From: Cryomorphaceae bacterium
Lineage (GTDB): Bacteria; Bacteroidota; Bacteroidia; Flavobacteriales_D; Parvicellaceae
Direction: 5' to 3'
Length of the DNA: 64,000 nt
Assembly (NCBI GenBank): GCA_905182525.1
Contig: CAJJBV010000006.1
Coordinates: forward strand, 1 to 64,000
Under the pieces are notes generated by a model that did not search any database, was not told the origin of the DNA, and saw only the letters and a program-made list of their open reading frames with translations. Shown piece by piece: positions 1 to 64,000 of this stretch. Position 1 is the first letter of the stretch. Each line of letters starts with the position of its first letter. Made by a program: the position numbers and the translations under genes.

Positions 1-1
1 T

Positions 2-1135
2 CAAAAGTCTAATTGGGAGCTCAATAAATCATATTATCTTTTTTCAATATTAAAATATTCTCTTCTAGTGAAAATTGGAAGTTTTTTATTGAAAATTTCA
101 TTTTTTTTTAGATTACCCATTAAAAGACTTGTCAAAACAACCATTTTCAATCAATTTTGTGGTGGAGAGAATATTCAAGATTGCAACAAGAAAATCAATG
201 AACTTTCTGAATTTAGAATTGGAACTATCTTGGATTATTCAGTTGAAGGAAGAGAAAATGTATTAGATTTTGAAAAAACTAAAGAGGAAATAATTCAAAC
301 TATTCTTTATGCAGCTGAGAATAAAAAAATTCCTTTTACCGTATTCAAAATTACTGGTTTAGGTAAATCTTCTTTAATTAAAAAAGCAAATTCTAACTTA
401 GACGATTTAAGCAAGAATGAATATTCAGAACTAAATTTAGTTTTTAAAAGAGTTGATCAAATTTGCAAAACAGCCTTTGATAATAAAGTTTCTGTTTTTA
501 TTGATGCTGAAGATAGTTGGTATCAAGACTATATAGACTCTATAGCAGAGCTTATGATTTTTAAATATAATATCGAATCTGCTATTGTTTATAATACCAT
601 TCAACTTTACAGACATGATAGATTTCATTATATGAAAGGATTAATTTTAAGATGTAGCTCTAATAATAAATTTTTAGGTTTAAAACTAGTTCGTGGTGCT
701 TACATGGAAAAGGAAAGAGAGAGAGCTACTAAACTAAACTATAATGATCCTATTCATAAAGATAAAGAATCAACTGACCATGATTTTTCTATGGCCGTTG
801 AATATTGTCTAAAAAAAATTGATTTTGTAAGTCTTTGTTTAGGGACTCACAACGAAAAAAGTGTATTACATTTAATTAATCTAATGATAGATTATTCTTT
901 AAGAAAAAATGATTCTAGAATTTATTTTGCCCAGCTTTTAGGTATGAGTGATCATATAAGTTATAATCTTGCTGAACAGGACTACAATGTTGCTAAATAT
1001 GTACCATACGGGCCGATATATGAAGTTATTCCATATCTTATTAGAAGAGCAGAAGAAAATACTTCTGTGTCTGGGCAAACAGGTAGAGAATTATCCTTGA
1101 TAAAGAAGGAATTAAAAAATAGAAATTTAGTTTAA
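2..1135 (+). CDS. Proline dehydrogenase, 5'-truncated by the window edge
   Basis: This enzyme oxidises proline to pyrroline-5-carboxylate with FAD, the first step of proline catabolism. The frame is open from base 2. The first ATG/GTG-like codon (GTG at 68) is internal, because the residues before it (K-S-N-W-E-L-N-K-S-Y, then V-K-I-G) continue the family's N-terminal helix, so the true start lies before base 1. Supporting motifs are FCGGE near the N-terminus, SILDYSVEG-like ILDYSVEG, FIDAEDSW in the barrel, LVRGAYMEKER, and the C-terminal YVPYGP and RRAEEN segments typical of PRODH barrels. It is the monofunctional form without a P5C dehydrogenase domain, as usual in Bacteroidota. Its 3' end overlaps the convergent DUF3108 gene by nine bases. 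Function is confident; only the missing N-terminus is unknown. Confidence 0.93.
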   Translation, partial: QKSNWELNKSYYLFSILKYSLLVKIGSFLLKISFFFRLPIKRLVKTTIFNQFCGGENIQDCNKKINELSEFRIGTILDYSVEGRENVLDFEKTKEEIIQTILYAAENKKIPFTVFKITGLGKSSLIKKANSNLDDLSKNEYSELNLVFKRVDQICKTAFDNKVSVFIDAEDSWYQDYIDSIAELMIFKYNIESAIVYNTIQLYRHDRFHYMKGLILRCSSNNKFLGLKLVRGAYMEKERERATKLNYNDPIHKDKESTDHDFSMAVEYCLKKIDFVSLCLGTHNEKSVLHLINLMIDYSLRKNDSRIYFAQLLGMSDHISYNLAEQDYNVAKYVPYGPIYEVIPYLIRRAEENTSVSGQTGRELSLIKKELKNRNLV

Positions 1136-1948
1136 ATATTTAATTGGAATTTTTGTTCCTTTAATACTTTTTGAAAATACTCTTACTGCACCTACTATAA
1201 TTTGGCCCTCTACATAAATTGGAACCCTATTTTCATCATCACTAACAAATACATCCATAGTTTCATTGGCCTTAAAAATAGTGCCTTCAATTAATTTAAT
1301 TTGAAAATGAATGCAATTTATTTTCTTTTTATTTTGATTAATTACTACTTCCTTCCCCTTGTATACTATATTTAAATTTTTGAAAACTTGTTTATCTAGT
1401 ATTATATTTAAAGGAATTGTGTCATTATAGTTATAACTATTAAAATTTATTGCTCTTGAATAATAGACAGAACTCATTATATCAAAACTGCAGCTTATTA
1501 TGTCAATTGTATCATTTGAATTACCCTTTCTTGTAAATTCACTTATGTAAGCTTTATTCTTTATATAATCAAAATCATAATTGTAATCTAGTTGAAAATC
1601 TCCCTCTCTTACATTCCTTGAGAAATGAATAGGTAATGATGTCTTTTTAGAAATAAATGTTGAATATTTATCTCTTACTTTAAAAAACCAGTCATAATTT
1701 TTTAAAGTTTTTCCTTTTCCCTCAATATAGAGACAATTTATATTTTGAAATATTGAATCTTCAACCTTAAATCTTACTTTACCAGCGGTTACCCAGGTTT
1801 TACCCATTAAATACTCAATGTCATATATTATTTCTTCTCCTGATTCAAAAGGAAAAATTTTAGGATTGCAGTTGGGTTGAGCTGATAAATCAGAGATAAT
1901 GAATAAAAGACAAATTTTAAATATTCTACTAAGATTCTTTATTAACAA
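1127..1948 (-). CDS. DUF3108 secreted protein
   Basis: A 273-residue exported protein of the DUF3108 family, whose biochemical role is not established. A signal peptide covers about residues 1-23, with a hydrophobic core after K-N-L-S-R and cleavage near SA-Q. The mature part starts with FESGEEIIYDIEYLMG, then WVTAGKVRFKV, the typical DUF3108 opening, and continues as predicted beta strands suggesting a periplasmic beta-rich fold. The start codon lies inside the 3' end of the DUF1573 gene (20-base overlap), so the two are probably translationally coupled. With the S41 protease upstream it forms a minus-strand set of envelope proteins. Family assignment is from recalled motif similarity; no function is inferred. 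Confidence 0.8.
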   Translation of the reverse strand: MLIKNLSRIFKICLLFIISDLSAQPNCNPKIFPFESGEEIIYDIEYLMGKTWVTAGKVRFKVEDSIFQNINCLYIEGKGKTLKNYDWFFKVRDKYSTFISKKTSLPIHFSRNVREGDFQLDYNYDFDYIKNKAYISEFTRKGNSNDTIDIISCSFDIMSSVYYSRAINFNSYNYNDTIPLNIILDKQVFKNLNIVYKGKEVVINQNKKKINCIHFQIKLIEGTIFKANETMDVFVSDDENRVPIYVEGQIIVGAVRVFSKSIKGTKIPIKYLN

Positions 1949-2477
1949 ATGCCGTTATTTTAAGTATTGTGTTTTCAGGACTAGTATTTCCAATTACTGT
2001 AACAGTTTTAGTTTGTTCACTTCCAGCTTGTCCCTTTGAAGGCTTGAAAATCACTTCAATTTCGCCACTTTTTCCTGGTAGGATTGGTTCCTTTGGCCAG
2101 TTAGGAACTGTACACCCGCAAGACCCTTTAGCATTAGATATTTTAAGTGGCTCATTTCCGGAATTGATAAATGAAAAAGAGTATTTATTTTCAGAGTTCA
2201 CATCTACTTTGCCAAATTCATGTAAATCTTTAGTGAATTTAATTTTAGTTTTAGGCAGGTTTGAAGAAACATCCATTTGAGGTGTTAAAGGACTTTCTAA
2301 CATATTTTTCTGAATATTATCTAAAGTGTTTTTTGCCCCAGGATCAGGATTAATATATGTCTTATTTGGGGATTTAGTAAATAGTTGATTATTATTGTTG
2401 TTAGAGTTCAAACTATAGATTGATACAAATAATGCTGTAATTGATATTGCAATAGAAATGTTAGATTTATTATTCAT
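1929..2477 (-). CDS. DUF1573 domain protein, membrane-anchored
   Basis: A 182-residue protein with one N-terminal hydrophobic segment (about residues 8-23) acting as signal or anchor, an Asn-rich linker, and a C-terminal Ig-like DUF1573 domain (about 80-180). The domain shows HEFGKV, FSFINSGNEPL, the Cys pair in GSCGCTVP (C120 and C122) and the ILPGKSGEI strand, which are hallmarks of the family. DUF1573 proteins are widespread in Bacteroidota, periplasmic or surface-exposed, and of unknown function. The gene lies 13 bases downstream of the S41 protease gene and overlaps the DUF3108 gene by 20 bases, so it is probably co-transcribed with both. Confidence 0.85.
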   Translation of the reverse strand: MNNKSNISIAISITALFVSIYSLNSNNNNNQLFTKSPNKTYINPDPGAKNTLDNIQKNMLESPLTPQMDVSSNLPKTKIKFTKDLHEFGKVDVNSENKYSFSFINSGNEPLKISNAKGSCGCTVPNWPKEPILPGKSGEIEVIFKPSKGQAGSEQTKTVTVIGNTSPENTILKITAFVNKES

Positions 2478-2490
2478 GATTAATAATATT

Positions 2491-4584
2491 TTAATTAGCT
2501 AAATTATAAAATGCGTTGTCATTTTCAATAATCTTTAATGATTTTTGTAAAGGTGCATTTAATTCATTTATAACTTGATAAAACTTTTTATAATCAAATA
2601 AGTCTTGAGCAATATTTGCCTTTAGTCTTATTTCAATTGTTTTTTCAGCCTCCTTAAATTGTTTTTTGTTAAATTCTAAACCTTCTTCTTCAGCAAAAAT
2701 TATTAATTCATTCAAAACACTCTTAGAATCAAATTCAATTAAATATTTTTCAAAGTTCGAATATTTTTTTTCTAATTTTTTCCTGTTTTTGTTTACCCAG
2801 TATAAGGCAAATTGGTTAAAAATACCTTTTCTAATTAATTTACTGAAGTATGCGCTTGTTCCTGAGGTATCAAGTGGGACAAAATAATCTGGGACTATAC
2901 CACCACCACCGTAAACTTTTCGGTTTTTTAATAATGTTAAATACTCTTCATCTTTATTATTTTTGATACTGTCTTTATTAAATGATTCACCAGACTTGAA
3001 TCGGCTATATTTTTCTTCTCTATAAGCCATTGACCCATTTTTATATGGCTTTTGAATGCATCTTCCACTAGGAGTATAATATTTAGAAGTTGTAATTCTT
3101 ACTTGAGTTCCATCTGGCAATTGAATAGGTTTTTGTACCAATCCTTTTCCAAAAGTACGTCTTCCAACTATTAGGCCTCTGTCCCAATCTTGAATTGCGC
3201 CACTTACAATTTCACTTGCGCTTGCACTACTTTCGTTAACAAGAATTATGATTTTTCCAGTTTCAATTAACCCAGTACTATTTCCTTCATAAGTTTTTTC
3301 AGGAAACTTTCTCCCTTTTGTCGAGACGATTTTTTTATATCCAGGTAACATTTCATCAGATAAATCTACTGCTGTTTTTAAATACCCACCACCATTATTT
3401 TGTAAATCTAGTATGAGATTTTGCATTCCGTTATTTTTTAATTTAAATACAGCTTTTCGAATTTCACTTAAGCTAGTAGATGAGAAATTATTTAACTTAA
3501 TATAGCCAGTGTTTTTATTAACCATGTATGATGCGTCAACACTGTAAATTGGTATTTTATCTCTTGTTATTTCAAAATCAAGAATTTTTAAATTATTTCC
3601 TCTTATTACTTCCATTTTAACTTTTGTTCCTTTATCACCTAGAAGCCTATCTCTTACTCCAATATTTTTAATTCCTATACCTGCTACAACTTCATCTTTT
3701 ATTTTAATGATTTTATCACCTGCCATTAAACCAACCTTTTCAGAGGGTCCACCTGGAATAGCTTGAACAATTAAAACTGTATCTTTAAAAATTTGAAATC
3801 TTATTCCTACACCTGTAAATGACCCTTTAAGTGGCGCATTCATATCATGTATATCCTTAAGAGAAATATAGGTGGAATGAGGATCCAATTGCTCTAGCAT
3901 ATATCTAATGCCATATTCCGTTATTTTACTATTTGAGATTGAGTCTGGATAAATTAAATCAAATAATTTAATTGCTTTTGTATAATTATTAATAGTTTTT
4001 TTGGTCTCATTATTTGGTATTGGGATTAGATTCAAATTTGATACTTTTTTTCTGTTGACTCTTAGACTTAGAGTGTCTTTATTTCTCTTTAATTTAACAA
4101 GACATTCAGAGTTTTCTTCTCCGTTAGAAATACTAATAAAGTCTGAATAGTAATATACTTTATTAAGATTATTATTGTCTATTGATATAATTTGATCTTT
4201 CTTTTGTATTTTAGATATATGTGCTCCTGTTCCGTTAAATACACTGTCAACTAGAATTTTTCCTTTTTTAAAACTTATTGTAAAGCCTAATGCAACTTCT
4301 TTTGAAGGTTCTAATCCTAGTAATTTAAACACAGAGTCATTTTGATAAAGAACCATCGGCCTTAAATAATTAAACATACCCAGAACTAGATCTTTTTGAA
4401 TTTTATTTTGGTCAACATCCTCAACATACATTTGTTCAATCAAGAATGACAATCTTTGGATTTTAACATCTGTAGATCTTGATTCAAAGCTTTGACAGAA
4501 AGTATTTAGAGTTACCAATAAAAACAATATTAACGCTAAGTTTTTTACGATAAATTTTTTGTTTGTTGAAGTTTTAAAGCTCAT
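2491..4584 (-). CDS. C-terminal processing (tail-specific) protease, S41 family
   Basis: A 697-residue periplasmic serine protease that trims or degrades proteins from their C-terminus. A signal peptide spans about residues 1-31. A degenerate PDZ-like segment (about 100-175) precedes a clear PDZ domain (about 252-335, with GVGIRF, GGPSEKVGLMAGD and IIKI). The S41 core follows (about 350-535). The catalytic Ser is S455 in SASASE and the Lys is K480 in TFGKG, with the 25-residue spacing seen in Prc. A C-terminal helical region extends to 697, near the length of the long Prc-type proteases of Bacteroidota. It is the first gene of a short minus-strand set with DUF1573 and DUF3108. No clear promoter was identified in the 58 bases upstream. 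Confidence 0.92.
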   Translation of the reverse strand: MSFKTSTNKKFIVKNLALILFLLVTLNTFCQSFESRSTDVKIQRLSFLIEQMYVEDVDQNKIQKDLVLGMFNYLRPMVLYQNDSVFKLLGLEPSKEVALGFTISFKKGKILVDSVFNGTGAHISKIQKKDQIISIDNNNLNKVYYYSDFISISNGEENSECLVKLKRNKDTLSLRVNRKKVSNLNLIPIPNNETKKTINNYTKAIKLFDLIYPDSISNSKITEYGIRYMLEQLDPHSTYISLKDIHDMNAPLKGSFTGVGIRFQIFKDTVLIVQAIPGGPSEKVGLMAGDKIIKIKDEVVAGIGIKNIGVRDRLLGDKGTKVKMEVIRGNNLKILDFEITRDKIPIYSVDASYMVNKNTGYIKLNNFSSTSLSEIRKAVFKLKNNGMQNLILDLQNNGGGYLKTAVDLSDEMLPGYKKIVSTKGRKFPEKTYEGNSTGLIETGKIIILVNESSASASEIVSGAIQDWDRGLIVGRRTFGKGLVQKPIQLPDGTQVRITTSKYYTPSGRCIQKPYKNGSMAYREEKYSRFKSGESFNKDSIKNNKDEEYLTLLKNRKVYGGGGIVPDYFVPLDTSGTSAYFSKLIRKGIFNQFALYWVNKNRKKLEKKYSNFEKYLIEFDSKSVLNELIIFAEEEGLEFNKKQFKEAEKTIEIRLKANIAQDLFDYKKFYQVINELNAPLQKSLKIIENDNAFYNLAN

Positions 4585-4642
4585 TAAATAAATATTTGGT
4601 TAATTTAACTTAAATCAAATAAATAAAATAGAATGTTAAATT

Positions 4643-5290
4643 TTATTTTTTACTCAAATACAAAATTGATTTACTCTCGAAGAAATTATTTTCATAATAA
4701 TCACTAATATTTTTAATATTATAATTATATTTTTTTTCAATTTTTTCTATTTCTTTTTTTAAATCACCTCCTTTAAGATAGATAATTCCATTTTTAATTT
4801 GATTTTTATTTTTTGCACTAATATTATTTTCAACCCATGGACAAAACTTATCTAATTGAGTCACAGCCCTACTTATAACAAAGTCAAATTTTTCTTTAAC
4901 TTTTTCAATTCTTATAGTTTTTGTAATAACGTTTTTTAAGTTAATTTCTTTAGCTATATCATCAACGACTTTAATTTTCTTGCCAATTGAATCTATTAGA
5001 GTAAATGAGGAGTCACTAAAATAAATAGCTAATGGTATACCCGGAAAACCACCCCCAGTCCCAACATCAATTATTTTACTCTTATTTCTAAATTGTATAA
5101 ATTTTGCTATTGCTAGCGAGTGTAGGACATGTCTGGTGTAAAAGTTTTCAGTGTCTTTTCTGCTTATAACATTTATTTTTGAGTTCCATTCAAGATATAG
5201 CTCTCTAAGAAGTTCAAATCTTAAAACCTGGCTTGAATTTAGTTCAGGAAAATAAAACTGAATAATTTTTATAGAGTCAGATTGTTTCAA
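4643..5290 (-). CDS. rsmG: 16S rRNA (guanine-N7) methyltransferase RsmG (GidB)
   Basis: RsmG methylates G527 (E. coli numbering) of 16S rRNA using SAM. The 215-residue protein has the usual length. It shows the family pattern NVISRKD, TRHVLHSLA, the SAM-binding loop DVGTGGGFPGIPLA, then FTLIDSIGKK and FVISRAV. The start codon overlaps the 3' end of the sigma-factor gene by 14 bases, which suggests coupled expression. The C-terminal part is rich in Lys and Asn, fitting the AT-rich genome. There is no serious alternative identification. Confidence 0.95.
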   Translation of the reverse strand: MKQSDSIKIIQFYFPELNSSQVLRFELLRELYLEWNSKINVISRKDTENFYTRHVLHSLAIAKFIQFRNKSKIIDVGTGGGFPGIPLAIYFSDSSFTLIDSIGKKIKVVDDIAKEINLKNVITKTIRIEKVKEKFDFVISRAVTQLDKFCPWVENNISAKNKNQIKNGIIYLKGGDLKKEIEKIEKKYNYNIKNISDYYENNFFESKSILYLSKK

Positions 5291-5894
5291 TACTATGTTT
5301 CATTATGTTATAAAGAAATTCTCGAGCTCTAAAAAGCTGAGCTTTCACTGTTCCTAATGGAAGCTTCATCTCTTCAGAAATTTCATCGTAGCTCAATTCT
5401 TTAAAGTATCTCATTTCTACTAATGTTTGATACCTAGGCTTTAACTTTTTAACATATTGCCTCATTAATTGAATTTTTTGATCGTTCATGGCTATTTGTT
5501 CAGGTGTCATTCCTTCACTTTTGATTTCAAACATATACTCTTCTCCGTCTTTATTTGAAACTCTGTTATCAATTGACATTACATTTTTCTTTTTCTTTCT
5601 TAAAAAATCTATACAGTTATTTGTAGCAATTTTAAATAGCCAAGTGCTAAATGCAAAATTTGGTGTGTATTGATTGAGTCTATTAAAAGCTTTTCCGAAT
5701 GCTTCTAATGTTAGATCTTCTGCATCATCATTGTTATTTACCATTTTTAGAAGCATAAAATAAATCGGATCTTTATATTTATCCATTAATTCCGAAAAGG
5801 CTTGTTGATCTTTTTCTTCAGTAGCTCTAATAATTAAGTTGTAATCTTTTTGAGCTTTTTCAGAAAGATGAGAAAGTTTTTTTTCTTTTTTCAT
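5277..5894 (-). CDS. ECF-type RNA polymerase sigma factor, sigma-70 family
   Basis: A 205-residue extracytoplasmic-function-like sigma factor. Region 2 is at about residues 35-100, with YKDPIYFMLL, DDAEDLTLEAFGKAF and FSTWLFKIATNNCIDFLR, the -10 recognition helix. Region 4 is at about 150-200, with RYQTLVEMRYFKELSYDEI followed by the helix-turn-helix LPLGTVKAQLFRAR. Region 3 is absent, as expected for ECF factors. The ATG directly follows the stop of the upstream glycosyltransferase (TAA-ATG), and its 3' end overlaps rsmG. No anti-sigma gene lies next to it, so its signal and regulon cannot be read from context. Related Bacteroidota factors of this kind are often constitutive housekeeping ECFs. 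Confidence 0.92.
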   Translation of the reverse strand: MKKEKKLSHLSEKAQKDYNLIIRATEEKDQQAFSELMDKYKDPIYFMLLKMVNNNDDAEDLTLEAFGKAFNRLNQYTPNFAFSTWLFKIATNNCIDFLRKKKKNVMSIDNRVSNKDGEEYMFEIKSEGMTPEQIAMNDQKIQLMRQYVKKLKPRYQTLVEMRYFKELSYDEISEEMKLPLGTVKAQLFRAREFLYNIMKHSIETI

Positions 5895-6986
5895 TTAGAT
5901 ACTATTTCTCTTATTTATTTGAAATAATGGTTGACAAATTAGTAATATGATTTCGTATAAAGGAAATTTAAATAGAAGATCTTCACACCTCATTATTTTG
6001 AAAGGTTTGTAAAATAAGCAAACTATTATTAAATATCTAAAAAAAAATATGATTATAACAGGAGTTTGATGCAAGTTTGAAGCCAACGAAAAAAGAAAGC
6101 ATATATAAAAAGATATTGATGCAAAATATTGTAGAAGTAGAAGGAATTTGTGTTTGTTTTTATAATTTGTATTTGTTGTATGATGTCTTTTTTTTTGATT
6201 TAACCAGCTTTTAAAATCTTTTTTGGAGGAAGAAACTGTAAGGCTATTTTCATTAAAAACAACATCGGTATTGTTATTGTTTGAAGATTGATTTACAAAT
6301 AAATCATCATCTCCAGATGATATATGATAATGAGATTTAAAACCATTATTCAAATAATAAATTTCTTGGGTATAGCCCAAATTTCTTCCAACTCCCATGT
6401 ATGGAACTTTTGCAATCGCAAATCCCATAAAATTTATTGCTATTTGTGCAGTGTCATATCTTATTATCTTATTTAAAAAACTATTTTCTTTTTCATAAAT
6501 ACCTACTCCAATAATAATTTCTTTTTGATTTTTAAATCCTTTACTCATTTCTTTTATCCAAAGATCTGATGATGGATAGCAATCTGCATCAGTTAATATT
6601 AGATGGTTGTTTTTAGCAGCTTTAATACCTACCGTAAGTGCAAGTTTTTTTCCAAAATTATCATTTTTATTTTCGGGTATAGTTACAATTTTAAGATTTG
6701 TAAATTGATCCTTAAAATTAATTAGTATTTCTTTAGTATTATCCCAAGAACGATCGTTAACTACTATAACTTCAAAATCATCATACTTTTGATTAAAAAT
6801 TTTAGGTAAATTTTTCTTTAAATTTTCTGCTTCATTTTTCGCGCAAATAATAACAGATACACTTTTGCTAATAAATTGTTTATTGTCTTTAATAAAAGAC
6901 AATCGAGAAGTGAAATAGCCCAAGTAAATTGCTTGAATTATAAGACTTAAGATGAGTACAACTAATAATAGTTCAGAATAGTTCAA
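5895..6986 (-). CDS. Family 2 glycosyltransferase, membrane-bound
   Basis: A 363-residue processive-type GT2. An N-terminal membrane helix (about 4-24) is followed by the GT-A domain: VSVIICAKNEAENL, VVNDRSWDNT, LTDADC (the DxD-like metal/nucleotide site), GVGRNLGY, and GDDDLFVNQ carrying the acceptor-site acidic residue. QKKRH is a likely variant of the Q-x-x-R-W motif. Two or three C-terminal helices (about 280-350) complete the membrane part. The sugar and acceptor are unknown; an envelope polysaccharide or lipid is likely. It ends exactly where the sigma-factor gene begins and is divergent from tgt, 82 bases away. Confidence 0.87.
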   Translation of the reverse strand: MNYSELLLVVLILSLIIQAIYLGYFTSRLSFIKDNKQFISKSVSVIICAKNEAENLKKNLPKIFNQKYDDFEVIVVNDRSWDNTKEILINFKDQFTNLKIVTIPENKNDNFGKKLALTVGIKAAKNNHLILTDADCYPSSDLWIKEMSKGFKNQKEIIIGVGIYEKENSFLNKIIRYDTAQIAINFMGFAIAKVPYMGVGRNLGYTQEIYYLNNGFKSHYHISSGDDDLFVNQSSNNNNTDVVFNENSLTVSSSKKDFKSWLNQKKRHHTTNTNYKNKHKFLLLLQYFASISFYICFLFSLASNLHQTPVIIIFFFRYLIIVCLFYKPFKIMRCEDLLFKFPLYEIILLICQPLFQINKRNSI

Positions 6987-7034
6987 TTTATTAAATCATT
7001 TATTTAATAAAAGTATCTCTTAATTAAGATGTTC

Positions 7035-7042
7035 TATATTTG
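7035..7042 (+). promoter_or_regulatory. Bacteroidota -7 promoter box for tgt
   Basis: TATATTTG matches the Bacteroidota -7 consensus TAnnTTTG exactly and lies 26 bases before the tgt start codon. No good TTTG is seen at about -33, so only the -7 half is supported. It sits in the short divergent gap between the glycosyltransferase and tgt. Confidence 0.5.
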
Positions 7043-7068
7043 TTGTAAACTAGTTTATCCACAGTTTT

Positions 7069-8199
7069 ATGAACTTTACTCTTCTAAATAAAGATAAGAA
7101 CTCCAATGCTAGGTCTGGTATTATAAAAACTGATCATGGAGAAATTCGTACTCCAATCTTTATGCCTGTAGGAACTGCAGGTACTGTTAAATCGGTTTCT
7201 CAAAAAGATTTAGAAGATCAAGTTAATGCTCAAATTATTTTAGGTAATACTTATCATTTGTATTTACGACCAGGCGTTGATAGACTTGAAAAAATTGGAG
7301 GACTTCATAAATTCATTTCATGGAATAGACCTTTGTTAACTGATTCTGGAGGATACCAGGTCTACAGTTTATCTGGGCGAAGAAAAATAACTGAACAGGG
7401 TGTTAAGTTCAAGTCCCATATTGATGGTTCTTCTCATTTTTTTACCCCGGAAAACGTAATGGATATTCAAAAATCAATTGGTGCTGATATAATAATGGCA
7501 TTTGATGAGTGTACGCCATATCCTTGTGATTATTCTTACGCTAAAGATTCTATGGAGATGACTCACAGGTGGCTTAAAAGATGTGTAGATAGTTTCAATT
7601 CAAGTCCTTTTAAATACGATTATTCACAAGTTCTTTTTCCAATTGTTCAAGGCAGTACTTATTCAGATCTTAGGAAGAAAAGCGCAGAAGTGATTGCATC
7701 ATTTGATCTGCCAGGAAATGCTATTGGTGGGCTTTCAGTTGGTGAGCCTCATGATTTATTATATAAACATACTGAAGAAGTTTGTGATATATTACCCGAG
7801 AACAAACCAAGGTACTTAATGGGGGTAGGAACTCCATCTAACTTATTAGAATGTATAGCTTTAGGAATAGATATGTTTGATTGCGTTATGCCATCAAGAA
7901 ATGCTAGAAACGGAATGTTATTCACTAGTGAAGGAATTATAAATATCAAAAATAAAAAATGGGAAAATGATTTTAGTGAAATTGACCCTAATGGATTTTC
8001 TGATGTTGACAGTCGATACTCAAAATCTTATTTAAGACATTTATTTATTTCTAAAGAAATGCTTGGGCCTCAACTAGCAAGTATTCATAATCTTTCTTTT
8101 TATTTATGGTTAGTTAATGAGTCTAGAATAAGGATTGAAAATGGTTCGTTTACAAATTGGAAAAATAAAATGGTCATCAAATTAGTTGAAAGACTTTAG
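7069..8199 (+). CDS. tgt: Queuine tRNA-ribosyltransferase (tRNA-guanine transglycosylase)
   Basis: Tgt exchanges guanine 34 for the queuosine precursor preQ1 in tRNAs with GUN anticodons. The 376-residue protein covers the full barrel. It shows TDHGEIRTPIFMPVGT, LGNTYHLYLRPG, the general acid/base Asp92 in LLTDSGGYQV, VQGS, GGLSVGEP, YLMGVGTP and the nucleophile Asp271 in MFDCVMPSR. An oddity is that the zinc-binding C-x-C-x-x-C segment of classical Tgt is replaced by a cysteine-free stretch (about 305-321, IDPNGFSDVDSRYSKSY). The His of SIHNL is kept. From memory, many Bacteroidota Tgts share this loss. A LptF/LptG-family gene follows after eight bases, the usual order in this phylum. Confidence 0.96.
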   Translation: MNFTLLNKDKNSNARSGIIKTDHGEIRTPIFMPVGTAGTVKSVSQKDLEDQVNAQIILGNTYHLYLRPGVDRLEKIGGLHKFISWNRPLLTDSGGYQVYSLSGRRKITEQGVKFKSHIDGSSHFFTPENVMDIQKSIGADIIMAFDECTPYPCDYSYAKDSMEMTHRWLKRCVDSFNSSPFKYDYSQVLFPIVQGSTYSDLRKKSAEVIASFDLPGNAIGGLSVGEPHDLLYKHTEEVCDILPENKPRYLMGVGTPSNLLECIALGIDMFDCVMPSRNARNGMLFTSEGIINIKNKKWENDFSEIDPNGFSDVDSRYSKSYLRHLFISKEMLGPQLASIHNLSFYLWLVNESRIRIENGSFTNWKNKMVIKLVERL

Positions 8200-8207
8200 T
8201 CATTAAA

Positions 8208-9299
8208 ATGAAAAAATTAGACTGGTTCATAGTAAAGAAATTTCTTGGTACATACGTATTTATGATTGTTGTTGTTATGAGCATATCAATGATTTTTGAT
8301 GTTTCTGAAAAACTTAATTATTTCATGGACCCTGAAAATGACTTAACTGTATTCAAAATTTTAGTCGATTATTACCCATATTTTTTTATTCATTATGCAA
8401 ATTTATTTTCATCTCTTATTGTCTTTTTATCAGTTTTATGGTTTACAAGTTTCATGGCTCAAAGGTTAGAAATAGTAGCTATTTTGAGTAATGGTGTTAG
8501 TTTCTGGAGGTTTTCTAGACCTTATATTATAGCCTCTTCATTTTTGTTAGTTATTTCTGTATTTGTAAATCATTATGTTGCTCCATTTGCAAATAAAAAT
8601 AGACTAATTTTTGAAAATCAATTTACAAAATACAACGTCAATTTTAAAGATGTTCATTTAGAAATAAGTAAGGGAACTATAGTAAGTTACCGACAATTCA
8701 TAGGTAATACTACAATTGTTAAAAGACTTTGGGTTGAGAACTGGAAACAAAATAAAAATGGTATTTGGGAGTTAGAGAGTGATATGCAAGTTGAAAGAGC
8801 AGAAGGTGATAGTATTTCCTGCAATTGGAAACTTAAAAACACTTTTATTAGAAAAATAGGTGAAATTAATGATCAATTAGTTATGAAAAAATTAATTGAT
8901 ACTGTTCTGTCATTTAATGTGACTGACTTGGGGCAAAGAGCTGAAATAACGTATGCAATGACTACTCCGGAATTAATCGATTATAAAAATAAGGAAGAAG
9001 AAAAAGGTAATTCAACAGCTCTTATAGATATAAGTCGTCATGAAAGAACTGCTTATCCATTTGCAGCATATATTTTAACTATTATTGGAATATCAGTTGC
9101 TTCAAGAAAATCAAGGGAGGGAGTGGGTAAAAATTTAGTGATTGGTCTATTTTGCGGATTAATATATATATTTTTTATGAAAATGACTACTGTAGCAGCA
9201 GTTAATATTGGATTAAATACAATTTTTGCAGTATGGTTTCCAAATATGTTTTTTTCAATTATTGCAATGTTTTTATACTACAAGAGAATAGCATCTTAA
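8208..9299 (+). CDS. LptF/LptG family permease (YjgP/YjgQ)
   Basis: A 363-residue inner-membrane subunit of the LPS exporter LptB2FG, which moves lipopolysaccharide from the inner membrane to the LptC/A bridge. The N-terminus carries MKKLDWFIVKKFLGTYVF, the typical coupling-helix and TM1 segment. About three membrane helices lie in residues 12-130, a periplasmic beta-jellyroll in about 135-275, and three more helices near the C-terminus (from SRHERTAYPFAAYIL onward). It follows tgt by eight bases and is very likely co-transcribed. F and G subunits cannot be told apart from sequence alone, so no symbol is given. Confidence 0.9.
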   Translation: MKKLDWFIVKKFLGTYVFMIVVVMSISMIFDVSEKLNYFMDPENDLTVFKILVDYYPYFFIHYANLFSSLIVFLSVLWFTSFMAQRLEIVAILSNGVSFWRFSRPYIIASSFLLVISVFVNHYVAPFANKNRLIFENQFTKYNVNFKDVHLEISKGTIVSYRQFIGNTTIVKRLWVENWKQNKNGIWELESDMQVERAEGDSISCNWKLKNTFIRKIGEINDQLVMKKLIDTVLSFNVTDLGQRAEITYAMTTPELIDYKNKEEEKGNSTALIDISRHERTAYPFAAYILTIIGISVASRKSREGVGKNLVIGLFCGLIYIFFMKMTTVAAVNIGLNTIFAVWFPNMFFSIIAMFLYYKRIAS

Positions 9300-9328
9300 A
9301 TTAAATTTGAAGTAATTTAAAACAATTA

Positions 9329-10000
9329 TTATAATTTTATTATGGCTTTGAATCTCAATTTATTATTTCCTTTTTCCATGGTGATTTCATATTTGTTACC
9401 CTCAATTTCAATAGTGCCTTGATAATTAGGATTTGTTAATTTGAATATATTTGATTTTTTCCAGTCGTTTTTATAAGTTTTTAAATTTTTAGTGATATGT
9501 AAATTATTCAGATTATATTTTTTCATATCTGAATTGAATTTTTTATTGTATTTTTTTTCAAGTTTTTCCAGAATGAGGAAAAAATTAAGATCATCCATGT
9601 TTAAGGTTGTCTCTAAACATAAATCATCATTTCTTTGACAAAACTTATAACTATTAAATGAGTTAATTAAACAAGATGAATCTTTAAATGATATGTCGAC
9701 AGAAATACTGTCATTTTCATACTTAATTAAATATTTTTTTGGATTTGTATTTGTTGTGCTTTGAGAAAAAACCACATCCCCGTAAATTATAACATTGAAA
9801 ATATTTCGAGAAAAATCATCATTGATATTAGATAATTCTGATTTTTTAAGGTTTATTTTGATAGGATTATCAAGAAGAAATTTTTTTATTTTATTTTCTG
9901 GTAACCAGCTCCATTCTCTTTCCTTAAAAATGGAGAAAACAAGAAACAGACCTAAAGAAATTCCAATAAGGAAAAATTTAAGTCTGTTTAGAAAATTCAT
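9329..10000 (-). CDS. Conserved hypothetical protein with N-terminal membrane anchor
   Basis: A 223-residue protein I do not recognise. One hydrophobic segment (about residues 8-24) is followed by a basic and Trp-containing motif, ERE-WSWLPENKIKKFLLDNP. The rest is soluble and Lys/Asn-rich with alternating beta-type segments. Cysteines near the middle (SCLINS, FCQRNDDLC) could form a disulfide if the domain is periplasmic. It is convergent with the upstream permease gene (29-base gap) and follows ahcY by 23 bases on the minus strand, so it may be read from the ahcY promoter. No function is proposed. Confidence 0.65.
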   Translation of the reverse strand: MNFLNRLKFFLIGISLGLFLVFSIFKEREWSWLPENKIKKFLLDNPIKINLKKSELSNINDDFSRNIFNVIIYGDVVFSQSTTNTNPKKYLIKYENDSISVDISFKDSSCLINSFNSYKFCQRNDDLCLETTLNMDDLNFFLILEKLEKKYNKKFNSDMKKYNLNNLHITKNLKTYKNDWKKSNIFKLTNPNYQGTIEIEGNKYEITMEKGNNKLRFKAIIKL

Positions 10001-10023
10001 TTTATACCCAATTTAGTCTGGGA

Positions 10024-11334
10024 TTAATATCTGTAATATTCTGGTTTGTATGGACCTTCAACTTTCACACCAATATAATCAGCTTGATCATTACTAAGTG
10101 ATTCTAATTCCACACCAATTTTGGAAAGGTGTAAAAGGGCTACCTTTTCATCAAGGTGCTTAGGTAACATATAAACTTCGTTTTTGTATTTCGAGCTATT
10201 TTCCCAAAGTTCTAGCTGAGCTAAAGTTTGATTAGTAAAGGAATTACTCATAACAAATGAAGGGTGACCGGTTGCACATCCTAAATTAACTAGTCTACCT
10301 TCTGCAAGTAATATGATATCTTTTCCTTTAATAGTGTACATATCAACTTGAGGCTTAATAGTTGTCTTAGAAGATCCGTGATTTGAATCTAGCCAAGAAA
10401 CGTCAATTTCATTGTCAAAGTGACCAATATTACAAACGATGGCTTTATCCTTCATAATTTCAAAATGTTTTCCTTTGATAATATCTTTATTACCTGTTGC
10501 AGTAACTACTATATCAGCTTCAACTACAGCACTTTCCATCTTCTTAACTTCAAATCCATCCATAGCAGCTTGAAGTGCGCAAATAGGGTCAATTTCAGTG
10601 ACAATAACTCTTGCACCTGCACCTTGAAGAGAGGCTGCCGAACCTTTTCCTACATCTCCATATCCTGCAACAACAGCTACTTTCCCTGCCATCATTATGT
10701 CAGTTGATCTTCTAATTGCATCAACTAGAGATTCTTTACAACCATATTTATTGTCAAACTTAGATTTAGTTACAGAGTCATTAATATTTATTGCAGGCAT
10801 TGGTAGAGTACCATTTTTCATTCTTTCATAAAGTCTATGTACTCCTGTTGTTGTTTCTTCAGATAACCCTTTTATTTCTTTAACTAATTCTGGATAATTA
10901 TCTAACACCATATTTGTTAAATCTCCACCATCATCTAAAATCATATTTAAAGGTTTATTTCCTTCAAAAGCAAATAATGTCTGCTCTATACACCAATCAA
11001 ATTCTTGATCATTCATACCTTTCCAAGCAAAGACAGGAATTCCTTCTTTAGCAATTGCAGCAGCTGCGTGGTCTTGAGTAGAGAAAATATTACAAGATGA
11101 CCATGAAACTTCTGCTCCAAGATCAATTAAGGTTTCAATTAAAACTGCTGTTTGAATTGTCATGTGAAGACAGCCAGCAATTCTAGCACCCTTAAGCGGG
11201 TTTTGGTTTTTAAACTCTTCTCTTAAAGATATTAACCCAGGCATTTCAGCTTCAGCTAATCTTATTTCTTTTCTTCCCCAATCAGATAAACTAATATCTT
11301 TTACTTTATAACTTGCTTTTATTGTATCAGTCAT
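10024..11334 (-). CDS. ahcY: Adenosylhomocysteinase (S-adenosylhomocysteine hydrolase)
   Basis: AhcY cleaves S-adenosylhomocysteine to adenosine and homocysteine with bound NAD, keeping SAM-dependent methylation running. From the chosen ATG the protein is 436 residues, the normal bacterial length. It shows LADWGRKEI-like [10 protein letters not shown] at the start, [30 protein letters not shown], the NAD loop [28 protein letters not shown] and the C-terminal [11 protein letters not shown] longer frame to 11382 exists, but its first 16 codons overlap a good promoter box and do not resemble the family, so the start at 11334 is preferred. Dedicated upstream promoter boxes suggest independent expression. 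Confidence 0.95.
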
Positions 11335-11351
11335 TATATTTAATTTTTTTG

Positions 11352-11382
11352 CAAATGTAGTTTTTAGAGAAATAAAAAACAA
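11352..11382 (-). promoter_or_regulatory. Promoter for ahcY (Bacteroidota type)
   Basis: On the minus strand, TTG (11382-11380) is followed after 20 bases by TACATTTG (11359-11352), an exact TAnnTTTG match. The predicted transcript begins just before the ATG at 11334. The box lies inside the longer open frame, which argues that the longer start is not used. Confidence 0.55.
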
Positions 11383-11418
11383 GACTAATTAAACTTGAAT
11401 TTACTTTGTTTAATTATA

Positions 11419-13086
11419 TTAGAAATAACTCGTGAAACCAAGATGGATTTTGCCTGTTCGAATTAAAAAAGGATTATCTAATTTTCTGCCAATTCCATAA
11501 ATAAAAGTTAGTAAACCATTTTTCATTGAAATATTAGTTCCAAATCCAAAACTTTGATAATATTCCTCTTTTAAAAATTCATTTGTTTTAGACTCAGTCC
11601 ATGCAAAATCCGAAAAGATAAAAACATTAGATTTTTCGTCTAACAAGTATCTAAATTCAAAATTTGACAGTATGAACGAGCTGACCATTATAGATTCTTC
11701 ATTGAATCCTCTAATAGTTTTATACCCCCCAATTCTTATTAGTTCATTTTCGTATAGAATATCATTTTGTATTATAGAACCTGTTAGTTTCATTTTTAGA
11801 GTGGTTCTTGTTATAATGTCCCAATAAGTATCTATTTCTAACTTTCCATTAAAGTTTGGGGTCCTTAAGATATTATTTGATGTTGTATCATTAGTATAGG
11901 TTTGCTTCCATCCATATGACAGTTCAGTTTTAAATAAATATCCTTTGGATGGGTTATATTTATTGTTAGTCTTTTTTAAATCCGCAGTAAATCCAAAACT
12001 GTTAACAGTTGTAGATGAATAATTACTTTGTAATAAGTTTGTAGAATTGTTCTTCGCAAATAAAAATCCACTTGTTAAGTTAGAATTTAGCCTGTAGTTC
12101 AGTATAAATTTTGAGTTTAGATTGAAAAATGAACTGTCTTTTTTAATCATATCTAAACCTCCCATTATTTCAATGTTAGTTTTAAATATAAAAGGAATAC
12201 TAAATTCGCTAATAAGATTTTGTGAAGAATTAAACATTTTACGCCAATTTAATTTTAATGTTTCTCCAAAGCTTAATGCATTTAAGAAGTTTAAGGAAAC
12301 ATTACCCGTAAACTGAATTTTCTCATTTTCAGAAGGCTGTATTCCTATTAATCCATTTACACTATTTTTAGACTCAGTTTTAACGTAAGTATATACTGAA
12401 GCAAAATTATCTACAAACTCATATGCTGGAGGCTTTATTTCTTTTAAAAAGACAGATTTTCTTATGTTTTCACTTATTTTATATATTTCTGATAAATTAA
12501 AAACATCTCCATTTTTGATATTAATTATTTTACTTACCAGCATCAATTCTTTTTTAGAAATTTCAGGATTTATTAAAGAGTCAATTCTAACTAATGGTCC
12601 AGAAATTAAGTTACATTCTAGATTGATTTTAGAATCTATAATTTCATAGTTTTTAAATTCAAACTCAGCAAAAGGAAATCCATTATTATTCATCAAAACA
12701 ATCCACTTTCTAATTTTTGAACTAATTTCACTAGGATCAAAATATTTTTTCTGACTAACAAAATCCTCTCTTAGTTTAAGGGATAATTGATCATTGATAT
12801 TTACCTTAATTTCATTGACATTAATTAAACTGCCAGTTTTCATATATATTTCTAAGTTCTTGTTAATTATTCTAGTTGAGTCGATTGAACTATTAAAATA
12901 ACCTTCTTGAATTTTTGATAAAAGAACATCATTTACAATATCCTTTAAATTATTAGAATTTGTTTTATCACTCTTTGAAACCTCAAGATTGTTGAAAATC
13001 CTATAAGATTTGATTTCCTGAGCTGCCATCATAAGTGGAAACAATAGGACAATAATAAAACCATATATAAGTTTAATAATCACCAA
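11419..13086 (-). CDS. Omp85/BamA-TamA family outer-membrane beta-barrel protein
   Basis: A 555-residue outer-membrane protein with a signal peptide (about 1-22, ending MMAAQ). A short N-terminal periplasmic region (about 25-230) is compatible with POTRA-like repeats (ISKKELMLVSKIINIKNGDVFNLSEI resembles a POTRA helix-strand unit). A C-terminal barrel (about 235-555) has alternating strands, the family segment IGGYKTIRGFNEES, FGFGTNISMKNGLLTFIYGIG and an aromatic C-terminal end, HLGFTSYF. It is shorter than BamA, so it is more likely an accessory Omp85 member (TamA-like or an uncharacterised surface-antigen protein). It overlaps the 3' end of ung by seven bases. The substrate is unknown. Confidence 0.8.
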   Translation of the reverse strand: MVIIKLIYGFIIVLLFPLMMAAQEIKSYRIFNNLEVSKSDKTNSNNLKDIVNDVLLSKIQEGYFNSSIDSTRIINKNLEIYMKTGSLINVNEIKVNINDQLSLKLREDFVSQKKYFDPSEISSKIRKWIVLMNNNGFPFAEFEFKNYEIIDSKINLECNLISGPLVRIDSLINPEISKKELMLVSKIINIKNGDVFNLSEIYKISENIRKSVFLKEIKPPAYEFVDNFASVYTYVKTESKNSVNGLIGIQPSENEKIQFTGNVSLNFLNALSFGETLKLNWRKMFNSSQNLISEFSIPFIFKTNIEIMGGLDMIKKDSSFFNLNSKFILNYRLNSNLTSGFLFAKNNSTNLLQSNYSSTTVNSFGFTADLKKTNNKYNPSKGYLFKTELSYGWKQTYTNDTTSNNILRTPNFNGKLEIDTYWDIITRTTLKMKLTGSIIQNDILYENELIRIGGYKTIRGFNEESIMVSSFILSNFEFRYLLDEKSNVFIFSDFAWTESKTNEFLKEEYYQSFGFGTNISMKNGLLTFIYGIGRKLDNPFLIRTGKIHLGFTSYF

Positions 13087-13763
13087 TTAATTTCATTTAA
13101 ATTATTTTGTTTTAAATACTTATTAGATTTTGAAAAATGTTTACATCCATTAAAACTTATGTAAGAGGAAAGTGGAGAAGGATGACTAGAGGATAGTATC
13201 AAATGTTTGTTTTTATCAATTAATTCTTGTTTTTGTTTTGCAAAGTTTCCCCACAGAAAAAAAACTACATTATTTTTATTTCCAGAAATATGTTTTAATA
13301 TTTTGTCAGTAAATTTATTCCATCCTAAATTCTGGTGTGAATTAGGCTTTCCAGATTTCACGCTTAAAGATGAATTAAGCATTAAAACCCCTTGATCTGC
13401 CCAACTTTCAAGATTTTTTTTAGTATTAGGTCTTTTTTTTAAGTCATTTTCTACTTCATTAAATATGTTTTTTAATGAAGGTGGTGTTATTTGATCATTA
13501 TTAACCGCAAAAGAAAGGCCATTCGCTTGTCCACGTCCATGATATGGATCTTGACCTACAATAACTACTTTTAAATTTGAAAAACTAGTCTTTTTAAATG
13601 CCTTAAAAATATTTTTTGGACTCGGACAAAGTATATTTTCTTCAGCACAACTTTCTAATTCTTCAATTATAAACTTGAAATACTTTTTATTTATCTCACT
13701 TTTAAATATAGATAACCATTCATTGTTAACTTGATTAAATAGAAATTCGTTATTTACAATCAT
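13080..13763 (-). CDS. ung: Uracil-DNA glycosylase, family 1
   Basis: Ung removes uracil from DNA to start base-excision repair. The 227-residue protein contains the water-activating Asp72 in VGQDPYHG, LMLNSSLSV, VVFFLWGNFA and the catalytic His194 in SHPSPLS, followed by FNGCKHFSKSN, all in family order and spacing. It is the upstream partner of the Omp85 gene, with a seven-base overlap. It is divergent from a small lipoprotein gene across a 76-base gap that holds a promoter on the other strand. Confidence 0.95.
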   Translation of the reverse strand: MIVNNEFLFNQVNNEWLSIFKSEINKKYFKFIIEELESCAEENILCPSPKNIFKAFKKTSFSNLKVVIVGQDPYHGRGQANGLSFAVNNDQITPPSLKNIFNEVENDLKKRPNTKKNLESWADQGVLMLNSSLSVKSGKPNSHQNLGWNKFTDKILKHISGNKNNVVFFLWGNFAKQKQELIDKNKHLILSSSHPSPLSSYISFNGCKHFSKSNKYLKQNNLNEINW

Positions 13764-13790
13764 ATTTTTAAATAAAAACTAATGATTTCA

Positions 13791-13819
13791 TTGTTGTTAT
13801 GTGTTTTTTAATATTTTTG
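13791..13819 (+). promoter_or_regulatory. Promoter for the small lipoprotein gene
   Basis: TTG at 13791-13793 and TATTTTTG at 13812-13819 are separated by 18 bases and match the Bacteroidota -33/-7 pattern. The expected transcript start is near 13825, 15 bases before the ATG at 13840. This argues against the upstream GTG at 13801, which lies inside the promoter. Confidence 0.55.
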
Positions 13820-13839
13820 TTAAAGCAATAAACAAAAAC

Positions 13840-14010
13840 ATGAAAAAAATTATCTCCTTTATAATTACCATTTTGGCATTATCTACTCTTTCTTCATGTT
13901 CTCTTTTTAAGCCTGTTCAAAAAAGGTGTCCAGCCTACAGTTTAGAAATAAATCAAAATATTCAACAAGAATTAGTTTCATTAAATTCCTCAGACTTAAA
14001 AAATAATTAA
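13840..14010 (+). CDS. Small lipoprotein, about 56 residues
   Basis: The protein begins MKKIISFIITIL and has a lipobox-like LSSC (Cys at about residue 20), so it should be lipidated and exported by the Sec/Lsp route. The short mature part carries KRCPAYS, a pattern I associate with small Bacteroidota lipoproteins of unknown role. The start was chosen because it lies 21 bases after a good promoter box and gives a clean signal peptide; the frame could be extended to a GTG at 13801 but without benefit. The gene stands alone, with a separate promoter before the next gene. Confidence 0.7.
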   Translation: MKKIISFIITILALSTLSSCSLFKPVQKRCPAYSLEINQNIQQELVSLNSSDLKNN

Positions 14011-14060
14011 ATAAGTTTTTAATTTTTCTTTAAACAATTCCTTTTATTCTTCAATTTCTC

Positions 14061-14068
14061 TATTTTTG
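14061..14068 (+). promoter_or_regulatory. -7 promoter box for the lipA operon
   Basis: TATTTTTG fits TAnnTTTG and lies 15 bases before the ATG at 14083. No convincing -33 TTTG is seen. The position supports the ATG at 14083 over the TTG at 14074. Confidence 0.45.
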
Positions 14069-14082
14069 TTTAGTTGACAAAA

Positions 14083-14829
14083 ATGCTAAGATATACAAAC
14101 ACTATTTTATTTAATTTGTTGTTTTTTTTATCTTCTTATTCTCAAATTCCACACGAAGATAAGATGATGGCTAGAATTACAAAAGAAATTTGGGTTGGTG
14201 GCACGATTCATACTAGTGGATTTGCTTTAGATTATGGAAAGTCAAAATTTATGACTTTTAAAAAAAAATCACTTTTTACTGTTAGTTTAATTACAAATAA
14301 ACATGATAAAGAATACAAAATATTTGGATCTTTTGATGAAAATGCTAAAAAGTTTGTTTTTGGAAAGGTTAATTCTTTGTTCGCTTTAAGGTTTGGATTT
14401 GGCAGAAGAAAAGTTTTATATAATAAATTAAGAGATAATGGTTTGCAAATATCGATGAATTATACTTTTGGACCATCTCTGGGATTTGTCAAGCCAGTTT
14501 TTCTAGAAGTTTTTAAATATGACGTAACTGGAAGAATTTCTGGTGTTTCTCTAGAAAGATATAATCCTGAATCACACAACTTAACCAATATTTATGGCAG
14601 AGGCCCTTGGTCTTCTGGCTTTGGATCTTCAAAACTAAATCCTGGATTGTTTTTTAAACTAGGTTTAGAATTTGAATATTCTTACAATCGAGAAATTATG
14701 AATTCACTAGAAATTGGTTTTTCAGTTGATGGCTATCTAAATAAAGTACTTTTGATGGCAGAAAATAAAGATCACCGTTTTTATCCTAATTTGTATTTAA
14801 GTTGTTCATTTGGAAATAAATTTTATTAA
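14083..14829 (+). CDS. Hypothetical exported protein, probable outer-membrane beta-barrel
   Basis: About 248 residues with a signal peptide (hydrophobic run after MLRYTN, likely cut after SYSQ). The mature part consists of alternating aromatic and glycine-rich strands ([71 protein letters not shown]) and ends in an aromatic residue, which together suggest a small outer-membrane barrel. I do not recognise a named family. The stop overlaps the lipA start by one base (TAATG), so the two are translationally coupled. A link to lipoate synthesis is not evident. Confidence 0.65.
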
Positions 14830-15689
14830 TGATTAAAGATTCTATAACAAAAATAAAAAAGCCAAAATGGCTCAAGGTTAAATTGCCTACTGGAAAGTCT
14901 TACAAGAACGTAAGAAATTTAGTAACTGAACATAAACTTCATACCATATGTGAAAGTGGTAATTGTCCAAATATGGGAGAATGTTGGGGAGCAGGTACCG
15001 CTACATTCATGATTTTAGGAAATGTTTGTACTAGATCTTGTGGATTTTGCGCTGTTTCAACAGGAAGACCTGAAAAAGTTGATGTATTTGAACCTGGAAG
15101 AGTTGCTAATTCTGTAAAATTAATGAAGGTTAAGCACGCAGTTATTACATCTGTTGATCGTGATGATTTATCGGATGGTGGGGCTGATACTTGGGTTTCT
15201 ACAGTGAAAGCAATAAGGAGACAATCCCCCGAAACTACCTTAGAAACTTTAATACCAGATTTTGCTGGTATTTGGGAAAACTTAAATAAAATTATTAATG
15301 TTTCACCTGAAATTGTTTCCCATAATATTGAAACAGTAAGAAGATTAACAAAAACGATTAGAGTTCAGGCAAAGTATAATAGAAGTTTAGAACTATTATT
15401 AAGATTAAAACAAGGAGGAATGAAAACTAAGTCTGGACTAATGTTGGGACTTGGAGAAACCCAAGAAGAAGTTTTCGAGACCTTAGAAGATTTAAGATCT
15501 GTAAAGGTTGACATAGTAACGCTTGGACAATACCTACAACCCACGCCAAAACATGCTCCTGTAGAAGAATTTATTAATCCTGATCAGTTTGAAAAGTATA
15601 AGGAATTTGGTTTGAAATTAGGTTTTAGATTTGTCGAAAGTGGACCGTTAGTAAGATCTAGTTACCATGCTGAGAAACATCTATTTTAA
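14829..15689 (+). CDS. lipA: Lipoyl synthase
   Basis: LipA is a radical-SAM enzyme that inserts two sulfurs into protein-bound octanoyl groups to make lipoyl cofactors for pyruvate and 2-oxoglutarate dehydrogenases. The 286-residue protein has the auxiliary 4Fe-4S cluster motif [12 protein letters not shown], the radical-SAM motif CTRSCGFC, the GRP after it, [23 protein letters not shown] and the C-terminal RSSYHAE with the Ser ligand. Length and order are standard. It is downstream of, and one-base overlapping with, a barrel-like hypothetical gene. Confidence 0.97.
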
Positions 15690-15779
15690 TTTGTTTAATT
15701 TTTTTTTAATAATTATTGCTTAACAAATACTAGCTTAATTTAATAATTTGTAATTTTAAACCAATATATAAATTCTACA

Positions 15780-18700
15780 ATGAAAAAAACAATCATTTAT
15801 CCAACCTTAATTATAATAATTATAATTTCAATTTCTTTCTTTTCAAAGTCAACTAGTAATGATTATTCTAGGAAATATAATTATAAATCTATATATAATA
15901 TTGAATCTGTAACGGGTGCTAATGGGGCAATAGATTACAAAAATTTAATATATAAAGATTTTAACACAGGTAAAGTAGAACTATCAAAACTGGCATCTGC
16001 TAAAGATTTAGTACGTCAAAAAATGATTTCGAGATCTTCAAGCCTTAGTTTTGTTGAGGAAGGACCTGATAATGTCGGTGGTAGAACAAGAGCTATTGCA
16101 ATACATCCTGATGATGAAAATGTAATGTTTGCTGGTTCAGTCTCTGGTGGTTTGTTTAAAACAGTAAATGCCGGTCAAAATTGGGTTAGAGTTCAAGAAT
16201 TTGATGATGCAATGATTAATAGTGCAATTGGTACAGGATCTTTAAGTATATCATCAATTGCAATAACTAAAAATGGTGCTCTTTATATAGCAACTGGAGG
16301 AAACAAATACGAAGGATCGGTTAATAATGAAGGTTCAGGAATTACTAGTGGAGACGGTATTTGGTACAGTGTGTCTACCGACAATTTCAGTTTTCTACAA
16401 GTTCCAAACACTAATAACAAAGACATTTTAAAAGTTCAAAGTGATATGACTGATGACAATACCGTTTATTATGTAGGGATGGGTGTTGGTTTAAATAAAA
16501 TCACAAATTACACTACAACCCAAAGTATTTCTGGAATTAGTAATAATTCTACAATTGGTGATTTCAAAATTTCGGAAGATGGTCAAGTTATGATCTTAGG
16601 CATTGACCTTGGAGGTGTAAGGTCTTGGTCAAGTCAAGATGGTGGACTTACGTGGACTGATTTACACTCAAATGGCCAGTTACAAGGTTTTGGAATGGGC
16701 AGGTCAGAGTATGCGATTTCTAAAAATACAAACCCTGCTGGTAAATATACCTTATACTGTATTTTTGCCACATCTGGTAGTGTTCTAGGTGGTGTTTACA
16801 GATCAATTGACAATGGTGTTAATTGGGGTCAAATTGCTCCTGGATCTACCACTAACTTTACTCCTTTAAGCACTTCAAGATCTAGTCAAGGAAAATATGA
16901 TTTGGTAATTACCTCCAGACCAGATGGTCAGGAATGTATTATAGGTGGAATTGATTTATGGTCCTGGGTTCACACTTCTACTTCTAGTGATCCCTTTAAT
17001 GGTCAATGGTACCCAATTTCTTCATGGTCAGTAAATCCTATTGTTCCTATTTATATTCATGCAGATAACCATCGCTTAGTTTGGAAAAATAATAACCAAT
17101 TAGTTGTTGGAAATGACGGAGGTGTTCAAATTAGAACTGGGTCTTCTGGAACGTCTCAGTTTGGAGCAGTTATAAACAAGGGCTATAACATAACTCAGTT
17201 TTATTCAATGGCATTTGGAGGAAATGGATCAGTTATTGCTGGTGCTCAAGATAATGGTACTCAATATAAAGATAATTCTAATCCTTTTTCTAAAGAATTC
17301 TCTGAAGTAGGAGGTGGTGATGGATTTGAATGTGAAATTTCATATTTGAATAGTAACGCTTTTATAACAACTGTTTATAATGGAGCTATTTCAAGGTCTA
17401 AAGATAAGGGAGTAACTACTCAAAGCGTACCTGCACCTTGTTCAGGTATAGTTGGTCAGGATTGTGGACCCTTTTACAATGCTATTGCGCTAATGGAAGA
17501 TCCTGAGGATTTTAATTCAAGAGATTCAATAGTTTATATTCCAAGTTCTGATATGATAATTGGAGATACTGTAACCTATTTAAGCAAGTCTTTTGGTATT
17601 CCAATAAAACATATTCTTAGTCAGAACTTAAATGTTTATGATACAATTAATATTGTAGGAACAGATACATTTATTACGGTCTTAGGAACAGATACATTAA
17701 TGCTTCCTGATTATGTCCAGTCTTATTTCATAACACAAAGTGATGAAGCTGTATATATTACAAGAGATATTTTAAGATTTACAACAACGCCAGAGTGGTG
17801 GAAATTATATAATACTAATTCAAATTCTATTCATAGTTTTGAAATTTCTCACGATATGAATTACGCCTGGTGTGGTACTGGAAATGGTAGTTTGTCAAGA
17901 ATTTCTGGACTTGCAAATGCTTATTCTTTAGAAGAAGCGGATATTGATTACAAGCCTGTTGCTTCTGATACTTTGATAGAAATATCAAGCTGGTAATATC
18001 ATTACAGGTTCAATGATAAATCAAATAAATTTTGCTCAGAATAGTAATTTATATACCTACTAAAGATGGTTCTGAAATTAAGTATAAACTTCATAAACAA
18101 ACTGTATTTAATCTTTCTGGAAAAGTCATTACCGATATTTCTGTAGACCCCAATAACGCTGACAATGTATGTGTTGTATTTGGGGGAACATCAACTAATC
18201 ATGTTTATTATTCTACTAATGCGACTTCTTCTAATCCATCTTTTGTTCCGATTGATGGTGATCTTCCTGATATGCCAGTATTTGGTTGTGTCATCGAAAG
18301 AGACCCGTCATCAGACGTAATTATTATTGGAACTGAATACGGTGTCTTTACAACTGATAATATTTCGGGATCTAATACATCTTGGAGTTCTAATAATTCT
18401 GAAATTGGTCCAATCCCAGTTTTTGATATTTGTCAACAATGGAGACCGTGGGAAGCTGGAATGGATAATGGTTATAGAAAAGTAAATAATCAAGGTGCTA
18501 TTTATGCTTGCACCCATGGAAGAGGTATTTGGAGAGCTGATAACTTATTGTCTGTTCAAGAACCAATTCTAAATAACGAGATATCTAAAAATATATCATC
18601 ATTAAATATTTATCCAAATCCAGTTTTAGAAAACACAAATCTTTCTTTTGAGTTAAATAATTCAAATATCATTAGTGTTATAATTTATAACATAAATGGA

Positions 18701-18850
18701 AGTGTAGTTAAAACATTATATAATAACGTAATGTTTAATAATGGGTATCATACTTTGCCAGTAAGCACTTCGGAATTACCAATAGGCACTTATTTAATAA
18801 CACTTTCTTCTGGTGATGAACAGAAAGTAACTAAATTTATAAAATATTAA
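15780..18850 (+). CDS. T9SS-secreted beta-propeller (BNR/VPS10-like) protein, interrupted by two frameshifts
   Basis: A large secreted protein of about 1022 residues once repaired. The N-terminus has a signal-anchor-like hydrophobic segment. The body holds sialidase/sortilin-type Asp-box repeats (GLFKTVNAGQNW, SQDGGLTWTDL, RSIDNGVNWGQI), the pattern of the VPS10/BNR propeller proteins of Bacteroidota. The C-terminus (from LNIYPNPVLEN) is a type A T9SS sorting domain ending VTKFIKY. The reading frame moves twice by +1: the first frame stops at 17996, a middle frame carries 17992 to about 18056, and the third runs to 18850. Flanking frames show no decay, so error or recent mutation is likely. 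A strong terminator follows. The substrate is unknown. Confidence 0.82.
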
Positions 18851-18859
18851 ATTTTTTAA

Positions 18860-19921
<1,062 letters not shown>

Positions 19922-20668
19922 TTATTTAAACTTCTTTAGTTCAACTTTTTTACCGTCAAACACACCATAAGTGTAGTGATTTATCCAATCTCCTAAGTTA
20001 ATATAAGTCGATTTGTCTCCAATTTTATGATGGATTGGCACATGTCTGTGACCAAAAATAAAATATTCTATATCTTCATTTTCTTTTAACTTTTCCTTTG
20101 AGTATTGAATCAGCCATTCCTTATCTTCTCCAAGAAAAGATGGGCTCTCGCTATTTTCGTTTTCCCTACTCATTTTAGACCAATAATGGGCGATAGAAAA
20201 ACTCAAGTTTGGATGTAGTCTAGCAAATAACCATTGGCATAAACTATTTGTAAAAATTTTTTTAACGAACTTATACTTTCTATCTCCTGGGCCTAAACCA
20301 TCACCGTGACCAATGAAAAATATTTTATTTTCAATTTTTTTGGTTATAGGATTCTTGATAACATTTAGTCCAATTTCTTTTTCTAAATATCCAAACATCC
20401 ACATGTCATGATTTCCTGTAAATAGGTGGATTTCAACTCCTTTGTCTTTCAACGAGGCTAACATTCCTAAAAACCTTATGTTTCCTTTTGGAATACTATA
20501 TTTGTGTTCAAACCAAAAGTCAAAAATATCCCCAACTAAGTATAATTCCTTAGCATCTTTTTCTATTGTTTGTAACCAACTAATAATCTTATTCTCTCGA
20601 TGTTTATTATTAGAATAATTTCCCAAATGAAAATCAGAAGCAAAATATATTTTTGTTCTATTTTTCAT
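19922..20668 (-). CDS. lpxH: UDP-2,3-diacylglucosamine diphosphatase-like metallophosphoesterase (LpxH type)
   Basis: LpxH hydrolyses UDP-2,3-diacylglucosamine to lipid X in lipid A synthesis. The 248-residue calcineurin-like protein has all metal-binding blocks: SDFHLGN, VGDIFDFWFEH, TGNHDMW, GHGDG and GHRHVPIH. It is the last gene of an operon whose first gene is lpxK, a later step of the same pathway, which strengthens the assignment. Its ATG overlaps the M1 peptidase stop by four bases. The specific LpxH role is inferred, since other UDP-sugar diphosphatase relatives exist in this superfamily. Confidence 0.88.
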   Translation of the reverse strand: MKNRTKIYFASDFHLGNYSNNKHRENKIISWLQTIEKDAKELYLVGDIFDFWFEHKYSIPKGNIRFLGMLASLKDKGVEIHLFTGNHDMWMFGYLEKEIGLNVIKNPITKKIENKIFFIGHGDGLGPGDRKYKFVKKIFTNSLCQWLFARLHPNLSFSIAHYWSKMSRENENSESPSFLGEDKEWLIQYSKEKLKENEDIEYFIFGHRHVPIHHKIGDKSTYINLGDWINHYTYGVFDGKKVELKKFK

Positions 20669-23600
20669 GGTTTTATAGTTTTTTTAATATGAAAAGGATT
20701 GATACCTTTTAGATTAAATATGAAATTTATTCTTTGGAAAAATTTTAAGTTATTTAATGATTCTCCAATTCTATTACTATAAAACAAAGGTAAGTAAATA
20801 CCTATAATTTCTTCATTTATAGAAAAACTAAAATATATTCCAGCATTGTAATCCCAGCTTAACTTATTTTCTCGATAAGTTTCTTCGTAGACACCAAGAT
20901 CAGCAAAAATACCAACTGGTGTTTTTGGAATGTCAATTTTGAAATTATTAGTAATCATCCAACTATTACTTCTTGAATTATTATCAATTGCTTTAAAGCT
21001 TCCGTAAGAATTATCATTTTGTCTAGAAAGTAAATATTCAGTATTAGTTGAGCTTCTTGCAATATATGTATTGTCATATAAAAAGTCAGTTCTACCATTT
21101 TTCCCGCTTAAGTAAAATGAGTATTGGTTGGTTATATCACTATTTAAATGGTATCCAGCAAAAAATCTCCATTTTATTTTATCGTAGTTTTTGTTGTAGG
21201 ACTTTTCAGCTTTTAATGTTAGTTGTAAACTATTTATTAAATTTTTATTGTCTTTTATACCGTATACATAGTTTAATCTTAATTCCTTAGGTTTTAGAAT
21301 TTGTCGATTTTTTAATTGATATTCTATTAAACCATAATAAGATGTTTTTCTTTTTGCCTTTGGAGGAGATATGAATAAACCATCAGCTTCATAATCCTGT
21401 ATTTTTATCGTTCTAACTTTAATGTTTTCAAAGGGAGAACTTCGTAGGCTCTTAGATTTTAGTCTGAAATCCGCAAATAATTCTTGTTTTATCCATCTTT
21501 CATTTCTATCAATTAATTCTGGTTTATAATTATAGCTCCTAATTTTATATCCTAATTCTATTCTTGGAAATATCCCATTTGTATTAATATTTGTTGATAT
21601 TCTTCCTGATCCAACTAAGTCTTTGCTTCCAAATCCATATAATGGGTTTAACATCCACTCAATTTTTTTATCTTTTATAGAGCTATTGTAAAGTGCCAAA
21701 CCGAGCATAGTTTTATCATATGCATTTCCAGCTACTATGGGACTGTAATAAATTAAATTTTCAAGATTATTATTAATATCTAAGGGAATGAATTTAAATT
21801 TTATGGGTTTTCTAAACTTCAAAATCCCACTGGAATTTGATATATGCTTCTTGTAATTAAAATCTGTAGTAATAACATTGTAATCAATTACAAACTTTGA
21901 AGGCTTTTCAGTTGTTTTATATACAAATGAAGTGTCTTTATCAAATCCATCAATCCATTTTTCGCTTATTACATATAAAGAATCATTTTTTTTAACCAAT
22001 GCTTGAATAGGTATTGGAGATTTATAACCAGTTAGGTTTTTTAGTTTAATCAAATATTCTCGATCGTTAATTTTAGATATCTTTTTAAATGAATAGTCTG
22101 TTTTTTTAGTTGTTTTAATATAGTCCTCAAAAAACCAATCTAAATTTTGCTTACTAACTTTTTCAAAAATTAATTTTATATCCTCAGGATCAGGATGTTT
22201 AAATTTCCACTGTTTGAAATACTCGTTCATACAATTATCAAAAAGTTCTTCGCCTAAATAGGCTTTTAGATAGTGGAATCCTATTCCAGTTTTTGAATAT
22301 ACCATTGCCCCGTAATTAATTTGAGTAAAATCCTTAGATCCCATTTGTAAAGGTTGGTCATAATTCCTTGATGCATTAAATTGATAAGAAATATGTTGCA
22401 TATTTTTTTCTTCTATTGGGATGCCTATAGTTATAGATGGTTCTTTTTCTTTTCTTACTTTGTCTTTATATCCATTAGGATATTTTTCTTGCATATATCT
22501 TATTTCAATATAAGTATTCAGCCCTTCATCCATCCATGCGTTGTCCCTCTCATTACTTCCTAAAATTCCATAATACCAATTGTGTCCTACCTCGTGAATA
22601 ATAACAGTTTCTAAGGATTTACTATCTCCAGATCTACCTATCACAGTTATATTTGGATATTCCATGCCTCCTCCTGCACTAATGGTGCCATCTACCGCAG
22701 TTACATGATTGTATGGATACTCACCAACCCATTTTGAGAAATATTTAGTAGCATCATTTATATATTCAATAGATCTTTTCCAAAGTTTGGCTTCACTATT
22801 TGTAAATAGCGCCCAAGATGTTATATTTTTGTTTTCCAGTTCTACTTCTCCTTTGAGAACATGGTATCTTTTATCTGCAAACCAAGCAAAATCGTGTACA
22901 TTTTTTTGGATAAATCTTAATGTTTTTTTCTCTTCACTACTTTTTGGGAAACTCATATCTTTTCTTCCTAAAGAATCTCTAATTGGCAATTTGTTTTCTT
23001 GGATAAGTTTGGAAGTTATTTCTGCTTTTTGATCAAGAAAGTCTAACTCTTCTTTGTTTTGTAAATCTCCAGTGGCCATTAGTACATAGTTTTTAGGTAC
23101 AGTTATGCTCACATCGTAATCTCCAAATTCCGAGTAAAATTCGCCCTGATCTAGGTAGGACATTGGGTGCCATCCATTTTTGTCAAAAACAGCAGGCTTA
23201 GCAAACCATTGGGTGATTTGGTAAGATTGACCAATATGTCCAAGCCTTGAAAATTCACCCGAAGGAATCTTCACTTTAAATGGGGTAGTTATTGAAATAG
23301 AGTCCTTTGTTACTAAACTTGATTTTAAATAAATAATCGCAATATCTAATTTGTTTTCATAAAACCTCCATTTTACTTTTTGGCCATTTACTTTAAAATC
23401 AAGAGAATCAATAAATCCTAAATCTTTTTCATCTGCATATTTAAAAGAATTACTACCATCATAAAACTTTTGCTTTGCTAATTCACTTTTACTATTCCTA
23501 TAAGCATTGGGCCAAAGGTGGATAATAATTGAATCTAGTTTTTGGTTAGAATTATTTGTGTAAAATATTTCCTCATTTCCTGTTAAAATATGATTTTCAT

Positions 23601-23712
23601 CATCCAATTCAACATTAATCTTGGTATTTACTTTTTGTTGAAAATATGATTGTTGTCCATTAACTAGGTTACTAATTAGACAAGTGATAAGAGCTAAACA
23701 AATTTTATTCAT
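20665..23712 (-). CDS. M1 family metallopeptidase with long barrel-like C-terminal region
   Basis: A 1015-residue secreted zinc aminopeptidase-like protein. A signal peptide ends about residue 20. The M1 beta-domain covers about 25-230. The catalytic domain holds the GGMEYP variant of G-x-M-E-N (about 347-353), the zinc motif HEVGH (373-377) and the third ligand Glu396 in WMDEGLNTY. A region with FEDYIKTTKKTDY closes the peptidase part near residue 540. The remaining segment, from about 640, is rich in alternating aromatic/polar strands (MLNPLYGFGSKDLVGSGRI, IELGYKIRSY, RFFAGYHLNSD, AGIYFSFSI) and looks like an outer-membrane barrel, which could display the enzyme on the cell. It lies between tlpA-like and lpxH genes. 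Confidence 0.88.
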   Translation of the reverse strand: MNKICLALITCLISNLVNGQQSYFQQKVNTKINVELDDENHILTGNEEIFYTNNSNQKLDSIIIHLWPNAYRNSKSELAKQKFYDGSNSFKYADEKDLGFIDSLDFKVNGQKVKWRFYENKLDIAIIYLKSSLVTKDSISITTPFKVKIPSGEFSRLGHIGQSYQITQWFAKPAVFDKNGWHPMSYLDQGEFYSEFGDYDVSITVPKNYVLMATGDLQNKEELDFLDQKAEITSKLIQENKLPIRDSLGRKDMSFPKSSEEKKTLRFIQKNVHDFAWFADKRYHVLKGEVELENKNITSWALFTNSEAKLWKRSIEYINDATKYFSKWVGEYPYNHVTAVDGTISAGGGMEYPNITVIGRSGDSKSLETVIIHEVGHNWYYGILGSNERDNAWMDEGLNTYIEIRYMQEKYPNGYKDKVRKEKEPSITIGIPIEEKNMQHISYQFNASRNYDQPLQMGSKDFTQINYGAMVYSKTGIGFHYLKAYLGEELFDNCMNEYFKQWKFKHPDPEDIKLIFEKVSKQNLDWFFEDYIKTTKKTDYSFKKISKINDREYLIKLKNLTGYKSPIPIQALVKKNDSLYVISEKWIDGFDKDTSFVYKTTEKPSKFVIDYNVITTDFNYKKHISNSSGILKFRKPIKFKFIPLDINNNLENLIYYSPIVAGNAYDKTMLGLALYNSSIKDKKIEWMLNPLYGFGSKDLVGSGRISTNINTNGIFPRIELGYKIRSYNYKPELIDRNERWIKQELFADFRLKSKSLRSSPFENIKVRTIKIQDYEADGLFISPPKAKRKTSYYGLIEYQLKNRQILKPKELRLNYVYGIKDNKNLINSLQLTLKAEKSYNKNYDKIKWRFFAGYHLNSDITNQYSFYLSGKNGRTDFLYDNTYIARSSTNTEYLLSRQNDNSYGSFKAIDNNSRSNSWMITNNFKIDIPKTPVGIFADLGVYEETYRENKLSWDYNAGIYFSFSINEEIIGIYLPLFYSNRIGESLNNLKFFQRINFIFNLKGINPFHIKKTIKP

Positions 23713-23718
23713 TTACGG

Positions 23719-24861
23719 TTAAAGTATTTCAGCTAACTTTTTTTCTAATCCAGCGCCTTTTAAATTATAACCTACGATTTTTCCGCTTTTATCTATTAGA
23801 AATGTCTTGGGAATGCTTGTTATGCCATATTTTGTTCCAGCTGTAGAATTCCATCCTAAAAGTTCACTAACGTGGTTAGGCCATGATAATTGGTCTTTAG
23901 AAATTGCCTCTAACCATTTATCTTTCTTTTGGTCCAGTGAAACACTGTAAACAGTAAATCCTTTTTCTTTATATTGATTATAAAGCCTTACTACATTTGG
24001 GTTTTCAGCTCTACATGGTTTACACCATGATGCCCAAAAGTCTAAAAGAACAACTTTCCCTTTTAAAGAACTTAAACTTTTTATATTTCCCTTGGGGTCT
24101 TTTAGAGTAATTTCAGGTGCTTGAGCTCCAATATTTAAGCCTAATTTTTTTCTTTCATTTTCCTCATTTTCAACTCTATTTTGTTGCTGAATTAAAAAAC
24201 TTTCTTGTTGCTTAATTCTTTCCAAAAGTTTATCAACTTCATTTACATAGGTTTGATTTTCATATTTCTCAATAATTACATTTTTAATATATCCCAGTTC
24301 TGTCTTAAATTCCACAGGGTTTTGTATTTCCCCAAGCATCATTAAAATTGATGGAGAATTCCTGTTTTCTGAAATAAAGTTTCGGATATATTCTTGATAT
24401 TTTGTTATGATTAAGTTTTGAGCTATGGTTTTAGATTCTTGAGAAGAGGAGTTTATATTTTGTATTTGAGATATAATTCCATTTCTGTATTTGAAATATT
24501 CTTGGAGTAAAATATTTGTCGAATCTCCAGAAACATCTAATTCTGAATAATCTTCGTTTTTAAAAACCAACCTATTGCTTTCATCTGGACTCGCTATAAA
24601 TAAAACACTTTTGTCTGGAGCGGATCCAACTAGATAAATATCTGATTTAGTTAGCTCTATGTTAAAAATGTGAACCTCATCTAATGATTTAGAGGAATCA
24701 ATTTTAATAGGATTACTCCCTTGAATTTTAAATAGATATATGTAATTATCAGTTTTTTGAACGAATTCTAAATGATAATTATTTTCTGTATTAATAGTTG
24801 CTTTTTCCCCCTTGCAACTAATTATAATTAATAATAATAAAATTGATACTATTTTTTTCAT
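23719..24861 (-). CDS. TlpA-like thioredoxin-fold lipoprotein
   Basis: A 380-residue lipoprotein (lipobox ending IIISC, Cys16) with an N-terminal DUF4369-like beta domain (about 25-110), a helical and Gln/Glu-rich linker (about 120-240), and a C-terminal TlpA/ResA domain. The redox motif is WCKPC (279-283) after VVLLDFWAS, followed by GITSIPKTFLIDKSG with the cis-Pro. These Bacteroidota proteins are membrane-anchored thiol-disulfide reductases, commonly thought to act on periplasmic disulfides or cytochrome c maturation. It lies six bases before the M1 peptidase gene and five after gatB, within the lpxK-lpxH operon. Confidence 0.88.
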   Translation of the reverse strand: MKKIVSILLLLIIISCKGEKATINTENNYHLEFVQKTDNYIYLFKIQGSNPIKIDSSKSLDEVHIFNIELTKSDIYLVGSAPDKSVLFIASPDESNRLVFKNEDYSELDVSGDSTNILLQEYFKYRNGIISQIQNINSSSQESKTIAQNLIITKYQEYIRNFISENRNSPSILMMLGEIQNPVEFKTELGYIKNVIIEKYENQTYVNEVDKLLERIKQQESFLIQQQNRVENEENERKKLGLNIGAQAPEITLKDPKGNIKSLSSLKGKVVLLDFWASWCKPCRAENPNVVRLYNQYKEKGFTVYSVSLDQKKDKWLEAISKDQLSWPNHVSELLGWNSTAGTKYGITSIPKTFLIDKSGKIVGYNLKGAGLEKKLAEIL

Positions 24862-24866
24862 CTTAT

Positions 24867-26324
24867 TTAATTTAGTAATTTATTAAGTAATTGATTTGAT
24901 TTTTTCGGGTCTGCTGTCCCTTTAGAAGCTTTCATGATTTTACCAATAAAAAATCCAGTTAATTTTTTTTCTCCATTTTTTAAGCGTTCTCTTTCAACAG
25001 GGTTTTCATTAATAATTTTAGAAATCATTTCTGAAAGATCATCAGAACTACTTTCGCTAATCCAATTATTTTCCTCTGCAATTTTTTTTGGGTTTACAAG
25101 TGGGAGTTTAATCATTTCTGGAAATAGTTTTTGACTTGCTAAAGAGTGTGAAACCATATTATTATCGATTAAATCAATGAGTAAAGCTATATTTTCAGCT
25201 TTAATTGGGAAAAATTCAATTTCTATAGCATTTTGATTTAAGTAGGACTTAATATTTCCCATTAGCCAATTAGCGGCAGCTTTGTAATTTTTAGTAAAAT
25301 TTAATATACTCTCATAATAAATGGCTATTTCCTTTTGTTCGATAATAATTAGAGCATCGTACGTTGAAAGATTATAATTATTAGTGAATTTTTCATAAAG
25401 CTCGTTAGGAAGAGCAGGCATTGAGGATTTAATATCTAAAAGATGTTTTTCTTCTATTTTTATTGGATTTAAGTCTGGTTCTGGAAAATAACGGTAGTCA
25501 TGAGCAGCTTCTTTTTTTCTCATAGCACTGGTTTTTCCCTTTGTGGCATCAAATGTTCTTGTTTGTACAAGAATAGGCTTGTTATTATCTAAAAGTTCTG
25601 CTTGTCTTACTATTTCATAATCAATTGATCTTTGAACATTTCTTATTGAGTTTAAATTTTTTATCTCTACTCGGTCTCCAAATTCTTTGCTCCCTAAAGG
25701 CATTATGGATATATTAACATCACATCGCATACTTCCTTCTTCCATATTTCCATCACAAATGTCTAAATGTCTTAAAAGTTTTCTCATTTCTGAAACATAT
25801 TGATAAGCTTCAAACGAAGACTTAATTACAGGTTCAGTGACTATTTCCAATAATGGAACACCAGCCCTATTTAAATCTATTAATGTATTAAATGGGTCCA
25901 AATCGTGAATGCTTTTTCCAGAATCTTCTTCCATATGAATTCTTGTCAATTCAATTTCTTTTGTATTATTATTTTCAAGGCGTATTAAAACTTTTCCATT
26001 TTTACAAATTGGTTTTTTGTCTTGTGTTATCTGATATCCTTTTGGTAAATCTGCATAGAAATAGTTTTTTCTATCAAAATGCATATATCTAGTTATATCA
26101 CAATCCAATGCCAATCCAAGTTTAAGAGCATGATTGATTACTTTTTTATTGAATTTTGGTAGTGTTCCTGGGTGGCCAAGTGATATAGGAGAAATCAATG
26201 TATTTGGAGTAGATCCAAACTCATTTTTATCACCACAGTATGCTTTAGATTTAGTTTTTAGCTGAGCATGAATCTCAATTCCAACAACTGGCTCATATTT
26301 TAATAATACTTCTTCAAGTTCCAT
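24867..26324 (-). CDS. gatB: Asp-tRNA(Asn)/Glu-tRNA(Gln) amidotransferase subunit B
   Basis: GatB binds and phosphorylates mischarged Glu-tRNA(Gln) or Asp-tRNA(Asn) in the GatCAB complex. The 485-residue protein shows YEPVVGIEIHAQL, NTLISPISLGHPGTLP, the Bacteroidota-type kinase-site region HFDRKNYFYADLPKGYQIT, HMEEDSGKS, DLNRAGVPLLEIVTEP, MRCDVNIS and VEIKNLNS, then the C-terminal helical and YqeY-like domains (about 295-485). One base separates it from pnp. gatA and gatC are not in this window. Confidence 0.96.
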   Translation of the reverse strand: MELEEVLLKYEPVVGIEIHAQLKTKSKAYCGDKNEFGSTPNTLISPISLGHPGTLPKFNKKVINHALKLGLALDCDITRYMHFDRKNYFYADLPKGYQITQDKKPICKNGKVLIRLENNNTKEIELTRIHMEEDSGKSIHDLDPFNTLIDLNRAGVPLLEIVTEPVIKSSFEAYQYVSEMRKLLRHLDICDGNMEEGSMRCDVNISIMPLGSKEFGDRVEIKNLNSIRNVQRSIDYEIVRQAELLDNNKPILVQTRTFDATKGKTSAMRKKEAAHDYRYFPEPDLNPIKIEEKHLLDIKSSMPALPNELYEKFTNNYNLSTYDALIIIEQKEIAIYYESILNFTKNYKAAANWLMGNIKSYLNQNAIEIEFFPIKAENIALLIDLIDNNMVSHSLASQKLFPEMIKLPLVNPKKIAEENNWISESSSDDLSEMISKIINENPVERERLKNGEKKLTGFFIGKIMKASKGTADPKKSNQLLNKLLN

Positions 26325-26325
26325 T

Positions 26326-27138
26326 TTATATAGATTCTAAGAATTTTTTAATAAGCATTGTTAGATGTTTTTCAGCATTAGAAGCAACATTTTGAACGTC
26401 TTGATGAGTTACTTTAACAATCTTTCCTGGGACACCTAAATCTGTAATAATTGAAATCCCAAAACAAGGAATTTTCATATGTCTTGCAGCAATAACTTCT
26501 GGAACTGTACTCATGCCAACAGCATCTGCACCTATATTTCTAATATAAGAATACTCTGCTGGAGTTTCTAATGTTGGACCTGTTAGCCCAGCATAAACCC
26601 CGTTAACAACTTTAATGTTTAATTCTTTTGCAATGCTCTGTATTTTTTTAATTAAGATTGGATCATAGGCATCACTCATGTCTGGAAATCTTGTTCCAAG
26701 AGCATTAATATTCGTTCCAATTAAAGGATTTGTTGGGAATAGATTTATATGATCATTTATAATCATAATGTCACCTATTTCAAAATTTGGATTTACTCCA
26801 CCAGATGCGTTGCTAACAACTAGCTTTTTTATCCCTAGAAACTTCATTACTCTAACAGGGAAAACAACTTCATTCATTGAGTAACCTTCATAGAAATGAA
26901 ACCTTCCTTGCATTGCAACAACATTTTTCCCACCTAATTCTCCGAAAATTAATTTTCCTTGGTGACCTTCAACAGTAGACACGGGGAAGTTGGGAATGTC
27001 TTCGTAAGAAATTGATTTTTTAATATTTATTTCTTTTACCAAGCCCCCTAAGCCAGTTCCTAGAATAATACCAATCTCTGGATTAAAACTAGATTCTTTT
27101 TTTATGTAATCAGCTGTTTTATGAATGAGATTTAACAT
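26326..27138 (-). CDS. Purine nucleoside phosphorylase, class I trimeric type (PNP-I)
   Basis: The enzyme phosphorolyses inosine and guanosine in purine salvage. The 270-residue protein has IILGTGLGGL (phosphate loop), FPVSTVEGHQGKL, MQGRFHFYEGYS, VSNASGGVNP, INDHINLFP, YAGLTGPTLETPAEY, the substrate-pocket GADAVGMSTVPEVI and the ligand region TDLGVPG. The start lies inside the 3' end of lpxK (20-base overlap), so translation is probably coupled. It lies in an operon otherwise split between lipid A and tRNA amidation genes. Confidence 0.95.
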   Translation of the reverse strand: MLNLIHKTADYIKKESSFNPEIGIILGTGLGGLVKEINIKKSISYEDIPNFPVSTVEGHQGKLIFGELGGKNVVAMQGRFHFYEGYSMNEVVFPVRVMKFLGIKKLVVSNASGGVNPNFEIGDIMIINDHINLFPTNPLIGTNINALGTRFPDMSDAYDPILIKKIQSIAKELNIKVVNGVYAGLTGPTLETPAEYSYIRNIGADAVGMSTVPEVIAARHMKIPCFGISIITDLGVPGKIVKVTHQDVQNVASNAEKHLTMLIKKFLESI

Positions 27139-28150
27139 AATTCATGATTTTTTCTTCAAATTTATCTTTATTCCACAAAAAATCAACACTAACCTTTAAA
27201 TAGTAGACAGGAATATTCAATAGTTCTTTAAATTCCTTTAGTTTTTGAGCATCTTTCTCAGTAGTTAAAATTATTTGATTTCTACTGTCTTTCTCAAAAG
27301 TTTTCAAAATTTTATTTACATCATTTTTTTTGTATTTATAATGGTCTTTAAATTTCAAATGAGTGTTTTTTATTTTTAAATCATTTAAATAATTTACTAT
27401 TGGTTTTGAATTTGCAATTCCAGTAACAAGAATTATGTTTTTCAAAACAGACTTATCTAATTTTTCCATTTTATTTAATGGAATTACACCATCGTAACTC
27501 ATTTTAGAGAAAAAAACTTGCCCTTTAAAGTTTAAATATTTTTTAATTTCTTCTGCTTTTTCTTTAGTTAAATCATTAGGACACTTTGTTACAATTATGC
27601 AGTCAGCCCTTTTAATTCCTTTTCTAGATTCTCTTAATAATCCTACTGGTAGAATCCAATCTCGATAAATAGGATTATTATAATCGCATAGTAAAATATT
27701 AAATCCTATTTTTATAGACCTGTGTTGGTATGCATCATCTAATACAAAAGCATCTATTTTTGGATAATCTTTTTGTATTCTTAAAATACCATTAACTCTT
27801 TTGTCATCTACAGCTACAATTTCCTTAGGGAAATTCTGTTTCATTTGAAGTGGTTCATCCCCAACTTCTTCAGATTTACTATCAATATTTACATATTTAA
27901 ATCCTTTTGAAATTCTTCCATAACCTTTTGACAGTATAGCGACTTTATTAGTTTTGGTTAAAATCTTAGCAATAAATTGAGAGTGTGGTGTTTTTCCTGT
28001 TCCACCTACAGTAATATTTCCAATTCCTATTATTGGGGCATTGACTTTTCTTTCCTTTAGTAGACCTAAATCATACAGTAAATTTCTAAGAGTTGTAATT
28101 AACAAAAACACTAATGAAAATGGTAATAATATCCAATTGAACCATTTCAT
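27119..28150 (-). CDS. lpxK: Tetraacyldisaccharide 4'-kinase
   Basis: LpxK phosphorylates the 4' position of the lipid A disaccharide to make lipid IVA at the inner membrane. The protein opens with MKWFNWILLPFSLVF, an N-terminal membrane helix, then LRNLLYDLG, the P-loop GNITVGGTGKTP, SKGYG, VGDEPLQM, LDDAYQHRSI, DYNNPIYRDWILPVG-like segments and RADCIIVTK. The ATG at 28150 is preferred because it fits the family's start; an in-frame ATG nine codons upstream (28177) would also be possible. It begins a minus-strand operon ending with lpxH. The divergent NIF3 gene starts 30 bases away. Confidence 0.95.
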   Translation of the reverse strand: MKWFNWILLPFSLVFLLITTLRNLLYDLGLLKERKVNAPIIGIGNITVGGTGKTPHSQFIAKILTKTNKVAILSKGYGRISKGFKYVNIDSKSEEVGDEPLQMKQNFPKEIVAVDDKRVNGILRIQKDYPKIDAFVLDDAYQHRSIKIGFNILLCDYNNPIYRDWILPVGLLRESRKGIKRADCIIVTKCPNDLTKEKAEEIKKYLNFKGQVFFSKMSYDGVIPLNKMEKLDKSVLKNIILVTGIANSKPIVNYLNDLKIKNTHLKFKDHYKYKKNDVNKILKTFEKDSRNQIILTTEKDAQKLKEFKELLNIPVYYLKVSVDFLWNKDKFEEKIMNYVKSHS

Positions 28151-28180
28151 TTTTTTATATTTGAATTCATTTTCCAAATT

Positions 28181-29269
28181 ATGATAGTCAAAGATGTAAC
28201 AAAATATTTAGAAAAAATAGCTCCTTTGCATTTACAAGAGGGATACGACAATTCTGGTTTGCAAGTTGGGGATTTAAATAGTGAGATTAATGGTGTTTTA
28301 ATTTCTTTAGATGTAACACTTGAAGTTGTAGGTGATGCGATTAATAAAAAATGTAATATGATTGTCGCTCATCATCCGGTCATATTTGGGGAACTTAAAA
28401 ATATTTCAAATGGATATTTAACTGGAGATGTTATAATTAAAGCAATTAAAAACAACATAACAATTTATGCTATTCATACCAATTTAGATAATGTTATAAA
28501 TGGAGTAAATGATAAAATTGCAGATAAAATTGGTCTAAAAAGAAAAAAAATACTTCTACCAAAAAAAAATCTTTTAAAGTTAATAGTATTTGTTCCACAA
28601 TCCCACAGTGAATTAGTTGCTGAGGCTCTTTTTAATTCTGGAGCTGGTCATATTGGAAATTATAAAAACTGCAGCTTTATTACAACCGGTGAAGGTAGTT
28701 TCTTGCCTTTATCGAACTCTAATCCTTTTAAAGGGGAAAAAGGTAAGGTGGAAAACCTTAATGAGAGTAAAATAGAAGTTGTTTTACCAGACTATTTGCT
28801 TTCTGATGTTATTCAATCAATGAAAGATGCTCATCCTTATGAGGAGATTGCCTATGATGTCTTACAACTTCTCAATAATTCAAGTAGTGGTTCTGGTATG
28901 ATTGGTGAGTTAGATGAGCCTGTTGAAGAGTTAGAGTTTTTAAATTTTATCAAGAAAAAATTCAATGCAAATGGTGTAAGGCACACTAAATTTTTAAATA
29001 AACCCATTAAAAAGGTTGCTGTTTGTGGTGGTTCGGGAAGTTTTTTATTAAAAAATGCGATAGAAAAAAAAGCAGATATTTTCATTACTTCTGACTTTAA
29101 ATATCATCAGTTTTTCGAGGGAAATAATAAGATTTTAATTGCAGATATTGGTCATTATGAATCGGAACAATTCACAATTGAACTAATAAGTGATTTTTTA
29201 ATCAAAAAATTTATTAATTTCGCAATCCGTAAAACATCAGTTTATACGAATCCAATTAATTATTTATAA
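28181..29269 (+). CDS. NIF3-like dinuclear metal-centre protein
   Basis: A 362-residue member of the Nif3/DUF34 family, which forms hexameric toroids binding two metal ions per subunit. Metal ligands are visible in VAHHPVIFG, the IHTNLDN segment, and the C-terminal DIGHYESE. A central insert domain (about 125-230, with the PII-like PYEEIAYDV motif) is typical of the long form found in Bacteroidota. The cellular role is unsettled; GTP cyclohydrolase-like and metal-chaperone ideas have been raised for the family. It is followed after two bases by the coiled-coil zinc-ribbon relative, a common pairing in the phylum. Confidence 0.92.
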   Translation: MIVKDVTKYLEKIAPLHLQEGYDNSGLQVGDLNSEINGVLISLDVTLEVVGDAINKKCNMIVAHHPVIFGELKNISNGYLTGDVIIKAIKNNITIYAIHTNLDNVINGVNDKIADKIGLKRKKILLPKKNLLKLIVFVPQSHSELVAEALFNSGAGHIGNYKNCSFITTGEGSFLPLSNSNPFKGEKGKVENLNESKIEVVLPDYLLSDVIQSMKDAHPYEEIAYDVLQLLNNSSSGSGMIGELDEPVEELEFLNFIKKKFNANGVRHTKFLNKPIKKVAVCGGSGSFLLKNAIEKKADIFITSDFKYHQFFEGNNKILIADIGHYESEQFTIELISDFLIKKFINFAIRKTSVYTNPINYL

Positions 29270-29271
29270 AA

Positions 29272-30060
29272 ATGGCTAGAACTAAAAAATACACACCGGA
29301 AGAAACTTTAAGATCATTATATAATCTTCAATTCATTGATTCTAGAATTGATACTATGAGAGAAGTGAGAGGAGAATTACCTGTGGAGGTTAATGATTTA
29401 GAAGATGAAATGGTTGGGTTAACTAAAAGATTAGATAAAATTGAAGAACAAACTGGAGATTTGAACCAATTAATTCTTGAAAAAAAGAATATAATTGAAG
29501 AATCTAAATTAACAGTCAAAAAATATCTTGAAAAACAAAAAAATGTTAGAAATAACCGAGAATTTGATTCTTTAAGTAAAGAAATTGAATACCAGGAGTT
29601 AGAAGCTGAGCTAGCAGAAAAAAGAATTAAAGAAAATTCTGCAAGAATTGATGGTAAAAAAGAGGTTTTAGACGAGGTTAAAGGCCTTTTAAAAGCAAAA
29701 GAAGAAGCTTTAGAAGCTAAAAATAATGAACTAAAAGAAATTATTTCTGAAACTGAAAGAGAAGAAAAAATCTTAATTGAAGAATCTGAAAAAGCTTCTA
29801 AATCTATTGAAGAAAGATTTTTAACAGCATACAAAAGAATTAGAGGTGCTTCAAAAAATGGATTAGCAGTTGTTCCTGTTGAAAGAGGTGCTTCAGGAGG
29901 TTCGTTCATAAAAATTCCACCACAAGTACAATTAGATATTGCAGCTCGAAAGAAAATCATTGTAGACGAGCATAGTGGTAGAATATTAGTAGATGCATTA
30001 CTAGCTGAAGAACAAACTACTAAAATGACTAGGAAAATAAATAAAGTTTTGAGCGCATAA
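29272..30060 (+). CDS. C4-type zinc-ribbon family coiled-coil protein lacking the ribbon cysteines
   Basis: A 262-residue protein made mostly of a long antiparallel coiled coil (about residues 30-185, strongly Glu/Lys-rich), followed by a C-terminal domain of the C4-type zinc-ribbon family, recognised by FIKIPPQVQLDI and GRILVD. The four positions that hold zinc-binding cysteines in relatives are S208 and S211 (S-G-G-S) and D232 and S235 (D-E-H-S-G), so no zinc should bind. From memory, flavobacterial homologs often share this. The function is unknown; links to nucleic-acid binding have been suggested for the family. It is translated two bases after the NIF3 gene. A long antisense frame here is a composition shadow. 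Confidence 0.9.
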   Translation: MARTKKYTPEETLRSLYNLQFIDSRIDTMREVRGELPVEVNDLEDEMVGLTKRLDKIEEQTGDLNQLILEKKNIIEESKLTVKKYLEKQKNVRNNREFDSLSKEIEYQELEAELAEKRIKENSARIDGKKEVLDEVKGLLKAKEEALEAKNNELKEIISETEREEKILIEESEKASKSIEERFLTAYKRIRGASKNGLAVVPVERGASGGSFIKIPPQVQLDIAARKKIIVDEHSGRILVDALLAEEQTTKMTRKINKVLSA

Positions 30061-30133
30061 CTTTAATTTATTCCAAATTAAGTTCACTTTTATCCTTTTA
30101 AAATTGGTAATTTAGACCAAATAATATTTTTTT

Positions 30134-31609
30134 ATGTCGTCAAAGGGTATTGTCAAAAGAAGTGAAGATTTTTCTAAGTGGTACAACGAGTTAGTCTTAA
30201 AAGCTGATTTAGCAGAACATTCCGACGTTAGAGGTTGCATGATTATTAAGCCCTACGGTTATGCTATTTGGGAAAAAATCAAGGATCAGTTGGATATAAT
30301 GTTTAAAGAAACAGGACATCAAAATGCATATTTTCCGTTACTAATTCCAAAATCTTATTTAAGCAAAGAAGCTGCTCACGTAGAAGGGTTTGCCAAAGAG
30401 TGTGCGGTAGTTACTCATTACAGACTTAAAAACTCAGAAGATGGAACTGGTGTAATTGTAGACCCCGAGGCTAAATTAGAAGAAGAATTAATTATAAGGC
30501 CGACATCTGAAACAATCATATGGAATACTTATAAAAAATGGATTCAGTCCTACAGAGATTTACCGATTTTAGTTAATCAATGGGCAAATGTTGTTAGATG
30601 GGAAATGAGAACCAGACTATTTTTAAGAACCTCAGAGTTCTTGTGGCAAGAAGGTCATACCGCACATGCAACAAAAATAGAAGCTGTTGAAGAAACTGAA
30701 AAAATGTTAGAAGTTTATGCACAATTCGTTCAAGAATTTATGGCAGTCCCTGTAATCAAAGGTGTTAAGTCTGAAAATGAAAGATTTGCTGGTGCAGAAG
30801 AAACTTATTGTATTGAAGCATTGATGCAAGATGGTAAAGCATTACAAGCAGGAACATCACATTTCTTAGGTCAAAATTTTGCTAAAGCTTTTGATGTTAC
30901 TTTTGCTGATAAAGAAGGAAATAAAAATCATGTTTGGGCAACATCATGGGGGGTTTCAACTCGATTGATGGGTGCTTTAGTTATGACTCACTCTGATGAT
31001 AAAGGCTTGGTGCTTCCTCCAAAATTAGCCCCTATACAAGTTGTAATTGTCCCGATTTACAAAAATGAGGATCAATTATTAGAAATTTCAGAATATGCTA
31101 ATTCATTAATAAAGGAACTAAAAAGTTTAAATATTTCTGTAAAGTTTGACAATGATGATAATAAAAAACCTGGTTGGAAATTTGCAGAATACGAAATGAA
31201 GGGTGTTCCATTAAGAATTGCTATTGGACCTAGAGACATGGAAAATCAAACTGTAGAATTAGCTAGAAGAGATAATTTATCTAAATCTACAGTAAGTCAA
31301 CTCGATCTACCAAATCTGTTGTTAGAAACGCTAAATTTAATTCAAAACGATCTATTTACTCGTTCAAGTTTATTTTTAAAAGAGAATACATACTCAGCAA
31401 ATAGTATCGATCAAATGATTGAAATTTTAGATGCTAAAGGTGGTTTTATTGAGGCTTTTTGGAATGGGGATTCTAAATCCGAACATAAGATTAAAGAATT
31501 AACTAAAGCAACTATTCGATGTATTCCTTTAAATGAAAATCAAACTGGAAATTGTATCCTCACTGGTGAGCCTAATTCTAAGAAAGTTATATTTGCTAGA
31601 GCCTATTAA
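30134..31609 (+). CDS. proS: Prolyl-tRNA synthetase, class-3 (eukaryote/archaeal-like) type
   Basis: ProS charges tRNA(Pro). The 491-residue protein is the short form without the bacterial editing insert. It shows motif 1-type segments around [52 protein letters not shown] (motif 2), [14 protein letters not shown] and [17 protein letters not shown] (motif 3), the anticodon-binding domain from about residue 285, and the C-terminal domain ending IFARAY. The C-terminal region lacks a full zinc-binding cysteine set (only CIP and CIL remain). The class fits Bacteroidota. A hypothetical gene follows after nine bases. Confidence 0.96.
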
Positions 31610-31618
31610 TACTTCATT

Positions 31619-32308
31619 ATGGATTATAAAAAAAACCAAGATCTTTTACTTAATTTAATTAAAGAAAAAAGTGTTCTTAAACAAGATGTTTTCAGCAATA
31701 TTATATTGAATTTTAAAGTATTAAAGGGGGTGCTTAAGGAAATTGGAGATGATTTAAAAGAAAAAATTGCTCATGTTGATGAAAGAGTTATTATTGAGTA
31801 TAAGGACTCTGGTGAGTTTGAAGCTCAACTTAGAGTTTCTGGTGACATTTTAGTTTTTCAAATGCACTCAAATGTTTTTAAGTTTGACTTAGAGAATAGT
31901 CTTTGGAAATCAAGTTATCTTTCTGAAAACCCTAACAGAGGATTTTGTGGTTTAATTAATATATATAATTTTTTAAACGACTCTTTTAAATACAATAGAT
32001 CTAACGACTTAGGATATTTAATAGGCAGGTTATTTGTCAATCATGAAAATCACTTTATGGTTCAAGGTAAAAGACAATTAGGATTTCTTTATAATGATTT
32101 TGTGAATTCTACTATTGATAAAGAGAAGATGAAATCTGTTGTTCAGTCTGCCATATTATATTCTTTAGATTTTGACCTTTTAGTTCCTAGTTATGACCTT
32201 GTAAATCAAGTTACGGTTAACCAGGTAAAACAGGTTGGAGATAACCTTAAAATGAGAACTGGAAAAAGATTAGGCTTTGTTTTTCAAAACAATAACGACG
32301 AAATTTAA
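31619..32308 (+). CDS. Conserved hypothetical protein downstream of proS
   Basis: A 229-residue soluble protein that I do not assign to a family. It has an N-terminal helical segment with Lys/Glu charge (about 1-55), a central beta-type region (VIIEYKDSGEFEAQLRVSGDILVFQMHSNVF), a motif NPNRGFCGLINIYNFL, RLFVNHENHFMVQGKRQLGFLY, and a C-terminal part with repeated VNQV-x-VNQVKQV. No signal peptide or membrane helix. It starts nine bases after proS and ends before the tRNA-Glu promoter, so it is likely in the proS transcript. I recall similar proteins in other Flavobacteriales, so it is probably real, with no known function. Confidence 0.7.
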   Translation: MDYKKNQDLLLNLIKEKSVLKQDVFSNIILNFKVLKGVLKEIGDDLKEKIAHVDERVIIEYKDSGEFEAQLRVSGDILVFQMHSNVFKFDLENSLWKSSYLSENPNRGFCGLINIYNFLNDSFKYNRSNDLGYLIGRLFVNHENHFMVQGKRQLGFLYNDFVNSTIDKEKMKSVVQSAILYSLDFDLLVPSYDLVNQVTVNQVKQVGDNLKMRTGKRLGFVFQNNNDEI

Positions 32309-32339
32309 TTCTATTATTTTGAATTTGATTTGATTTTTT

Positions 32340-32369
32340 TTTGCCTAACTAAAAAAAAAACTAAATTTG
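32340..32369 (+). promoter_or_regulatory. Promoter of the tRNA-Glu/rpsT unit
   Basis: TTTG (32340-32343) and TAAATTTG (32362-32369) are 18 bases apart and match both halves of the Bacteroidota consensus. The tRNA begins 19 bases after the -7 box. It is the best promoter in the window. Confidence 0.75.
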
Positions 32370-32388
32370 CGCACCATTTATTAAAAAT

Positions 32389-32460
32389 GGCCCGTTCGTC
32401 TAGGGGTTAGGACGCCAGGTTTTCATCCTGGAAACAGGGGTTCGATTCCCCTACGGGCTA
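32389..32460 (+). tRNA. tRNA-Glu (anticodon TTC)
   Basis: The cloverleaf is complete. The acceptor stem GGCCCGT pairs with ACGGGCT (a G-U at the first pair) with discriminator A. The D-arm has TAGGGGTTAGGA. The anticodon stem CCAGG/CCTGG encloses the loop TTTTCAT with TTC at 32422-32424. The T-arm is GGGG-TTCGATT-CCCC. The CCA end is not encoded, as usual in the phylum. rpsT begins 15 bases later with no promoter between them. Confidence 0.97.
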
Positions 32461-32475
32461 CTAAAAAAAAAAAAT

Positions 32476-32727
32476 ATGGCAAATCATAAATCTGCAATAA
32501 AAAGAATTAGGTCTAATAAAGATAAGACCTTAAGAAACAGGTATCAACATAAATCTGCGAGAACTGCAATACAAAAGCTACGTGAAACATCTGATAAAAA
32601 AGAAGCTAGTTCTCTTTTGGTTTTTGTTAGTTCTATGATAGATAAGCTTGTGAAGAAGAATATTATTCACAAAAACAAGGCTTCTAATCTTAAATCAAAA
32701 CTTACTAAGAAAGTAAATGCTTTGTAA
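32476..32727 (+). CDS. rpsT: Small ribosomal subunit protein bS20
   Basis: The 83-residue basic protein binds 16S rRNA early in 30S assembly. MANHKSAIKRIRSN, KTLRNRYQHKSARTAIQ and the C-terminal GIIHKNKA-like NIIHKNKASNLKSKL pattern identify bS20. It follows tRNA-Glu by an A-rich 15-base spacer and is closed by a strong terminator, so the two form a bicistronic unit in which tRNA 3' processing should create the mRNA 5' end. There is no Shine-Dalgarno sequence; the A-rich leader is typical of Bacteroidota. Confidence 0.97.
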   Translation: MANHKSAIKRIRSNKDKTLRNRYQHKSARTAIQKLRETSDKKEASSLLVFVSSMIDKLVKKNIIHKNKASNLKSKLTKKVNAL

Positions 32728-32748
32728 AAAGTATCATTATAATATTTT

Positions 32749-32777
32749 AAAAGAGCTTAATTAAGCTCTTTTTTTTT
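32749..32777 (+). terminator. Rho-independent terminator after rpsT
   Basis: A perfect palindrome (AAGAGCTTAA with TTAAGCTCTT, extendable by A-T pairs) is followed by a run of T ending at 32777. It ends the tRNA-Glu/rpsT unit. The following 216 bases to the next gene are very AT-rich and hold only a lone TAAATTTG at 32933-32940, a weak promoter candidate for the deacetylase-like gene. Confidence 0.85.
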
Positions 32778-32993
32778 GTCAAATAAAAAACACAATACAA
32801 ATTATAATTATTGAACTTAAATTCGAATAATTAATTATTTTAACAATTAGCAATTTTTAATATTAGCAATTAATTAAAAAAGATTAAACTATATTTAATA
32901 GATTATGAAAAATAATCCTAATTAAATTTGCTATTACTTGGTTTGTAAATACTGTCTATTTTTACATAAAATTAAAATTACTTTAGTACTCTA

Positions 32994-34277
32994 ATGGTTA
33001 CCATTTATTCACATGAAATTAGCCCCAGAATTGATTATGTAGTAAATCTCATTTTTAAAAATATTTTAGGATTAGATTTTATAATTACTAATGAATTAAA
33101 TGATTTAAATGGCATAGTTGTAAATTATTCTAAAGAGAGTTTAGAAATAGATAGTTATCAAATATATCCTTCTGGATTTTTAGAGGTTAATAATTGGGAC
33201 TTTCTAAATCATATGCCTATCAAAAGTGACTCAAGCTATTTTTTTTCACAATCAATTGGTGATCATAATTTCGATTTATTAAGTACTGTTTTTTTTCTAG
33301 TTAGTAGAATGGAGGAATACAATAATGAAAATTATGACAAGCATCATAGATTCAATTCTCAAGATTCTATTTTAGTGAAGCTAAATTTAGAAAAGAAACC
33401 AATTATTGATATTTGGTGTTATGAGCTTTTAAAAAATTTAAACGATAAGTTTAAAAGCTCTATTAAGTCTACAAAGAGCTTTTATCAGTTTTGCACATTT
33501 GATATTGATAATGCATATGCTTTTAAGCATAAAAGTAATAAGAGATATATTGGTTCATTTCTAAAAGATTTATTCTTTTTAAGAACTTACAAGTTAAAAC
33601 AAAGGTTTAAATTAATTATTGGTTCTGATAAAGATCCTTATGATAATTATGATTACATCCAATCTTTTTGTGAAATGAATAATTTAAAATCTATTTTTTT
33701 CTTTTTAATTGGAGATTATGGCAAAATGGATAGAAATATAAATTTTAAAAATCCAGCTTTAATAAAGCTAATTAAATCTTTATTAAATGACTCTAAAATC
33801 GGAATACACCCTTCATATAACTCATTTAATAATTTATCAACTTTAAAAAAAGAAATTTCCAGACTAAATGATATAACTTCAGGTCCAATTATAATGTCTA
33901 GATTTCATTATTTGAGATTTTCATTGCCAGAATCCTATCAAATTTTAATTGAAGCAGGAATTAAAGAGGATTACAGTATGGGTTATGTCGATAGAATAGG
34001 GTTTAGAGCTGGTACATGTACCCCCTTTTACTTTTATGATTTAAACAATGAAAAAACTTCAGAATTAAAAATTATCCCATTCGCTTATATGGATGGTGTT
34101 TTAAATGATAAATTAAAATATTCTCCAAAACTTGCTAAAAAAATTATTAACGAGCTAAAAGAGAATGTAAAACAAGTAAATGGTCAGTTTAATTCTGTTT
34201 GGCATAATGAATCTTTAAGCAATCAAGACAGGTGGAAAGGTTGGAGAGCAGTCTTTGAGTCAACTTGGCTAGATTAA
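32994..34277 (+). CDS. Polysaccharide deacetylase-like protein with DUF7033-type N-terminus
   Basis: A 427-residue protein resembling a Bacteroidota family of NodB-fold proteins. The N-terminal part (about 1-130) matches the accessory domain found in that family (IYSHEISPRIDYVVNLIFKN-type opening, FFLVSRMEEY). The C-terminal part carries FCTFDIDNAYAFKHK, an Asp-rich start of a NodB-like barrel, FFFLIGDYGKMD, IGIHPSYNS (metal-binding His) and MSRFHYLRF. The target is probably an envelope glycan but is unknown, and the canonical zinc-binding set is not fully evident, so activity is uncertain. It is separated from rpsT by a terminator. upp follows after 27 bases. Confidence 0.75.
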   Translation: MVTIYSHEISPRIDYVVNLIFKNILGLDFIITNELNDLNGIVVNYSKESLEIDSYQIYPSGFLEVNNWDFLNHMPIKSDSSYFFSQSIGDHNFDLLSTVFFLVSRMEEYNNENYDKHHRFNSQDSILVKLNLEKKPIIDIWCYELLKNLNDKFKSSIKSTKSFYQFCTFDIDNAYAFKHKSNKRYIGSFLKDLFFLRTYKLKQRFKLIIGSDKDPYDNYDYIQSFCEMNNLKSIFFFLIGDYGKMDRNINFKNPALIKLIKSLLNDSKIGIHPSYNSFNNLSTLKKEISRLNDITSGPIIMSRFHYLRFSLPESYQILIEAGIKEDYSMGYVDRIGFRAGTCTPFYFYDLNNEKTSELKIIPFAYMDGVLNDKLKYSPKLAKKIINELKENVKQVNGQFNSVWHNESLSNQDRWKGWRAVFESTWLD

Positions 34278-34304
34278 TTCATTTTAGTTCATTAAATTCA
34301 TATT

Positions 34305-34958
34305 ATGAAAGTTTATAATTTCAGTGATTACTCCTCAGTTTACAATAAGTTTCTTTCAGAGCTTAGAGATGTAAATATTCAGAAAGACAGTATGAGATTT
34401 AGAAAAAATTTAGAAAGAATAGGGGAGATATCCGCTTATGAAATAAGTAAAAAGTTAGATAAAAAAAATCAAATAACGACTACCCCTCTAGGAGTTTCGG
34501 GTACATATGTTCCGTTAAATAATTTAGTATTAGCTACTATTTTAAGAGCTGGATTGCCACTTCATAATGGGTTATTGAAATATTTTGATAGCGCAGAAAA
34601 TTGCTTCATTTCTGCCTATAGAAAACATACTAGTAAAGATGATTTTGAAGTGGAAATTCAGTATATGGCAAGTCCTAATCTAAATGATAAAGTAGTCTTA
34701 CTTTCAGATCCTATGTTAGCTTCAGGTAAATCTATGGTATTAGCTTACAAAGCACTTTTAGAAAATGGTACGCCAAAAAAAATACATGTAGTTAGTGTTA
34801 TTGGTAGTCAACAAGGTGTTGATTTCATCTCAAAAAATATGCCTGATAATACAACGCTTTGGATTGGAGCTATTGACCCAAAAATGACTAGTCAATCATA
34901 TATTGTTCCTGGACTTGGAGATGCAGGAGACTTGGCTTTTGGTATAAAACAAGATTAA
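34305..34958 (+). CDS. upp: Uracil phosphoribosyltransferase
   Basis: Upp makes UMP from uracil and PRPP in pyrimidine salvage. The 217-residue protein shows the PRTase fold: VLATILRAGLPLHNGLL, the PRPP loop VLLSDPMLASGKSM, and IGAIDPKM with a C-terminal PGLGDAGDLAFG motif typical of Upp. Its stop overlaps the start of the next gene by one base, so it is translationally coupled to a small membrane protein and probably to the HAD gene that follows. Confidence 0.93.
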   Translation: MKVYNFSDYSSVYNKFLSELRDVNIQKDSMRFRKNLERIGEISAYEISKKLDKKNQITTTPLGVSGTYVPLNNLVLATILRAGLPLHNGLLKYFDSAENCFISAYRKHTSKDDFEVEIQYMASPNLNDKVVLLSDPMLASGKSMVLAYKALLENGTPKKIHVVSVIGSQQGVDFISKNMPDNTTLWIGAIDPKMTSQSYIVPGLGDAGDLAFGIKQD

Positions 34959-35407
34959 TGAATTGGGGGTTATACGTATATGTTTTTTTCTTAGCTCATA
35001 TTAAGTTTTTGTTTGCTGCATCCATCGCTGAGGCAACAACTAATTTATCATTTCTAGAGATTTTAATTTCATCTACATCGGGAGCTTTGTTCTGTTTTAA
35101 TGTATCATTTTTTGCTGGAAAATTTATTTTTTTTAAAAACAATACGCATTCAAAAAGTTGGGGGTTTTTTAAGAACAATAAAAAAAGCATTAAAAAAAGA
35201 AATAGAATAATTATAGGTTTGAAAAATTCTAAGCTCGGTTATATCTCAATATGTTTTTTAGCTCCGTTATTTTTAACTATTCCGATTGGAACTTTTATAG
35301 TAGTTAAATTTTATGGTAATAGGAAATTAACATACTGGATTGTAAGCTTCTTCCTTATTTTCTTGTCTTGTTTTTTATCATTTCTCAATCATTTCATATT
35401 CCATTGA
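34958..35407 (+). CDS. Small multi-spanning membrane protein, unknown function
   Basis: A 149-residue hydrophobic protein with three or four predicted membrane helices (about residues 5-22, 32-55, 92-115 and 123-147), split by a very basic cytoplasmic loop (about 60-88, containing NNKKSIKKRNR). By the positive-inside rule that loop is cytoplasmic. I do not recognise the family. It is coupled to upp by a one-base overlap, and its stop overlaps a TTG start of the HAD gene. A role in nucleobase metabolism or transport would be only a guess from position. Confidence 0.65.
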   Translation: MNWGLYVYVFFLAHIKFLFAASIAEATTNLSFLEILISSTSGALFCFNVSFFAGKFIFFKNNTHSKSWGFFKNNKKSIKKRNRIIIGLKNSKLGYISICFLAPLFLTIPIGTFIVVKFYGNRKLTYWIVSFFLIFLSCFLSFLNHFIFH

Positions 35408-36102
35408 AAAAAATCAGACATTTATTTTTCGATTTAGATCGTACACTATGGGATTTTGAGACTAACTCTCATAGCGAATTAATTGATCTTTATCACACTC
35501 ATAAACTTCATCAATTAGGAATTTCCCTGTCAGAAGAGTTTGTTAAAGTTTATAAAAAAATCAATGAAAAATGTTGGGAGAATTATAGGCTAGATAAAAT
35601 TAGTAAAGAGAATTTAAGGTTTGAGAGATTTAATTTAACTCTAGCATATTTTGGTATTGATAATTTAGATCTTTCTAAAAAAATCGGTCAGGATTATGTT
35701 CTTAATTCCCCTTACAGAACTGTTCTAATTCCCCATGCAATCGAACTTTTAGAATATTTGAAACCTAATTATATCCTCCACATTATAACTAATGGTTTTC
35801 AGGAGGTTCAGCATATTAAAATGAATCAATCAGGGTTAGCTAAATATTTTAAAACAGTTGTAACTTCTGAAATGGCTGGAGCAAAAAAACCAGATTCTTT
35901 AATATTTAACCATGCATTATCTATTTCTGGAGCAGAATTAGAAAACTCAGTTATGATAGGAGATGATTTAAATACCGATATAAAAGGAGCGATTAATATT
36001 GGAATGAAATCTATCTATTTCAATCCAAATAAAGTAAATAATAACTCTGGTGCGTCGAAAGAAGTGAAATCACTTTTAGAAATTAAAAAAATCTTATGCT
36101 AA
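35404..36102 (+). CDS. HAD-superfamily nucleotidase, YjjG family
   Basis: About 232 residues with the HAD motifs: nucleophile block FFDLDRTLWDFE (motif I), IITNGFQEVQ (motif II), the Lys of GAKKPDSLIF (motif III) and MIGDDLNTDIKGA (motif IV), with a helical cap between. YjjG-family enzymes dephosphorylate pyrimidine nucleotides, including non-canonical ones, which fits the upp neighbour. The start is taken as TTG at 35404, sharing TTGA with the preceding stop, because the protein then opens LKKIRHLFFDLDRT as in relatives. A longer frame from 35368 would overlap the upstream gene by 40 bases. After the gene, 213 AT-rich bases hold no gene that I can see. Confidence 0.88.
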   Translation: MKKIRHLFFDLDRTLWDFETNSHSELIDLYHTHKLHQLGISLSEEFVKVYKKINEKCWENYRLDKISKENLRFERFNLTLAYFGIDNLDLSKKIGQDYVLNSPYRTVLIPHAIELLEYLKPNYILHIITNGFQEVQHIKMNQSGLAKYFKTVVTSEMAGAKKPDSLIFNHALSISGAELENSVMIGDDLNTDIKGAINIGMKSIYFNPNKVNNNSGASKEVKSLLEIKKILC

Positions 36103-36315
36103 TTATTTATTATTCATTATTTAATTAACCCATCAACGTTTGATACTTCGCTCAAATTCTCTAAATTTGAATTATAATTTTTTTGATTTTACCATATATA
36201 AAATCAATTAGGTAATAAATTTGAATTACTTTAAATTTTGGTTTAATCTTATAATTTAATAGAGTAAATAACTGTTTAATTATTTACATTTTTCATCTAA
36301 AAATTTGAAAGCACT

Positions 36316-39093
36316 ATGAGTACTTATAAAAACTACATTAATGAAATTCAAGAGCGTAAACTTGAAGGTTTAAATCCTAAGCCAATTGAAGGTAGTGATT
36401 TATTAAGTGAAATTATTGCTCAAATAAAGGATGTAAATCATAAAGATAGAGATGCTTCAATTAATTTTTTTGTTTATAATGTTATTCCAGGTACTACCAA
36501 AGCTGCAAGAGTTAAAGCTAAATTTTTAAAAGAAATTATTATTGGCAAATTTTCTTTAAACGAAATTTCATCAGCTTTTGCTTTTGAACTTTTGTCTCAC
36601 ATGAAAGGTGGGCCATCCATTAAAGTTCTTCTTGATATAGCTTTGGGTGAGTACTCTTCAAATGCCAATAAAGCGGCTACAATTCTTAAGACTCAAGTTT
36701 TTCTATATGAAGCCGATATGGACCAATTAGAAGAAGCTTATAATAATGGAAATATTATAGCCAAAGAGATCTTAGAAAGTTATTCAAACGCTGACTTTTT
36801 TACTAAACTTCCACAGATTCAAGAAGAAATAAAAGTGGTAACCTATGTTGCTGGTGTAGGTGATATTTCTACTGATTTACTTTCACCTGGAGGTGATGCC
36901 CATTCAAGATCTGATAGAGAGTTGCATGGGAAATGCATGTTTGAGCATAATATTGAAAGTCAAAACGAACTTTTAGCTTTAAAGGAAAAACATCCAGATA
37001 AAACTATTATGTTAATAGCCGAGAAAGGAACTATGGGAGTAGGATCCTCGAGAATGTCTGGGGTTAATAATGTGGCTTTATGGATTGGAAAACAAGCAAG
37101 TCCATATGTTCCTTTTATAAATATTGCTCCAGTTGTTGCTGGTACAAATGGTATTTCTCCAATTTTTCTTACAACTGTTGACGTTACCGGAGGAATTGGA
37201 CTGGATCTTAAAAATTGGGTAAAGAAAAAAGATTCAGAAGGGAATGTAGTATTGGATTTGGATGGTGAACCAGTACTTGAAGAAGTTTACTCTGTAAAAA
37301 CAGGAACTATTCTTACCATAAACACAAAAACCAAAAAATTATATTGTGGAGAAAAAGAACTAAGTGATATTTCTGCTGCGTTTACTCCACAGAAAATGGA
37401 ATTTATGCAAGCTGGCGGTTCTTATGCTATTGTATTTGGTAAAAAATTACAAACATTTGCTGCCAAGACTTTAGGAATAGATATGCCTACTGTATTTGCA
37501 CCTTCTAAAGAAATCTCTTATAAAGGACAAGGATTGACAGCTGTAGAAAAAATATTTAATAAGAATGCTGTAGGAACAACTCCAGGAAAAGTTTTACATG
37601 CAGGTTCTGATGTTCGAGTTGAAGTTAATATTGTAGGGTCACAAGACACTACTGGACTTATGACTTCTCAAGAGTTGGAGTCAATGGCAGCTACAATTAT
37701 ATCTCCTATAGTTGATGGTGCTTACCAATCGGGTTGTCATACCGCTTCAGTTTGGGACAAAAAAGCACAAGAAAATATTCCTAGACTTATGAAGTTCATG
37801 AATAATTTTGGTCTTATAACTGCACGTGATCCAAAAGGAGAATATCATGCTATGACAGATGTGATTCACAAGGTTTTAAATGATCTTACAGTAGATGATT
37901 GGGCGATAATTATCGGTGGAGATTCTCATACCAGAATGTCCAAAGGAGTAGCCTTTGGTGCTGACTCTGGAACAGTTGCTCTTGCATTAGCTACTGGTGA
38001 AGCTTCTATGCCTATTCCAGAATCAGTTAAAGTTACTTTTAAAGGTGAAATGAAGTCTCACATGGATTTTAGAGACGTTGTTCATGCTACTCAGTCTCAA
38101 ATGTTGGATAAGTTTGCTGGTGAAAACGTTTTTCAAGGTAGAATTATCGAAGTTCATATTGGTACTCTTCTTGCAGATAAAGCTTTTACTTTTACCGATT
38201 GGACTGCTGAGATGAAGGCTAAAGCTTCTATTTGCATTTCTGAGGATGAAACTTTGATAGAATCCTTAGAGGTCGCAAAAAGCAGAATTAACGTCATGAT
38301 AGACAAGGGGATGGATAATAAAATCCAAGTTCTTCAAGGTCTTATTGATAAAGCAAATAAAAGAATTTCCGAAATTAGATCTGGCGATAAACCAGCGTTA
38401 ACACCTGATTCTAATGCGAAATATTTTGCCGAATTTGAAGTAGACTTAGACATAATTTCTCAACCAATGATCGCGGATCCAGACGTGAATAACGACGATG
38501 TTTCTAAAAGATACACTCATGATACTATCAGAGCACTGTCTTATTATGAAGGAAAGAAAAAAGTAGATCTTGGTTTTGTAGGTTCATGTATGGTTCACAA
38601 GGGAGATCTCAAGATTCTTGCCCAGATGCTTAGAAATCTTGAAAACATTCACGGTAAAATTGAATTTCATGCACCTTTAGTAGTTGCTGCACCAACTTAC
38701 AATATTATTGATGAATTGACTGCTGAGGGAGATTGGGAAGTATTACAAAAATATTCTGGTTTTGAATTCAATGATAATAACCCTAAAGATTCTGCTCGTA
38801 AAGAATATAAAAATATGATGTATTTAGAAAGACCTGGATGTAATCTGTGTATGGGCAATCAAGAAAAAGCTGAAAAAGGAGACACTGTTATGGCTACTTC
38901 TACACGTTTATTTAAAGGTCGAGTCGTAGCAGATTCAGATCGTAAAAAAGGGGAGTCCTTATTGGCTTCTACACCAGTAGTAGTTCTTTCTGCAATTCTT
39001 GGGAGAACTCCATCAATGGAAGAATATGAAAGTGCAGTGGTAGGGATTAATTTAACAAAATTCTCCCCTCCTGTTAAGAGCTTATGTTCATAG
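36316..39093 (+). CDS. acnB: Aconitate hydratase B (2-methylisocitrate dehydratase)
   Basis: AcnB interconverts citrate and isocitrate in the TCA cycle and can also dehydrate 2-methylisocitrate. The 925-residue protein has the AcnB-specific order: an N-terminal HEAT-like domain (about 1-160), the swivel domain, then the catalytic core with GTDSHT-equivalent GGDSHTRMSKGVAFGADSG. The iron-sulfur cysteines are probably C758 (GSCMVHKG) and C842/C845 (GCNLCMGNQ). An insert relative to E. coli AcnB makes it longer, which is usual in flavobacteria. It stands alone, with no co-directional close neighbour. The 61 bases after it show no clear terminator. Confidence 0.96.
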   Translation: MSTYKNYINEIQERKLEGLNPKPIEGSDLLSEIIAQIKDVNHKDRDASINFFVYNVIPGTTKAARVKAKFLKEIIIGKFSLNEISSAFAFELLSHMKGGPSIKVLLDIALGEYSSNANKAATILKTQVFLYEADMDQLEEAYNNGNIIAKEILESYSNADFFTKLPQIQEEIKVVTYVAGVGDISTDLLSPGGDAHSRSDRELHGKCMFEHNIESQNELLALKEKHPDKTIMLIAEKGTMGVGSSRMSGVNNVALWIGKQASPYVPFINIAPVVAGTNGISPIFLTTVDVTGGIGLDLKNWVKKKDSEGNVVLDLDGEPVLEEVYSVKTGTILTINTKTKKLYCGEKELSDISAAFTPQKMEFMQAGGSYAIVFGKKLQTFAAKTLGIDMPTVFAPSKEISYKGQGLTAVEKIFNKNAVGTTPGKVLHAGSDVRVEVNIVGSQDTTGLMTSQELESMAATIISPIVDGAYQSGCHTASVWDKKAQENIPRLMKFMNNFGLITARDPKGEYHAMTDVIHKVLNDLTVDDWAIIIGGDSHTRMSKGVAFGADSGTVALALATGEASMPIPESVKVTFKGEMKSHMDFRDVVHATQSQMLDKFAGENVFQGRIIEVHIGTLLADKAFTFTDWTAEMKAKASICISEDETLIESLEVAKSRINVMIDKGMDNKIQVLQGLIDKANKRISEIRSGDKPALTPDSNAKYFAEFEVDLDIISQPMIADPDVNNDDVSKRYTHDTIRALSYYEGKKKVDLGFVGSCMVHKGDLKILAQMLRNLENIHGKIEFHAPLVVAAPTYNIIDELTAEGDWEVLQKYSGFEFNDNNPKDSARKEYKNMMYLERPGCNLCMGNQEKAEKGDTVMATSTRLFKGRVVADSDRKKGESLLASTPVVVLSAILGRTPSMEEYESAVVGINLTKFSPPVKSLCS

Positions 39094-39154
39094 TTAACGA
39101 CAAATATCTAGCTCTATAGTTTTAAATTATTATGATAATTATTGTAAATTATAA

Positions 39155-39721
39155 CTAAAGTTTATCAATTTTAGTTTTAAATAACACCATAGAAAATTCA
39201 TTATTTACTTTAAAAGACTCACAAGTAATTTTATTTTTTGATTTCATTGCCATTATTATTAAACCTAATCCTGCACCACCTTTTTTTGAAATTTGTCCAT
39301 TATCAAGTTTTTTAAGGTAAAGTGATTTTAACTCAACTTTATCTAATGTATTTATGTGATTAATATCTTCAAATACCTCTTTGACATTAATATTATTAAT
39401 CAAGTTTGAAAACGAACATGTAAAAAACTCTGGATAATCTGAAAGCTGAAAGAAAGCAAATTGTATTTTATCTAAAGAATAATCGCCATGATTTTTAATA
39501 TTCTGAAGACCCTCAATTAAAATATTAAATATTCTTTTTATATTTTTTTTAGCAGTTTTTAATTCGAAAAGTTTAGATTCTGTTTTTTCACTGATTTCTG
39601 AAATAACATCCGGTTTCATTTCTCCAAAATGAGATAGGAGTATAGTGCCATTATTTTTTTCAATAGCAGATTTTGAACTTTTAAATATTGATTTTATAGA
39701 TTCTGAAAAATCCATTAACAA
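39155..39721 (-). CDS. SiaB family protein kinase-like (GHKL ATPase fold)
   Basis: A 188-residue GHKL-fold protein of the SiaB/DUF6272 family. The N-box-like helix IFNILIEGLQNIKNHG and the G-box-like GGAGLGLIIMA bind ATP in this fold. In Pseudomonas, SiaB phosphorylates the anti-anti-sigma-like protein SiaC. No SiaC (DUF1987), SiaA phosphatase or diguanylate cyclase gene is next to it here, so its partner is elsewhere or different. It is the last gene of a loosely spaced minus-strand group with the SirB1-like and nucleoside-phosphorylase genes. The kinase role is by family only. Confidence 0.8.
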   Translation of the reverse strand: MLMDFSESIKSIFKSSKSAIEKNNGTILLSHFGEMKPDVISEISEKTESKLFELKTAKKNIKRIFNILIEGLQNIKNHGDYSLDKIQFAFFQLSDYPEFFTCSFSNLINNINVKEVFEDINHINTLDKVELKSLYLKKLDNGQISKKGGAGLGLIIMAMKSKNKITCESFKVNNEFSMVLFKTKIDKL

Positions 39722-39786
39722 AGCTAATTTCCTTAAATATAAATAATGTTTTTAAATGTATTGGTAGTAAAATGAATTAATTATTT

Positions 39787-40665
39787 TCAAGTATATAGTG
39801 ACATTATCTTCTTAAGATCATTTTTTAGTTGAATTTCTTCTGATTTTCTGTAGCTGAAGTTAAGATTAGTCAACATTCTTTTTGTAATATCAGAATAGGG
39901 GCAAGGGGTTAAATAATAATTATTATTTATTACATTAATTTCTCGTATAAAGTCTTGAATATCATGATGTTTAAGAATAATTCCTTGACTAAATGGGTTT
40001 ATATAGAAACTCACATCCTCTTTATTAAATTTATAGTTTTTTGGATTTAGATTACCTTTCTTAGGGTCAAGATATCCAACTATAAAATGGTTAGGTAAAT
40101 TTATACCCATTATTGGCAAATTTAGTAACCTTCCAATTTCGATATATAGAATAGAATTTGTTAAAGGGTTGCCCTTTTTATTTTGTAATAATTTCCCAAT
40201 TGATGAGTTTTCAGCAGAATGATAATTTGTTTTATCACCTCTAAAATTGTAATCTTCATATAAAACTTTATTTATAACACTAACTTTCTCTATAGGTGTC
40301 ATACTATCAACTAAATTAATTTCAATATCACTTACTATTTCACTAATCTGTTTGTTAATATAATTTTTTGTAATATTTGGGAAAAAGTATTGATCTAGTT
40401 GACTTATTCCGTTGATTAAATTAATTGGATAGTTTAACCACTGACTATGATCTTTTAATACTTTTCTAAGGCTTATTTCATGAGTAATATTGCTAATTCT
40501 AGACTTAAAAACTTCTCCATATTCATTTTCAAAATCCGCTTTTTCTAATAGGGGAATACAATCTGTTCCAAGTTCTAATAATTGATTTTTAACTTGATTA
40601 AAAATAATCTCATCTGGATCATCAAGTAAGCTTACAAGAGCAGCTATTTCATTTTTACTTTTCAT
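39787..40665 (-). CDS. SirB1/transglutaminase-like protein
   Basis: A 292-residue cytosolic protein of the SirB1 transglutaminase-like family. A HEAT-like N-terminal segment (ALVSLLDDPDEIIF) is followed by the core with VINKVLYEDYNFRGD, KGNPLTNSILYIEIGRLLNLPIMG and NLPNHFIVGYL, the family signature. The His of NHF is kept, but a catalytic Cys is not obvious at the expected site, so enzymatic activity is doubtful, as in many SirB1 members. The real role is not known. It lies between a nucleoside phosphorylase gene and the SiaB-like gene on the same strand. Confidence 0.82.
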   Translation of the reverse strand: MKSKNEIAALVSLLDDPDEIIFNQVKNQLLELGTDCIPLLEKADFENEYGEVFKSRISNITHEISLRKVLKDHSQWLNYPINLINGISQLDQYFFPNITKNYINKQISEIVSDIEINLVDSMTPIEKVSVINKVLYEDYNFRGDKTNYHSAENSSIGKLLQNKKGNPLTNSILYIEIGRLLNLPIMGINLPNHFIVGYLDPKKGNLNPKNYKFNKEDVSFYINPFSQGIILKHHDIQDFIREINVINNNYYLTPCPYSDITKRMLTNLNFSYRKSEEIQLKNDLKKIMSLYT

Positions 40666-40721
40666 GAGTAATTACTTATTTATGTTACGTAAATATTCAA
40701 TAAAGGTTATTTATTAACGAT

Positions 40722-41612
40722 TTATAATCTTTTCAAAACAGTTATAACTAAATCATTAACTGTTTTTTTATAATTTTCAGAAAACATGTTAGAGAATCTA
40801 TTTCCAATTACAGCGCAAACTGTACATGATTTGTGACCAAGTAAAGCACTTAAACCATATAATGCAGATGTTTCCATTTCAAAATTCAAGACTTTATGAT
40901 TTTTATACTCAAATCGATTTAAAAACTTATTCATATCAGGAACTTTTGTGGTCAATCTAAGTGTTCGTCCTTGGGGACCATAAAAGCCGTTTGCTGTGGC
41001 CGTAATGCCAGCGTACATGCCCTTACCAATTTTATTGCCCAGTTCTTTGTTTCCTTTAACGAAATAAGGTCGATTTGCCTCCTCTGGCCATGGAGTTTGT
41101 TGTGAAAATGCTTTTTGAAGTGCTATTTCATCATTTTCATAAATTGGATTGTAGAATGATAGCAAGCCATCAAAACCTAATCCATAAGTTGATAAAATAA
41201 AACTGTCAACAGGAATATTTTCTTGTAAAGCTCCACATGTTCCAATTCTTATTATTTCAAGAGATGTATGCTCTTTTTTAATGCATTTATCTTTAAAATC
41301 TATATTAACTAATGCGTCAAGTTCATTAATTACAATATCTATATTATCACACCCTATCCCAGTAGAAATAACAGAAACACGCTTATTATTGATTAAACCT
41401 GTGTGAGTTATAAATTCCCTTTTGCTTCTTTTAATTTCAATTCTATCAAAATATTTCGAAATTGTAGGTACACGTTCCTGATCTCCTACTAAAATTATGG
41501 TATTACCAATTTCATCAGGCTTTAAATCTAAATGATAGATTCTTCCCTCGTCAGTTATGATAAGTTCAGTAGATGGAATTTTATTTCCTGTAATATTAGC
41601 TTCTTTAAGCAT
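40722..41612 (-). CDS. Nucleoside phosphorylase (uridine phosphorylase-like, PNP/UDP family)
   Basis: A 296-residue PNP/Udp-family enzyme that phosphorolyses nucleosides. It has GNTIILVGDQERVPTISKYFD (phosphate site), the substrate loop THTGLINNKRVSVISTGIGCDNIDI, IIRIGTCGAL, a Udp-like FEMETSALYGLSALLGHKS and VCAVIGNR. Residues in FEMETS are the sugar-binding Glu-Met-Glu. It complements the class-I PNP at 26.3 kb and Upp at 34.3 kb as salvage enzymes. Whether uridine or another nucleoside is preferred cannot be read from sequence. Confidence 0.88.
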   Translation of the reverse strand: MLKEANITGNKIPSTELIITDEGRIYHLDLKPDEIGNTIILVGDQERVPTISKYFDRIEIKRSKREFITHTGLINNKRVSVISTGIGCDNIDIVINELDALVNIDFKDKCIKKEHTSLEIIRIGTCGALQENIPVDSFILSTYGLGFDGLLSFYNPIYENDEIALQKAFSQQTPWPEEANRPYFVKGNKELGNKIGKGMYAGITATANGFYGPQGRTLRLTTKVPDMNKFLNRFEYKNHKVLNFEMETSALYGLSALLGHKSCTVCAVIGNRFSNMFSENYKKTVNDLVITVLKRL

Positions 41613-41643
41613 CTCTTAAATTTAACTAATAATAACTGTTTAA

Positions 41644-42405
41644 TTAATCTAAAGTGCTAAAAACTTTTTTCAAAATATCAGATGTTCTTTGCATTGGATT
41701 TTTTCTAATTTCTTTTTCTTGAGCAGCAATAAGTTTAAAAATACCATCAATTGCTCTGTCAGTTACATATTTATTTAAGTCAGTCTCAACTTTTTCTTTA
41801 CCAGATATTCTAGTTGTCTGGTTGTATTTTGTGACTAAAGGAACCCAGTAGGCAGTTAATTTTACTTTTTCTATAGCTTTGGTAACTTCAGGAATAAATA
41901 ATTTATAAAGTTCACTACTAGTTTGTTTTTTTAAATAATTTGTTGCTGCATTATCTTCCCCTTTAAGAATATTAAATCCATCAGAAACAGACATGTTTGT
42001 AATTGCATTAATAAATATTGGTGCTGCGGTTTTACATGCTTCTTCCGCTGCCTGATTTAGTGTAGCTTCAAATTTCTCGACTTTAGTATCAAGTCCCATT
42101 TGCATTGCTTTATCTCTAACATTTTTTGCTTCAGGTGGAAAAGGTATTCTTATTAAGTCATTTTTTAAAAAACCACCTGCTGATGATGCTTTTTCTGCTC
42201 CTTTTTTTACGCCTTTATTGAGCGCTTCTTTAAGACCTTTAACTACTTCATCACTGCTTAATAAACTAGAGTTTTCACTTTTTTTGGAAGGTAGTTCACT
42301 CTTAATTTTGTTTGATAATTTATTAATATTTATTTGACTATATCCAATGGTACTAACAAATGAAATTAGAATAAATAGAATAGAATTTTTAATATTTTTT
42401 TTCAT
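41644..42405 (-). CDS. DUF4197 exported protein
   Basis: A 253-residue protein with a signal peptide (about 1-22, ending IGYSQ) followed by a DUF4197 domain: EVVKGLKEALNKGVKKGAEKAS, DLIRIPFPPEA, LNQAAEEACKTAAPIFINAI and the C-terminal DRAIDGIFKLIAAQEKEIRKNP. The mature protein is largely helical and probably periplasmic. The family has no assigned function. It is divergent from cinA (81 bases apart) and upstream of the nucleoside phosphorylase gene by 31 bases. Confidence 0.88.
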   Translation of the reverse strand: MKKNIKNSILFILISFVSTIGYSQININKLSNKIKSELPSKKSENSSLLSSDEVVKGLKEALNKGVKKGAEKASSAGGFLKNDLIRIPFPPEAKNVRDKAMQMGLDTKVEKFEATLNQAAEEACKTAAPIFINAITNMSVSDGFNILKGEDNAATNYLKKQTSSELYKLFIPEVTKAIEKVKLTAYWVPLVTKYNQTTRISGKEKVETDLNKYVTDRAIDGIFKLIAAQEKEIRKNPMQRTSDILKKVFSTLD

Positions 42406-42486
42406 AATTATAATTTTATTATGAATGTATTAAATTTTTTATCAAACTTATTCCTATTATGAAAACTTAATGTATAATTTAACATA

Positions 42487-43734
42487 ATGAAATGTGAAGT
42501 TATATCAATTGGTGACGAATTATTAATTGGTCAAACTATAAATACAAATGCTTCGTGGATTGGAGAACAAATAAATATCTTAGGTTTTACTATTTCTCAT
42601 TGTTTAGTTATTTCTGACCTGAAAAATGATATTATCAACGCACTTGATCAAGCTTATAAAAGATCTGATATAATTATAATCACTGGTGGATTAGGGCCAA
42701 CAAATGATGATATTACAAAGCACACTTTAACTGAATATTTCAACACTTACTTAGAACTAGATATTGAAATTGAAAAAAATATAATCGATTATTTTACCAA
42801 TAGAAATTTACCTATTTTACAATCCAATAGGGACCAGGCCCTTATTCCAAAATCTTGTCAGGTTTTACCCAATAGCAGAGGATCTGCAAGTGGTATGTGG
42901 TTTGAAAAAAATGGAGTTGTATTTATTTCACTTCCTGGAGTTCCCTATGAAATGAAAGGGATTATGAATGATCATGTTTTTTCTAGATTATTAGCACTTA
43001 AAGGAGATGAAAATATTATAATTAATAAAACTATTAGAACCCATGGAATGGGGGAATCTTTTTTAGCTGAGGTGATTAAATCATGGGAAAAGAAATTAGC
43101 TAATGAAAATATAAAACTAGCTTACTTACCCTCACCTGGAATTGTTAAGCTAAGATTGTCAATTATTGGAAAAGATCGAAAATCATCTGAAGAAAAGTTG
43201 AATAGCTATATTTTAAAACTAAAAAAACTCATTCCAGAACAAATTTATGGGTATGACACAGATACTATGGAAGGCGTAGTAAGTAATTTATTAAAAGAAA
43301 AAAAACATACATTATCTACAGCAGAGAGTTGTACTGGTGGAAATATTTCTAAAATGATAACAAGTATTAGCGGAAGTTCTTCTTTTTTTAATGGGAGTGT
43401 AGTTACTTATACCAACAAGTCAAAATCCCAATTATTGGATGTAAATGACCAAGTCATTGAAAAACATGGAGCGGTAAGTCAACAGGTAGTAGAGCAAATG
43501 GCAAAAAATGTTAGATTAAAATTTGATTCAGATTACGGAATATCAACTTCTGGAATAGCTGGCCCAACTGGTGGAACAGCTGACAAGCCTGTAGGTACAG
43601 TTTGGATAGCAGTTGCTTCAGAAGAGAAAGTGATTTCTAAAAAACTAAATTTAGGGTATAATCGAGAAAGAAACATTCATGTTTCATCATTATCAGTGCT
43701 AAATTTATTGAGATTAGAGTTAATTAAGAATTAA
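42487..43734 (+). CDS. cinA: CinA-family protein (competence/damage-inducible; NMN deamidase domain)
   Basis: A 415-residue CinA with an N-terminal molybdopterin-binding-like (COG1058) domain (about 1-170: CEVISIGDELLIGQTINTN, ITGGLGPTNDD, LPGVPYEMKG) and a C-terminal CinA domain (about 255-415: STAESCTGGNIS, SGIAGPTGGTADKPVGTVW). The C-terminal domain deamidates nicotinamide mononucleotide in pyridine-nucleotide salvage, and the N-terminal domain has ADP-ribose pyrophosphatase activity in some members. Its end overlaps the convergent outer-membrane gene by four bases. Confidence 0.95.
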   Translation: MKCEVISIGDELLIGQTINTNASWIGEQINILGFTISHCLVISDLKNDIINALDQAYKRSDIIIITGGLGPTNDDITKHTLTEYFNTYLELDIEIEKNIIDYFTNRNLPILQSNRDQALIPKSCQVLPNSRGSASGMWFEKNGVVFISLPGVPYEMKGIMNDHVFSRLLALKGDENIIINKTIRTHGMGESFLAEVIKSWEKKLANENIKLAYLPSPGIVKLRLSIIGKDRKSSEEKLNSYILKLKKLIPEQIYGYDTDTMEGVVSNLLKEKKHTLSTAESCTGGNISKMITSISGSSSFFNGSVVTYTNKSKSQLLDVNDQVIEKHGAVSQQVVEQMAKNVRLKFDSDYGISTSGIAGPTGGTADKPVGTVWIAVASEEKVISKKLNLGYNRERNIHVSSLSVLNLLRLELIKN

Positions 43735-44956
43735 AATTTCGTAAGCCATGATATCATTGGAATTGGAGCAGATGTTGATTCATTTTCATTAATATTAATA
43801 AATCCTGCTAAAGCAACTTGAAATGAAGATGTATAAGATTGGTTAAATCTCATAGCAGGCATAAAAATAAAAGTAGTACTTCTAGAAGTTTCAGAACCTA
43901 TTGAGCCTTCGCCATAAATTACTGTTTGGGTTTCTGTTTGGGGAGTAGATATTCCAGTTGCAGGATTGTTGGTATTGTAATGTAAGTAACATCTAATTTC
44001 TTTTGATAGTATAGTTAGTTTAGACTTATTAGCTATAAAAAGCATAGAGTCAAAAATAAAACTAGCTTTTTTACCAAATGGAACTATACCAGAAAAGCCA
44101 ATTACAGAAGCCAATTGTTTTGATTTGTAAAATCTTCTTTTGTTATAGCTCAATCCTCCTTCAACAGTATTTTGAAAAGCATTTATAAAATCAGAATTGC
44201 CTGCGTTAACAGGTGGAATATAATAAGGGTGATTTCATCATAAAAACTATAAGAATTTTTATCGCCAATATCTCTTGCACTAGACATAAAAACAGAGCCG
44301 AAATCATCATTAGTAGTATTTTCGGTCCAATTAATGTGAGCCAAACCTGCTGAAAAACTAACGTTTGATAATCTATTCCCAATGGTCATTGTTCCCCAGT
44401 GTAACCCACCATAAGTCTGCCCCTGATTAATATATCCAGAAGAACCTATAATACTTCCAATTGAAACATGAAAATTATTATTGCTGTAAATTTGTTGTTT
44501 TAATACTAATGCTATGGGACTCGCAATCCAAGTTGCCATGATTCCAATAGATGTCTTATTTCCTACGCTAAGATGAATTTCCGGTCCATAAAGGTGAATA
44601 AGTCCATAATTATCATTTTTCTTAATAGGAAGTGCATTGGTTGTGAAATAATATCTAGTTGTGAATGGCCCAGATGCTCTAAATTCTTTATTTTCTTTAT
44701 TTTTTAAACCCTCATCAACTTTAGTAATAGAAGAAATATCAGACTTATTTATAAATATTTTCCCAATAGCTTTAGTAACTACAAGAATCTCTCTTCCGTC
44801 ATCTGAAATAATTTCCCCAATAAATTCTCCCCCATCATTTTTTACAATTAAAACAAGATTTTCATTTTTATTTTCAATTTCTTCAGATGTCTGACTGAAA
44901 ATTTGAATCTGAAATGCTAAAAAAAGCAAAATCATATAGCTTGTGAATTTCCTCAT
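43731..44956 (-). CDS. Hypothetical outer-membrane protein, interrupted by one frameshift
   Basis: About 408 residues when the frame is repaired. A signal peptide covers about 1-22 (QIQIFSQ end). A short N-terminal beta domain (about 30-80, LIVKNDGGEFIGEIISDDG) precedes a barrel-like region with HLSVGNKTSIGIMATW, SFSAGLAHINW and the C-terminal piece AIPMISW-like APIPMISWLTKF. The first frame ends at 44183. The downstream part (from about YYIPPVNAG) continues in another frame to 43731. The switch lies between 44238 and 44225, near a C run, and looks like a one-base deletion. It is the last gene after the pyrophosphatase in the accessory cluster. The family is not recognised. Confidence 0.7.
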
Positions 44957-45025
44957 GTCATAAAGATATAAAATTTTAAGAAATAGATTTGTTGACTATT
45001 CCTATGAGAGAATGTGAATGATAAA

Positions 45026-45631
45026 TTATTTATTTAATGACCATTTTCTAATTTCATCAATAGCTTCATTTCTATTTCCCCAAGAAATATACTTAGTTTT
45101 ATTAGGCCCTTTATAATTGCAAAACCAAGTTTGTATTATTGTTTTTATAGAATGAGTTAAAGAGTCTTTTATAAAGTTCATTTTACTGTCTTGAGGAATA
45201 GCAATTACCTTATGATCTTCTTCTCCACCATCTAAAAGTTTAAGGATACCAATTGGATTTATTTTCACTTCACTTCCTTGATCAATAGATTCAGAAATAA
45301 TTAAAACATCTAGAGCATCTCCATCACCTCCAATTTTAGGATCCATATAAGTATTTGTAATAAAACCATAATTGCCAGGATATGGAAGGTAGTTTATAAC
45401 CCTTTCTTTACCATTGATAATTTCAACTTCAAAAGACTCTTTCCTGTAATTATACTCATATTTTTTATTGGTGCCTGCCGATATTTCTACAACAGCAGTA
45501 AATGATTTTTTTTCATTTGAAGATTTTTTTTCTTTTACTGAGCATCCAATGAAGATTAGAAAAATAAGAATTATTTGGGTTAATAGCTTAAACAATTTAT
45601 TCTCTATTATAGTAAATAGTAATGTTTGCAA
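45026..45631 (-). CDS. Lipoprotein family I inorganic pyrophosphatase
   Basis: A family I pyrophosphatase (PPi to two phosphates) that carries a lipoprotein signal: a hydrophobic run ends LIFLIFIGC with Cys30, so the enzyme should be anchored in the envelope rather than cytosolic. Active-site residues match the soluble enzyme: the Glu-Ile-(Ser)-Ala-Gly segment, KYEYNY, YPGNYGF, the Asp triad GGDGDALDVLI, and ILKLLDGGEEDHKVIAIP. The annotated ATG overlaps DUF4956 by 35 bases. An alternative TTG at 45595 would start just after the DUF4956 stop and give a shorter, cleaner signal. It lies immediately downstream of the DUF4956/VTC pair. Confidence 0.88.
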   Translation of the reverse strand: MQTLLFTIIENKLFKLLTQIILIFLIFIGCSVKEKKSSNEKKSFTAVVEISAGTNKKYEYNYRKESFEVEIINGKERVINYLPYPGNYGFITNTYMDPKIGGDGDALDVLIISESIDQGSEVKINPIGILKLLDGGEEDHKVIAIPQDSKMNFIKDSLTHSIKTIIQTWFCNYKGPNKTKYISWGNRNEAIDEIRKWSLNK

Positions 45632-46199
45632 TATCTCTTAAGAAGTCAATTTTATCAACCTTGAATTCATGAACAGGCAGCCCAGTTCTATTTCTTAAAT
45701 CCTTTATCATATCTTCTTTTTTCTCAGGTTTGATGAGGTCGATTTTTTCATAAATAATAGTTTTATTTTCTTCAATAGATTGAAACCATAACCGATCAAT
45801 TAAGTAGGTAATTAATGTTATTAAACCATTAGTAAATAAAACCTCAAAAATACTAACAGATTTATTTGACAATGCATTAATCATAGATATGCCAATAACA
45901 ATAAATAAATAAGTCATCTGCCTAATAGGAATTGCTTCTGTTCTATATCTTAAGATTCCGAAAACAGCAAATAATCCTAATGCAAAGCCCATTTCCATTG
46001 GAACTTTTCTTAGCAAAAAACAAATGAAAAAAGTAAGTATGTTGAACATTATGTAGGTAAAGACATAATCCTTATCATCTTTTACCCTATAGTAAACTAA
46101 CCTAACAATAATTATTAAAAAAATAAAGTTTATCCCAAACTTGAACAATAACTTTGAGAAGTCTTCTAAGTCAAAAAAATCAATTCCATATAATTCCAT
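45597..46199 (-). CDS. DUF4956 membrane protein
   Basis: A 200-residue membrane protein of the DUF4956 family with about four helices (residues 16-36, 45-63, 68-88 and 95-115, perhaps a fifth near 125-140) and a cytosolic C-terminal domain ending IANITIYYNRE. The conserved loop FGILRYRTEAIPIRQMTYLF is the family signature. DUF4956 genes are often next to VTC-domain polyphosphate polymerase genes, and the protein may anchor or channel the product. It overlaps the VTC gene by 20 bases and the pyrophosphatase by 35 bases. The function is inferred from this association only. Confidence 0.87.
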   Translation of the reverse strand: MELYGIDFFDLEDFSKLLFKFGINFIFLIIIVRLVYYRVKDDKDYVFTYIMFNILTFFICFLLRKVPMEMGFALGLFAVFGILRYRTEAIPIRQMTYLFIVIGISMINALSNKSVSIFEVLFTNGLITLITYLIDRLWFQSIEENKTIIYEKIDLIKPEKKEDMIKDLRNRTGLPVHEFKVDKIDFLRDIANITIYYNRE

Positions 46200-46947
46200 T
46201 CTTACTTATTTTATTAATGAATAATAGTTTACGTTTAAAATTATTGTATTTCAAATTAGTATTCAAAATACATGATCCAATAGTGTATTTACTAAATCTA
46301 GTAGGTCTAATTCTTTTTTCTTTTAAAATTGATAATATTTCTGATTTTCTATTTCCTTTTTCTCTCTTAATTTCAATAATACAGATATTATCTAGTTTTT
46401 TCTCTAATTTTCCAGAGCTAAATTTCAAATTAAAATCTATTGTAACTCTTTCTTTGGATTGAAAATTGACTAAAGTAACCCTGTCAAAATTATTTTTTAT
46501 TTTAATTTCTAAATCCTTGGAACTGTATGGAGTTTGTTTTTCTATAAAATTAATATTTTTTTTATTTAAATCTTTATTTCTAAATGGGACACTAATTCTA
46601 GTTTTTTTTGTAACTCCTTTATTTGATTTGAACTTAACTTCCAAAAAAGTTTTTTTTGATTCTACATAATCTCTAAATCTAATTTTATACCTATTTAATT
46701 TTCCGTTTTGGTGATTTTTAAACAAAGAATGATTAGAGTCATCAAAATATTCAGTTTGATAGGTGAAAAATCTTTTACCATTAATTTCAAGGCATAAATA
46801 TTTATGATTTATTTTAGAAAGTATGTCAATTGTATTTTCAAAAGAAATTGTGAATTTTTCATCTACTCTTTCCATTAGGGCAACTTCATCCATCTCAGGT
46901 AAAGTGGTGGATTTGTAATCTTTTAATATGGAAATGATCTTAGACAT
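46180..46947 (-). CDS. VTC-domain (polyphosphate polymerase-like) protein
   Basis: A 255-residue tunnel-fold protein of the VTC domain family, related to the catalytic domain of yeast Vtc4, which polymerises the gamma phosphate of ATP into polyphosphate. The tunnel-lining basic and acidic residues are present: MERVDEKF (about 25-32), RYKIRFRDY (86-94), FLEVKFKSNKG (101-111), KKTRISV (114-120), ERVTIDFNL (166-174), IIEIKRE (190-196) and RFSKY (217-221). It lies 12 bases after the CotH/beta-helix gene and overlaps DUF4956 by 20 bases. Polyphosphate synthesis is inferred by homology, and a different phosphoryl acceptor is possible. Confidence 0.88.
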   Translation of the reverse strand: MSKIISILKDYKSTTLPEMDEVALMERVDEKFTISFENTIDILSKINHKYLCLEINGKRFFTYQTEYFDDSNHSLFKNHQNGKLNRYKIRFRDYVESKKTFLEVKFKSNKGVTKKTRISVPFRNKDLNKKNINFIEKQTPYSSKDLEIKIKNNFDRVTLVNFQSKERVTIDFNLKFSSGKLEKKLDNICIIEIKREKGNRKSEILSILKEKRIRPTRFSKYTIGSCILNTNLKYNNFKRKLLFINKISKNGIIWN

Positions 46948-46959
46948 TAATATTAAGTT

Positions 46960-48650
46960 TTATTTTTTAAATGTAGCTTTTCCATATTTGTTGCCGTAAA
47001 GATAATCGATTACATTATTTTGAAAATCTTCAATCTTTGCGCCGTTGATAGTGAGTGAGGAATTATACTCTATTAGGTTTTCTTTATTACAGTTTGATAT
47101 ACTATCATATTCTGAAAATATTTTTCCAGGTCCAAATTCTCCTTTTTTTTGAAATGCACAGAAGGCAATTTCACAATTTATAATTGTATTATTTAATGAT
47201 TTTAGTTCCGATAAATCTTTTGAAATTATACCCATGGAAGAGTTTTTAATTACAGAATTTGTTAAACTTAACTTACTTTTTTCACCTGCACTAACAGCTT
47301 TGTCTTTAATACTAAAAAATCCACATTCTGTTAAATTTAAGTTTCCTCCAGAAATATCAACCCCATCATTTCCGCAGTTAATAAAATTGCAATTTAATAT
47401 AACCCCATTACTGAAATCTGCATCAAATGCATCGGAAAAAGTATTTTCAATTCTTGTGTTTTGAAATTTGTATTCACATCTAAAAAAATTAACTGCATCT
47501 TCACTTTTAATATTTTTGAAAGTGCAATTATTAACACTTATTTGTCCACCATATACAGTAAATGCACTAGGAAGATTCCAATGATTATATTTTGAAGTGT
47601 CAATTAAAGAAAATTGATTGGAAAATTTTAAATAGTTTATTTTACTAGAGTTATTTTCCTGAATTATATGAATCCCTTGACCTGTGCTATCTGTAGACTT
47701 TATTTCAACAAGTTCATTTTTATTTCCATTAATTGTAAAAGAACTAAATGATAAAATTGAACTGTTATTTACTAAATCAATTATATCTCCATTTCTTAAT
47801 ATTACATGATATCCTTTAGGAATCAATAACTTTTTATTTATTACTGAATATTTATTTTTTAGAGTTAATATATTTGAATCTTCTTCTAGAAAATAATTTA
47901 GATAGCTAGTAAATTCTTCGCTAGAAAATGTAGTTATTTTTTCATTTTTTAACTTTTTATTTATTTTAAAACCTGAAAAAATTGGTTCAAGTTTATAAGT
48001 TATAGGATTTATATAAAAATAATTAGGTAATAAGTTCCTGAAATATTTATTTGATATTTTTTTAAATTTTTTAAATTCATTAGCGTTGATATAATTAGTG
48101 TTTAAACTATTTGAATTTATAAATTGTAAAATAGAATTGGAGAACTCAGGATTAAAAAATTCTCTTTTTGTACTTTCTTAATAATTGTTCAATGGAATCT
48201 ATTTTTAAAATAATTCCTTCTCTTCTAGAATTAGATTCTATAAGCCTTTTCCCAATTTCTTCTTGAAATAAATATTTCTTATTTTTAATTAAGATAATTT
48301 TTGTTAGAACACCAATTAGATTAGATTCTTTTAATTCCTTATTAAATGCAATAATTTTTTGAGCCTTTGTTAAATCAGTTTCTGATAATATAGGATAGAG
48401 TATAAATTTTTTTTTTCTATATATTCTTTTGCCTTCTTTACATAGAAATTTAAAATAAAAATCCTCTTTTTCAGCCCTAACCCTAATTGTGTCATTTTCA
48501 ATGTAAAAACTAATTATATCATTCGTTTCAATCTCATTAATAGACTTACTAGTATCAATTTTATCAATAAAATCTTTATTGTCTATCAGAACAATTTGTA
48601 AAAACCATTAATAAAGCCAAGATTGAAAAGGCCAGTTTTCTTTTATTCAT
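46960..48650 (-). CDS. CotH kinase-like protein fused to a right-handed beta-helix, interrupted by two frameshifts
   Basis: A protein of about 562 residues spread over three frames. Frame A (48650 down) gives MNKRKLAFSILALL with a lipobox-like FTNC (Cys20) and stops at 48576. Frame B (about 48583 to 48152) gives a CotH-like kinase part with FILYPILSETDLTKA, YLFQEEIGKRLIESNSRREGIILKID, the region matching the Glu-Glu-x-x-Lys and R-R-E-G block of CotH. Frame C (48177 to 46960) gives YFYINPITYKLEPIF (the CotH C-terminal NP-x-T-x-x-LEPI block) and then a parallel beta-helix (FSSFTINGN, NNCTFKNIKSEDAVNFF, CNFINCGNDGVDISGG). Both switches are +1. CotH enzymes phosphorylate proteins or use AMP transfer; the target is unknown. 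Confidence 0.75.
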
Positions 48651-48668
48651 TCTTTAGAAAAATATGAT

Positions 48669-50054
48669 TTATTTTATAAGATTATAATTAGAAATATCTA
48701 TTTTATAAAGATCAGAGTCTCCATAGCTATCTTCCTTATAATAGCCTCCTACATAGGCAGTATTACCATCTTTAGAGACATAGATTGTCTTTTCTTCTAA
48801 AGTTGTGTTTATTGGGAATCCCATATTTATAGGCTCGCTCCAATTTTCATGTCCTCCTGTACAATAGTAAATGTCATAACTTCCAACACTTTCTTTTCTT
48901 CCGTTAGAGGTGAAAAATAATAATTTCCCATTTGGATGAATAAATACACATTTTTCATCTCCAGGTGTATTGATATTGTTTTCTAAGTGAACAGGTTCAC
49001 TGTATGAATGATCAGTTTTTTTTACATAATATATATCAGTTTGGCCAATTCCTGTAGGTCTTTCAGAAACAAAATATATATAAGATTCATCTTCAGTAAT
49101 ACTCGCAGAACTTTCAAAATAAGAACTGTTTATTTTTTTACTTAGTTTTTTGTTTCTATGAAAAATAGGCTTTGGAGAAGACCACTTTCCTGAATTTGAA
49201 TATGTGGCTTCAAAAATATCACCACTTCTAGTAACATTATAAATATTTCTATAAATAATAATTGAATTATCAGACTTGAAACTTAGCGACCCGTCGTGAA
49301 ATTCAGTATTAATTTTACCTAAATCATTACTTGGTTTAGACCACTCCTTTTTTATAGAATCCCATTGTGATAAGTAAATATCTGAAAAATATTGGTGGTC
49401 ATAATTTTTATCAACATTCCCGCCTTTTGTATCGGATCTTCTAGATGTAAACATTAAATATTTCCCATCATTACTTATTGAAGGGGCAAATTCTGGGCCG
49501 TCTGTATTTAAAACTTTTCCCATGTTAGATATCACTACTTTATTATTTGGTTTTAACATTTCTTTTTGTGCATAAGCTACTTGGTTAAGCTTTAAATCTA
49601 AAGAATAACCCTTTATCTTTTGTTTAGAATCTGATTCAGATATAAATTTTTCGTAGTAAATCTTTGCCTTATCTAGTTCTGCTAATCTGAAATAAATTTC
49701 ACCCATCATATAATATAAATCCTGATCAGCTTTTGGGTCATTTTCAAAAGCCAACTCTATATAATATTTAGCTTTTTTATAATTATGTAATTTGTAATAA
49801 CAACTAGCAATTCCAAAATGCGCTTTGGCATTTGAAGGGTTAATAACGATAAGATCTTTATAATCTAACAGTGCATTTTTAAAATTTCCTTCAGAATAAA
49901 ACTGATAAGCTTCAGATAATTTTATTTGAGCTTTTGTTTTTTCCAAGGGTTTCATTTCTTTAAAGAACTTTTTTTCTTGAGATAAATTTTCGTTAGAAAA
50001 ACTTAAGATAATAATGATTATAACTAGCTTAGGTAAAAATATTTGACACTTCAT
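48669..50054 (-). CDS. TPR and PD40 (WD40-like) repeat exported protein without OmpA domain
   Basis: About 461 residues from the ATG at 50054, which gives a signal sequence MKCQIFLPKLVIIIIILSF; the longer frame to 50102 adds no signal features. TPR repeats (about 45-145: AYQFYSEGNFKNALLDYKDL, AHFGIASCYYKLHNYKKA, YYMMGEIYFRLAELDKA) are followed by five or six PD40 blades (APSISNDGKYLMFTSRR, SASITEDESYIYFVSERP, FIHPNGKLLFFTSNG, YVSKDGNTAYVGGY). This matches PorE-like proteins of the T9SS except that the CRD and OmpA-like peptidoglycan domain are missing. It is the first gene of the CotH/VTC set, 18 bases upstream of CotH. Confidence 0.85.
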   Translation of the reverse strand: MKCQIFLPKLVIIIIILSFSNENLSQEKKFFKEMKPLEKTKAQIKLSEAYQFYSEGNFKNALLDYKDLIVINPSNAKAHFGIASCYYKLHNYKKAKYYIELAFENDPKADQDLYYMMGEIYFRLAELDKAKIYYEKFISESDSKQKIKGYSLDLKLNQVAYAQKEMLKPNNKVVISNMGKVLNTDGPEFAPSISNDGKYLMFTSRRSDTKGGNVDKNYDHQYFSDIYLSQWDSIKKEWSKPSNDLGKINTEFHDGSLSFKSDNSIIIYRNIYNVTRSGDIFEATYSNSGKWSSPKPIFHRNKKLSKKINSSYFESSASITEDESYIYFVSERPTGIGQTDIYYVKKTDHSYSEPVHLENNINTPGDEKCVFIHPNGKLLFFTSNGRKESVGSYDIYYCTGGHENWSEPINMGFPINTTLEEKTIYVSKDGNTAYVGGYYKEDSYGDSDLYKIDISNYNLIK

Positions 50055-50156
50055 AAAAATATAATTGTCTATAAAATTAACAAAATATAGTGGTATTGTC
50101 ATAATTTCACGATTCTAACTAGCTAATTATTAAATTTACAGTATTAAAACTCAAAT

Positions 50157-51501
50157 ATGTCTATTTATTCATTGAATGCCATTAGCCCTATTGACGGTAG
50201 GTATTATACTAAAACCAAAGTATTAAGTAATTATTTTTCTGAATCTTCATTGATTAGATATAGAGTTAAAGTAGAAATTGAATATTTTATTTCCTTATGT
50301 GAATTACCGCTTCCCCAATTAATAAATGTTAAAAAGGATCTTTTTTTAAAACTAAGATCATACTATAATGATTTTTCAGACAAAGACGCTCAAAGAGTTA
50401 AAGATATTGAACTTACCACTAACCATGATGTAAAAGCTGTGGAGTATTTTATAAAAGAAAAAATGGATTTAGATGGTATTGGCGAAGCTAAGGAGTTTGT
50501 ACATTTTGGACTTACTTCACAAGATATTAATAATACCGCAGTTCCAATGTCCATAATGGACGCATTAAAAGATATTTACTTGCCTTCATTAAATAATTTA
50601 GTTGACGATATAGAAAAGCTTTCTATTCAATTTTCATCAATTGCAATGTTAGCTAAAACTCACGGTCAACCAGCTTCTCCTACTAGACTTGGAAAGGAAT
50701 TATATGTTTTTGTAGAAAGAATAGTTCAACAATTGGAGATACTTAAATCTGTAACCCATGCTGGTAAATTTGGTGGTGCAACAGGAAATTTTAATGCTCA
50801 CCATGTAGCATATCCAAAAATTAAATGGAAAGAATTTGCCGATAATTTCCTAAAAGACAAATTAAAACTCTGATAGATCTCAAACTACTACTCAAATTGA
50901 ACATTATGATCATTTAGCTTCATTATTCGACGTTATAAAAAGAATAAATAATATCATCTTAGATTTAAATAGGGATATGTGGACCTATATATCTATGGAT
51001 TATTTCAAACAAAAAATTAAAGAAGGTGAAATAGGTTCTTCCGCAATGCCGCATAAAGTTAATCCAATAGATTTTGAAAATTCAGAAGGAAATATTGGTA
51101 TAGCAAATGCAATTTTAGAACACTTAAGTTCAAAATTACCGGTAAGTAGATTGCAAAGAGATTTAACAGACAGTACAGTTTTAAGAAACATTGGTGTTCC
51201 TTTTTCACATGGACTTATTGCTATTTTGTCAACTCAAAAAGGATTAAATAAGCTTCTTTTAAATAAAGAGGCAATTGATAAAGATTTAGATAATAATTGG
51301 GCTGTAGTAGCCGAAGCTATCCAAACTATATTAAGAAGAGAAGGTGTTAAAAACCCTTATGAATTACTTAAAGATCTCACTAGGAAAAATGAAAAGATTA
51401 CTAAGAACTCAATGAAAGAGTTTATTAAAAATCTTGATGTTTCTAAAGAAATTAAAGATGAATTAGAGAGAATATCTCCATTTAATTATACTGGTTTATA
51501 A
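50157..51501 (+). CDS. purB: Adenylosuccinate lyase, interrupted by a +1 frameshift
   Basis: PurB acts twice in purine synthesis: it cleaves SAICAR and adenylosuccinate. The 5' frame covers NAISPIDGRYYTKT, VEYFIKEKM and FGLTSQDINNTA, then THGQPASPTRLGKE, and ends at 50873 (KDKLKL). The 3' frame resumes with DRSQTTTQIEHYDHLA, MWTYISMDYF, GSSAMPHKVNPIDFENSEGN (catalytic signature) and RDLTDSTVLRN. The switch lies between 50866 and 50873, in AAAAC-TC. Removing one base gives 447 residues, the usual flavobacterial length, so this is a one-base insertion. The gene is otherwise intact. Confidence 0.92.
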
Positions 51502-51517
51502 AAACCAAAAATAGATT

Positions 51518-52210
51518 TTAAAGTTTCATTATACTTATTCCAACAATACAAGCTGTTTCTGTTCTAAGTCTATTTTGACCAAGACTAATCATTTTAAAAT
51601 TATTTTCTTCTGCTAATTTCAGCTCTTCTAAAGTGAAATCCCCTTCAGGACCAACTACTATAAGTTGAGATTTCATAGGGTTAGATAACTCTTTAATTTT
51701 ATTTTTTTTCAGCTCTTTACAATGAGCTAAAAACTTTAAATCAATTCCAAGGTTACTAGAAATGAAATTATAATAATTCTGAATTTCATGAATTTTAGGA
51801 GTCCAAAATTGTTGAGATTGCTTTACTGCAGAAACTAAGACTTTATTAAATTTTTCAAAATTCCACTTCCTCCTTTCTGAATTTTGAGAAGTAAGAGGAT
51901 AGAAATCAGTAACCCCAATTTCTGTAGCTTTTTCTATGATCAACCCATTTCTGTCATTACTTTTAGTAGGGCAAAAAGCTAAACCTAAATGAACAGGTTT
52001 TTTTTCTTGTCTTATTCGACCAATTTTAATTTTTGTTTTTTTTGGATTTGCATCAATTATTTCAGCTAATCCATAGAGACCAAAACCATTTATTACAGTT
52101 AATTCATCATTATTTTTCATCCTTAAAACTTTGATAGCATGACGAGAATCAGTTTCAGATAAAAAGCAAATTTTATTTTCAATATTTTTTATGATGAAAA
52201 ATGGCAACAT
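51518..52210 (-). CDS. rsmE: 16S rRNA (uracil1498-N3) methyltransferase
   Basis: RsmE methylates U1498 of 16S rRNA. The 230-residue SPOUT protein has the N-terminal PUA-like domain (HAIKVLRMKNNDELTVING) and the C-terminal knotted domain with ATEIGVTDFYPLTSQNSERR, VSAVKQSQQFWTPKI, VVGPEGDFTLEELKLAEENNF and MISLGQNRLRTETA, all family hallmarks. It is convergent with purB (17-base gap) and divergent from the next plus-strand gene. Confidence 0.94.
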   Translation of the reverse strand: MLPFFIIKNIENKICFLSETDSRHAIKVLRMKNNDELTVINGFGLYGLAEIIDANPKKTKIKIGRIRQEKKPVHLGLAFCPTKSNDRNGLIIEKATEIGVTDFYPLTSQNSERRKWNFEKFNKVLVSAVKQSQQFWTPKIHEIQNYYNFISSNLGIDLKFLAHCKELKKNKIKELSNPMKSQLIVVGPEGDFTLEELKLAEENNFKMISLGQNRLRTETACIVGISIMKL

Positions 52211-52303
52211 GTTTTAATTTTAATAGGCAAATAATCAGAACTTAAAAAAAAAAATTAATTTAGTGTGAATATCCTATAAAATTAACAAACCAAATCTTAC
52301 ATC

Positions 52304-52870
52304 ATGAAATTTTTTAAATATCTTTTTTTAACATTAATATTTTTTTCTTCTTTTATTTCTAATGCCCAAAATACACAAATAGAAGATATAGATTTCACGA
52401 TAAATCAAGATATTAACGGGAATAAAACAATTTTAAATGGTGGGGGAATAAGAGAAAAATACGGTTTTATGGATTTATATGTTGGTGGGCTATATTTAAA
52501 TTCAAAATCTTCAGATGCTAATCAAATAATTATGTCAGATGAAGATATGGGAATCCGAATGGTTATTGTTTCTGGATTGGTTACTAGAGAAAGATTTATT
52601 GAAGCATTAGAAGAAGGATTTGAAAATACAACTACAGGGAAATCTTCTCCATCAGATATTGAAAAGTTTAAGAAATTTTTGAGTGATGAATTTGTTGAAG
52701 GAGACGAGATTGTTCTTAATTACCACAAAGGAGAATCAGTACACCTATACAAAAACAATAAAGAAAGAGGAACCTTTAATGGATTAGCATTTAAACAAGC
52801 TCTTTTCGGAATTTGGTTAGGGAATAAACCTGCCGATGAAAGCTTGAAAAATGATATGTTAGGTCTTTAA
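52304..52870 (+). CDS. Chalcone isomerase-like domain secreted protein
   Basis: A 188-residue exported protein. The signal peptide covers about 1-21 (FISNAQ end). The rest matches the chalcone-isomerase-like family of bacteria: LNGGGIREKYGFMDLYVGGLYL, SGLVTRERFIEALEEGFE and the C-terminal KQALFGIWLGNKPADESLKNDML. Bacterial members do not make flavonoids; they are periplasmic proteins of unknown function, possibly binding fatty acids. It stands alone with a 30-base gap to convergent nadC. Confidence 0.87.
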   Translation: MKFFKYLFLTLIFFSSFISNAQNTQIEDIDFTINQDINGNKTILNGGGIREKYGFMDLYVGGLYLNSKSSDANQIIMSDEDMGIRMVIVSGLVTRERFIEALEEGFENTTTGKSSPSDIEKFKKFLSDEFVEGDEIVLNYHKGESVHLYKNNKERGTFNGLAFKQALFGIWLGNKPADESLKNDMLGL

Positions 52871-52900
52871 AAATTATATAATAATTAATATTTTTTATTC

Positions 52901-53740
52901 TTAAATAGCTTTCAAGCTTAGATCCATATTGTTAACCGAGTGTGTTAATGCCCCAACTGAAATATAATCAACCCCGCAAAGTGCATATTCCCTCACTGTC
53001 TTTAAATTAATGCCTCCAGATGCTTCAGTTTCAAATTTTCCATCAATAAGTTTAACTGCAGTTTTTAAATCACTAAAATTAAAATTATCTAGCATAATTC
53101 TATCAACTTCTCCATATTCTAAAACTTGTTTTAATTCATCTAAATTCCTTGTTTCTATTTCAATTTTCATCTCTAATCCTTTGGTTTTAATATACTGATT
53201 AGACTTTTCAATAGCATTTTTAATACCACCTGCGAAATCTATATGATTGTCTTTTAACATAATCATGTCATAGAGTCCAAAACGGTGGTTGAACCCTCCT
53301 CCAATTTTAACCGCTTTTTTTTCTAAAAATCTGTTTAAAGGCGTAGTTTTTCTTGTGTCTAAAATTTTGGTGTTTAGACCATCTAATTTTCTTACAAATT
53401 TTTCGGTTAAAGTTGAAATTGCACTCATCCTTTGCATAACATTTAAAACTAATCTTTCAATTGTTAGTAAGGATTTAGATGGTCCACTAACAATAAATGC
53501 AATGTCACCAATTTCCACTTTTTGACCATCTTTTAAAATGGGTTTGAAGATAATATTTTCATCAAAGGTTTTAAATATACTTTTTGCTATTTCAATACCA
53601 GCAATTATTCCTGATTCTTTAATTAGCAATTCTGCAGAACCAATTTTATTTTCTGGTATACAAGACAATGTTGAATGATCTCCATCTTTTACATCTTCAG
53701 CGATTGATAATTTTACATATTGGTCTAAATCCATTTTCAA
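52901..53740 (-). CDS. nadC: Nicotinate-nucleotide pyrophosphorylase (carboxylating)
   Basis: NadC (quinolinate phosphoribosyltransferase) makes nicotinate mononucleotide from quinolinate and PRPP in de novo NAD synthesis. The 279-residue protein has GDHSTLSCIPE, ESGIIAGIEIAK, LTIERLVLNVMQRMSAISTLT, LDTRKTTPLNRFLEKKAV (phosphate-binding Arg/Lys), HRFGLYDMIMLKDNHI, the Glu/Asp block MLDNF, and EASGGINLKTVREYA-CGVDYISVGALTH. No nadA or nadB lies nearby. The 298-base gap upstream is described separately. Confidence 0.96.
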   Translation of the reverse strand: MKMDLDQYVKLSIAEDVKDGDHSTLSCIPENKIGSAELLIKESGIIAGIEIAKSIFKTFDENIIFKPILKDGQKVEIGDIAFIVSGPSKSLLTIERLVLNVMQRMSAISTLTEKFVRKLDGLNTKILDTRKTTPLNRFLEKKAVKIGGGFNHRFGLYDMIMLKDNHIDFAGGIKNAIEKSNQYIKTKGLEMKIEIETRNLDELKQVLEYGEVDRIMLDNFNFSDLKTAVKLIDGKFETEASGGINLKTVREYALCGVDYISVGALTHSVNNMDLSLKAI

Positions 53741-54038
53741 AACTACATTTTACAATTTAGTATTTTAAAATTGATTAATATTATTTTAAAATAAACAGAC
53801 ATTTTATATGAATTTCATAAATTAAATTAACTCCTTTTCCATATTATCAATAATCTATATATCCTCATTTTATCTTTGATTCTATAGTGACTTTTTAAAA
53901 CAGCACTTTTTTATTTAACATAAAGGATTTAATAATTTATATTAATTTTTATTAAAATTAATAATAGGTCTTTTATCACAAATAATTAGATATTTTTGTT
54001 TGTATGACTAACAATTTTCATTATAGTAATAGTTAAGC
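53741..54038. other. 298-base AT-rich intergenic region
   Basis: No protein or RNA gene is supported. It separates divergent nadC and the PASTA gene. Contents: an A/T-only inverted repeat (TATTTTAAAAT at 53761-53771 and its complement at 53783-53793, loop of 11), probably a composition effect, and a TATTTTTG box at 53991-53998 that fits the -7 consensus and could start the PASTA gene 41 bases on. No paired -33 TTTG was found. Confidence 0.5.
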
Positions 54039-54881
54039 ATGAGAATTTTAAAATTTATTTTTTCTAAATTTTTTTGGATAAACTTGATATTAGCTATATT
54101 TTGTTTGATTGGTACTATATACTATGTGATGTATAAATTAGATCAATACACGAACCATAGTATCAAAATTGAAGTTCCTAATTTTATTGGAATTCAAATA
54201 AAAGATTTACAAGACTCTATTGATGAACCTATAATTAGATACGAAATTAGAGACTCTGTTTTTTCTGATATTTATCCAGTTGGAATGATAATTCAACAAG
54301 ATCCTAGACCTCATTCGAAGAATTTTGTAAATTATATTAAACCAAATAGAAACTTATACCTAACAATTGTAAAAAAACAAGAAACATTTAAAATTATTCC
54401 AGATTTAATTTCAAATGTTAATTCAAAGAATATTGGGAAATCTAAATTAGAAATGTTAGGATTTATAGTTGAGTTAGAAATTAAAGACCACAAGGACAAG
54501 GATAAAGTTCTAGACATTCTTTTTAATAATAAATCTATTAAGCCTGGAAAAGAGCTAATTAAAGGCTCTACTGTTAAATTGATATATGGGAGTGGAGATA
54601 AGGGCAAACCTATAGAACTGCCTGATTTTGTTGGGATGAATGTGCTTTTAGCTAATTTAAAAGCTAGTGAAATTGGTCTTGATTTAGAGATTCATTACAG
54701 TGATTCTGTAGTTAATTTAATGGATTCTAATAAATCAGTTGTTTATAACCAATATCCAGATCCAGAAAAAAACAATAAATATTTTGTTTCTATTGGAAGC
54801 CTAGTCATATTAGATGCAAGTCTATCTGTTAATTTAGATAGTATATATGAAAATGATACCATCGGATTAAAATTTAACTAA
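54039..54881 (+). CDS. PASTA domain membrane protein
   Basis: A 280-residue protein with an N-terminal membrane helix (about 11-32, after a basic SKFFW) and an extracytoplasmic part made of about three PASTA repeats (roughly 45-112, 113-188 and 190-262; signatures VPNFIGIQIKDLQDS, IPDLISNVNSKNIGKSKLEMLGF and LPDFVGMNVLLANLKASEIGLDLEI). PASTA domains bind peptidoglycan stem peptides or beta-lactams, or act as spacers; here there is no kinase or PBP domain, which is typical for Bacteroidota PASTA proteins. Its stop overlaps the ATG of the next T9SS gene by one base, so the two may be coupled. Confidence 0.88.
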   Translation: MRILKFIFSKFFWINLILAIFCLIGTIYYVMYKLDQYTNHSIKIEVPNFIGIQIKDLQDSIDEPIIRYEIRDSVFSDIYPVGMIIQQDPRPHSKNFVNYIKPNRNLYLTIVKKQETFKIIPDLISNVNSKNIGKSKLEMLGFIVELEIKDHKDKDKVLDILFNNKSIKPGKELIKGSTVKLIYGSGDKGKPIELPDFVGMNVLLANLKASEIGLDLEIHYSDSVVNLMDSNKSVVYNQYPDPEKNNKYFVSIGSLVILDASLSVNLDSIYENDTIGLKFN

Positions 54882-57128
54882 TGAAATTTTATTTATCTCT
54901 TACTTTTATTTTTTGTGGTTTATTATTTTTTTCGCAAGAAAGTCTGGAGCCTCTTAGAACAAATTTCAAGTTGTTTGATAATGATATTTCAAATAGATCT
55001 CAATTAGTTCAAGATTTAGACTTTATTTATTTAACTGACACGATCAATTTACCCATAATTGATGATTTTTCTACCAACAAATTTAAATCTTACTCAACTG
55101 ACACAGGACTGTCTAATGTTTACGATTCCACTTGGTATTATCTTAGTTATTTAGATGGTAATTTAGTGCCAGATACTGTTTCATATATGTCAATATCCAA
55201 CATTCACAAATATTTACGATAGTGTAAATTTAAATGGTGTAGACACATTAATCCTAAATTCTTATGAAAACTCTCCAGACACCTTAATTGTTTCAAATCT
55301 TTCTTTTTATCCAATACTTAGTGACACTATTATTTTATGGCCAAATATTACAGTCGTAGATTCTACTTGGACAACTTCAAATCCCGATTTAATTTCCTCT
55401 AGCTTGAATCCGGATTATGAACAAGATTCAATATCTCTTTATTTTGTAGAGCCAGTTCTTGAAGACTTAAGTAAAATATGGTTGGATAATGATGTTTTCT
55501 TAAATAATAATTATCCTAAAAACCCCTACACAATGGGAGTTGTAACTTTCGATGGTTTAAACTCTTCAGGACAACCATATAACTGGAATATTGGAGCAGT
55601 AGATTGGTCAGACTATTTAACTTCTAAACCTATTTTTTTAGGTCAAAAGGACATTAGTGATTCTATTTATTTATCATTTTTCTTTCAGTCAGGTGGTTAT
55701 GGAGAAACACCAGATTCTACCGACTCTCTGGCAATTCAATTTTTTAATCCATCTAACGAAAATTGGTCAACTATATGGTCCATTAATGGCTTTGAAAGTG
55801 ATCAGTGGTATTATGAACATATTTTGTTAGATTCTATCAAATATTTCCAAGATGGATTTAAGTTTAGATTTAAATCATATGGCAGTTTAACGGGGAGTCT
55901 AGATCATTGGAATCTTGATTATGTTTATTTTAATGAAAATAGGTCATTTAACGATACACTTATGCAGGACTGGGCTTTTGTTTCTCCTCCAATTACTATG
56001 CTCAATAATTACAGTTCTGTTCCTTGGAAACATTTTAAAAACTCAAGTTCTAATATTTTACTTGACAAAGTTACAATCCCCTCCTATAATTCATCTAATA
56101 ACCCTAAATTAGTTCAGCCATGTTTTATGGATTTATTTTATAAAGACAGTTTACAATCTTCATTTCCATACTCCGCATCTGTTTTGAATGTTCCTAACCT
56201 TAGTTTTTTTGATATGGAATATGATTTCGGATCAAATTTCACTTTGGATAAAACTATTAATGACACTTTTGTAGATTTTAAATACAGATTTTATATTGCT
56301 ACAAATACTACACCAGAAAGACTGAGTGAAAATGATACAATTTATCATAATCAAACTTTTCAAAATTATTATTCTTACGATGATGGTTCTGCGGAAGCTG
56401 GCTATGGAATAATTGGAAATGGAGTTGAGTTAGCTTACCGATTTTCTATTTTAGATGGGATGCAATCTGATACTCTAAGAAGTGTTAAAATTCATTTTTC
56501 ACCAACAGTTAATGATGTGTCAAATGAACCTTTTTTTCTTCAGATTTGGGATGATAGTTTAGGATTGCCTGGTAATTTAATCTACACATCAGATGATATA
56601 AATTTTCCAGAAATTTTTTACCCTCAATATAATTCTGGATTAAATGGTTTTTTTGAATATGAACTACCTTCATTAATCCCTGTTAGTGATACTTTTTATA
56701 TCGGTTGGAAACAAATAACTTCATCTAGATTGAATGTAGGATTTGATAAAAATGTTAATAGAAGATTTGATATTTTTTATAATTTGGGATCTGGATTTCA
56801 AAATACAATTTTTGAAGGTTCATTAATGATGCGGCCTGTATTTATTTCGGATATGGATAATTTTGTAAATTTCTATGAGCATAAATTTGAAAAATCAAAT
56901 GTTTCATTATTTCCCAATCCAGCAGACCAAATAGTTAATATTTCTAATAATGATGTTAGTCAAATAATTATTTATGATTTAAATGCCAGGGTTATATTTA
57001 GATCTAATATTCTTAATGACTTCTCATTTGATGTAAAGGATTTCTACAATGGGATTTATCTTGTAGATATTAAATTTAATAATGGTGATTCACAGGTTAA
57101 AAAACTAATAGTTCATCATCGCCTATGA
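54881..57128 (+). CDS. T9SS-secreted protein with type A sorting domain, interrupted by a +1 frameshift
   Basis: About 748 residues when repaired. A signal peptide covers about 1-19 (GLLFFSQE). Middle regions include GVVTFDGLNSSGQPY (a lamin-tail/jellyroll-like segment often in T9SS cargo), Asn/Asp-rich strands and SYDDGSAEAGYGI, and the C-terminus is a type A T9SS sorting tail (SLFPNPADQIV, then YNGIYLVDIKFNNG). The 5' frame stops at 55222 (NIHKYLR). The rest continues in a frame open from 55167, with YDSVNLNGVDTLIL. The switch therefore lies in 55167-55222 and looks like one extra base. Its stop overlaps rluD by four bases. Confidence 0.84.
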
Positions 57129-58165
57129 GTGATAAAATAAAAAATATTGACGAACAAGAAGAAGAACTTTTTGAACACTATAAATACATTGCAGATAATG
57201 GTCAAGATAAGTTAAGAATAGATAAGTTTTTAATAGATCGTATTCCAAATACGTCAAGAAGTAAGATTCAAATAGCTGCTCATAATGGAAATATTTTAGT
57301 CAATAAAATTCAAGTAAAACCTAATTACAAGGTAAAACCAAAAGATGAAATATCAATTGTTTTACCCTATCCTGTAAGACAATTAGAATTAATTCCTCAA
57401 AATATTCCGATTGATATTATTTATGAAGATGATCAGTTATGTTTGGTTAATAAATCTGCTAATATGGTTGTTCACCCAGGATATGGAAATTACGATGGAA
57501 CCTTAGTTAATGCTTTATTATACCATTTTGATCAACTTCCCGAATTACCAAATGATTATTTTGGTCGTCCTGGATTAGTTCATAGATTGGATAAACATAC
57601 AACTGGAGTAATGGTAGTGGCAAAAACTGAAAATACGCTTACCAACTTAGCTAAACAGTTTTTTGATAGAACTACTAAAAGAAAGTATTACGCCTTAGTT
57701 TGGGGAGATGTTGCTGAAGATGAAGGTAAGGTTGATTTGTATTTAGGAAGATCTCTTAAAAACAGGAAATTAATGGTTGGTTACCCTGAAAAAGAACATG
57801 GTAAACACGCTGTTACGCACTACAAGGTAGTAGAAAGATTAGGGTACGTTACTTTAATAGAGTGTAAACTAGAAACTGGAAGAACTCATCAAATTAGAGT
57901 TCACATGAAGCATATTGGACATCCTCTTTTTAATGATCTTGAATACGGAGGAGATAAAATTGTAAAAGGCACAAGCTTTACAAAGTATAAGCAATTTGTA
58001 GAAAATTGTTTTAAATTATTGCCAGGCCAAGCTCTTCACGCTAAATCGCTAGGTTTCTTTCACCCAACATTAAAAAAAGAATTAAATTTTGACAGTGAAC
58101 TTCCTGATTATTTTGAAGAAGTTCTTAATAAATGGAGAAGATACTCAAGCTCTAGTACTTTTTAA
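57125..58165 (+). CDS. rluD: 23S rRNA pseudouridine synthase, RluD family
   Basis: An RluA-family pseudouridine synthase with an S4 RNA-binding domain, the form that modifies helix 69 of 23S rRNA (positions 1911/1915/1917). The 346-residue protein has the S4 domain at about 29-85 (LRIDKFLIDRIPNTSRSKIQIAA) and the catalytic HRLDK block with Asp156 (LVHRLDKHTTGVMVVAKT), TKRKYYALVWGD, LETGRTHQIRVHM and LHAKSLGFFHP. Start by four-base ATGA overlap with the T9SS gene. The exact target (RluD versus RluC) is inferred from the S4 domain and length. Confidence 0.92.
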   Translation: MSDKIKNIDEQEEELFEHYKYIADNGQDKLRIDKFLIDRIPNTSRSKIQIAAHNGNILVNKIQVKPNYKVKPKDEISIVLPYPVRQLELIPQNIPIDIIYEDDQLCLVNKSANMVVHPGYGNYDGTLVNALLYHFDQLPELPNDYFGRPGLVHRLDKHTTGVMVVAKTENTLTNLAKQFFDRTTKRKYYALVWGDVAEDEGKVDLYLGRSLKNRKLMVGYPEKEHGKHAVTHYKVVERLGYVTLIECKLETGRTHQIRVHMKHIGHPLFNDLEYGGDKIVKGTSFTKYKQFVENCFKLLPGQALHAKSLGFFHPTLKKELNFDSELPDYFEEVLNKWRRYSSSSTF

Positions 58166-58234
58166 TAGCGCAAGTTTTCAACAATATCACATTATGTTCA
58201 ATGTACTTTTTATATTAGATGTACAATCTTTTTT

Positions 58235-61200
58235 ATGTACTTAATTTTTGATACCGAGACTACAGGTTTACCTAAAAAATTCAATGCTCCAATTACAGAT
58301 TTAGATAATTGGCCTAGATGTGTTCAAATTGCATGGCAGCTACATGATTATGATGGTTCTTTAATTGAACATGACGATTACTTAATAATTCCAGATGGTT
58401 ATGAGATTCCATATCAGTCTGAAAAAATACATGGTATTTCTACTGCTTTAGCTTTAGAAAAAGGCAAATCATTAGAAGAAGTACTTAACATATTTAAGCA
58501 AGTTCTTAGTAAAACCTCTGTATTAGTTGGTCAAAATTTAAAATTTGATTTAAATATAATTGGCTCTGAATTTCATAGATTAGGTTATGATAATCAATGG
58601 CTTAATTTACCAGTTCTAGACACATGCTCAGAAAAGTCAGCATTTATATGTAAACTTCCAGGGGGAAGAGGAGGGAAATTTAAATTCCCTACATTATCTG
58701 AGTTACATCATGTTTTATTTGGAAAATCATTTGAAGAAGCTCATAATGCAACTGCAGATGTTGAAGCAACTGCAAGATGCTTTTTCGAGTTAATAAGAAA
58801 GCAATCATTTCAACAATCTGATCTTTTAATAGATGCTGAAAAGTATGCAGATTTTTTCAAGAAAAATATAAATGTTTTTGAACCTGCAGGGATTAAGCAT
58901 ATCGACTTATCAAAAGCAAGTAAATCTTTAGTAGTTTCAAAACCCTCTACAAAAAATATAGTTTCAAAAAAATCAAAAAAAGATATATCTCATTTAAAAG
59001 AAGCTTCATTTTCTCACTTACATAATAAAACACAATTTTCTGTTTTACAATCTACAATCCATATAAAAACTTTAATTGAAAAAGCAGTAGAGTTCAATAT
59101 GCCAGCTGTCGCATTTTCGGATTCTGGAAATTTGATGGGAGCATTCCATTTTGTGGAAACTGGTCATAAGCACAATGAATCCATTAATTTAAAGATTAAG
59201 GAAATTAAACAAAATGAAAATGTAACAGAAACTGAAATAAAAGAATTAGAAAATAAAAAAATATTACCTATAGTTGGTTGTGAGTTTCAAATTTGCCCGG
59301 ATAGATCTGATAAAACTTACAAAAACAATGGATATCAAGTACCGTTTTTAGCTAAGAATAAAAATGGATATCAAAATTTAATTAAACTTTCTTCAATTGG
59401 TTTTATTGAGGGTTTTTATTATGTCCCTAGAATAGATAAAAAAATATTATTAGAATATTCAAGTGACTTAATTGTTACTACAGGTGGCTTGTTTGGTGAA
59501 ATTCCTCAGCTAATTTTAAATGAGGGAGAGCAAAAAGCAGAAACCGCTCTTTTATGGTGGAAAGAACATTTTAAGGATGATTTTTATATTGAAATAGTAA
59601 GACATGGACTGGAGGAGGAAGAAAAAGTAAATGAGGTTTTGCTAAGATTCGCTGATAAGCATTCTATAAAATATTTCGCTTCAAACAATACTCATTATTT
59701 GAATAAAGAAGACTCAGCAGCTCATGACGTATTACTTTGTATAAAAGATGGTGAAAGAAAATCTACTCCAATTGGTAAAGGAAGAGGATTCAGGTTTGGC
59801 TTTATGAATACAGAGTATTATTTTAAATCTCAAGATGAAATGAAATTTTTATTTGCAGATATTCCAGATGCAATAAATAATATTAGTGAAATAATTTCTA
59901 AATGTTCTACCTACAGACTTGCTTCCGAAGTTCTACTTCCTGAATTTGAAATTCCAGAAGAGTTTAAAGATCCACTGGATTTAGAAAATAATAGTCTCAA
60001 AATAGGGGAAAATAATTATTTAAAACATTTAACTTTTGAAGGTGCAAAGAAAAGATATAAAGACATTACAGATGAAATAAAAGAAAGGTTAGATTTTGAA
60101 TTAGAAATTATAAGAAATACAGGATATCCTGGTTATTTTTTAATTGTTCAAGATTTTTGTAATGCTGCAAGGGAAATGAAAGTATCTGTAGGCCCAGGAA
60201 GAGGTTCAGCGGCAGGTTCTGCTGTTGCATATTGTACTGGAATCACCAATGTTGATCCTATAAAATATAATCTTCTTTTTGAAAGGTTTTTAAATCCAGA
60301 TAGAGTTTCACTTCCTGATATTGATATTGACTTTGACGATGAAGGTAGATCAAAAGTAATTCAATACGTTATTGATAAATATGGTTCTAGTCAGGTCGCT
60401 CAAATTATTACTTATGGTACAATGGCAGCAAAATCTTCAATTAGAGACACTGGAAGAGTTTTGGACCTGCCTTTACAGCAAACAGATCGTTTAGCTAAAT
60501 TAGTACCTGACGTTAAGTTGAACAAGTTGTTTGGCTGGTCTAAAGAAGATTTAAAAAATAATGTATCATCCGATCAATTAAAAAATGCAGAAGAATTAAT
60601 AAGTAAATTAGAAGAAGAAGGTTTAGAAGGGGAGGTAATAAGACAAGCTAAGTTGGTGGAAGGGTCTTTAAGAAATACTGGTACTCATGCATGTGGTGTT
60701 ATTATTACCCCGTCTGATATTAGAGATTTTGTTCCAGTTTCTTTAGCTAAAGATTCTGATATGTGGTGTACTCAGTTTGACAACTCTGTTGCAGAATCTG
60801 CAGGACTGCTAAAAATGGATTTTCTTGGTCTTAAAACATTAACCTTAATTAAGGATACTATTAAAATTATTAAAGCAATGTCTGGTGATTTAATAGATAT
60901 GGATCAAATTCCTTTAGACGATTCTAAAACCTATGAGCTTTTTCAAAAAGGAGAAACTGTAGGTATTTTTCAGTATGAGTCACCTGGAATGCAAAAACAT
61001 TTAAAATCGTTACGTCCAACAGCATTTTCAGATTTAATAGCTATGAATGCACTATACAGACCAGGGCCCATAGAATATATACCAAGTTTTATTAAAAGAA
61101 AGCATGGTAATGAAGAAATTGAGTATGATTTACCAGTGATGGAAGAGTTCTTGAAAGAAACTTACGGAATTACAGTCTACCAAGAACAGGTAATGCTTTT

Positions 61201-62680
61201 ATCCCAAAAATTAGCAGGATTTTCAAAAGGTGAAGCGGATACTCTTCGAAAAGCAATGGGTAAGAAGAAGGTAGATTTATTGAATAAAATGAAGCCACAA
61301 TTTTTATCTCAAGGTGAAGAAAGAGGACATGAAACTGAAATTTTAGAAAAAATCTGGAAAGATTGGGAGAAATTTGCCTCCTATGCTTTCAATAAATCTC
61401 ACAGTACTTGTTATGCTTTAATAGCCTACCAAACTGCTTATTTAAAAGCCCATTATCCAGCTGAATACATGGCTTCAGTTTTAAGTAATAATATGAATGA
61501 TATTAAATCTGTTACTTTCTTTATGAAAGAATGTAATAGAATGGGTTTAAATGTTTTGGGTCCTGATGTCAATGAGAGTTGGTATAAATTTGCAGTTAAT
61601 GAAAAAGGAGAAATAAGATTTGGATTAGGCGCTGTTAAAGGGGTTGGTCAAGGACCGGTAAAAAACATTTCTGAAACTAGAAAAGAAACTGGAAAATTTG
61701 TGACGATTTTTGATTTTATAAAAAGAGTTAGTTTAAAAGACTGTAATAAAAGAGTAATTGAAAGTTTAGCTATGGCCGGTGCTTTTGATTCGTTCAATAA
61801 TTTTCATAGAGCTCAATTTTTTAATTTAGACGAAAAGCAAGTTTCTTTTGTTGAAAAGCTGATCAAATTCGGACAAGCTTTTCAATTGAAAAGTAATACT
61901 CAACAAGTAAATATGTTCGATGCTGTTGGAGAATCATTACAACTAGCTGAACCTCAAATACCACCTACTGAAGAATGGAGTACTTTTGAACTTTTAACCA
62001 GGGAAAAAGACGTAGTTGGTATTTATATTTCAGGTCATCCGCTTGAAGATTATTTGCTGGAATTAAAGTTTTTTTGTGATATAAATCTTAAAGTTTTAAA
62101 TGAAAACCTACAGGAATTACCAGAAAGAGAGTTTTCTTTTATAGGGTTAGCTAGTAGTGCTGCAAATCTTGAAAGTAGAAGGGGAACCAAATACGGAGTT
62201 TTGGAGCTTCAAGATATGGAAGGTCAAATGGAATTTAGATTATTTGGAGAACAATACTTGAAATTCATGCATTTTCTAGTTCCGGGAAACTTTTTGCATA
62301 TAAAAGGAAAAGTACAACAGCGACCTAAATATTATAAGTCTGATGAATTCCAAAAAGAATTTCGAATTCAACAAATTGATGTGTTAGATGATATTAGAGA
62401 TAAATTATCTAATTCTCTTTATTTAAGATGGGATTTTGAATCTTTAAAAGACGATCAGATTAGTTTATTGGAAAAACTAATTTCAAAACATAAAGGAAAA
62501 AAACAAATAGTTTTTGAGCTTTTAGATAAAGAATCAAATTCCTTTATTACTTTAAATTCTAGGAAATTCATGTCTAATGTTTCTAATGAGCTAGTTCAAG
62601 AAATAGCTAAGATTGATGGATTTTTAGGTTTTTCAATAAATAAATCTACCATGAATAATTATTTACAAGAAACTAATTGA
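58235..62680 (+). CDS. dnaE: DNA polymerase III alpha subunit with fused DnaQ-like proofreading exonuclease
   Basis: The 1481-residue replicative polymerase carries its own proofreading domain. The DEDDh exonuclease (about 1-190) has Asp6 and Glu8 in FDTETTGL, GQNLKFDLNI and HNATADVEA. A PHP domain starts about residue 260 (SHLHNKTQFS). The polymerase core has VGPGRGSAAGSAVAY and the catalytic Asp cluster LPDIDIDFDDEG (about 692-703), FNKSHSTCYALIAYQTAYLKA (about 1050-1070), the HhH and the OB domain (about 1310-1380), then a C-terminal region. The fusion fits the flavobacterial DnaE form as I recall it. An ATGTAC repeat upstream is listed among rejected items. Confidence 0.96.
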   Translation: MYLIFDTETTGLPKKFNAPITDLDNWPRCVQIAWQLHDYDGSLIEHDDYLIIPDGYEIPYQSEKIHGISTALALEKGKSLEEVLNIFKQVLSKTSVLVGQNLKFDLNIIGSEFHRLGYDNQWLNLPVLDTCSEKSAFICKLPGGRGGKFKFPTLSELHHVLFGKSFEEAHNATADVEATARCFFELIRKQSFQQSDLLIDAEKYADFFKKNINVFEPAGIKHIDLSKASKSLVVSKPSTKNIVSKKSKKDISHLKEASFSHLHNKTQFSVLQSTIHIKTLIEKAVEFNMPAVAFSDSGNLMGAFHFVETGHKHNESINLKIKEIKQNENVTETEIKELENKKILPIVGCEFQICPDRSDKTYKNNGYQVPFLAKNKNGYQNLIKLSSIGFIEGFYYVPRIDKKILLEYSSDLIVTTGGLFGEIPQLILNEGEQKAETALLWWKEHFKDDFYIEIVRHGLEEEEKVNEVLLRFADKHSIKYFASNNTHYLNKEDSAAHDVLLCIKDGERKSTPIGKGRGFRFGFMNTEYYFKSQDEMKFLFADIPDAINNISEIISKCSTYRLASEVLLPEFEIPEEFKDPLDLENNSLKIGENNYLKHLTFEGAKKRYKDITDEIKERLDFELEIIRNTGYPGYFLIVQDFCNAAREMKVSVGPGRGSAAGSAVAYCTGITNVDPIKYNLLFERFLNPDRVSLPDIDIDFDDEGRSKVIQYVIDKYGSSQVAQIITYGTMAAKSSIRDTGRVLDLPLQQTDRLAKLVPDVKLNKLFGWSKEDLKNNVSSDQLKNAEELISKLEEEGLEGEVIRQAKLVEGSLRNTGTHACGVIITPSDIRDFVPVSLAKDSDMWCTQFDNSVAESAGLLKMDFLGLKTLTLIKDTIKIIKAMSGDLIDMDQIPLDDSKTYELFQKGETVGIFQYESPGMQKHLKSLRPTAFSDLIAMNALYRPGPIEYIPSFIKRKHGNEEIEYDLPVMEEFLKETYGITVYQEQVMLLSQKLAGFSKGEADTLRKAMGKKKVDLLNKMKPQFLSQGEERGHETEILEKIWKDWEKFASYAFNKSHSTCYALIAYQTAYLKAHYPAEYMASVLSNNMNDIKSVTFFMKECNRMGLNVLGPDVNESWYKFAVNEKGEIRFGLGAVKGVGQGPVKNISETRKETGKFVTIFDFIKRVSLKDCNKRVIESLAMAGAFDSFNNFHRAQFFNLDEKQVSFVEKLIKFGQAFQLKSNTQQVNMFDAVGESLQLAEPQIPPTEEWSTFELLTREKDVVGIYISGHPLEDYLLELKFFCDINLKVLNENLQELPEREFSFIGLASSAANLESRRGTKYGVLELQDMEGQMEFRLFGEQYLKFMHFLVPGNFLHIKGKVQQRPKYYKSDEFQKEFRIQQIDVLDDIRDKLSNSLYLRWDFESLKDDQISLLEKLISKHKGKKQIVFELLDKESNSFITLNSRKFMSNVSNELVQEIAKIDGFLGFSINKSTMNNYLQETN

Positions 62681-62727
62681 CTTTTTACTATAATTAATTA
62701 AATCACATTCATTTTAAACAAAATATA

Positions 62728-62735
62728 TATATTTG
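62728..62735 (+). promoter_or_regulatory. -7 promoter box for trxA
   Basis: TATATTTG matches the Bacteroidota -7 consensus and lies 22 bases before the trxA ATG. The -33 region is AT-rich without a clear TTTG. It is the best candidate in the 77-base gap after dnaE. Confidence 0.5.
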
Positions 62736-62757
62736 TTATTAATTAAAATAATTTAAA

Positions 62758-63075
62758 ATGGCATTAGAATTTACAGAGGAAAATTTCGAATCTTTAGCAG
62801 TTAAATCTGACAAACTTGTAATGATTGATTTTTGGGCAGAATGGTGCGGTCCTTGTAGAATGGTTGGGCCTCTTGTAGATGAATTAGCTATCGATTATGA
62901 TGGTAAAGCATTAGTTGGAAAAGTTAATGTTGATCTTCATGGAGGAATAGCTGCTCAATTTGGTGTTAGAAACATACCCACTATAATTTTCCTTAAAAAC
63001 GGTGAATTAGTTGATAAAGTAGTTGGTGCTGTACCAAAAGATCAATTGATCGAGAAATTAGATGCTAATATTTAG
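62758..63075 (+). CDS. trxA: Thioredoxin
   Basis: A 105-residue cytosolic thioredoxin that reduces disulfides for ribonucleotide reductase and other targets. It has the redox motif WCGPC (Cys30 and Cys33) after FWAE, the conserved buried Asp (IDFWAEW), the cis-Pro in RNIPTIIFLKNG, and the C-terminal GAVPKDQL. The length and motif are canonical. It has its own -7 promoter box and is followed by a 142-base gap with the dapB promoter. Confidence 0.97.
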   Translation: MALEFTEENFESLAVKSDKLVMIDFWAEWCGPCRMVGPLVDELAIDYDGKALVGKVNVDLHGGIAAQFGVRNIPTIIFLKNGELVDKVVGAVPKDQLIEKLDANI

Positions 63076-63175
63076 TGTTTTACTTATTTATCACCAAACA
63101 TCCATTTTATTATTTCCCTCATTACAATTATTAAAATAATTTCTTTTTAATATTATTCTAATAACCATTATCTTT

Positions 63176-63209
63176 TGTTTTAAATATTAGTTTCAATTTT
63201 TTAAATTTG
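63176..63209 (+). promoter_or_regulatory. Promoter for dapB
   Basis: TTTG at 63176-63179 and TAAATTTG at 63202-63209, 22 bases apart, match the Bacteroidota pattern. The predicted transcript start is within a few bases of the dapB ATG at 63218, so the mRNA would be leaderless or nearly so. The spacer is at the long end of the range. Confidence 0.5.
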
Positions 63210-63217
63210 AATTAGTT

Positions 63218-63926
63218 ATGAAAATTGCTTTAATTGGTTACGGAAAAATGGGGAAGCTTTTAGAAATAAAAGCTACAGAGCAAAGTCATACTATTTGTAA
63301 AATATTAGATAATCATAATTGGAATCCTGAAGACCTTAAAGAGTCCGATATAGCAATAGATTTTTCATCTCCTAGAATCTGTAGTTGAAAATATACATAA
63401 ATCATTTAAATCTAATACACCTATTGTGGTTGGAACAACTGGTTGGTATGATCATTTTGAAAAAGTTAAAATGTGGTGTAAAGAATATGATGGATCGATA
63501 TTGCCAGCCTCAAATTTTTCTCTTGGAGTTAATATTTTCTTTGAAATAAATAGGAAATTGTCAAAATTGATGAATAAACAAAAATCATATAATGTTAAAA
63601 TTAATGAAGTTCACCACACTGAAAAAATTGATACACCAAGCGGAACAGCAATCACAACTGCAGAAATTTTAATTAAAGAATTAGACAAATATTCAAAGTG
63701 GGTTCTTGATTCATCACTAGATGATGATAATTTACCTATAATTGCATCAAGAGAATCTGGGATTCCTGGGAATCACGAGGTTGTTTATCAAAGTTCTATA
63801 GATGAATTAACAATATCACATAAAGCAAAAAACAGAGATGGATTTGCTACAGGAGCTATTATTGCTGCTGAATTTTTAATTGATAAAAAAGGACTTTTCA
63901 CTATGAAAGATATTATAAAACTTTAA
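63218..63926 (+). CDS. dapB: 4-hydroxy-tetrahydrodipicolinate reductase, interrupted by a +1 frameshift
   Basis: DapB reduces the product of DapA, on the path to meso-diaminopimelate and lysine. The 5' frame opens MKIALIGYGKMGKLLE (NAD(P) loop) and continues to SDIAIDFSSPR, stopping at 63388. The 3' frame continues with SVVENIHKSFKSNTPIVVGTTGW, then FSLGVNIFFEI, VHHTEKIDTPSGTA (catalytic His and Lys, plus the DTPSGTA substrate loop) and the C-terminal GFATGAIIAAEFL. Dropping one A in the AGAATCT segment near 63376 restores 235 residues, the usual length, so this is a +1 insertion. A probable lepB follows after one base. Confidence 0.92.
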
Positions 63927-63927
63927 T

Positions 63928-64000
63928 ATGATTCCATACATACTTTTAACTTTAATGATATTAGTTTATTTTCTTTCTTTTTGGAAAATATTTGAAAAAA
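63928..64000 (+). CDS. Probable signal peptidase I, first 24 codons only
   Basis: An ATG one base after the dapB stop opens a frame to the window edge: MIPYILLTLMILVYFLSFWKIFEK, a hydrophobic helix followed by basic residues. In Bacteroidota the gene after dapB is usually lepB, whose N-terminus is such a membrane helix. This is inferred from position and the helix only; no catalytic residues are in view. Confidence 0.5.
   Translation, partial: MIPYILLTLMILVYFLSFWKIFEK

Follow-up and report, generated by a model that had tools for sequence, protein, structure and literature searches.

A lipoprotein pyrophosphatase is a conserved neighbor of VTC, DUF4956 and CotH-derived beta-helix genes in Flavobacteriales

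Two open questions are how bacteria could phosphorylate targets beyond the cytoplasm, in a space where no ATP would be expected, and which role bacterial VTC-DUF4956 gene pairs play. A locus from a Cryomorphaceae bacterium touches on both, because there an inorganic pyrophosphatase (PPase) bearing a lipoprotein signal lies beside such a pair and a CotH-related gene. Why should these genes travel together? The locus lies in the first 64,000 nucleotides of contig CAJJBV010000006.1, the whole stretch of DNA analyzed here and called the window. The relevant genes are as follows.

48669..50102, minus strand: TPR/PD40 protein (Pfam), directly upstream of the CotH-like gene
46960..48650, minus strand: predicted CotH-related pseudokinase remnant with a right-handed beta-helix, a lipoprotein; two frameshifts in this assembly
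46180..46947, minus strand: VTC domain protein of the TTM fold, soluble, candidate polyphosphate polymerase (PF09359, E 2e-21)
45597..46199, minus strand: DUF4956 inner-membrane protein (PF16316, E 3e-53)
45026..45595, minus strand: family I inorganic PPase with a lipoprotein signal (PF00719, E 1e-31)

The last four of these form a real, conserved and tightly packed unit whose arrangement is far beyond chance. Pfam matches confirm the VTC, DUF4956 and PPase families and the minus strand that an earlier, sequence-only reading had assigned, and the coordinates bear out its 20-base overlap between the VTC and DUF4956 genes. A second overlap, of 35 bases between the DUF4956 and PPase genes, proved to be an artefact of the longest mechanical open reading frame, which begins at TTG 45631. 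TTG 45595, 1 base past the DUF4956 stop, is the most likely start of the PPase. Contiguous genes of the CotH family, VTC and DUF4956 are present in the window, as recognized by homology only. The TPR/PD40 gene is the upstream neighbor of the unit across the genus and possibly shares its transcript, but we do not claim it as a member. Annotated genes flanking the unit in the window have housekeeping functions, and no pel or exopolysaccharide operon adjoins it. The window genome is about 2.2 Mb, and its genes are closely spaced.

The first gene of the unit had been described as a CotH kinase with a beta-helix. The beta-helix and the CotH ancestry stand, whereas the kinase does not. Nor is the interval a single open frame: in this assembly the gene runs through three frames and is broken near 48590 and 48165. 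We rejected the possibility that it is a decaying pseudogene because its orthologues form one intact frame of 561-577 amino acids in 10/10 relatives examined and evolve under purifying selection (dN/dS 0.18-0.26, or about 0.2), and because purB and one more gene within the same 14 kb are also frameshifted. The two frameshifts are probably assembly errors.

The CotH ancestry of this protein is visible only through profile-profile comparison. Searches with the Pfam CotH model (PF08757) gave no match in the window protein or its relatives, which yielded only weak Beta_helix matches. The beta-helix portion matches the C-terminal part of CotH/beta-helix proteins of about 1000 amino acids (E 1e-80 to 1e-92), and the N-terminal 160 or so columns align to the CotH domain by hhalign (95.9%, E 6e-9). 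The motifs RLKGDWxDH, HG...N and LEPI.(F/Y)D are absent from the operon protein throughout the window genus and intact both in CotH-linked proteins and in another copy encoded by the window genome. Judging from these alignments, the operon protein, which also bears a lipoprotein signal, is a pseudokinase of reduced size joined to a beta-helix. A Foldseek comparison of its modeled N-terminal region (pLDDT 69) with the PDB returned only weak likenesses to protein kinases (best E 2e-3, TM 0.23), which are suggestive but do not enter into this conclusion; phmmer with a CotH protein and a CotH profile search found no match in the same database. Because the kinase domain is eroded and its catalytic motifs are gone, this protein cannot be assumed to be the acting kinase of the unit.

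The VTC protein has kept the features expected of a polymerase. Its profile matches the Vtc4/Vtc2 structures, and the motifs RxKxRxRxY, ExKxK, ExK and SKY are invariant, so that a VTC/TTM domain occurs together with the conserved tunnel Arg, Lys and Glu motifs. A profile search detected no PPK1, PPK2 or Ppx-GppA in 11 congeners, some of whose genomes are incomplete, and VTC is therefore the only polyphosphate polymerase candidate found in the genus. Its partner, single-copy in the window genome, combines the PF16316 match with about four to five hydrophobic helices (by hydropathy) and a small C-terminal alpha/beta domain in a low-confidence model (pLDDT 66). Neither that model nor a profile search against the PDB produced a meaningful match. 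DUF4956 is present in 141/150 genomes surveyed across the order, yet the papers searched include only three that mention it.

The PPase appears equipped for catalysis at the envelope. All 14 catalytic residues are present and invariant in A1 (E37, K45, E47, R65, Y72, Y76, D91, D93, D96, D122, D127, K129, Y161 and K162). We take these to correspond to E20, K29, E31, R43, Y51, Y55, D65, D67, D70, D97, D102, K104, Y141 and K142 in E. coli numbering. The proposed lipoprotein signal is also borne out, with a lipobox (LIFIG|CS in the window protein) recognized in 82/97 orthologue rows by a crude rule and in several more by eye. If the start were wrong or the signal uncleaved, the enzyme could be cytosolic and merely clear biosynthetic PPi, and the genome indeed holds no second PF00719 match or other gene for a soluble family I PPase. 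We consider a cytosolic location highly improbable. Different lineages retain both the signal peptide and the lipobox, cytosolic-type PPases of relatives (L050, L051) carry no signal, and the window genome encodes an H+-PPase, so cytosolic PPi has another remover.

Random placement of lipoprotein PPases across related genomes would have spoken against the proposed module, which survives this check. In several Flavobacteriaceae, in f3/g26 and in the family of the window, lipoprotein PPases adjoin VTC, DUF4956 and CotH-beta-helix genes. The window genus and a sister genus share the order CotH-related beta-helix lipoprotein, VTC, DUF4956, lipoprotein PPase; in f3/g26 and Flavobacteriaceae these components recur, all four of them, but are ordered differently. 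One genome (g9, L040) lacks VTC between the beta-helix and DUF4956 genes. In an order-wide survey, 9/20 lipoprotein-type PPases lay near DUF4956 versus 0/57 of the others (Fisher p 1e-6 by genome and 0.007 by genus).

The linkage also recurs. On the PPase tree the linked state requires no fewer than three label changes along starred branches. Lipoprotein PPases with VTC/DUF4956 neighbors thus occupy at least three distinct parts of that tree; their gene orders differ, and the neighboring VTC-DUF4956 pairs belong to two types that diverged deeply. The VTC and DUF4956 trees each split (100/100) into a standalone and a CotH-linked type. Because the window cassette is of the standalone type, assembly with the CotH-beta-helix and lipoprotein PPase genes arose more than once. 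The CotH-linked VTC type matched in 5/399 genomes of the order, and two of the four true cases have a lipoprotein PPase nearby. Such recurrence in at least three clades and with both VTC types, together with the survey counts, disfavors the view that unrelated envelope and phosphate genes were simply packed into one transcript. The small size and close spacing of the genome would fit such a coincidence, as would the solitary position, elsewhere, of the majority of lipoprotein PPases and of the VTC-DUF4956 pairs that were sampled. We give coincidence little credence.

We tentatively read the unit, with somewhat less than even confidence, as a conserved operon for a phosphate polymer of the envelope, in which VTC and DUF4956 make and export polyphosphate and the lipoproteins bind or hydrolyze it outside. 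The linkage is observed directly, whereas the chemistry is our inference. In the cytosol, VTC would use ATP to make polyphosphate and hand the polymer to DUF4956, which may move it across the inner membrane, much as synthesis and translocation are coupled in the VTC complex of yeast (PMC9911596). No structure is known for DUF4956 and the model obtained is poor, so this export step is an analogy. On the outer side, the lipoprotein that joins pseudokinase and beta-helix might bind the polymer or its acceptor, a surface glycan or protein, while the PPase would hydrolyze PPi to phosphate and may do the same with short polyphosphate.

About 62/80 lipoprotein PPase loci do not adjoin a VTC/DUF4956/CotH-type module, so the enzyme also has a life outside it. 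Its wide distribution in Bacteroidota without the module suits another proposal, which we judge rather unlikely: the PPase frees phosphate from PPi or short polyphosphate of seawater or cell debris, takes part in no shared outside reaction, and adjoins VTC-DUF4956 because both serve phosphate storage and supply. The complete active site and the largely marine-type metagenome-assembled genomes of close relatives agree with scavenging. However, it does not account for why CotH-beta-helix genes lie nearby time and again, in varied orders, and no phosphate-uptake gene occurs among the annotated neighbors of the unit.

A kinase with intact motifs, of the same subfamily as the eroded operon protein, lies at a separate locus of the window genome (G000:C2). 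Encoded at L139:8825-10993, it aligns over 548 amino acids with the CotH half of the fused CotH/beta-helix proteins, and the same locus encodes a lipoprotein metallophosphoesterase that has a homologue in a module of Flavobacteriaceae. Two other loci (L084 and L093) pair a separate kinase with a pseudokinase-beta-helix protein within one operon. Going by homology only, the distant kinase and metallophosphoesterase probably make up a second half of the same system that has become detached.

The sequence-only reading had cast the VTC product, or PPi, as phosphoryl donor for envelope CotH kinases, with the PPase clearing released PPi. Some Flavobacteriaceae do place VTC, DUF4956, intact CotH kinases and a lipoprotein PPase in one operon, and type-B modules sit in clusters for surface polysaccharides, a possible source of acceptors; the intact kinase elsewhere in the window genome points the same way. 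CotH kinases are known to use ATP, however, and the operon protein has lost its kinase motifs, which leaves this model decidedly improbable. A fuller version, by analogy with secreted kinase/pseudokinase pairs, seems improbable to us as well. Here, in the absence of PPK, VTC-DUF4956 would export polyphosphate or PPi, CotH-family kinases would draw on it outside the cytoplasm as phosphoryl donor to modify surface glycans or proteins, the PPase would pull the reaction by removing PPi, and the beta-helix pseudokinase would serve as scaffold.

Marine Flavobacteriales that carry this unit and lack the usual polyphosphate enzymes offer a testbed for phosphate-polymer handling outside the cell membrane. 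Maribacter and Cochleicola are examples of cultivable flavobacteria that have the operon. The compact operon is a clean system, with one candidate gene each for synthesis, export and removal, a separable kinase, and a genus in which PPK1, PPK2 and Ppx went undetected.

Parts of the unit have precedents. Our literature search returned no relevant paper on a periplasmic or lipoprotein inorganic PPase and no report of one partnering CotH-VTC-DUF4956. The window PPase shares its fold family and all 14 catalytic positions with E. coli PPA and the Sulfolobus enzyme (1QEZ), but adds an N-terminal lipoprotein signal. Relative to CotH kinases such as the B. subtilis spore coat protein, homology is distant and confined to the N-terminal 160 or so amino acids, which lack RLKGDWxDH, HG...N and EPI.(F/Y)D and are followed by the beta-helix. 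The putative polymerase has a TTM domain homologous to that of eukaryotic VTC (Vtc1/Vtc3/Vtc4; PMC9911596), with matching basic and acidic motifs and a membrane-protein partner, but it has no SPX domain and DUF4956 has no detectable relation to the Vtc transmembrane domain. The closest parallels are the accessory cluster of CotH, polyphosphate polymerase (VTC) and DUF4956 genes found at Pel loci of Gram-positive bacteria (PMC7112168) and its counterpart in C. perfringens (PMC2879425, PMC11677781), where the same three families stand side by side. Unlike those clusters, the window unit has no Pel operon, its VTC-DUF4956 pair is of the standalone type, and its CotH protein is eroded and fused to a beta-helix. 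With CotH-VTC-DUF4956 clusters already published, the apparently new part is the lipoprotein PPase as their partner.

The four genes of the unit lie on the minus strand of the window.

Gene calls in the window
46960-48650, minus strand: CotH-related beta-helix gene, frames broken near 48590 and 48165 (Pfam Beta_helix)
46180-46947, minus strand: VTC (Pfam E 2e-21)
45597-46199, minus strand: DUF4956 (Pfam E 3e-53)
start most likely TTG 45595, minus strand: family I pyrophosphatase, PPase (Pfam E 1e-31)

These coordinates bear out the 20-base DUF4956/VTC overlap described in the sequence-only reading. The 35-base DUF4956/PPase overlap reported there reflects only the longest mechanical ORF because TTG 45595, most likely the true start and 1 base past the DUF4956 stop, gives the PPase a classic lipoprotein signal (LFKLLTQIILIFLIFIG|CS), and PPase orthologues share the equivalent start position. 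The proposed lipoprotein signal is thereby upheld. By comparison, 46960-48650 is not the single frame that had been assumed.

Ten relatives carry the CotH-related gene as an uninterrupted ORF of 561-577 aa. Its frameshifts in the window more likely stem from assembly indels, because purB and the ORF pair at 43731-44956, within the same 14 kb, are likewise frameshifted relative to relatives. Intact orthologues show dN/dS of 0.18-0.26, indicating purifying selection, with values of 0.13-0.26 for the PPase, about 0.1 for VTC and below 0.06 for DUF4956. The purB gene (adenylosuccinate lyase, 50157-51501) has one frameshift near 50872 and is an intact 447-aa gene in two relatives (L033 and L034), which suggests indel errors in the window assembly. 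The ORF pair (43734-44956, frameshift at 44234) corresponds in relatives to one gene of ~397-399 aa with no assigned function, which is a tandem duplicate in L033 and lies upstream of the beta-helix gene in genera g4 and g9.

Pfam CotH did not match the CotH-related gene in the window or in the relatives searched, and Beta_helix was the only match in the window and one relative. Over its C-terminal ~310 aa, the protein matches the beta-helix that ends ~1000-aa CotH/beta-helix proteins (E 1e-80 to 1e-92), and over its N-terminal ~160 columns it aligns end-to-end with their CotH kinase domain (hhalign 95.9%, E 5.9e-9). The CotH ancestry called earlier therefore stands, but kinase activity cannot be assumed: this domain has lost the RLKGDWxDH segment, HG...N and the Asp that follows LEPI. 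Judged by its sequence, the gene product is best called a putative CotH pseudokinase-beta-helix lipoprotein.

A separate locus of the window genome, G000:C2 (L139), encodes an intact 722-aa CotH lipoprotein with RIKGDWVDHL, HGLAWHN and EPIGYD. An alignment of ~548 aa (E 8e-90) pairs it with the CotH portion of the fused proteins. Also encoded there is a lipoprotein metallophosphoesterase (Pfam 1.5e-6); a homolog in L073 has its gene between those for VTC and PPase. Because single operons in L084 and L093 hold both an intact CotH and a pseudo-CotH-beta-helix, the window lineage looks like a split version of this kinase/pseudokinase pair. A further CotH, beta-helix and lamin-tail cluster in this genome (G000:C5:172154-175588, L140) is likewise interrupted by stops or frameshifts.

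No PF00719 match besides the lipoprotein PPase was found in the window genome, which also has a membrane H+-PPase. PPK1 (PF02503), PPK2 (PF03976) and Ppx-GppA (PF02541) were found in none of 11 congeners, including three of 90% or higher completeness and low contamination; control genomes were positive, and PPK1 matched in 14 of 40 relatives. Because these families are absent and VTC is single copy, VTC is the only candidate polyphosphate polymerase found.

Sister genus g4 and all congeners with the locus assembled retain the order beta-helix, VTC, DUF4956, PPase; in g9 (L040), VTC is missing between the beta-helix and DUF4956 genes. In f3/g26 (L042, L044), a DUF4956, VTC, CotH-beta-helix operon (995-aa CotH-beta-helix protein, Pfam CotH 8e-13) lies opposite a lipoprotein PPase and a secreted metallophosphoesterase. 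The search of other Bacteroidota that had been suggested did find the association: among 80 lipoprotein PPase loci from species-representative genomes, VTC flanked at least 16 and DUF4956 at least 18, minimum counts given the many short contigs. Among them, records from Maribacter, Allomuricauda, Cochleicola and Dokdonia carry DUF4956, CotH-beta-helix, VTC and PPase on one strand. The ~62 other loci, mostly in Saprospiraceae, have different neighbors. The main rival explanation, that the lipoprotein PPase simply scavenges PPi or polyphosphate from outside the cell, matches these many PPases not linked to the module.

Other neighbors also recur. A secreted metallophosphoesterase family (N-terminal YSFFVAGHTYG) directly adjoins the PPase (L042:7608-8723, L044:8115-9239, L107:10579-11451, L093:10600-11484) and is a possible fifth partner. 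CysD/CysN-like sulfate-activation genes precede the PPase in L085:750-3517 and L093:6687-10603, with a CysC-like gene and a sulfotransferase also present in L093, a possible tie to sulfated polysaccharides. In Christiangramia/Mesonia-type records (L103, L105, L111, L113, L122, L136, L137), a second conserved lipoprotein (185 aa in L103) is encoded directly upstream of the PPase.

A survey of 150 genomes in the order found DUF4956 in 141 and PF00719 in 71. PF00719 matches were split by score into a lower-scoring set (n=20), with lipoprotein signals in nearly all fetched members by a crude rule or by eye, and a higher-scoring set (n=57), whose two fetched members (L050, L051) lack one. Random placement of lipoprotein PPases, which would have spoken against a module, was not seen: DUF4956 lies within 10 kb of 9/20 lower-scoring versus 0/57 higher-scoring PPases (Fisher p 1e-6), or 3/10 versus 0/37 by genus (p 0.007). 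Six changes of the linked label are needed on the PPase tree; counting starred branches only, at least three remain necessary. The VTC and DUF4956 trees each separate CotH-linked from standalone sequences with 100/100 support; the standalone type is the ordinary core pair that most sampled genomes carry by itself, next to pdhA/aceF/recG or other unrelated genes. Because the window cassette is of the standalone type, CotH-beta-helix and lipoprotein PPase genes must have joined VTC-DUF4956 at least twice, with different VTC-DUF4956 stock. We regard this repeated joining as the strongest argument that the genes are functionally connected.

Yeast VTC converts ATP to polyphosphate, primed by PPi, and passes the chain through a membrane channel attached to it (PMC9911596). 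The bacterial VTC described here retains matching Arg/Lys/Glu motifs, and its gene overlaps that of the membrane protein DUF4956. In the most likely scheme, VTC-DUF4956 would produce and export polyphosphate; outside, the beta-helix pseudokinase lipoprotein would retain it, and the PPase would turn PPi, possibly also short chains, into phosphate. The most interesting step of this scheme, use of the exported polymer as a donor for CotH kinases, is also the least supported.

The CotH-VTC-DUF4956 association is already published (PMC7112168, PMC2879425). In the papers searched, we found neither the lipoprotein PPase as a recurrent partner, nor CotH in pseudokinase-beta-helix form, nor the PPK-free setting described, and these appear to be new. 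Several CotH-linked Flavobacteriaceae modules sit in surface-polysaccharide clusters with genes for a sugar transferase, GT2, GT4, MBOAT, a flippase, UDP-GlcNAc 2-epimerase, and a sulfotransferase with sulfate activation. This setting fits the published set of CotH, polyphosphate polymerase and DUF4956 genes, which are accessory genes of Gram-positive Pel loci, with no role assigned there (PMC7112168), and occur also in C. perfringens (PMC2879425).
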